Below are positions 1 to 22,913 of a stretch of DNA of 22,913 nucleotides, one piece after another (the stretch's first letter is position 1; every line of letters begins with the position of its first letter). Source of the DNA: a virus. The position numbers were made by a program, and so were the translations under genes. The notes under the pieces are model-generated. The model ran no database searches, was not told the DNA's origin, and worked only from the letters and a program-made list of their open reading frames with translations. Location: positions 1 through 22,913 of the IMG/VR virus record IMGVR_UViG_3300027747_000700; one strand, given 5' to 3'.

Positions 1-22
1 CGAAGGAGGCGAGGAGGAATAA
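1..22 (+). CDS. C-terminal tail of an upstream gene (partial)
   Basis: Reading from base 2, the codons give EGGEEE followed by TAA at 20-22, three bases before the next start. The purine-rich end also supplies the Shine-Dalgarno (GAGGAGG, 11-17) for the next gene, a common arrangement in phage operons. Only six or seven residues are inside the window, so the product is unknown. It is probably the preceding structural gene, but the frame could be coincidental. Confidence 0.35.
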
Positions 23-24
23 TT

Positions 25-333
25 ATGAGCTACGCACCTGTATACAATCCTGTTGTTGCCAATACTAATGATGGCGAGAATATCACGCTTTGCAAGATTC
101 TTGATTCTCAATTTTCTGGAGGAAAAGGCGGGTCTATTGTGGCGGCAACTGGATCTGGTTCTGGAAAATTCTATGCTCTCCAATTTGTAACTAGCGGAAC
201 TCTTTCTGCCTATACTGGCAACCTTACTGGTACTGTTACTGGAGTTACTTTTCCTGCTGGATTTGTGCTTTACGGAACCACCACTGCATTCACAACTGGA
301 TCTGGAACCTCAGTAGTTGCTTACTCATTCTAA
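25..333 (+). CDS. Small Gly/Ser/Thr-rich virion-like protein
   Basis: A 102-residue protein with an excellent ribosome binding site (GAGGAGG about 7 bases before ATG). It is rich in Gly, Ser, Thr and Val, has one Cys, no charged clusters and no membrane segment. Alternating small and beta-branched residues suggest an all-beta fold, as seen in head-decoration, head-fibre or tail accessory proteins of phages. It lies 3 bases upstream of the lectin-like protein, so the two are probably co-expressed late as virion components. I do not recognise a named family; the structural role is inferred from composition and neighbour. Confidence 0.6.
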   Translation: MSYAPVYNPVVANTNDGENITLCKILDSQFSGGKGGSIVAATGSGSGKFYALQFVTSGTLSAYTGNLTGTVTGVTFPAGFVLYGTTTAFTTGSGTSVVAYSF

Positions 334-336
334 ACT

Positions 337-1278
337 ATGCCAAGCCTTTCACTAAAGGCTAGTATCAACTATCCGTTTATTGGGGGTGGCTCTACTCCTC
401 CATACACGCCAAATTACCCTACTGGCCTCACTCCAGCGGTTGATTCTACTTTCAATCAACTTATTGGTTGGTACGATTCTTCAACTGCAAATACTTCATC
501 TATTCTTCTTAATGACGGAAGCGGAAACCCTGTAAGCTCTGGAACAAACGGAGCATATGTAAACACTTGGCAAAATCTTTTCCTTGGTGCAACTCAAGGA
601 GGAACGCATTTGCCAGACATGGCTCAATCTTCATTGGGAAGTCAGCCAACCTATTCTACTTCTAAAAAGTATGGGTTAAATCAGTTGGTCGGAAACTCTC
701 ATCCAGGCATTGTGTTTGATGGATCGGCATCCGCACTTTCTTTATCATCTCAAGCATTGGCAAGCCTTGGAACAACTTTTACTTGGCTTTATTCGTTCCC
801 AGTTTCAACTAGCGTTCAAAGCCCTGTAGTTATTTTTGAGGATCAAGGTACAAACTATGCTAATTTCCCAGAACAAGATTCTGGAAAACCATCTACTTCA
901 ATTAACAATGGAAGTTTGGGTGGAATTACAAGTGCATCTACGGGAGGTGGATACGCAGGAAGCAATAGCCTATCTTTAGCTCAATGTGGTTATGTATCTT
1001 ACTCTGTTAATGCAGTGTACACCAATTCAGTTTATTACAATGGTGTACAATACATTTCTGATGGAATATCAGTAAATCAAAACTTCAATGCATTGAATAG
1101 TAATGCTTTTGTTGGTAGAAATTACGATGCCCCTTGGAATATAATTTCGTTAGGAGGAGACACTTACGCTTCTGTTTTTGGGACTGGCCCGATTGGAGAG
1201 TTTCTATGCTACCAAGGAATGCTCTCTTCTAATGCTGTCAAAACGGCATTGCAGTATCTAATCACTAGGTGGAGTTAA
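337..1278 (+). CDS. Tail fibre / receptor-binding protein with LamG-like lectin fold
   Basis: A 313-residue protein rich in Ser, Asn, Gly and Tyr. From about residue 40 it shows the pattern of concanavalin-like (LamG) domains: IGWYDSS, a region like 'W-N-L' (TWQNLFL), then HPGIVFDGSAS, matching the usual 'P-x-V-x-FDG' strand. The end, IGEFLCYQGMLSS followed by an ALQYLITRW tail, matches the usual 'I-x-E-x-L-x-Y-x-R-x-L ... YL..KW' close of such domains. These domains occur in phage tail spikes, fibres and virion lectins that bind host surface sugars. It begins 3 bases after the previous stop with no clear Shine-Dalgarno, suggesting coupled translation. Family assignment is by pattern only; exact virion position is unknown. 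Confidence 0.6.
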   Translation: MPSLSLKASINYPFIGGGSTPPYTPNYPTGLTPAVDSTFNQLIGWYDSSTANTSSILLNDGSGNPVSSGTNGAYVNTWQNLFLGATQGGTHLPDMAQSSLGSQPTYSTSKKYGLNQLVGNSHPGIVFDGSASALSLSSQALASLGTTFTWLYSFPVSTSVQSPVVIFEDQGTNYANFPEQDSGKPSTSINNGSLGGITSASTGGGYAGSNSLSLAQCGYVSYSVNAVYTNSVYYNGVQYISDGISVNQNFNALNSNAFVGRNYDAPWNIISLGGDTYASVFGTGPIGEFLCYQGMLSSNAVKTALQYLITRWS

Positions 1279-1289
1279 AACCAAGCTAG

Positions 1290-1318
1290 TTGACATAACA
1301 ACTCAAAGCTAATATATA
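1290..1318 (+). promoter_or_regulatory. Sigma70-like promoter TTGACA-17-TATATA
   Basis: A perfect -35 hexamer TTGACA (1290-1295) is followed by a 17-base spacer and TATATA (1313-1318). It lies in the gap after the tail protein. The predicted transcript start would be near 1325, exactly at the ATG of the next gene, so the message would be leaderless or use the internal ATG at 1358. Confidence 0.5.
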
Positions 1319-1324
1319 ACTTAT

Positions 1325-1525
1325 ATGGTTCATCACATTGATACCGCCGCTACAGGGATGATCGGGTTCACAACCCCGATTGCCGCCGCCGCAATTAGCC
1401 TTGATCCCATGCTGGATCTTGAGCTTCGTGTGGCTTCCCTTATTATCGGTATCCTTGTGGGGCTTGCCTCTTTTTGCAAGTTGATCTACGACATCTGGGC
1501 AGATCACAAGAACAGGAACAAATGA
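1325..1525 (+). CDS. Small membrane protein, holin candidate
   Basis: A 66-residue protein with a weak hydrophobic segment at about residues 12-28 (GMIGFTTPIAAAAISL) and a strong one at about 36-58 (ASLIIGILVGLASFCKLIYD), ending in a charged tail (DHKNRNK). Small size, one or two membrane segments and a basic C-terminus are typical of phage holins, which open the inner membrane for endolysin release. It overlaps the next gene, a lipoprotein-like peptide, by ATGA. The endolysin is 2.1 kb downstream and a second candidate holin (3308) sits right beside it, so this one may be an antiholin or another membrane protein. A second ATG at 1358 would shorten it to 55 residues. Confidence 0.5.
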   Translation: MVHHIDTAATGMIGFTTPIAAAAISLDPMLDLELRVASLIIGILVGLASFCKLIYDIWADHKNRNK

Positions 1526-1728
1526 CTCTTTGGGAGAAGCAGTTTTGGATGGGCGTATTTACGCTCCTTTTTATTGCCGTGGTGTTGGGTTTTCTTTGCG
1601 GATGCTCTCATCCTGCTTCGCCAATATCGACTGCTGGTGCGGTTGATAGCCTCTCTGCTATACAAGGGAATCTTTCGGCAGTAGATGGGAAGGCAGTAGT
1701 GGTTGAGGAGTATTTGAGGAGCCACTAA
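1522..1728 (+). CDS. Small lipoprotein-like peptide, o-spanin candidate
   Basis: The ATG at 1522 overlaps the previous stop as ATGA, so I prefer it over an upstream in-frame start. The 68-residue product has a hydrophobic N-terminal segment (residues 9-25) running into LCGC (residues 25-28), an acceptable lipobox with Cys28 as the lipidated residue. After it comes a short Ser/Ala/Val-rich tail without a second membrane segment. Outer-membrane spanins of phages are short lipoproteins of this layout and complete lysis of Gram-negative hosts. The usual partner, an inner-membrane spanin with a periplasmic coiled coil, is not adjacent; the protein at 2904 is a possible but atypical partner. It could also be an unrelated lipoprotein. 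Confidence 0.5.
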   Translation: MTLWEKQFWMGVFTLLFIAVVLGFLCGCSHPASPISTAGAVDSLSAIQGNLSAVDGKAVVVEEYLRSH

Positions 1729-1736
1729 AAATTAGT

Positions 1737-1776
1737 GCTTGCAAGTTGCAAGCTGGTTGCATAGGTTTTTGCCTAT
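1737..1776 (+). repeat. Palindrome plus start-codon hairpin
   Basis: GCTTGCAAGTTGCAAGC (1737-1753) is a perfect inverted repeat with 8-base arms and one central base; it also contains TTGCAAG twice in tandem. Eight bases later ATAGG (1761-1765) can pair with CCTAT (1772-1776) around a T-rich loop, taking in the first two bases of the ATG at 1775. The first looks like a dimeric repressor site; the second could limit translation of the gene that follows. Confidence 0.45.
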
Positions 1777-2119
1777 GAAAACTAAAACAACCGATACGCC
1801 TAGGACAGATGAAAACGCTGTAAGTCATATTGGCTTTTATACTTGTGCTACAGTTCCAGCAGATTTCGCCCGTGAGCTTGAGCGAGAACTTGAGCAAGCA
1901 AAGAGAGATAATGGAATTATCATAACCGCATTTGCGTTGAGAAATTCAGAGTTGAAAGAAAAGGCAGAAGCAGAGGTCGCAAGGCTCCGTGAGGAGAACG
2001 CCGAGCTAAAACAAGGAAAGGTGTTTGTCGATCCCAAATGGATCTACGACCTAGAAACCCAATTAGCAAAAGCCCACGAAGAGCTTTGCCAAGCAGGGAT
2101 ACGAGAATATGGAAACTGA
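1775..2119 (+). CDS. Coiled-coil phage protein with TPRTD / DFARELERE motif
   Basis: A 114-residue protein starting MKTKTTDTPRTDENA, then a variable stretch and DFARELERELEQAK at about residues 29-42. The rest is predicted coiled coil (repeated E/A/K/L heptads). This 'TPRTD...DFARxLERE' layout recurs in many small phage proteins of unknown function, which is why I chose ATG 1775 rather than an upstream TTG at 1739. There is no Shine-Dalgarno; the start lies at the edge of a small hairpin. It overlaps the next gene by 11 bases and shares with it an exact 21-base segment within the coiled coil. The function is unknown. Confidence 0.65.
   Translation: MKTKTTDTPRTDENAVSHIGFYTCATVPADFARELERELEQAKRDNGIIITAFALRNSELKEKAEAEVARLREENAELKQGKVFVDPKWIYDLETQLAKAHEELCQAGIREYGN
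1973..1993 (+). repeat. 21-base exact repeat, copy 1
   Basis: The 21 bases at 1973-1993 recur identically at 2313-2333. Both copies are in the coding frame of a coiled coil and encode EVARLRE. Exact identity at synonymous positions suggests recent duplication or recombination between neighbouring genes. Confidence 0.85.
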
Positions 2120-2783
2120 TAAGAAATTACCAAAAGCTAATAAAACAGAATTATTACCTACCGATAGTATGTCAACTAACGCAGACAATACAATAATGAC
2201 AACGACCATTAACACCACCAACGAGGTCGCCACGCCTAGCGTAGATGAATTAGATTACAACCAAGAAATTAAATCTTATCGAATCTGGGATTTAGCCAGA
2301 GAGCTTGAACGCGAGGTCGCAAGGCTCCGTGAGCTTCTTAACCGAGCGATTGAGATTGCGGATGAATCATGGGATGCAGAGGGATATGTTCCAATGGAAT
2401 TTGAAGATCGTTTGCAAGCAATCAAAGATGAACTGGTACGATTCGCTCCCACTCCAGAGGAACCAGAAAACGATTGGAAATGCCCGCATTGTGGTAGCAC
2501 TTCGGGAACTTATTTCAGCCGCATAGAACCTATGGGCGACATCTGTGAGGATTGTGGCATAAATGTTGATGATGAACCTTTCACTAAAGAATTAGTGATT
2601 GGCGAGATCATTAAGGATCTCAACAAAATTGGAGATGGGAATAAAGGGTCAGTAGATTTCAGATGGGCTATGCTAAAAACAGCTTATGCGATTGAATACC
2701 TCCGCGACGAGATCCAGAAGCTAAAAACACAAACTCACTACCATCACGAATCCTATTGCCGTAAGTGCAAAGAACCTAAATGA
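2109..2783 (+). CDS. Coiled-coil plus zinc-ribbon protein
   Basis: A 224-residue protein. The first 45 residues are polar and low complexity (many Thr and Asn). Residues about 58-80 form a coiled coil (LARELEREVARLRELL) related to the preceding gene. At about residues 125-152 there is a zinc-ribbon-like unit, CPHCGS followed by CEDCG about 20 residues later. The C-terminus has a second small Cys/His group (HYHHESYCRKCKEP). It overlaps the previous gene by 11 bases. Zinc ribbons usually bind nucleic acid or protein. No family is recognised, and the function is unknown. Internal ATG codons in the Thr-rich leader are alternative starts. Confidence 0.6.
   Translation: METDKKLPKANKTELLPTDSMSTNADNTIMTTTINTTNEVATPSVDELDYNQEIKSYRIWDLARELEREVARLRELLNRAIEIADESWDAEGYVPMEFEDRLQAIKDELVRFAPTPEEPENDWKCPHCGSTSGTYFSRIEPMGDICEDCGINVDDEPFTKELVIGEIIKDLNKIGDGNKGSVDFRWAMLKTAYAIEYLRDEIQKLKTQTHYHHESYCRKCKEPK
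2313..2333 (+). repeat. 21-base exact repeat, copy 2
   Basis: This is identical to 1973-1993 and in the same relative frame (EVARLRE). The surrounding codons (GAGCTTGA.CG.GA) also resemble the upstream gene at 1873-1885, so a longer coiled-coil segment may have been duplicated. Confidence 0.85.
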
Positions 2784-2785
2784 AC

Positions 2786-2842
2786 TTATACCCAATATGG
2801 TATAAATACCTAAAAAACTACCATATTATACCCGATATGGTA
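2786..2842 (+). repeat. Two operator-like 17-base direct repeats
   Basis: TTATACCCAATATGGTA (2786-2802) and TTATACCCGATATGGTA (2826-2842) differ at one base and begin exactly 40 bases apart, close to four helical turns. The second is extended to an inverted repeat, ACCATAT (2820-2826) with ATATGGT (2835-2841). They fill the 120-base gap before the gene at 2904. This is the usual look of a paired repressor or activator site. A TTGAGT (2867-2872), 17 bases, TATAAG (2890-2895) promoter-like pair lies downstream. Confidence 0.55.
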
Positions 2843-2903
2843 CTTATGGTTCTATTTCAAAACTACTTGAGTTAGTTGGTTATAGGTGGTATAAGGGGGC
2901 TTG

Positions 2904-3332
2904 ATGAAACGCACTCTACTAGCCCTCATGCTTCTCACCACCCCATCTATGGTGGCTACCACCATTACCAAGGCAGACATCATTGCCACAGTCGAGCATC
3001 AGAGGAAGCTCGTCCATGATGCTCAGAATCAAGCTGATATTGCCAAGAAAGAGCTTATAGTAGTGCAGGATGGTATCAATGCCCAGACCGCCAAGTTGCA
3101 CGATACTGAGGCTCGTCTAGCTATAGTCACCAAGGAGAGGGACTCTGCCTTGCATCATCTACACCTCCTCCTTTCCATTTGTTCCTCACTAGCCGGAGCT
3201 ATCGGTTTCATGGTAGCTATCCGCTTCGCTTCATTCCTACCCCCTAATTTGATTGCCTATGAGTTCCTCTTCGCTAGTGGTATCGGAATCGTCGTTGGAG
3301 GACTCGCATGGGCAATTCTCGGTCATCTGTAA
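2904..3332 (+). CDS. Exported coiled-coil membrane protein
   Basis: The start is taken at ATG 2904 (142 residues) behind AGGGGG, rather than the TTG one codon upstream. The N-terminus (MKRTLLALMLLTTPSMVATT) looks like a signal peptide or signal anchor. Residues about 25-85 form a charged coiled coil, and two hydrophobic segments follow at about 89-111 (LLLSICSSLAGAIGFMVAI) and 118-141. The layout suggests a periplasmic helical region anchored by a hairpin of membrane helices. It sits in the lysis region, overlapping the next membrane protein by 25 bases. It could be an unusual inner-membrane spanin or another lysis or envelope factor; no family is recognised. Confidence 0.6.
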   Translation: MKRTLLALMLLTTPSMVATTITKADIIATVEHQRKLVHDAQNQADIAKKELIVVQDGINAQTAKLHDTEARLAIVTKERDSALHHLHLLLSICSSLAGAIGFMVAIRFASFLPPNLIAYEFLFASGIGIVVGGLAWAILGHL

Positions 3333-3676
3333 TCAAGGAGAAGCTGGAACAGAAGCCGCTGGACAGCAAAAAGTGTCTTTATGCGATATTCGGCTCTGCC
3401 TGTGTCCTAGTTGTTTTTGCTACTTCTGCGTTCCTAATTCTCAGCCACTCCGAACAGGCAAAGGAGATCGTAGAACTAGCCAATTTGGTTGTGATGTTCT
3501 TCGGTGCGGTTGTGACGACTCTAATCACGGGGACAGCGGCTATGGATTGGAAGGCAATGTCTGTCCTCCAACACACGGATGAAGACCAGAAGATAGACTC
3601 AAACGCTGAGGCTCCAGAGGTGGAGGTGAATCAGCGAGTTGTAAAGCCACGCTACTTTGATTCAAATGACAGATAG
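3308..3676 (+). CDS. Two-helix membrane protein, best holin candidate
   Basis: A 122-residue protein with a strong Shine-Dalgarno GGAGGA (3298-3303) inside the previous gene. A basic N-terminus (residues 1-22) is followed by membrane segments at about 24-46 (YAIFGSACVLVVFATSAFLI) and 57-77 (LANLVVMFFGAVVTTLITG). A long acidic and polar tail ends the protein. It overlaps the endolysin start by 11 bases. Two membrane helices, small size and direct coupling to an endolysin are the classical holin context. I see no diagnostic holin motif, so the role is inferred. Confidence 0.6.
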   Translation: MGNSRSSVIKEKLEQKPLDSKKCLYAIFGSACVLVVFATSAFLILSHSEQAKEIVELANLVVMFFGAVVTTLITGTAAMDWKAMSVLQHTDEDQKIDSNAEAPEVEVNQRVVKPRYFDSNDR

Positions 3677-4097
3677 ATTTAAGAACGAGATCATACCTTG
3701 GATCTTTAAGTGGGAGGGAACAACCTACGAGAATGACGAAAGTGACCCAGGTGGAGCTACACGATACGGAATCGACCAGCGTAGTCACCCTCACGTTGAC
3801 ATCAAAAACTTAACTGCTGAACAAGCTACAGGTATTTATTGGACGGAGTATTGCAATCTTCATTGCAATGAGTACGCCCCTCAGTTTGATTGGATATTTT
3901 TTAATTGCTGTGTGAATTGCGGAGTCGGGAGAGCTACAAAGATCAAGGCTCAGTCTGGAATCAATGGTTCTAAATTTTTAGATATACAAGAATCATTTTA
4001 CAAATCACTTGCTGAATCTCGTCCTTCTTCAAAGAAATACTTGAAAGGATGGTTGGCTAGGACTGAAGATTTAAGGAAAGTTACAGGACTAGCCTAG
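3666..4097 (+). CDS. Endolysin, GH108-type N-acetylmuramidase
   Basis: With ATG 3666 as start the product has 143 residues, somewhat shorter than usual for the family. The GH108 (Glyco_hydro_108) signature is clear: KWEGTTYENDESDPGGATRY at residues 15-34, where Glu17 is the expected catalytic acid, then YGI. Next come LTAEQATGIYWTEYC (49-63), FDWIFFNCCVNCGVGRA (74-90), matching the family 'FD...N.G...A' block, and KGWLARTEDLR (127-137), matching the usual 'GW..R...L'. The enzyme cleaves the glycan backbone of peptidoglycan during lysis. No signal peptide is seen, so release should depend on a holin; the membrane protein immediately upstream overlaps it. A TTG three codons upstream is a less likely start. 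Confidence 0.88.
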   Translation: MTDRFKNEIIPWIFKWEGTTYENDESDPGGATRYGIDQRSHPHVDIKNLTAEQATGIYWTEYCNLHCNEYAPQFDWIFFNCCVNCGVGRATKIKAQSGINGSKFLDIQESFYKSLAESRPSSKKYLKGWLARTEDLRKVTGLA

Positions 4098-4163
4098 TTA
4101 GAAGCACCTTCGGTGGGAATTTTACTGATCTTGGTTTTTGCGTCAAGACTTTTTGTGTTACGA

Positions 4164-4194
4164 AATTGTAACAATTCTTTTATTGCTGTATGAT
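4164..4194 (+). promoter_or_regulatory. Promoter overlapping a palindromic operator
   Basis: TTGTAA (4166-4171), a 17-base spacer and TATGAT (4189-4194) make a good sigma70-like promoter. The -35 lies inside a perfect palindrome, AATTGTAACAATT (4164-4176), the expected position for a repressor site. The predicted start is near 4201, about 18 bases before the ATG at 4219 and at the head of the recombination gene cluster. The 4098-4163 stretch has no other clear feature. Confidence 0.5.
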
Positions 4195-4218
4195 GATTCA
4201 TGCGTATTCTCATCATCC

Positions 4219-4362
4219 ATGATCACACCAGCGCAATCCCCGATGAGTCCAGAGGAGAAGGTACAGCTTCTTCTTGATACACTAGAATCACTCCGGGCAA
4301 CTTTAGACGAAGCAATTTCCTATATCGACGACTCAATGATTGAGGCAGACGATAGAGGATAA
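4219..4362 (+). CDS. Small acidic helical protein
   Basis: A 47-residue product from ATG 4219 (MITPAQSPMSPEEKV...). An in-frame TTG at 4138 would add 27 residues but lies upstream of the predicted promoter, so I reject it. The protein is acidic and almost entirely helical by composition (LLLDTLESLRATLDEAI). It is the first gene after the candidate promoter and precedes a small membrane protein by 16 bases. No family is recognised and the function is unknown. Confidence 0.5.
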   Translation: MITPAQSPMSPEEKVQLLLDTLESLRATLDEAISYIDDSMIEADDRG

Positions 4363-4378
4363 ACCAAACCAACCAACA

Positions 4379-4636
4379 ATGAAAAAAAACGCAAAGCTAG
4401 TAGATCCAGTCAACTACCCCAACTATGGGGACAACGAGGCTAAAAACCTAAACAAGAAGCCCTGCAAGAAGACTTGCGAGGCTAATGAACCTACTGAGTT
4501 CCGTATCGTTTGGGATCACGAAATCAGCCAGAAGATATTTGAGCTTGAGGCCAAGATCCTCACCTACACACTAATCGGTGCGGCAACTCTATTTGTATCA
4601 ATCTGCAATCTTTTTGCTTTAATCCTAAACAAGTAA
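4379..4636 (+). CDS. Small C-terminally anchored membrane protein
   Basis: An 85-residue protein starting MKKNAKLVDPVNYPNYG after an A/C-rich leader (AACCAACAATG) with no Shine-Dalgarno. An upstream in-frame TTG exists but overlaps the previous gene and gives an implausible leader. The N-terminal two thirds are polar and basic with a small Cys pair (KKPCKKTC). Residues about 62-83 form one membrane helix (LTYTLIGAATLFVSICNLFA). Its TAA overlaps the ATG of the annealing protein by one base (TAATG). A tail-anchored topology is likely. No function is recognised. Confidence 0.55.
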   Translation: MKKNAKLVDPVNYPNYGDNEAKNLNKKPCKKTCEANEPTEFRIVWDHEISQKIFELEAKILTYTLIGAATLFVSICNLFALILNK

Positions 4637-5373
4637 TGGAACAAGAAATCATAGACCTTCCTCAAGTGAAGGCTTATTCCGAGGCTTTAGTATCCGCTAT
4701 TGGTGAACTATCCAATGTGCCAAAGACTGCATCTAATCCTTACTTCAAGTCAAAGTATGCTCCTCTGGATGCAATCGTTGATGCAACTCGACCTGTTCTA
4801 GCAAAGCATGGGTTAGCAGTAATGCAACAACCCATCTTCATGGAGGGAACCGCTGGTGTCGAGACTACAATTCTTCACAAGGAAGGATATAGCACAACCT
4901 CTACCCTTCTGCTTCCATTGAAGGATCAGTCCCCACAAGGAGTGGGATCTGCCATCACCTACGCCCGCCGTTATGCCCTAGCCGCTGTGCTTGGACTTGC
5001 GACCGAGGAAGACGATGATGGTAATGTGGGGACTGGTCTTTCTAAAAAGGAAGAAGCCAAGCCAGCAAAGTCTCCTGTGAGGGAGGTTAGCAAGGAAGAC
5101 GTTAAGGCCACGGCAACGTGGAAAAACTTGGAGATCACCAACATAAAAGAAATTCAAGGCAAGAAGAGCGTGTTCTATTGCGTGGAGTTTGACGGGAAGG
5201 CAGAGGCTCTCACGTTTGACAAAAAGCTATTCACTACTGCAAATGAATTGTCTTTAGAGAAAGTAGATGCTGGAGTAGCACCAGGGAAGAACGATCCCTC
5301 CAAGTGGCAGTTGATCAGTCTTGTTCCTACTAATGGGGCAAAGGCAAATATCACAACTGATGAAAAAGCCTAA
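4636..5373 (+). CDS. erf: ERF-family single-strand annealing protein
   Basis: A 245-residue protein of the ERF superfamily (phage P22 Erf relatives). Family hallmarks are the N-terminal helix region with 'P..ASNPYFKSKYAPLDAI' at about 31-46, LAKHGLAVMQQP (54-65), then GVGSAITYARRYALAAVLGL at about 102-121 and EEDDDGN directly after. It anneals complementary single strands during phage recombination or genome circularisation. A Lys/Ala/Pro-rich linker (about 138-160) leads to a C-terminal domain of about 85 residues that probably mediates partner binding. A matching 5'-3' or processing nuclease is encoded at 16146. TAATG coupling to the previous gene and a 14-base overlap with the next place it in one operon. 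Confidence 0.88.
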   Translation: MEQEIIDLPQVKAYSEALVSAIGELSNVPKTASNPYFKSKYAPLDAIVDATRPVLAKHGLAVMQQPIFMEGTAGVETTILHKEGYSTTSTLLLPLKDQSPQGVGSAITYARRYALAAVLGLATEEDDDGNVGTGLSKKEEAKPAKSPVREVSKEDVKATATWKNLEITNIKEIQGKKSVFYCVEFDGKAEALTFDKKLFTTANELSLEKVDAGVAPGKNDPSKWQLISLVPTNGAKANITTDEKA

Positions 5374-6139
5374 ATCCAAGAAAAAGGGGGTGGCGAAAGC
5401 CGCCCCCCATATTGGAACAAAATATGAACGCTTCCTCGCAGTATCCTGTAGCCACGGAAAGTACGCTGACCCTACTGCAATATCTGCCGTACTTGCCATG
5501 CGAGACAAATGGAAGCCGACGATATGTGTGCATCTGGGTGATTGGTGCGATACCACAGCCTTTAGGTCAGGTGCGGCTGGAAGTAGTGATGAATCGGAGC
5601 CAGTTGCCCCAGACATCGACGGAGGAATTGCATTCCTTAGAGAGCTACGACCAACTCATGTGCTGGACGGAAACCATGAAGACCGCATTCCCAGACTGCT
5701 TAATTCAAATAACGCACTCGTCGCATACGCCGCCCAGCAAGCCACTAACTTCATTGATGAGTCGTTTGTCAAGATCGGTTGCCGAAGGATTCCTTATACT
5801 GGAGTTTTTCAACAGCTTGTTGTGGGAGATGTTACGTTCACTCATGGAACAATCTATAATGAAAATGCGGCTAGAGATATGGCAGAGATGTACGGAGGCA
5901 AAGTCATTTTTGGTCACACACATCGCTCGCAAATTGGGGAAGGACGCACATTCAAAGAAAGCACAGGATATTGCGTGGGGACGCTTACGAGGAGAGGTGA
6001 AATGGATTATGCGAAAGCACGGAGAGCAACTCTCGGATGGAGGCAAGGAATAGCTTATGGAGAGATTAGCCCAAAGGATTCAGCCGTGTGGCTTCTCACT
6101 AGAAGCGAGTTTAATCAAGAATGGAGGTTGCCACTATGA
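5360..6139 (+). CDS. Calcineurin-like metallophosphoesterase
   Basis: The start at ATG 5360 gives 259 residues and a 14-base overlap with the annealing protein. The metallophosphoesterase blocks are in order: C30-S-H32 (VSCSHGKY), GDWCD 60-64, GNHED 104-108, THG 161-163 and FGHTHR 184-189. These bind two metals and hydrolyse phosphodiesters or phosphomonoesters. The first block normally reads D-x-H; here the Asp position is Cys30, which may be a subfamily trait or alter metal use. The N-terminus is basic (KKPKSKKKG), suggesting nucleic-acid contact. The neighbours suggest a role in DNA end processing or nucleotide metabolism; the substrate is unknown. Confidence 0.82.
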   Translation: MKKPKSKKKGVAKAAPHIGTKYERFLAVSCSHGKYADPTAISAVLAMRDKWKPTICVHLGDWCDTTAFRSGAAGSSDESEPVAPDIDGGIAFLRELRPTHVLDGNHEDRIPRLLNSNNALVAYAAQQATNFIDESFVKIGCRRIPYTGVFQQLVVGDVTFTHGTIYNENAARDMAEMYGGKVIFGHTHRSQIGEGRTFKESTGYCVGTLTRRGEMDYAKARRATLGWRQGIAYGEISPKDSAVWLLTRSEFNQEWRLPL

Positions 6140-6369
6140 GTGCTAATGAATGGCTTCAAGCTATAAACGAAAAACTTCATCACGAAGTTGATAAAATAGA
6201 TGAGGATTTTTATTCTGTAAAACAACTTTCAGGAATATGGAATCTTAGTAATTCACAAGCCAGCAAGAGGGTATTTGCCCTCAGGGAAAAAGGAATGCTT
6301 ACTGAAAAAAAATTCAGAATCACAACAGGAAACAAAACTTACCCAGTATCACACTTCAAATTTAAATGA
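6136..6369 (+). CDS. Winged helix-turn-helix DNA-binding protein
   Basis: The start at ATG 6136 follows GGAGG (6123-6127) at good spacing and overlaps the previous stop as ATGA; an in-frame ATG at 6121 lies before that Shine-Dalgarno. The 77-residue protein has a polar N-terminal helix and then a winged helix: DFYSVKQLSGIWNLSNSQAS (25-44) as the helix-turn-helix, VFALREKGMLTEKKF (46-60) as the recognition-helix end and wing. It resembles MarR- or replication-initiator-type winged helices in small phage regulators. It overlaps the next gene by ATGA. It could act on the palindrome near 4164 or on the paired sites near 2786; that is inference only. Confidence 0.7.
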   Translation: MSANEWLQAINEKLHHEVDKIDEDFYSVKQLSGIWNLSNSQASKRVFALREKGMLTEKKFRITTGNKTYPVSHFKFK

Positions 6370-6572
6370 AAAAACTAGCTAACGAATACACTATTGAATC
6401 GGACTTCAGCATTCTTGCTGGCCCTTATTCCTCAATTAACCCAGAGGAGTTGAGATGGCTACAAAATGTGGTTGCTGACATGAAGTCTGGAAACATTGAA
6501 TATAAAGTTTCTAAAATAGAAGGGGAATACTATGTTCAAAGGAAGGGAATGATTGTTACAAAACGCAAATGA
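6366..6572 (+). CDS. Small hypothetical protein
   Basis: A 68-residue protein joined to its neighbours by ATGA overlaps on both sides. It is mixed alpha/beta by composition: an acidic N-terminal half (NPEELRWLQNVVADMKSG) and a C-terminal half of alternating charged and beta-forming residues (YKVSKIEGEYYVQRKGMIV), ending in basic residues. There are no Cys, membrane or known motif features. The function is unknown; translational coupling suggests a role within the same early gene set. Confidence 0.6.
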   Translation: MKKLANEYTIESDFSILAGPYSSINPEELRWLQNVVADMKSGNIEYKVSKIEGEYYVQRKGMIVTKRK

Positions 6573-6643
6573 ACACACTAATCGTATGCGTTTTTTCCAT
6601 AATTACCTTTTACATAATATTCAATATGTTTAGACCAAGATGA
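6569..6643 (+). CDS. 24-residue membrane micropeptide
   Basis: The short frame from ATG 6569 to TGA 6643 encodes MNTLIVCVFSIITFYIIFNM followed by FRPR. It is one uninterrupted hydrophobic segment with a short basic tail, which predicts a single membrane helix with a cytoplasmic C-terminus. Both ends are coupled: its ATG overlaps the previous stop (ATGA) and its TGA overlaps the next ATG (ATGA). That exact fit fills the 67-base gap between two otherwise separated genes and argues that it is translated. No family is recognised. Confidence 0.6.
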   Translation: MNTLIVCVFSIITFYIIFNMFRPR

Positions 6644-6945
6644 AATTTAAATCACTTGGACAAGTAGAAATCAATGGTGAAAAATGGCAAGTAGGTTATG
6701 GACACCCAGGATTCACCGATGGACAAATGGATGACGGAGTGTGCGACTACGCAAAGCGAAGGATCACCATCAATCGTGGATGCTCTCGCAGTCTCTTGTC
6801 TGTGCTGGCACATGAGGCAATCCATGCTCGACTACCTGACATATCAGAAGAAGCTGTTAATACAACAGGAGAACTTATTAGTGAAATATATGATCTATTT
6901 TCCAAACAACCTACCAGACATGGACGAGGAGGAACCGTGGTATGA
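6640..6945 (+). CDS. Minimal HExxH (SprT/ImmA-like) metallopeptidase
   Basis: A 101-residue protein with VLAHEAIHARLPDISEEAV at residues 55-73. His58 and His62 with Glu59 form the HExxH zinc site, and Glu70 or Glu71 is a likely third ligand. This is the metallopeptidase pattern of SprT-like and ImmA/IrrE-like gluzincins. Upstream, KWQVGYGHPGFTDG and RRITINRGCSR read as the beta strands that pack on the active-site helix in these folds. It is much shorter than typical SprT proteins (about 150 or more residues), so it is a core-only form seen in phages. The substrate is unknown; cleavage of DNA-bound or regulatory proteins is possible. ATGA overlaps both sides. Confidence 0.65.
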   Translation: MKFKSLGQVEINGEKWQVGYGHPGFTDGQMDDGVCDYAKRRITINRGCSRSLLSVLAHEAIHARLPDISEEAVNTTGELISEIYDLFSKQPTRHGRGGTVV

Positions 6946-7160
6946 CACAGAAGACGATGAATAGCGTGGATTATTTTAACGAGTGGTATGACCGAGTGGG
7001 AGTACGCACATTCAGCAAGGCTGTTGATCAGCATAGGGATTATATGAGCATGGCATTCCTAGCAGGATGGTATGCCCATGACAGGAACGATGACTCTAAG
7101 GCAGAGCTTTTGGAGCAACTTAGGAGAGTCAAGGACGAGCTTAATTGCCGAATACCATGA
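6942..7160 (+). CDS. Small hypothetical protein
   Basis: A 72-residue protein. A GAGGAGG Shine-Dalgarno (about 6925-6931) within the end of the previous gene supports ATG 6942; a second ATG at 6957 is possible. Residues 8-50 are aromatic-rich and helical (YFNEWYDRVGVRTF, MAFLAGWYAHDRN), and the C-terminus is a charged helix (AELLEQLRRVKDELN). It overlaps both neighbours by 4 bases. No family is recognised. Confidence 0.6.
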   Translation: MTQKTMNSVDYFNEWYDRVGVRTFSKAVDQHRDYMSMAFLAGWYAHDRNDDSKAELLEQLRRVKDELNCRIP

Positions 7161-7819
7161 GCATTTTAAAGTTATCTAGGGAGGATCAAGTTCCCCCAGG
7201 CAATTACCGATTTACTGTACCAGAGACAGGCTATCGGATTGCCGACATCCACACTCTACAAGAACTTTACGACAAGGTAGAGCAACATTACCGAGACAAC
7301 AACATTCCCCTCCCCGACCAATGGAAAGAGTTGGTGGTAGATCAACTCTGCCGCCAACTCCCTGAGGGATGGTGTTATTACTCTGATGGAAAGGAATATA
7401 AGGGCAATGCGTCCTTGCTTTCATTTGACAATATATTGAAGGGAATCACTAGCTTGTCTGCATTAGCTACAGAAGCGGCATCTGGTGGCGACCCATTTGT
7501 TGATCAGAATGAAGCAGAGCAAAGGGCTAAAATATGCTCAAGATGTTATTACAACCAAAAGAGTAGTTTCTGTATGGGATGCGGAGGTGCTAGAATGATA
7601 TTAGATATGGTTGGAAAAGTTAAGGGCGGCAGGACTACTACATTAGATTATATGCTTCAGAACTGCGGAATTTGTGGATGTAGGAATGATGCGATTGTTC
7701 ATGTCAAGAAAAATATCTTGCTAAAAGGCGAGAAAGAAGAGACAACTAACAAGCGTCCAGATTGGTGTTGGCTTAAAGCCGATAACTTATCTGAAGCATC
7801 CTCTCAACTTCATCTATGA
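7157..7819 (+). CDS. Cys-rich zinc-binding phage protein upstream of portal
   Basis: The start at ATG 7157 overlaps the previous stop as ATGA, giving 220 residues. The N-terminal 90 residues include PPGNYRFTVPETGYRI and an aromatic segment rich in Trp and Tyr. From about residue 120 come FVDQNEAEQRAKICSRCYYN, CMGCGG, NCGICGCR and a final CW, a set of at least eight Cys arranged as two zinc sites. Proteins with this 'EA..RA.IC..C' and 'CGICGC' layout occur beside structural genes in other phages, with no known function. It overlaps the portal gene by ATGA, so co-expression with head assembly is likely. Confidence 0.65.
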   Translation: MSILKLSREDQVPPGNYRFTVPETGYRIADIHTLQELYDKVEQHYRDNNIPLPDQWKELVVDQLCRQLPEGWCYYSDGKEYKGNASLLSFDNILKGITSLSALATEAASGGDPFVDQNEAEQRAKICSRCYYNQKSSFCMGCGGARMILDMVGKVKGGRTTTLDYMLQNCGICGCRNDAIVHVKKNILLKGEKEETTNKRPDWCWLKADNLSEASSQLHL

Positions 7820-10044
7820 CAAATAATACCAATCAGCCATACGGCCTCCTAGACCTCGACGAGAATGAGGTTCCCAAAACGAGGGTGCAGGATGCAGGTT
7901 CTGCTAGGGCTATGCTCTACACGCTGATTGATGACGACCAACTAGCATCCTATCGCAGATCGCAGATTCAGGGTCAGATTGATGGCAATGCTCCATTTAA
8001 CGACACCCAACTCAAGGAGATGGGGCAAGGAGATAGAATCAATGTGAACTGGGGTCATGCTGAAGCCAAAGTTGAAGCGGCAGTAATCCCTTATTTTGAC
8101 ATCCTAACTAGCGTTGGGAACTATGCCACAGTCAAGACCAAGTACGGAAAGGACGTGGGCAAGCGAGAGGAATGGTCTCGTATCATCACAGAAGAATTTC
8201 ATAGGCTCCTAGATAAGACAAATCCCAACTTTATCTTACAACATCAAGTAGCTCACAAGCAGTTAGTAATTCATGGTCAGGCTTGTATGTTCTGGTCAGA
8301 TTCTATGGACTTTAAGGCGAAGGCGGTTGAGCCTTGGCAGTTGATCGTCCCCAAGGGAAGTACGGTTGATTGGCAGAACTGGGAGTTCTGTTATGTGCTA
8401 GACGATATGTATACGGAGGAGCTTTACCGATACATTGAGAATGAAGATGCCGCCTCTAGGGGAGGATGGGATGTTGAGGAGTGTAAGGAAGCTATCATGC
8501 AAGCCAAGATTGACGAGCAAGATCAACGCCGTCCTTGGGAGTGGTATCAGAAAGAGTTCAAGAATAATGCTCTCTACTACTCATATGCCAAGAGCAAGAT
8601 CATCAAGGTAGCTCATATGTATGTGAGGGAATACGATGGACGCATTTCTCATTATGTTTTTGATCGACTTAACTCCACGGAGTTCCTCTGCGCCAAGGAG
8701 TCATGCTACAAGAGCTTCAGCAACGCCTTCACAATCTTTCTAAATGGCGTAGGTAATGGTTATTACCACGGAGTGAGGGGTCTTGGTCAGAAAGTTTACA
8801 AGTACGCACAAGCGATGGATCGCATCAACAACGCTCTCCTTGAGGGAGTGATTGTGGATAGTGCAGTGATGATACAGCCGCAATCAGCTAAAGATGCTGA
8901 GTCGCTGAAGTCAGTTCAGATCGGGCCTTATCGAATCCTTCCCCCTGGCATGAACTTTGTGCAGGTCGGAACTACCTCTAAGCTGTCTGGAGCTATGCAG
9001 GTTGCTCAAATGTTCCAAGGGCAAGAGAGCGATGATATTGGTAGCTTCATGCCTTCTGTGGCGGGAGGTCGAAAGAAGAGCAACAAGGAAGTGGAAGCGG
9101 AGATCGGTGAAAAGAGCCGATTGACCAACACTCGTGCTGAAATCTATTTGCAAGCCCTTGATACTCATTATCGTGAAGTATATCGTAGGGCATCTAATCC
9201 AAACATTGTTGAGGAAGATCATGGAGGGTTGGAATCCTTGGCATTCCAAGAGGCTTGCATGAATCGTGGAGTCCCTGCTGGTGCAATGCTTGACATTGAG
9301 AGCGTGAAGGCCACTCGCAGTATTGGACAGGGAAGCTCTGCGGCTCGTATGCAAGCAATGGAGCTTATTGGTCAATACCTGCCACAACTCCCAGAGAGCA
9401 ATCGTAAGCGTGTTATTAACGCAAACATTGCGGCTATTGCAGGTCAGACAGGGGTGGACACCTTTGGTATTCCTGATGAGGACAAGCCAGATGGTCAGAA
9501 CCTATCGGTGGCAAGTTTGGAGAATAATGCGTTCCAATCTGGAGGTCAGGTATTGATTGATCCAGATCAGAATCACTTTGTTCACCTCACTGTTCACCTT
9601 CAGTATTGCGGTGGAATTGTGCAAGCCGTTCAGAACAAGCAGGAAGATCCTCGTAAGGCGGCAATGACCATGCAAGCGGCTATTCCGCACATCCTCACTC
9701 ACCTCAAGTATCTTGAAGAAGATCCTACTCGTAAGGAGCAGTTTGAGAATCTGAATGAGCAGACTTCTGAGTTGATGAAGATTGCTGATCAGTTGAATAA
9801 GATGGCAGAGCAGATTCAAGAGCAAGAGATGGCGCAACAGCAACAAGGTCAGGGAGCGCAAGATCCTAAAACGATGGTTGCCATGAATAAGATTCAGCTT
9901 GACCGAGCCAAGTTCCAGAATGACGCTCAGATCAAACAGGCCAAGGCACAGCACCAGATGATGCTCCAAGATCGCAAGACGGCCCAAAGATTGATGATTG
10001 ACAAAGTAAAGTTAGCAAGCAAGTATTCAAGCATCGCCCCATAA
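7816..10044 (+). CDS. Portal protein (podovirus-like)
   Basis: A 742-residue protein, close in length to the P22 portal (about 725). It begins with acidic DLDENEVPKT and a helical segment, then IQGQIDGNAPFND and RINVNWGHAEAKVEAAVIPY at about residues 60-95, typical of the portal wing. The central part has the long alternating alpha/beta 'stem' region, with GYYHGVRGLGQKVYKYAQAM near 315-335. The end (about 650-742) is a Gln-rich coiled coil, as in long portals with an internal barrel. The portal forms the 12-subunit ring through which DNA is packaged by the terminase (13158). The assignment rests on size, layout and neighbours rather than on a single motif. Confidence 0.75.
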   Translation: MTNNTNQPYGLLDLDENEVPKTRVQDAGSARAMLYTLIDDDQLASYRRSQIQGQIDGNAPFNDTQLKEMGQGDRINVNWGHAEAKVEAAVIPYFDILTSVGNYATVKTKYGKDVGKREEWSRIITEEFHRLLDKTNPNFILQHQVAHKQLVIHGQACMFWSDSMDFKAKAVEPWQLIVPKGSTVDWQNWEFCYVLDDMYTEELYRYIENEDAASRGGWDVEECKEAIMQAKIDEQDQRRPWEWYQKEFKNNALYYSYAKSKIIKVAHMYVREYDGRISHYVFDRLNSTEFLCAKESCYKSFSNAFTIFLNGVGNGYYHGVRGLGQKVYKYAQAMDRINNALLEGVIVDSAVMIQPQSAKDAESLKSVQIGPYRILPPGMNFVQVGTTSKLSGAMQVAQMFQGQESDDIGSFMPSVAGGRKKSNKEVEAEIGEKSRLTNTRAEIYLQALDTHYREVYRRASNPNIVEEDHGGLESLAFQEACMNRGVPAGAMLDIESVKATRSIGQGSSAARMQAMELIGQYLPQLPESNRKRVINANIAAIAGQTGVDTFGIPDEDKPDGQNLSVASLENNAFQSGGQVLIDPDQNHFVHLTVHLQYCGGIVQAVQNKQEDPRKAAMTMQAAIPHILTHLKYLEEDPTRKEQFENLNEQTSELMKIADQLNKMAEQIQEQEMAQQQQGQGAQDPKTMVAMNKIQLDRAKFQNDAQIKQAKAQHQMMLQDRKTAQRLMIDKVKLASKYSSIAP

Positions 10045-10062
10045 ACCAACCTAAATAAAACA

Positions 10063-10398
10063 ATGACAACACAAAGCGGGAGTAATGACCCTGCCACGAT
10101 AGAGTCGCTACGCAATCGTGTAGCATCCCTCACCGCAGTAATATATTCTGCGATAAATGAAGATACCTCGTCGTTAGCATCACGCTACATGGATGAGAAA
10201 ATGAAGAACATGGATATTGAGGATCGCTTCCTAGCTGGCAAGACAGAGGCCACGGAGCAGATCATCAGCCTTATCTACGAGAAATACTATTTGCTTAACC
10301 GCACTTTCCACGGCAAGGACAGCGATCAGGCACTAACCTTCAAGAACTTGATTCATTCCATTAGGGATATTCAGCACGACGATTTGAACAATGTCTAA
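10063..10398 (+). CDS. Small helical hypothetical protein
   Basis: A 111-residue protein with an A/C-rich leader (AAATAAAACAATG) and no Shine-Dalgarno. It is almost entirely helical, with a basic and acidic mix (SLRNRVASLTAVIYSAIN, EATEQIISLIYEKYYLL). No Cys and no membrane segment. It overlaps the ATP-grasp gene by 8 bases. It could be a head-completion or accessory protein given its location after the portal; no family is recognised. Confidence 0.6.
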   Translation: MTTQSGSNDPATIESLRNRVASLTAVIYSAINEDTSSLASRYMDEKMKNMDIEDRFLAGKTEATEQIISLIYEKYYLLNRTFHGKDSDQALTFKNLIHSIRDIQHDDLNNV

Positions 10399-11671
10399 GT
10401 GTTTAGTAATAGATCACGGCTTGTTTTCTGCATTTGCAGAGCGATTGGCTGAAGAGCATGAGGTGAGATACTTCGTTCCTTTTAACGAGAAGTCGTTCCC
10501 GATACCTGGCCCTGCGTTTATTGGAGAGGGACTTAATGGAGTAGAGCGAGTCAATAGCTGGGAGGAAAACCTAGATGTGGATTTCGTTGTGATTCCAGAT
10601 GTGGGATTCATGTATCTCGCAGAGCATATCCGATCCCTTGGCATCCCTGTATGGGCGGCTGGGCTAGGAGAGAAGCTGGAAGTTCAGAGGTGGAGGGCAA
10701 AGGAAACCATGAGGGAGCTTGGCTTGCCTGTGGGTAAGTGCGCTCTCGTTACTGGAATGCCAGCCCTGCGTGAATACCTAGAGAACAACGATGAGGTTTA
10801 TGTCAAGATTAGTGGCTTCCGAGGACTAGCGGAAACCTTCTACGCCCCATCATGGAAGCTGGCAGAACCTCGTGTGAACGAGTTGTGGGACGCTCTAGGA
10901 GGTCTTTGCAACATCTTCCCGTTCATCATAGAGCATAAGGTGGAGAGCGTTGTGGAGGCAGGATATGACGGCTTCTGCATTGATGGGAAATTCCCCTCCA
11001 CTTGCTTGACTGGCGTTGAGGTGAAGGATTGCGGCTATGTGGGATGCGTGAGGGACTATGCTGATCTTTCCGAGCCTGTGAAGATCGTCAACGAGAAGCT
11101 GGCTCCCTTCATGGAGGAGGCCAAGTATCGTCAATGGTTCAGCACCGAGATCCGAGTTACAGACGAAGGAACCCCTTATCTGATTGATCTCACCACCCGT
11201 TGCCCTGCTCCGCCTTCTGCCCTTGTTTGGGAGATGGTGGATAACGTGGGCGAGATCGTAGAGGCTGGAGCCAATGGTGAGCTTGTTGATCCTGTCTGGA
11301 GAGCCAAGTATGGTGCGCTGGCTATCATCAAGTCATCATTTGCAGAGGAGCGATCCTTACCAGTATCCGTTGATCCAAAGGTAGAGAGGTGGATCAAGTG
11401 GCGTAATGCTTGCCGTATTGAAGATACAACCTACATCATACCCACCCTTGGTGTTAGGATGTGCGAGGTGGGAGACTGCATTGGAATTGGCGACACGATG
11501 GAGGAAGCTATCAAGAATTGCCAAGAACACGCTGAAGGAGTGAGGGGGTTTGATATTAAAGTCAATACTGACGCTCTTCCTGCCGCATTAAAAGAGATTG
11601 AAAACGCCGAGGAAAATGACATTATCTTCACGGAAGATGCCCTTCCTAAAATGAAAGACCTACTAGACTAA
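10391..11671 (+). CDS. ATP-grasp ligase, PurD-like
   Basis: A 426-residue protein. Residues 1-75 are a Rossmann-like pre-ATP-grasp domain (KCLVIDHGLFSAFAERLAEE). VWAAGLGEKLEVQRWRAKET near 90-110 matches the segment before the ATP-grasp fold in PurD/PurK-type ligases. YVKISGFRGLAET near 137-149 is the Lys plus flexible loop that holds ATP phosphates. WFSTEIRVTDEGTPYLIDLT near 247-266 is the metal-binding Glu/Asp block, with DLTTR where many ligases have E-x-N-x-R. Enzymes of this fold activate a carboxylate as acyl-phosphate and join it to an amine. Here it lies between portal and scaffold genes. It could modify a virion protein or make a precursor for DNA modification; the substrate is unknown. 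Confidence 0.72.
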   Translation: MSKCLVIDHGLFSAFAERLAEEHEVRYFVPFNEKSFPIPGPAFIGEGLNGVERVNSWEENLDVDFVVIPDVGFMYLAEHIRSLGIPVWAAGLGEKLEVQRWRAKETMRELGLPVGKCALVTGMPALREYLENNDEVYVKISGFRGLAETFYAPSWKLAEPRVNELWDALGGLCNIFPFIIEHKVESVVEAGYDGFCIDGKFPSTCLTGVEVKDCGYVGCVRDYADLSEPVKIVNEKLAPFMEEAKYRQWFSTEIRVTDEGTPYLIDLTTRCPAPPSALVWEMVDNVGEIVEAGANGELVDPVWRAKYGALAIIKSSFAEERSLPVSVDPKVERWIKWRNACRIEDTTYIIPTLGVRMCEVGDCIGIGDTMEEAIKNCQEHAEGVRGFDIKVNTDALPAALKEIENAEENDIIFTEDALPKMKDLLD

Positions 11672-11675
11672 AACA

Positions 11676-11954
11676 ATGAACCTATCTGAATGGAGATCCA
11701 ACGTGGATCTAGCTATTGAACTCAAGAAGCTCCTTGAGAACCCTGTAATGAAACACGCCTTGTCAGTCGTTGATAATCTTTCAATGGCTAAAACATTAGG
11801 AAATGGGGCTGGACTTATTCAGCAAGCAAACAATGCTCACGTTCTCTTTGGCTATGATAGCGGAAGGGCATCTATCATTAACGATCTATACATCTTGGCA
11901 GAAGTGCCAGAGGAGCAAGTCAACATTGAGCCTACCTACACTAGCGAATTTTAA
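11676..11954 (+). CDS. Small phage protein between ligase and scaffold
   Basis: A 92-residue helical protein starting after AAAACAATG with no Shine-Dalgarno. Key stretches are LAIELKKLLENPVMKHALSV (12-31) and AHVLFGYDSGRASIINDLYI (54-73). The 'FGYD.GR....DLY.LAE' pattern occurs in small phage proteins next to scaffold or capsid genes, function unknown. It is 3 bases before the scaffold-like gene. Possibly a head assembly or minor virion component. Confidence 0.55.
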   Translation: MNLSEWRSNVDLAIELKKLLENPVMKHALSVVDNLSMAKTLGNGAGLIQQANNAHVLFGYDSGRASIINDLYILAEVPEEQVNIEPTYTSEF

Positions 11955-11957
11955 CAT

Positions 11958-13157
11958 ATGGACACACCACAACCAACAACACCCGTAGCAACCATCCCTG
12001 CTGAACCGATCCCTACCTCCCCTGCGGAGCGTCCTAGTGATCTGTCCCAGCTATCACGCCAACTGAAGAACAAGCCAAATCTGCCCAAGGTAGATTACAA
12101 GAACCTCGCAGAGATCCCCGATGTGGGGACGAAGGAGGTAGCTCCTGCTCCTGCTGGTATTGACGTAGTGCCAGAGCAGTCTGTGCAGGACTTCCTCAAG
12201 AGCATTGAAGAGAAGAAGAATACTGGCCCGATTGAGGAATCTCCCAAGGAGGAGGCAAAGGTAGAGTCACAAGCTGATAGCCTGGATCTATCCGATCTAG
12301 ACCTATCAAAAGACCCAGAGCCAGTTGAAGAGAAGCCCAAGAAGAAGAGCAAGGAGGATAACCTAGCAGAACTCCGCAAGAAGGCAGAGGCGGCAGAGTT
12401 TGAAATCAAGAGCCGAGACGAGAAGCTGGCTGAATATCAGAAGAGGGCAGATGAGCTAGAGGCAGAGCTAGAGCGTACTGCTTTTGAGCGTAGCCCCAAG
12501 TTCCGTGATAAGTTCCAAGCCCCTTACGAGGCGGCTATCCAGCAAGCTACTGAGTGGGCTAATGAGTATGCCTCTGATCCTGCTATTGCAGAGAAGGCTC
12601 TCTCGCTAAAGGGCAAGGAGCGTATTGAGTTTATTGACGAGAACTTTGGAGGAGGAGCGGCATCTGCCCAGTTCCTATCTCTCATCAATGACGCTGACAG
12701 CAAGCGAGGCGCATTGGAAGCCGCAATGACCAACCACAAGGAAACTGCATCTACGCTTATGCAAGATGAGGAGCGTAGTCGCCAGCAGACTACTGATAAG
12801 ATCAACAAAAACTTTGAGAGGGTAGCACAGCACCTTGCAAGCAAGTCTGACTTCTTCCGCAAGGGAGATGACGATGATCATAACAAGGTGGTTGATGAGC
12901 GTATTAGTGCGGCTCGTAACATCCTCATGGGAACTGCTTCCGAGAACGACATGATGGTAACTCCTTTCCTTGCTGTGATTGCCAAGGATGCGGTTGCCGA
13001 GAATGCCAAGCTGAAAGCTGAACTTGCCAAGTATAAGGCTAGGGTGGCGAAGGATTCGGCAGTTAGCCCATCGCCTCGCAGGGGAACTAGCGACACCAAC
13101 GAGACTACTGGCAAGCCCAAGGGGGCAATGGATTCTATTCGATCCTACTTCCGATAA
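11958..13157 (+). CDS. Scaffold-like head assembly protein
   Basis: A 399-residue, strongly acidic and Lys/Glu-rich protein without Cys. The first 30 residues are Pro/Thr-rich; residues about 60-130 are disordered and acidic (DLSDLDLSKDPEPVEEKPKK). Residues about 132-178 form a long coiled coil (LRKKAEAAEFEIKSRDEKLA) and further helices follow to about 370. A basic end (GAMDSIRSYFR) recalls the capsid-binding tail of scaffold proteins. Such proteins chaperone capsid assembly and are removed before packaging. Composition, coiled coil and its place after the portal support this. The partner major capsid protein is not seen next to it, which is odd. Confidence 0.65.
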   Translation: MDTPQPTTPVATIPAEPIPTSPAERPSDLSQLSRQLKNKPNLPKVDYKNLAEIPDVGTKEVAPAPAGIDVVPEQSVQDFLKSIEEKKNTGPIEESPKEEAKVESQADSLDLSDLDLSKDPEPVEEKPKKKSKEDNLAELRKKAEAAEFEIKSRDEKLAEYQKRADELEAELERTAFERSPKFRDKFQAPYEAAIQQATEWANEYASDPAIAEKALSLKGKERIEFIDENFGGGAASAQFLSLINDADSKRGALEAAMTNHKETASTLMQDEERSRQQTTDKINKNFERVAQHLASKSDFFRKGDDDDHNKVVDERISAARNILMGTASENDMMVTPFLAVIAKDAVAENAKLKAELAKYKARVAKDSAVSPSPRRGTSDTNETTGKPKGAMDSIRSYFR

Positions 13158-14849
13158 ATGAAGCTCCAGACCTATGGGCTGGACTTGAGTGCATTTCCAA
13201 AAGCAACGCAACTAGAGGTTGAGTTGCTGATGGTGAAAGATCCAGATCCAAGTCGGTTCAGCGGCTTGAGTCGGGGTCAGCATATCAAGCACGTTATGGG
13301 TATGCTCTGGCCTGATGTGATGAGCAGGTGGAATGATTGGAATGAACTGGCGTTGTGGGCATGGACGAACTACGACGAGATTGGAGTGACTGGCTGTGCG
13401 GCGGCAGGAAAGACATTCACCTTCACCTTGCTCTCGCTTGTGGAGTTTCTGGCTTGCCCTATGGGGACTCGCATAGCTCTCACCTCTACGACTGTCCCAT
13501 CCTTGCGTGGACGTATCTGGGCTGAAATGATGAAGTTCGTGCGTCCTGTATATCCCTTGTTTGGGTTGAATGTGGTAGACTCCCAGACCAAGATCCAGTT
13601 CCAAAAAGGAGACGATAGGGCGGCTATCATTGCCCTAGCGGTCGATAGTGGGGCGATTGAGCAAGCTGTGGGTAAGTTGCAGGGCGTTCACATACCAAGG
13701 GTAGTGATCGTCGCTGACGAGGCGGCGCAGACCAATCCAGCTATCTTCTCCGCTCGTGCAAACCTTGCAGTAGGTACAGACTTTTATCGCTTCATTGCTA
13801 TTGCCAACGCATCCTCGCAGTTCGATCCTCATGGCCTATTCTGCGAACCTAAGATGGGATGGGGATCTATCCAAGATGATGACGAGTTCTGGGAAACCAA
13901 GACAGGAGTGTGCGTACGATTCGACGGACTCAAATCGCCGAATGTGAAGGCAGGGAGGCTCTTGTATCCATACCTTTTTGGTCAGGACAATATTGACACG
14001 ATCAAAAAGAACTTTGGAGAAGGATCGCTGGAATGGAATAGCTATGTGAGGGGAATGTGGAGCAAGAGCGGAGCTAGGAACACGATCCTAGACCAAGCTA
14101 TGATCAACGAGGGTCGAGCTAGGGAGAGCGTCACTTGGGCAGGAGGAGGCATCAAGACGATTGCGGCTCTTGACCCTGCATTCACGACTGATGGCGATGA
14201 TTGTATCTTGCGCTTTGCAAAGGTGGGGAAAGCAGTTGATGGCGATCTCATCATTGAATGTGGCGACATCGTGCGACTCAATCTCACCGAGAATGAGAAC
14301 TACCCGTTGTTCTACCAAGTGGCAGACCAGACGATTGCAGAGTTGACTCGTCGAGGAATCCAGCCAGAGGACTTCGCCATTGATGCTACTGGTGCAGGGG
14401 CAGGAATAGCTGACATCATCTCACAACGCTGGCAGACAGGGTTTGTAAGGGTGTCATTCGGAGGAGGGGCTACAGAGCATCCTATCAGCATTGAAGATGA
14501 TCGTCCTGCAAAGCAAGTCTACGCAAACCGAGTCTCGCAACTATGGGGGCAGATCCGCACGATCATCATGGCGGGAAGAATGCGTGGGCTAGATGACCAG
14601 ACTAGCCGAGAGCTATGCGCCCGTATCTACACGCTCAAGAACGAGAAGATGCTCCTGGAAAGCAAGAAGGATTTGAAGAAGCGCACCAAGGGGAACTCCC
14701 CTGACAGGGCTGATGCTCTGGCGTTGCTGGTAGAAGTCATGGTCACAAACTGGGGGCTTGGCAACAGCGTGGGGAGCCTCGCAGACTCCGATGAAGATTG
14801 GGATTCTTTCGTCTCACAGAACACGCTAGAAGCAGATTACGAAGGCTGA
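13158..14849 (+). CDS. terL: Terminase large subunit (DNA-packaging ATPase/nuclease)
   Basis: A 563-residue protein in the usual size range. The ATPase half has Walker A GCAAAGKT at about residues 78-85, an adenine-motif helix after it, and Walker B VVIVADEA at about 181-188, with the catalytic Glu following the Asp. The nuclease half has the RNase H-like acidic triad: ALDPAF near 335-340, AIDATGAG near 406-413 and SPDRADAL near 513-520. It drives genome translocation into the prohead through the portal and cuts the DNA. The start codon follows the scaffold stop immediately (TAAATG), with no Shine-Dalgarno. It lies downstream of the portal, the reverse of the common order. No small terminase was recognised. 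Confidence 0.92.
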   Translation: MKLQTYGLDLSAFPKATQLEVELLMVKDPDPSRFSGLSRGQHIKHVMGMLWPDVMSRWNDWNELALWAWTNYDEIGVTGCAAAGKTFTFTLLSLVEFLACPMGTRIALTSTTVPSLRGRIWAEMMKFVRPVYPLFGLNVVDSQTKIQFQKGDDRAAIIALAVDSGAIEQAVGKLQGVHIPRVVIVADEAAQTNPAIFSARANLAVGTDFYRFIAIANASSQFDPHGLFCEPKMGWGSIQDDDEFWETKTGVCVRFDGLKSPNVKAGRLLYPYLFGQDNIDTIKKNFGEGSLEWNSYVRGMWSKSGARNTILDQAMINEGRARESVTWAGGGIKTIAALDPAFTTDGDDCILRFAKVGKAVDGDLIIECGDIVRLNLTENENYPLFYQVADQTIAELTRRGIQPEDFAIDATGAGAGIADIISQRWQTGFVRVSFGGGATEHPISIEDDRPAKQVYANRVSQLWGQIRTIIMAGRMRGLDDQTSRELCARIYTLKNEKMLLESKKDLKKRTKGNSPDRADALALLVEVMVTNWGLGNSVGSLADSDEDWDSFVSQNTLEADYEG

Positions 14850-14896
14850 AAATCTTTTGAAAAAAGATTTGACCCGTGATGCCGACATGGTATGAG
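14850..14896 (+). promoter_or_regulatory. Inverted repeat and promoter after the terminase
   Basis: A perfect inverted repeat with 9-base arms (AAATCTTTT at 14850-14858 and AAAAGATTT at 14862-14870, loop GAA) starts at the terminase stop. Overlapping its end is TTGACC (14869-14874), 16 bases, TATGAG (14891-14896), a fair sigma70-like promoter. The repeat would overlap the -35 as an operator. The leader that follows contains GAGGC/GCCTC nested inside GGGT/ACCC (about 14899-14930), a possible RNA hairpin before the ATG at 14939. Confidence 0.42.
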
Positions 14897-14938
14897 TAGG
14901 GTCGAACCAGAGGCAATGGCCTCGCAACCCACATAAAA

Positions 14939-15256
14939 ATGAAAAAAGTAAAAACAAGTCATCTCACCGATGACGAAATCTGGGAGAACTATATTCTTCC
15001 CGATGTCAAGCAAGTGATTGGAGTGTACCGCAAACTGCTTGAGTCTATAGACGAATTAGCAGATAGAGTCGGATGGTATCCGAATGTGATTGAGGGTAAG
15101 GTGTTCCCTAAAAATGCTCCACAGCGCAGGGAGATAGATCGCATCATGTGGAATATTGAAAGCGATAGAAAGGGAATGATTGATACCATGAGGAGAAACT
15201 GGCTCATTCAAGATTTAGGACTGACCGCAGAGCAACTTGCTTTGCTAGAATCATAA
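14939..15256 (+). CDS. Helical hypothetical protein
   Basis: A 105-residue protein, first gene after the candidate promoter at 14869. It is basic at the start (MKKVKTSHLTDDEIW), then mostly helical (YRKLLESIDELADRVGWYPN, REIDRIMWNIESDRKGMID) and ends LTAEQLALLES. No Cys and no membrane segment. No family recognised. Its position at the head of the modification/replication module suggests a DNA-related or regulatory role, but nothing in the sequence shows it. Confidence 0.6.
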   Translation: MKKVKTSHLTDDEIWENYILPDVKQVIGVYRKLLESIDELADRVGWYPNVIEGKVFPKNAPQRREIDRIMWNIESDRKGMIDTMRRNWLIQDLGLTAEQLALLES

Positions 15257-15272
15257 TCAACCACAAAAAACA

Positions 15273-15470
15273 ATGAGAAGACCGAAGCCATTCGGACAAA
15301 CGCATTCATGTGAATGCGGCAAGGACACGGAGATAATCGTGTATCCATACATCCCAGCCATCACCTCGCATCAATACGAGGACAACGAGGAAGCAGAAGG
15401 AGGCTACTGCGATCCAGAGGAATGCCCAGAGTGCGGATGTGGAATTGATTACGAGGACTACGCAGAATGA
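15273..15470 (+). CDS. Cys-rich mini-protein upstream of mom (Com-like position)
   Basis: A 65-residue acidic protein after an ACAATG leader. Cysteines lie at residues 13, 15, 46, 51, 54 and 56 (HSCECGK and CDPEECPECGCG), enough for one zinc site. It overlaps the Mom-like gene by ATGA. In phage Mu, Com is a 62-residue zinc-binding protein encoded just upstream of and overlapping mom; it binds the mom message and activates translation. Size, Cys content and position here parallel Com, but the Cys spacing differs and this protein is acidic rather than basic, so homology is not shown. Alternatives are an unrelated zinc ribbon or a rubredoxin-like protein. Confidence 0.55.
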   Translation: MRRPKPFGQTHSCECGKDTEIIVYPYIPAITSHQYEDNEEAEGGYCDPEECPECGCGIDYEDYAE

Positions 15471-15481
15471 ACTGGTCTGTG
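15461..15481 (+). promoter_or_regulatory. Hairpin with the mom start codon in its loop
   Basis: CGCAGA (15461-15466) can pair with TCTGTG (15476-15481), six pairs including one G-U, around the 9-base loop ATGAACTGG, which begins with the start codon at 15467. It could limit initiation until the upstream gene is translated or a protein binds. Confidence 0.35.
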
Positions 15482-16141
15482 CATCAGATCACTTTTCGGG
15501 ATGCAGAGCCTTGGCTTTTGAAAAAGCATTACGCCAAAAGGATACCTCCAGTATCTTATGCCTTTGGCGCATTCGTTGATAAATCCTTGATCGGAATAGT
15601 GACATATGGAACTCCCGTTTCATCCTCTCTTCGGGAGGGTGTTTGCGGAAAGGAATATGCTGATTATGTGATTGAGCTTAATCGCCTGTGTTGTGAAAGT
15701 ACTAAAAACCTAGCTGGTTTTTTAATTTCTAATTCATTAAAACTAATACCAAGGCCAAAGATTGTTGTTAGTTTTGCTGATACTGCACAGGGCCATGTTG
15801 GATATGTTTATCAAGCAACTAATTTTGTTTACACAGGATTGAGTGCAAAGAGAACAGATTGGAAGATCAAGGGTGAAGAACATCTTCATGGAGCTACCAT
15901 AGCAGACAAATTCAGGGGAGTTGAAAACAGGGCGCAAGCTCTCCGCGATAAATACGGGGATGACTTTTATTTGGAAGATCGTCCGAGAAAGCACAGATAC
16001 ATTTATTTTATTGGAACAAAAAAAGATAAGAAAAAAATGAAACAATCCCTCAAATATCAGATTGAAGAATACCCGAAAGGAGACTCTCAAAGATATAATG
16101 CGAGCGCAAAAATAAACACACAAATGCTACTAATCAATTAA
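15467..16141 (+). CDS. mom: Mom-like DNA adenine modification protein, copy 1
   Basis: A 224-residue protein of the Mom family (GNAT-related). Phage Mu Mom converts adenine in DNA to N6-carbamoylmethyl-adenine, protecting the genome from host restriction. Conserved blocks seen in both copies here: KHYAKR (20-25), ELNRLC (70-75), VSFAD (101-105), GHVGYVYQATNF (109-120), YTGLSAKRTDWK (122-133), HRYIYF (176-181) and EYPKGDSQRY (201-210). The His-Tyr pair and the Arg of ELNRLC are the best candidates for catalytic residues. The C-terminal third is Lys-rich, as expected for DNA contact. The ATG overlaps the Cys-rich mini-gene. The second half is more AT-rich than the neighbours. Confidence 0.8.
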   Translation: MNWSVHQITFRDAEPWLLKKHYAKRIPPVSYAFGAFVDKSLIGIVTYGTPVSSSLREGVCGKEYADYVIELNRLCCESTKNLAGFLISNSLKLIPRPKIVVSFADTAQGHVGYVYQATNFVYTGLSAKRTDWKIKGEEHLHGATIADKFRGVENRAQALRDKYGDDFYLEDRPRKHRYIYFIGTKKDKKKMKQSLKYQIEEYPKGDSQRYNASAKINTQMLLIN

Positions 16142-16145
16142 TAAT

Positions 16146-16859
16146 ATGCAATCAGTAAAACTAGACCGACACAAAGAGCATCAGAAGTATTTCCTATCTG
16201 ATGGAACGCAAGTCCCCGGGGGATCTACGATCAGCAAGATAGGAGACGATGCAGGGGCATTGATCCATTGGGCTTGGAAGCTAGGATGCGAGGGCAAGAA
16301 CTACCGCGATGTGAGCAAAGAGGCTTGCGACATTGGTACGCTTGCCCACTTCTACATCGAATGCTTCCTCAACAACCAAGTTGCTGACCTATCCGACTAC
16401 ACACAGGAGGAGCGGGATAAGGCTCTTGTGTGCTACCATAAGTTTCTTGAATGGTGGCAAGGGCAAAAGCTACGCAAGGTTTATACCGAAATCCAGCTTG
16501 TGCATGAAGAGTTGCGATATGGTGGAACGATTGATCTAATAGCCGAAAGAGATAATGGAGAGTTTGTTCTACTTGATTTCAAAACTTCCAAGAAGATTAG
16601 TGATAGTTATTGGAGGCAATGTGCTGGATATGCACAACTATTTAACTTAAATAATCCGCAAATGGTGCGAAAGCCATTTAATGAGATCAAAGATCATGCC
16701 ATCGTCCGTATCGGTAAGGAAGAGGAGGGAGACTTTGAAGTAGTCTGGAAGGATGATCTCTCAAAAGAATGGGAGGTATTCCAGAAGCAAGTTGATCTCT
16801 ACTGGGCTATGAAGGCGGCGAAGCCAGAGCCGAAGCCCCGTGGGAGGAAGAAGAAGTGA
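16146..16859 (+). CDS. PD-(D/E)XK nuclease, RecB/Cas4-like
   Basis: A 237-residue protein. Motifs of the RecB-type PD-(D/E)XK fold are in order: GTLAHFYIE (64-72) with His68 and Glu72, GGTIDLI (126-132) with Asp130, LLDFKTSKK (142-150) with the Asp144-x-Lys146 core, and RQCAGYAQLF (157-166), the Q-x-x-x-Y motif IV. The C-terminus is a Lys/Pro-rich tail (PKPRGRKKK). Such phage enzymes act as exonucleases paired with annealing proteins, here probably the ERF protein at 4636, to recombine or process DNA ends. It is placed between the two Mom-like genes and overlaps the second by GTGA, which links it to the modification cluster. It could instead degrade unmodified DNA. Confidence 0.82.
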   Translation: MQSVKLDRHKEHQKYFLSDGTQVPGGSTISKIGDDAGALIHWAWKLGCEGKNYRDVSKEACDIGTLAHFYIECFLNNQVADLSDYTQEERDKALVCYHKFLEWWQGQKLRKVYTEIQLVHEELRYGGTIDLIAERDNGEFVLLDFKTSKKISDSYWRQCAGYAQLFNLNNPQMVRKPFNEIKDHAIVRIGKEEEGDFEVVWKDDLSKEWEVFQKQVDLYWAMKAAKPEPKPRGRKKK

Positions 16860-17488
16860 GTGCTAAAGTATATGAAGTAAGATTTATAGATTCAAAAGAG
16901 ACTTATGCTTGGCTACTAAATAAACATTACGCAAAAAGAATACCAAGTATAAGTTATTCATTTGGGTTATTTGATTCTGTAGAGTTAAAGGGAGTTCTAA
17001 CAATAGGAAAACCAGCAAGCCCTAATCTTTGTATTGGAATATGTGGCATAAAATACAAGGATTATGTTTATGAATTAAATAGATTGTGTGTATCTGATGG
17101 GTTGCCTAAAAATACATTAAGTTATTTTGTTTCTAAGTGCCTAAAAAAAATAAAAGAAAATATGATAATTGTTTCATATGCCGACAACGGAATGGGCCAT
17201 CACGGATACATCTATCAAGCGACGAATTGGATATATACTGGGCAGACAAAAGAAAGAACAGATATAGGTTTAGATGATGGAACTCATTCTAGACACTACT
17301 CAAAAGATTTAGATAAAAAAATAAACAGAAAAAAAAGAACATCAAAATATAGGTATGTATATTTTATAGGTAAAATGAAAAACGAATTTATGAATAACCT
17401 AAATTACAAAATAGAAAATTACCCAAAAGGTAATAATTCTAGATACGATAGTAGTAAAAATATTTTAAGCCAAACTTATTTTATTTAA
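16856..17488 (+). CDS. mom: Mom-like DNA adenine modification protein, copy 2
   Basis: A 210-residue paralogue of the protein at 15467. It uses GTG at 16856, overlapping the nuclease stop (GTGA), behind GGGAGGA (about 16841-16847). It keeps all shared blocks: KHYAKR (23-28), ELNRLC (73-78), VSYAD (106-110), GHHGYIYQATNW (114-125), YTGQTKERTD (127-136), YRYVYF (165-170) and YPKGNNSRY (189-197). Residues in the 140-165 loop are shorter and more basic. The gene is very AT-rich (many ATA, AAA and TTA codons), unlike the surrounding genes, except for a stretch around 17180-17230. This points to transfer from another genome rather than recent tandem duplication. The two copies may have different site preference or partners. 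Confidence 0.8.
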   Translation: MSAKVYEVRFIDSKETYAWLLNKHYAKRIPSISYSFGLFDSVELKGVLTIGKPASPNLCIGICGIKYKDYVYELNRLCVSDGLPKNTLSYFVSKCLKKIKENMIIVSYADNGMGHHGYIYQATNWIYTGQTKERTDIGLDDGTHSRHYSKDLDKKINRKKRTSKYRYVYFIGKMKNEFMNNLNYKIENYPKGNNSRYDSSKNILSQTYFI

Positions 17489-18763
17489 ATGAGTCTCCCA
17501 TCCAACCTAGATGCAGAGAAGGCATTCCTGTCCTCTGCCCTTCAAAATCCATCTATACTAGATATACACGCCGATCATCTAAAGGCGGCTCTCTTCCATC
17601 ATCCTGCTCATAAAAACTTGTTTAAGGGGCTTCTATCCCTCTGGAAAGAGGGTAAGAGCGTGGATCTCATAACCATCAGCGAGTGGCTAGAGGCTAACAA
17701 TCTGATGGAAGATTGTGGTGGTGCAGGAGAAGTGGCGGCGATATACTGCCATGTTCCCACCTCGCATAACCATGAGGAATACTTTTCAATCATTCGCCAC
17801 TATCACACTGCTCGACTTGCTATTGCTGGCGCAGAGAGGATTATTGATTCTGCAAAGAATCCTGTAGTGAATGGGGAGCTATCCGAGACTGTGCAGAAGG
17901 CTCTAGTGGCTATAGCGTCAGAGGCAGAGTCAGGCACAAAGATTGAATCCATTGGCGAGGCTACTACCCGCCGTCTCAATGAGTATGAGGAGATGGTGAA
18001 TAACAAGGGCAAGCTCATGGGACTCACCTATGGCTTCCCTGCTCTTGATGAACACACAGGGGGCATGAGGACAGGGCAACTGATTGTGATTGGCGCACCC
18101 ACCAAGGGCGGCAAAACCGCATTAGCTCTTAACATAGCTCAAAGAACTGCTGATGCAGGAAATGCTGTGGGCGTATTCAGCTTGGAGATGAGTAGTGGGG
18201 AGATGGTGGACAGACTTGTGGCCTCTCTTACAGGCGTGGACATATCAGTTCTTTCAAAGAATCCTACCAAGGAAGAGATGAACAAGATTTCTTTCGGTAT
18301 AGGACAAGTAGGCAAGCTACCTATCTGGATTAGGGATGAGTCAAGTATAAACCCATTGCAGATTATGGCAGCGGCTCGACGTATGGTAGCCACCCATGGT
18401 GTGAAAGTGATTGTCTTTGACTACATTCAGCTTGCCATGCCTACCAACTCAAAGGACTCCCGTGAGCGTCAGGTTGCCGAAGTGAGTCGTTGCTTGAAAC
18501 TTGTAGCCAAAGAATTATCCATCACGATTATAGCTCTCTGCCAACTGAACCGAAATGGTACTGCTCGTGAATCTGATGCGATCCAGCATGATTGCGATAT
18601 GTTCCTAGTGATTAGATACCAAGAGGAATCCGAGAACCAAGAGGATTTAGGATATTGGCTTGACATTCGACTCGCTAGGAATTGTAGTAGAACATCTTTC
18701 CCTCTCACATTCCAGCCGCAATACTTGAGGTTTGAAGAGAGGGAAATAAAACAACACAACTAA
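17489..18763 (+). CDS. dnaB: DnaB-like replicative helicase
   Basis: A 424-residue protein, slightly shorter than cellular DnaB (about 470). The N-terminal DnaB domain (residues 1-100) begins LPSNLDAEKAFLSSALQNP, with HHPAHKNLFKGLLSLW after it. A linker leads to GLTYGFPALDEHTGGMRTGQ (about 177-196), the usual start of the RecA-like domain. Walker A is GAPTKGGKTALAL (about 202-214) and Walker B VIVFDYIQLAMP (about 308-319). LCQLNRNG near 351 is the H4 loop and ARNCSRTSFPLTF near 390 the arginine-finger region. It unwinds DNA at the phage fork. It begins directly after the mom copy 2 stop (TAAATG), with no Shine-Dalgarno. No separate primase was recognised. Confidence 0.9.
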   Translation: MSLPSNLDAEKAFLSSALQNPSILDIHADHLKAALFHHPAHKNLFKGLLSLWKEGKSVDLITISEWLEANNLMEDCGGAGEVAAIYCHVPTSHNHEEYFSIIRHYHTARLAIAGAERIIDSAKNPVVNGELSETVQKALVAIASEAESGTKIESIGEATTRRLNEYEEMVNNKGKLMGLTYGFPALDEHTGGMRTGQLIVIGAPTKGGKTALALNIAQRTADAGNAVGVFSLEMSSGEMVDRLVASLTGVDISVLSKNPTKEEMNKISFGIGQVGKLPIWIRDESSINPLQIMAAARRMVATHGVKVIVFDYIQLAMPTNSKDSRERQVAEVSRCLKLVAKELSITIIALCQLNRNGTARESDAIQHDCDMFLVIRYQEESENQEDLGYWLDIRLARNCSRTSFPLTFQPQYLRFEEREIKQHN

Positions 18764-18765
18764 AT

Positions 18766-19011
18766 ATGGAATACGATAACACTAATAGTGGAGCGGCCTT
18801 CTTAAAGGACAATCCAAACCCAAAAGCTCCGAAGTATGCTGGCCCTCTTAATGTTGAGGGAAAGAACTTTGAGATTAGCATTTGGGAAAAGACAAGCAAA
18901 GCAGGAAGCCCATTCCTTTCTATCAAGGTCGGCCCTCCTCGTGAGAAGAAGGCTTTCACCTCAAAGCCAAAAACAACTACTTCCCGCAACGACGAAGACG
19001 TAGATTTTTAA
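18766..19011 (+). CDS. Small conserved phage protein, DUF736-like
   Basis: An 81-residue protein: NSGAAFLKDNPNPKAPKYAG (7-26), LNVEGKNFEISIWEKTSKAG (28-47), SPFLSIKVGPPRE. This 'NSG.LF ... P.Y.G ... G....I..W...SK.G..YLSLK' pattern is found in small proteins encoded beside replication genes in phages and mobile elements (DUF736-like). A short beta fold is likely; a Lys/Thr-rich acidic-ended tail follows (NDEDVDF), recalling the acidic tail of single-strand binding proteins. It follows the helicase by 2 bases. A role in replication is inferred. Confidence 0.65.
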   Translation: MEYDNTNSGAAFLKDNPNPKAPKYAGPLNVEGKNFEISIWEKTSKAGSPFLSIKVGPPREKKAFTSKPKTTTSRNDEDVDF

Positions 19012-19012
19012 T

Positions 19013-19162
19013 ATGAAGAAGAAAGGACTCTACGACAATATCAATGCCAAGAGGGAGCGTATCGCCAAGGGATCTGGCGAGAAGATGCGTAAGGTAGGAA
19101 GCAAGGGTGCGCCTACTGCCAAGGCATTCCGAGACAGCAAGAAAACCGCCAAGAAGAAATAA
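19013..19162 (+). CDS. Basic 49-residue phage protein (GEKMRK type)
   Basis: ATG 19013 to TAA 19162 encodes a 49-residue, very basic protein beginning MKKKGLYDNINAKRERIAKG and including GSGEKMRKVGSKGAPTAKAF. This 'LY.NI.AKR.RIA.GSGEKMRKPGSKGAPT' pattern recurs in many phage genomes as a small protein of unknown function. The high Lys/Arg content suggests nucleic-acid binding or packaging with DNA. It begins one base after the previous stop and is 2 bases before another basic protein. Confidence 0.75.
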   Translation: MKKKGLYDNINAKRERIAKGSGEKMRKVGSKGAPTAKAFRDSKKTAKKK

Positions 19163-19164
19163 TC

Positions 19165-19401
19165 ATGGAAAAGAAATTCTCCAAGAAAGTTACCAACCCA
19201 AAGACAGGTCGTGAGAAGACTGTGAGATATGGGCAGAAGGGGGCGACGATCAAGCCTGGCACAAGCAAGGGCGATAGCTATTGCGCTCGTAGTGCAGGGC
19301 AGATGAAGAAGCATCCAGCGGCGGCTAAAAACCCTAACAGCCCTCTACGCTTGTCTCGCAAGAAGTGGCATTGTAGCGGAACCAAGTCTCGCAAGAGCTA
19401 A
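19165..19401 (+). CDS. Basic Cys-containing phage protein (DUF6321-like)
   Basis: A 78-residue, strongly basic protein: KKVTNPKTGREKTVRYGQKG (7-26), GTSKGDSYCARSAGQMKKHP (32-51), NSPLRLSRKKWHCSGTKSRK. The pattern 'V.NP.TGR...VRYG..G..IKPGT.KG.SYCARS ... LSRKKW.C.GKKS' is a recurrent small phage/virus protein; two Cys residues could pair or bind metal. It probably binds nucleic acid. It is the last gene before the structured RNA and terminator at 19407-19506. Confidence 0.72.
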   Translation: MEKKFSKKVTNPKTGREKTVRYGQKGATIKPGTSKGDSYCARSAGQMKKHPAAAKNPNSPLRLSRKKWHCSGTKSRKS

Positions 19402-19406
19402 AATTT

Positions 19407-19474
19407 GCGGCATAGCAATCGGATGAGACATCCGAGGCAGGGGAGTTTTCTGTCTCTCCTTTGTTGAACACCGC
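19407..19474 (+). ncRNA. Multi-hairpin structured RNA before terminator
   Basis: GCGG (19407-19410) pairs with CCGC (19471-19474), closing a multiloop. Inside are a perfect 7-pair hairpin, TCGGATG with CATCCGA (19419-19435, loop AGA), and a second, GGAG (19442-19445) with CTCC (19456-19459). It lies after the last basic gene and directly abuts the terminator. It could be a stable 3' end, a small RNA or a regulatory leader; no known riboswitch class is recognised. Confidence 0.4.
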
Positions 19475-19506
19475 AGGAGGGGGGAGAAATCCCCCCTCCT
19501 TTTTTT
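19475..19506 (+). terminator. Strong intrinsic terminator with GAAA tetraloop
   Basis: AGGAGGGGGGA (19475-19485) pairs perfectly with TCCCCCCTCCT (19490-19500) through 11 base pairs, closed by a GAAA (GNRA) loop and followed by six further T bases (19501-19506). It ends the large transcription unit from 14939 or further upstream. No promoter-like pair is evident between it and the next gene at 19555. Confidence 0.92.
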
Positions 19507-19554
19507 GTTGACTCTCATAAAGATTCTGAAAAACTCCAATCAGAGCATACAACC

Positions 19555-19845
19555 ATGCTCGTACAAAAAATGAAAACTACATTGAAAGAAGCGGCAAGAT
19601 TGGTTGCATCGTATGATGCGTTGTTGAAGGTGCAGATTGCTCAAGCCATGAGGTATGGGCAGGATGAGATTCGCATAAGCGTTCCTCGTGCCAGAGGATT
19701 CTACAACGATCTTCTGGTGCTTGAAAAAGCATTGAATGAATCAACTCGCCACTACGCATCGCAATCTCATTTCTCTCGACTAGATGCGATCTTCAACGAG
19801 CAGGATCGTGTAATGAACGAGGCAATGAGCAAGATTGGAATATGA
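19555..19845 (+). CDS. Helical hypothetical protein
   Basis: A 96-residue protein, first gene after the terminator. It is mostly helical (LKEAARLVASYDALLKVQIA, FYNDLLVLEKALNESTRHYA), with a central basic stretch and no Cys. ATG 19570 (MKTTLKEA), preceded by a run of A, is an alternative start that would remove five residues. It overlaps the next gene by ATGA. No family recognised. Confidence 0.55.
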   Translation: MLVQKMKTTLKEAARLVASYDALLKVQIAQAMRYGQDEIRISVPRARGFYNDLLVLEKALNESTRHYASQSHFSRLDAIFNEQDRVMNEAMSKIGI

Positions 19846-20069
19846 TCACACTCGTTGTAACAACTGGGATTGCAGGACTAATCCTATCTGCTGGACTTGG
19901 GGCTTGGCTAATTGCCGAATCAGTCAGAAAAAAAACAGAGAGAAGCATTGCCGTGTTCTATAGGGATCAACCTTTAGAATGCACGATGATGTTGAACCGA
20001 ATCTCCTTGATTGAGACTCGCAAGGAGATTGAATTACAGAAGCTAAAAAATGCCGATAACCACATTTAA
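19842..20069 (+). CDS. N-terminally anchored membrane protein
   Basis: A 75-residue protein with one long hydrophobic segment (residues 2-26, LVVTTGIAGLILSAGLGAWL), then a basic KKTER stop-transfer and a helical cytoplasmic tail (ETRKEIELQKLKNADNHI). It is a type of small bitopic membrane protein common in phages. It overlaps both neighbours, by 4 and 20 bases. Function unknown. Confidence 0.55.
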   Translation: MITLVVTTGIAGLILSAGLGAWLIAESVRKKTERSIAVFYRDQPLECTMMLNRISLIETRKEIELQKLKNADNHI

Positions 20070-20241
20070 TACTACGACGATCAGAACGATCATGGAGGAA
20101 GAAGACACCTTAAACAATCTAAGGGCAGAACTTGACATGATGCTCAGAACATTAGAAACAATCAAACAACTAAACACGCTCGGAAAAACAAAACAAATAG
20201 CAGACGAAATCAACCCAATACTATCATATTACAACAGATGA
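20050..20241 (+). CDS. Small coiled-coil protein
   Basis: A 63-residue frame from ATG 20050, or 49 residues from ATG 20092 (MEEEDTLNNLRAE), which has a cleaner helical start. Its core is a Leu-zipper-like helix (TLNNLRAELDMMLRTLETIK). Its TGA overlaps the next ATG (ATGA). The 20-base overlap with the previous gene favours the later start slightly. Function unknown. Confidence 0.5.
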   Translation: MPITTFNTTTIRTIMEEEDTLNNLRAELDMMLRTLETIKQLNTLGKTKQIADEINPILSYYNR

Positions 20242-20477
20242 AAAAACTAATCGCACTAGCACTAATCGCCAGCGCATCTGCTCAAGAGGCAGTTGTATGG
20301 CCTTACACATTACCTCCAACGGAAAACAACTACGCCGCCGCTCAACTTGCCATCGCACAAGCACAACTAGAAGTGCAGAGGCGCATGGAGAGGGATCTTG
20401 AGTTCGCTCGCTGGAAAACCGACATGGAAAAACTAACACGACCAATCACCGACGATTACATCAACCACAACCGATAA
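20238..20477 (+). CDS. Exported helical protein with signal peptide
   Basis: A 79-residue protein starting MKKLIALALIASASAQEAVV: a basic start, hydrophobic core and ASA-QE cleavage site at residue 15, a clean signal peptide for export. The mature part is helical and rich in Ala, Gln and Arg (AAAQLAIAQAQLEVQRRMER). It would act in the periplasm or envelope. It may be a lysis accessory or superinfection factor, but no motif shows this. Coupled to neighbours by ATGA and TAATG overlaps. Confidence 0.6.
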   Translation: MKKLIALALIASASAQEAVVWPYTLPPTENNYAAAQLAIAQAQLEVQRRMERDLEFARWKTDMEKLTRPITDDYINHNR

Positions 20478-20686
20478 TGAAAACCAAACAACGCACAAGT
20501 CAGTCACTACGGATCTATAAGCACCTAGTCTCAGGTAAGAGCCTAACTGCCATTCAAGCACTCAACAAATTTGGATGCTTTCGACTAGCGGCAAGGATTG
20601 CCGACCTAAAGCGCATGGGTATCCGAATCACCACCACCAACAAAACCAACAAGCAAGGAAAGCGATTCGCTTCCTACTCCATCTAA
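20477..20686 (+). CDS. Helix-turn-helix protein, HTH_39-like
   Basis: A 69-residue basic protein. RIYKHLVSGKSLTAIQALNK (12-31) and FGCFRLAARIADLKRMGIRI (32-51), then a wing GKRFASYSI, match the phage HTH_39 pattern 'IL..L..G..LT..EAL..FG..RLAARI.DLR..G..I'. It is a small winged helix-turn-helix transcription regulator or DNA-binding accessory. Start by TAATG overlap with the previous gene. Possible targets are the palindromes in this window, which is not shown. Confidence 0.78.
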   Translation: MKTKQRTSQSLRIYKHLVSGKSLTAIQALNKFGCFRLAARIADLKRMGIRITTTNKTNKQGKRFASYSI

Positions 20687-20687
20687 T

Positions 20688-21008
20688 ATGATCATCAACG
20701 ACAACCCTATTGAGTTTAAGTTCCCTATCAAGGCTGATGCAGACCGCATCGTGGACAGAGATGGGCTGGAAATCTGCTCCATCTCTCCTCTCTGTTCCCC
20801 AGAAGAGGCAATTAGGTGGGCTAAGTTTCTTGCTGGAAGCTACCAGGCTTACGCATTCCTTGACGGAATCAAACAAATCCTAGTTGCATCTAGCGACCAC
20901 GATAGATCCACGCATGAAAAGGGAAAGCCTTGCATGATTTGCGACATCGACGAGTTCTTTGCCGCCACGATCAACGAGGCCAAGAAGCCATCTAGCATCA
21001 TAACCTAA
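20688..21008 (+). CDS. Hypothetical protein
   Basis: A 106-residue protein one base after the previous stop. The first half is beta-rich with Asp and Ile (FKFPIKADADRIVDRDGLEI); then CSISPLCSPEEAIRWAKFLA and a charged stretch with a CMIC pair (GKPCMICDIDEF). Overall acidic, no membrane segment. The two Cys pairs could bind metal but the spacing is unusual. Overlaps the next ATG by one base (TAATG). No family recognised. Confidence 0.55.
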   Translation: MIINDNPIEFKFPIKADADRIVDRDGLEICSISPLCSPEEAIRWAKFLAGSYQAYAFLDGIKQILVASSDHDRSTHEKGKPCMICDIDEFFAATINEAKKPSSIIT

Positions 21009-21199
21009 TGGATCACCACACATTTAACATAAGGGCTGTTGGAGAGCCGTTAGTAAGCATGGAGATCAGCGAAGAGAAAACGCTCCGTGAGATGGTAGAA
21101 GCATTTGAGAAGTTTCTTTACGCCGTGGGCTATCGCTTGCCAGATGGAGCCTCGCTAGGCTACGAATGGGACGACGGAGAAACTGATCCTGTTTATTGA
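21008..21199 (+). CDS. Small acidic hypothetical protein
   Basis: A 63-residue protein. A beta-rich start (TFNIRAVGEPLVSMEIS) leads to a helix (EKTLREMVEAFEKFLYAVGY) and an acidic aromatic end (YEWDDGETDPVY). It is typical of small phage proteins of unknown role. TAATG coupling to the upstream gene; the next gene starts one base after its stop. Confidence 0.55.
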   Translation: MDHHTFNIRAVGEPLVSMEISEEKTLREMVEAFEKFLYAVGYRLPDGASLGYEWDDGETDPVY

Positions 21200-21200
21200 A

Positions 21201-21362
21201 ATGAGCTTTATTGAAGCCGTGGGTCATGCCACCTCTATTCTCTTGGCCCTCGGCTTCATTGTTTTCCTTTGGATCATCATAAAGCCCCTTAGAAAGATTA
21301 GAAAAAGAGCTAGAAAAGCCCACAAGAGACGAATGAAATATGAGCAAACCAGAATACTCTAA
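21201..21362 (+). CDS. 53-residue membrane protein
   Basis: ATG 21201 to TAA 21362 encodes a 53-residue protein: a short N-terminus (MSFIEAVGHATS), one membrane helix (ILLALGFIVFLWIIIK, residues 13-28) and a strongly basic tail (KIRKRARKAHKRRMKYEQTR). This is a single-pass protein with a cytoplasmic Lys/Arg tail that could touch nucleic acid or lipid headgroups. It overlaps the next small gene by 23 bases. No family recognised. Confidence 0.55.
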   Translation: MSFIEAVGHATSILLALGFIVFLWIIIKPLRKIRKRARKAHKRRMKYEQTRIL

Positions 21363-21501
21363 ACTCACACCTCGGATGTTAGATATGCAAAGAAAGATTG
21401 ATGCGGCATCCCCCAATAGAACTGGTGTAGCATCTAAAGCCTATCAGCAGGGATGGGAAAGGATTTTTAATAAAGTTAAATCACCTAAAAAAGCCTCATA
21501 A
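21340..21501 (+). CDS. 53-residue hypothetical protein
   Basis: ATG 21340 to TAA 21501 encodes MSKPEYSKLTPRMLDMQRKI and continues DAASPNRTGVASKAYQQGWE with a basic end (KVKSPKKAS). It overlaps the upstream membrane-protein gene in another frame by 23 bases. Soluble, basic and without motif. The neat fit between two genes supports it. The downstream gene starts one base after its stop. Confidence 0.5.
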   Translation: MSKPEYSKLTPRMLDMQRKIDAASPNRTGVASKAYQQGWERIFNKVKSPKKAS

Positions 21502-21502
21502 A

Positions 21503-21781
21503 ATGGCAAAGAATAGAAATTACACGCCCCATAATGAATATCGACACATCGAAACAAGGCGCACTGATGAGGACTGGGAGAAATACCTTTGGAACCTTTC
21601 TAAAACCGTGGGAGCCGCTTGCGATAAGTTCTTTGAAAAAAGGGGAATGACGGCAGGGTCGGTTGATATAAAAGCGCAAACCTGGGGAAAGCGTAATGAA
21701 ATAGGAAGAACCAATCAGGTTCGTGACGAGTCAAAAAAAGATGCGTCACGATTGATCGTGGAAAATCGCACTATGAAATAG
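21503..21781 (+). CDS. Basic hypothetical protein
   Basis: A 92-residue protein rich in Arg, Lys and Glu. Aromatic residues lie early (YRHIETRRTDEDWEKYLWNL), then KTVGAACDKFFEKRGMTAGS and a charged end (ENRTMK). No membrane segment. It is the last gene of the rightward block; its stop codon lies within the repeat ATGAAATAGGCGG. No family recognised. Confidence 0.55.
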   Translation: MAKNRNYTPHNEYRHIETRRTDEDWEKYLWNLSKTVGAACDKFFEKRGMTAGSVDIKAQTWGKRNEIGRTNQVRDESKKDASRLIVENRTMK

Positions 21782-21836
21782 GCGGATTGTGAAGAGTGAA
21801 ATGCTAGCGCATTAATTCGCCGCATGAAATAGGCGG
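21773..21836. repeat. Duplicated ATGAAATAGGCGG flanking a hairpin
   Basis: ATGAAATAGGCGG occurs at 21773-21785 and again at 21824-21836, 51 bases apart. Between them GGCGGATT (21781-21788) pairs with AATTCGCC (21814-21821, one G-U) and encloses a small ATGC/GCAT hairpin. The first copy includes the stop codon of the preceding gene. A duplication at the operon end or a recombination scar are possible. Confidence 0.5.
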
Positions 21837-21860
21837 GAGAGGATATCTTCCCCCCCCGCC
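21832..21860. terminator. Possible bidirectional terminator between converging operons
   Basis: GGCGGG (21832-21837) pairs with CCCGCC (21855-21860) around a loop that contains the palindrome GATATC. It lies between the rightward gene ending at 21781 and the leftward gene ending at 21871, where a two-way terminator is expected. The following rightward bases (CTTTCCGTTT) are only moderately T-rich, so strength is uncertain. Confidence 0.5.
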
Positions 21861-21870
21861 CTTTCCGTTT

Positions 21871-22065
21871 CTACCCTTTCAGAATCGCTTCAACTTCTCT
21901 CCAGGTAGTCCATCCGAGGAGGTATCCCGCCACCTTCCATCGGGTCAGGGGTTCAAGGTTGAACCGTTTAGCCTGTTCCGATAAATCGAAAAGGGAGCAG
22001 TTCCTCGCCGCCTGTTTAGCGTCCCGCTTTCGGGCATGGAGTAGGAGAAGGTCGACGGGGGTCAT
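21871..22065 (-). CDS. Leftward small basic hypothetical protein
   Basis: A 64-residue protein read leftward, starting MTPVDLLLLHARKRDAKQAA. It is helical and basic in the first part (KRDAKQAARNCSLFDLSEQA) and ends LGWTTWREVEAILKG. It overlaps the upstream leftward gene by ATGA. It is the last gene of the leftward operon, just before the possible two-way terminator. No family recognised. Confidence 0.55.
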   Translation of the reverse strand: MTPVDLLLLHARKRDAKQAARNCSLFDLSEQAKRFNLEPLTRWKVAGYLLGWTTWREVEAILKG

Positions 22066-22271
22066 GCTTCATCCTCCCTTTTGATTCTTTCCCAATCTTC
22101 CAGGCTTTCCCCTATGTCTGGGTGTGTCTCTTCCCATGCTTTCCTTGCCAATTCAATTAGCATCTTCCCCTCTTCCTCTGTTAGTCCTCTATTTTCAGCA
22201 AATAAAGCGGGAGAAAGGTAGTTGTTACGCCAATCAAGGTATTCTTCAGCCAATTTTTCTCTGGTAATCAT
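22062..22271 (-). CDS. Leftward acidic hypothetical protein
   Basis: A 69-residue protein starting MITREKLAEEYLDWRNNYLS, helical and acidic, ending WERIKREDEA. An AGAGGA Shine-Dalgarno lies about 8 bases before the start on this strand. ATG overlaps the stop of the preceding 43-residue gene by one base (TAATG). Typical of short accessory phage proteins. Function unknown. Confidence 0.6.
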   Translation of the reverse strand: MITREKLAEEYLDWRNNYLSPALFAENRGLTEEEGKMLIELARKAWEETHPDIGESLEDWERIKREDEA

Positions 22272-22402
22272 TATCCGATCCTCTTGTTTATTTTATGAAT
22301 GACACGCATAGTTTTATCAAATCTCTTATCTGATAATCCGATCCCTTCACGAACGGAAACGACTAGCTTCCTTTTGATTTTCTGCAATGTTGCAATGCTC
22401 AT
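22271..22402 (-). CDS. Leftward 43-residue basic peptide
   Basis: On the minus strand ATG at 22402 to TAA at 22271 encodes MSIATLQKIKRKLVVSVREG followed by IGLSDKRFDKTMRVIHKINK and RIG. It is strongly basic with alternating hydrophobic residues, suggesting a helix that binds nucleic acid or membrane. Its TAA overlaps the next ATG (TAATG), which supports it as a real, translated gene. It starts after AAAACAACATG without a Shine-Dalgarno. Confidence 0.5.
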   Translation of the reverse strand: MSIATLQKIKRKLVVSVREGIGLSDKRFDKTMRVIHKINKRIG

Positions 22403-22453
22403 GTTGTTTTATGTAGTGCCAGGAATCCCCTAGCAGGATCAAGAGACTATCCC

Positions 22454-22492
22454 CTGACGGCTCCCCTCTCTTTCAAGGGGGGAGATTGTCAG
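22454..22492. promoter_or_regulatory. Large hairpin in the leftward leader
   Basis: CTGAC (22454-22458) pairs with GTCAG (22488-22492), and inside it CTCCCC (22461-22466) pairs with GGGGAG (22479-22484), giving an 11-pair hairpin with one internal loop. It lies between two leftward genes. Neither strand has a T-run after it, so it is not a standard terminator; an attenuator, processing site or protein-binding leader is possible. Nothing else was seen in this 95-base gap. Confidence 0.45.
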
Positions 22493-22496
22493 AGGA

Positions 22497-22592
22497 TTAG
22501 TTGTTAAGGTTGCAGATTTGAACGGTGATGATTAGTGCCATGATTACGAGAATCAAGCATAGGCCGAGGAATTGAGTTAGTGGGTCTTTCAT
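22497..22592 (-). CDS. Leftward 31-residue membrane micropeptide
   Basis: On the minus strand ATG at 22592 to TAA at 22497 encodes MKDPLTQFLGLCLILVIMAL followed by IITVQICNLNN. Residues about 8-24 form one membrane helix with a short acidic-basic start and a polar end. It begins 4 bases after the stop of the partial upstream gene. Small size and lack of a Shine-Dalgarno keep confidence moderate. Confidence 0.45.
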   Translation of the reverse strand: MKDPLTQFLGLCLILVIMALIITVQICNLNN

Positions 22593-22596
22593 GGAA

Positions 22597-22913
22597 TTAT
22601 TCTTGAGATTCTGCATGGATAAGATCATTGATGTATTCCGTAACCTCTGATGGATGGTCAGCATACGCAATCAGGGCCTCTCCAAGCTGACCCGCTTCCA
22701 TGTAGCCAATGACCGAGGAAGGATCTTTGCCCTCCATCATCTGCATTCCGTACCAATGCTGATTGAAACCAATCAGATCGAGGAAGAGCTGGAACGGATT
22801 CCCTTGGCTCCTGTCATAGTTGCCAGCCCATGAATATAGGGTGGCGATTGACTCGCATCCTTTCGGAGGATTGTCGATGAGTTGTTCGATTGTCTTTGCG
22901 TCTGTCTGTGTTG
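22597..22913 (-). CDS. Leftward hypothetical protein, partial at the window edge
   Basis: The minus-strand frame is open from the window end to TAA at 22597-22599, giving about 104 residues with no start seen. Text includes TIEQLIDNPPKGCESIATLY, WAGNYDRSQGNPFQLFLDLI, GFNQHWYGMQMMEGKDPSSV and EALIAYADHPSEVTEYINDL. It is acidic and helical, rich in aromatic residues, without Cys clusters or membrane segments. It heads the leftward operon as far as seen. Codon use is like the rest of the phage. I do not recognise the family. Confidence 0.6.
   Translation of the reverse strand, partial: TQTDAKTIEQLIDNPPKGCESIATLYSWAGNYDRSQGNPFQLFLDLIGFNQHWYGMQMMEGKDPSSVIGYMEAGQLGEALIAYADHPSEVTEYINDLIHAESQE

Follow-up and report, generated by a model that had tools for sequence, protein, structure and literature searches.

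In the phage genome analyzed here, two genes of the Mom family with separate origins occupy two accessory positions on either side of a conserved PD-(D/E)XK exonuclease gene. Probably, the series of terminase, nuclease, and dnaB genes forms a core, its two slots have received two adenine-modifying, anti-restriction Mom enzymes in separate acquisitions, and the nuclease is the phage's own replication or recombination exonuclease. The window, i.e., the whole stretch of DNA that was analyzed, comprises 22,913 nucleotides of the IMG/VR virus record IMGVR_UViG_3300027747_000700.

The left anchor of the slot region is a terminase-large-subunit-like gene (13158..14849, 563 aa), and its right anchor is a gene for a DnaB-like replicative helicase (17489..18763; DnaB_C 2.6e-53, DnaB 2.1e-21). 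Between them are located a small ORF for a Cys-rich, zinc-ribbon-like protein (15273..15470, 65 aa), mom1 in slot 1 (15467..16141, 224 aa), the exonuclease gene (16146..16859, 237 aa), and mom2 in slot 2 (16856..17488, 210 aa, GTG start), and all of these genes are encoded on the plus strand. The stop codon of the Cys-rich ORF overlaps the start codon of mom1 by four nucleotides (ATGA), mom1 and the nuclease gene are separated by a gap of 4 nt, the nuclease gene overlaps mom2 (GTGA), and the TAA of mom2 is followed by the ATG of dnaB without a spacer. A profile search of the window also identified a gene for an ERF annealing protein (4636-5373), while a 426-aa protein encoded at 10391-11671 had no significant Pfam or PHROG match.

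The same trio of mom1, nuclease, and mom2 is present in the record IMGVR_UViG_3300010334_000006 with 99.7-100% identity, and therefore the trio cannot be attributed to a faulty assembly of one record. This second record has a length of 44.5 kb and an exact 107-bp end overlap, which indicates that it is circular, but it is effectively the same phage and thus not an independent case. The terminase-like protein contains Walker A/B and RNase-H-like acidic motifs, as judged by eye. The window protein itself has no Pfam or PHROG match; its homologs (alignment A3) match phrog_2 (2e-16) and phrog_38, "terminase large subunit". No tblastn match to it was found among 50,697 phage records, and therefore the whole phage group appears to be without cultivated members. 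None was found either when 84,980 genomes of bacteria and archaea were searched with the terminase for host or prophage relatives.

Both outer proteins had been described as Mom-like from the letters alone, and this description holds. The Pfam family Mom (PF25680, curated cut-off 27.1 bits) matches mom1 with 135.6 bits (2.4e-39) and mom2 with 130.7 bits (7.4e-38), and PHROG 1384, "Mom-like DNA modification protein", matches them at 3e-56 and 8e-65, respectively. The two proteins are 41% identical over 228 columns, and all of the motifs named in the sequence-only reading (KHYAKR, ELNRLC, VS(F/Y)AD, GH.GY.YQATN, and YPKG) are common to both. A profile of the Mom family finds the structure of the Mom protein of phage Mu (PDB 8bv8, methylcarbamoylase Mom) at 3e-23. 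Structure prediction, which that reading had proposed as a check, agrees for the mom1 copy: the best fold match of its AlphaFold model (pLDDT 86.6) in the PDB is 8bv8 (E 1.8e-11, TM 0.68), followed by GNAT acetyltransferases. The model thus predicts that mom1 has the GNAT fold of the solved Mu protein, and for mom2, a Mom-family protein, the same fold is predicted from the sequence.

The likeness to Mu Mom includes the full-length profile match, the GNAT fold, and the HY, ELNR, N, SFAD, and YQA motifs, which both proteins of the window share with it. The residues H58, Y59, E108, R111, N121, S146, D149, and Y159 (numbering of the 241-residue Mu protein) are all present in mom1 as well as in mom2. 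As a lead we used H48, Y49, R101, S114, D139, and Y149, which we take to be the catalytic residues of Mu Mom in a 231-residue numbering; this list maps onto the conserved positions of the 241-residue protein with an offset of 10. However, the identity to Mu Mom in the fold match is only about 26%, Mu has one mom gene whereas this phage has two, and the mom gene of Mu is located at the genome end, in contrast to the position of both genes inside the terminase-dnaB segment in the window. Modification of adenine by Mom has been described (PMC8281217; PMC7824862). From this family membership, we infer that both Moms would modify DNA and form an adduct on it, and a DNA-modifying role is likewise presumed for mom2 in this particular phage.

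The assignment of the middle gene to the PD-(D/E)XK nucleases was also borne out. The protein matches PDDEXK_1 (3e-6) and the exonuclease family phrog_298 (3e-29), and its residues H68, E115, D130, D144-x-K146, Q158, and Y162 are invariant in 16 homologs. No PDB sequence match was found for it. The best PDB matches of its model (pLDDT 86.6) are structures of human MGME1 (TMq 0.58-0.63), followed by AdnAB, RecE, proteins of the Cas4 family, and, with lower similarity, lambda exonuclease. The protein thus has the catalytic D...(D/E)-x-K signature as well as the fold that define the PD-(D/E)XK superfamily. With exonucleases of the MGME1/RecE/Cas4 type it shares the fold and the invariant H, D, D-x-K, and Q-x3-Y residues at about 14-18% identity; unlike them, it is a phage protein with a basic C-terminal tail, and its gene adjoins dnaB.

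Relatives of the locus were gathered with the nuclease, the dnaB, and the terminase-like gene, and the interval from terminase via nuclease to dnaB was read in each of them. All loci are metagenome contigs, and several are near-duplicates. In 46 distinct nuclease loci the order terminase-nuclease-dnaB is kept wherever the flanks are present, and the nuclease occurs without any Mom in 41 of them. More distant nuclease homologs (L135-L146) are found in other gene arrangements. Because the nuclease is mostly free of Mom genes and mom2 occurs in effectively one phage only, the nuclease belongs to the core, with an accessory slot on either side of it, and the Mom genes are accessory.

Slot 1, the interval between terminase and nuclease, contains a Mom gene in five distinct loci (the window, L016/L017, L018, L125, and L199), a C5-cytosine methyltransferase gene in eight (L105, L107, L110, L113, L115, L181, L193, and L206), and an N6/N4 methyltransferase gene in two (L104 and L126). 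HNH endonuclease genes are found in this slot in L101, L107, L190, and L191, and it is empty in many relatives. Slot 2, the interval between nuclease and dnaB, contains mom2 in the window and a gene for a 244-aa protein in L018, which has a marginal match (E 0.002) to a gene near the Mom gene of L020. Other relatives carry queD or other small genes in slot 2, and in some it contains little or nothing. In L129 (3408-4852), a QueD protein (TIGR03367, above cut-off) is encoded together with a 237-aa protein (phrog_15826), for which an attempt at identification gave no result; this arrangement suggests that a putative 7-deazaguanine-type DNA modification system takes the position of mom2. The slot-2 genes of L126 (5699-6199) and L188 (4567-5097) encode proteins of 166-176 aa with sub-threshold matches to PDDEXK_14, which are possible nucleases. 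The 246-aa slot-2 protein of L186 (3926-4666) has a remote match to phrog_1384 (1.8e-4) and none to Pfam Mom, and it could represent a distantly related modification enzyme of the GNAT type.

The exchange is seen in the closest sister, L104, the terminase-like protein of which is 99% identical to that of the window. In this phage an N6/N4 methyltransferase gene exactly replaces mom1, and mom2 is absent. The DNA alignment of the two genomes is interrupted from 15472 to 16138 and from 16861 to 17487, i.e., the gaps leave out exactly mom1 and mom2, with breakpoints at the gene edges. Every relative apart from the near-identical record lacks mom2, with alignment breaks at 16859/17489. When the content of slot 1 was mapped onto the terL tree, 12 changes were counted, no fewer than the 11.4 obtained with shuffled labels. 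The start codons of the inserted genes overlap the stop codon of the gene before them: the overlap with the Cys-rich ORF is ATGA in the window, L104, L018, L107, L115, L113, and L199, that with the nuclease gene is GTGA or ATGA in the window, L018, L016, L115, L126, and L129, and in the relatives that were inspected the slot-2 genes begin within or next to the stop codon of the nuclease gene. A plausible route of exchange would be homologous recombination between the conserved genes on both sides. Phages protect their DNA by many chemistries, but it is rarely so apparent which of the genes can replace one another. At slot 1, genes for Mom and for cytosine-C5 and N6/N4 methyltransferases take each other's place, the breakpoints coinciding with gene edges, and therefore the functional equivalence of these modification genes against restriction becomes testable.

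The two Mom genes were acquired separately. In the Mom tree, mom1 groups with the slot-1 Moms of L018, L199, and L125 and with that of L020, while mom2 groups with L004, L006, and the Moms of the phages JeffCo, Riggi, A511, and pPM_01 (SH-aLRT 99). The latter, from isolate phages of Acinetobacter (JeffCo), Bacillus (Riggi), Listeria (A511), and Proteus (pPM_01), are 52-61% identical to mom2 and have also retained Ser124; however, each of these genomes has one Mom only, and its gene neighbors differ from those in the window. A clade of mom1 and mom2 was rejected by the AU test (p 0.0002), as was a clade of the mom1 lineage and mom2 (p 0.0009). In addition, mom2 has a G+C content of 28% and a GC3 of 20%, compared to about 46-47% and 48-50% for nuclease and dnaB. 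The distinct clades together with the AT-richness indicate that mom2 is most likely a late, foreign arrival.

The proposed scheme, in which separately acquired Moms flank a core exonuclease, would work as follows. The conserved terminase-nuclease-dnaB segment would have one accessory position on each side of the nuclease, and a foreign gene would enter each of them where the gene before it leaves a short start/stop overlap, slot 1 having received mom1 and slot 2 mom2, two predicted GNAT-fold enzymes of separate origin. During infection, each Mom most likely modifies adenines in the DNA of the phage itself, as family membership implies, and DNA modified in this way would resist host restriction enzymes. 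The methyltransferases found in the same slot in other phages of the group would do the same job, and a second Mom could allow escape from restriction in a wider range of hosts. The nuclease would act on DNA ends or on single-stranded DNA in replication or in recombination of the ERF type, in concert with DnaB and the ERF annealing protein, and would not be the restriction arm of a cassette.

The sequence-only reading had suggested a modification-protection or DNA-sorting cassette with a nuclease that may process unmodified DNA. In the form considered here, the Moms would mark phage DNA and the nuclease would degrade unmarked DNA of the host or of competitors. The adjacency and translational coupling of the genes fit this idea, and there is a precedent: Mom domains of jumbo phages are typically fused to nucleases of the REase fold, which are predicted to be the restriction component (PMC7824862), so that a Mom next to a PD-(D/E)XK-type nuclease is common to both systems. 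However, the nuclease of the window is a separate protein of a conserved replication type, it adjoins dnaB, its fold resembles the replication and recombination nucleases MGME1, RecE, and Cas4 and not a site-specific REase, and it is found beside C5 and N6/N4 methyltransferases as well. Its joint inheritance with Mom genes fails, with Mom-free copies in the large majority of loci, and the trio is not conserved in relatives, mom2 being near-unique. A cassette is therefore highly improbable, and the comparative data agree with the simpler reading that had been offered beside it, namely that the nuclease serves replication or recombination and is there by chance. The two Moms had also been called paralogs. 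Their presence in one genome, membership in one family, and level of identity would fit a duplication inside this phage followed by divergence to different target sites, but the AU tests, the separate tree groups, and the strongly different composition leave this origin with next to no probability; mom1 and mom2 are not each other's nearest relatives. The very low GC3 of mom2, its absence from all relatives, and its occurrence in effectively one phage raise the alternative that it is transient cargo, a recently captured AT-rich gene that is silent or harmless and does not (yet) contribute to modification. This is unlikely, since mom2 has an intact frame of 210 codons with all conserved residues of the catalytic region, and its start codon is coupled to the stop codon of the nuclease gene.

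One residue sets mom1 apart. The Mu Mom structure 8bv8 carries the title "inactive mutant S124A" (241-residue numbering), which is the sole source used here for the effect of a change of Ser124. A gap-free alignment at this position (Mu RNSES, mom2 KNTLS, mom1 KNLAG) reveals a serine in mom2 and a glycine in mom1. In an alignment of 64 rows, Ser is present in 60 and Gly in mom1, L018, L020, and L199, while L125, the sister of L199, has Ser. The homology of mom1 is unaffected by this difference, but it makes catalysis by mom1 of the Mu reaction, in which N6-(methylcarbamoyl)adenine is formed in DNA, less certain, and mom1 may be unable to perform it. Mom1 is under strong purifying selection. 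Its comparison with the copy of L016 yielded 15 synonymous and one nonsynonymous change (dN/dS 0.017), the comparison with L018 46 and six (dN/dS 0.027), and the overall range is 0.017-0.034; values for the nuclease versus the window copy are 0.12-0.17. A decayed gene is ruled out by these values. The contig of L018 (G010) is circular by end overlap and contains one Mom only (PF25680), and therefore selection keeps Mom proteins of the Gly type without a partner of the Ser type.

These results bear on the view that mom1 is catalytically dead and assists mom2, as part of a heteromer, as a DNA-binding subunit, or as a regulator, so that only mom2 modifies DNA. The glycine at the position of Ser124 and the serine in mom2 would be expected from such a division of labor, but Moms of the same type as mom1 are strongly conserved in phages that lack mom2 at the slot, as in G010, and the other conserved residues that were examined in mom1 (H, Y, E, R, N, S, D, and Y) are intact, which makes a mere helper quite unlikely. 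An extension of the preferred scheme, tentative and with a rather low probability, is that the Gly124 clade is a Mom subfamily that does not need the serine and uses another acyl donor, mechanism, or product. The Moms in the two exchangeable slots, acquired separately, would then each add a chemically different modification to the adenines of this phage. Natural Ser-to-Gly Moms under strong selection are a ready-made test of Mom chemistry, and a phage with both types allows their comparison in one background. While Mom, phage methyltransferases, and PD-(D/E)XK exonucleases are each already known, a Gly124 clade kept by selection and a phage with one Mom of each type are new.

The Cys-rich ORF upstream of mom1 belongs to a family that accompanies the occupancy of slot 1. 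In 11 of 12 occupied loci a member is found ahead of the modification gene, compared to three of 30 unoccupied loci with a member (Fisher p 9e-7), with about four independent pairs only on the tree, nearly all of them in the same direction or neutral. The gene that follows varies and encodes a Mom, a C5, or an N6/N4 methyltransferase. In phage Mu, com, the gene for a small zinc-finger translational activator, overlaps the start of mom, as the Cys-rich ORF overlaps that of mom1, but a comparison with Com profiles and families gave no detectable homology; the ORF is a positional analog. Where the ORF meets mom1, the RNA fold is not unusual (z -0.33). In L177 and L201, copies follow dnaB and have no modification gene in their vicinity, which weakens the idea of an obligate partner. 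A regulatory role of the ORF is possible.

Pairs of Mom genes are rare. Among isolate phages, each of the 277 records that match Mom does so at one place and none has two, while a search of 50 viral contigs with PF25680 found two Moms in two of them, namely this phage and G029; these counts are lower bounds, because contigs can be incomplete and tblastn could miss strongly diverged copies. A literature search that lacked most subscription journals gave no report of paired mom genes. The pair in G029 (locus L148) is independent of that in the window; its genes (1740-2402 and 14399-15085) are 12.6 kb apart, and the second Mom gene is very diverged, follows a ParB-like gene, and is followed by terminase-like genes, as judged by eye. 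In Roseobacter phage CRP-902 (L219, 2633-3642), a gene for a VRR nuclease directly precedes and slightly overlaps the Mom gene, and this Mom has a Glu aligned at the conserved Asp149. The Mom gene of L094 (G048, 12418-13026) contains two in-frame TGA codons; either it is decayed, or this phage reads TGA as an amino acid.
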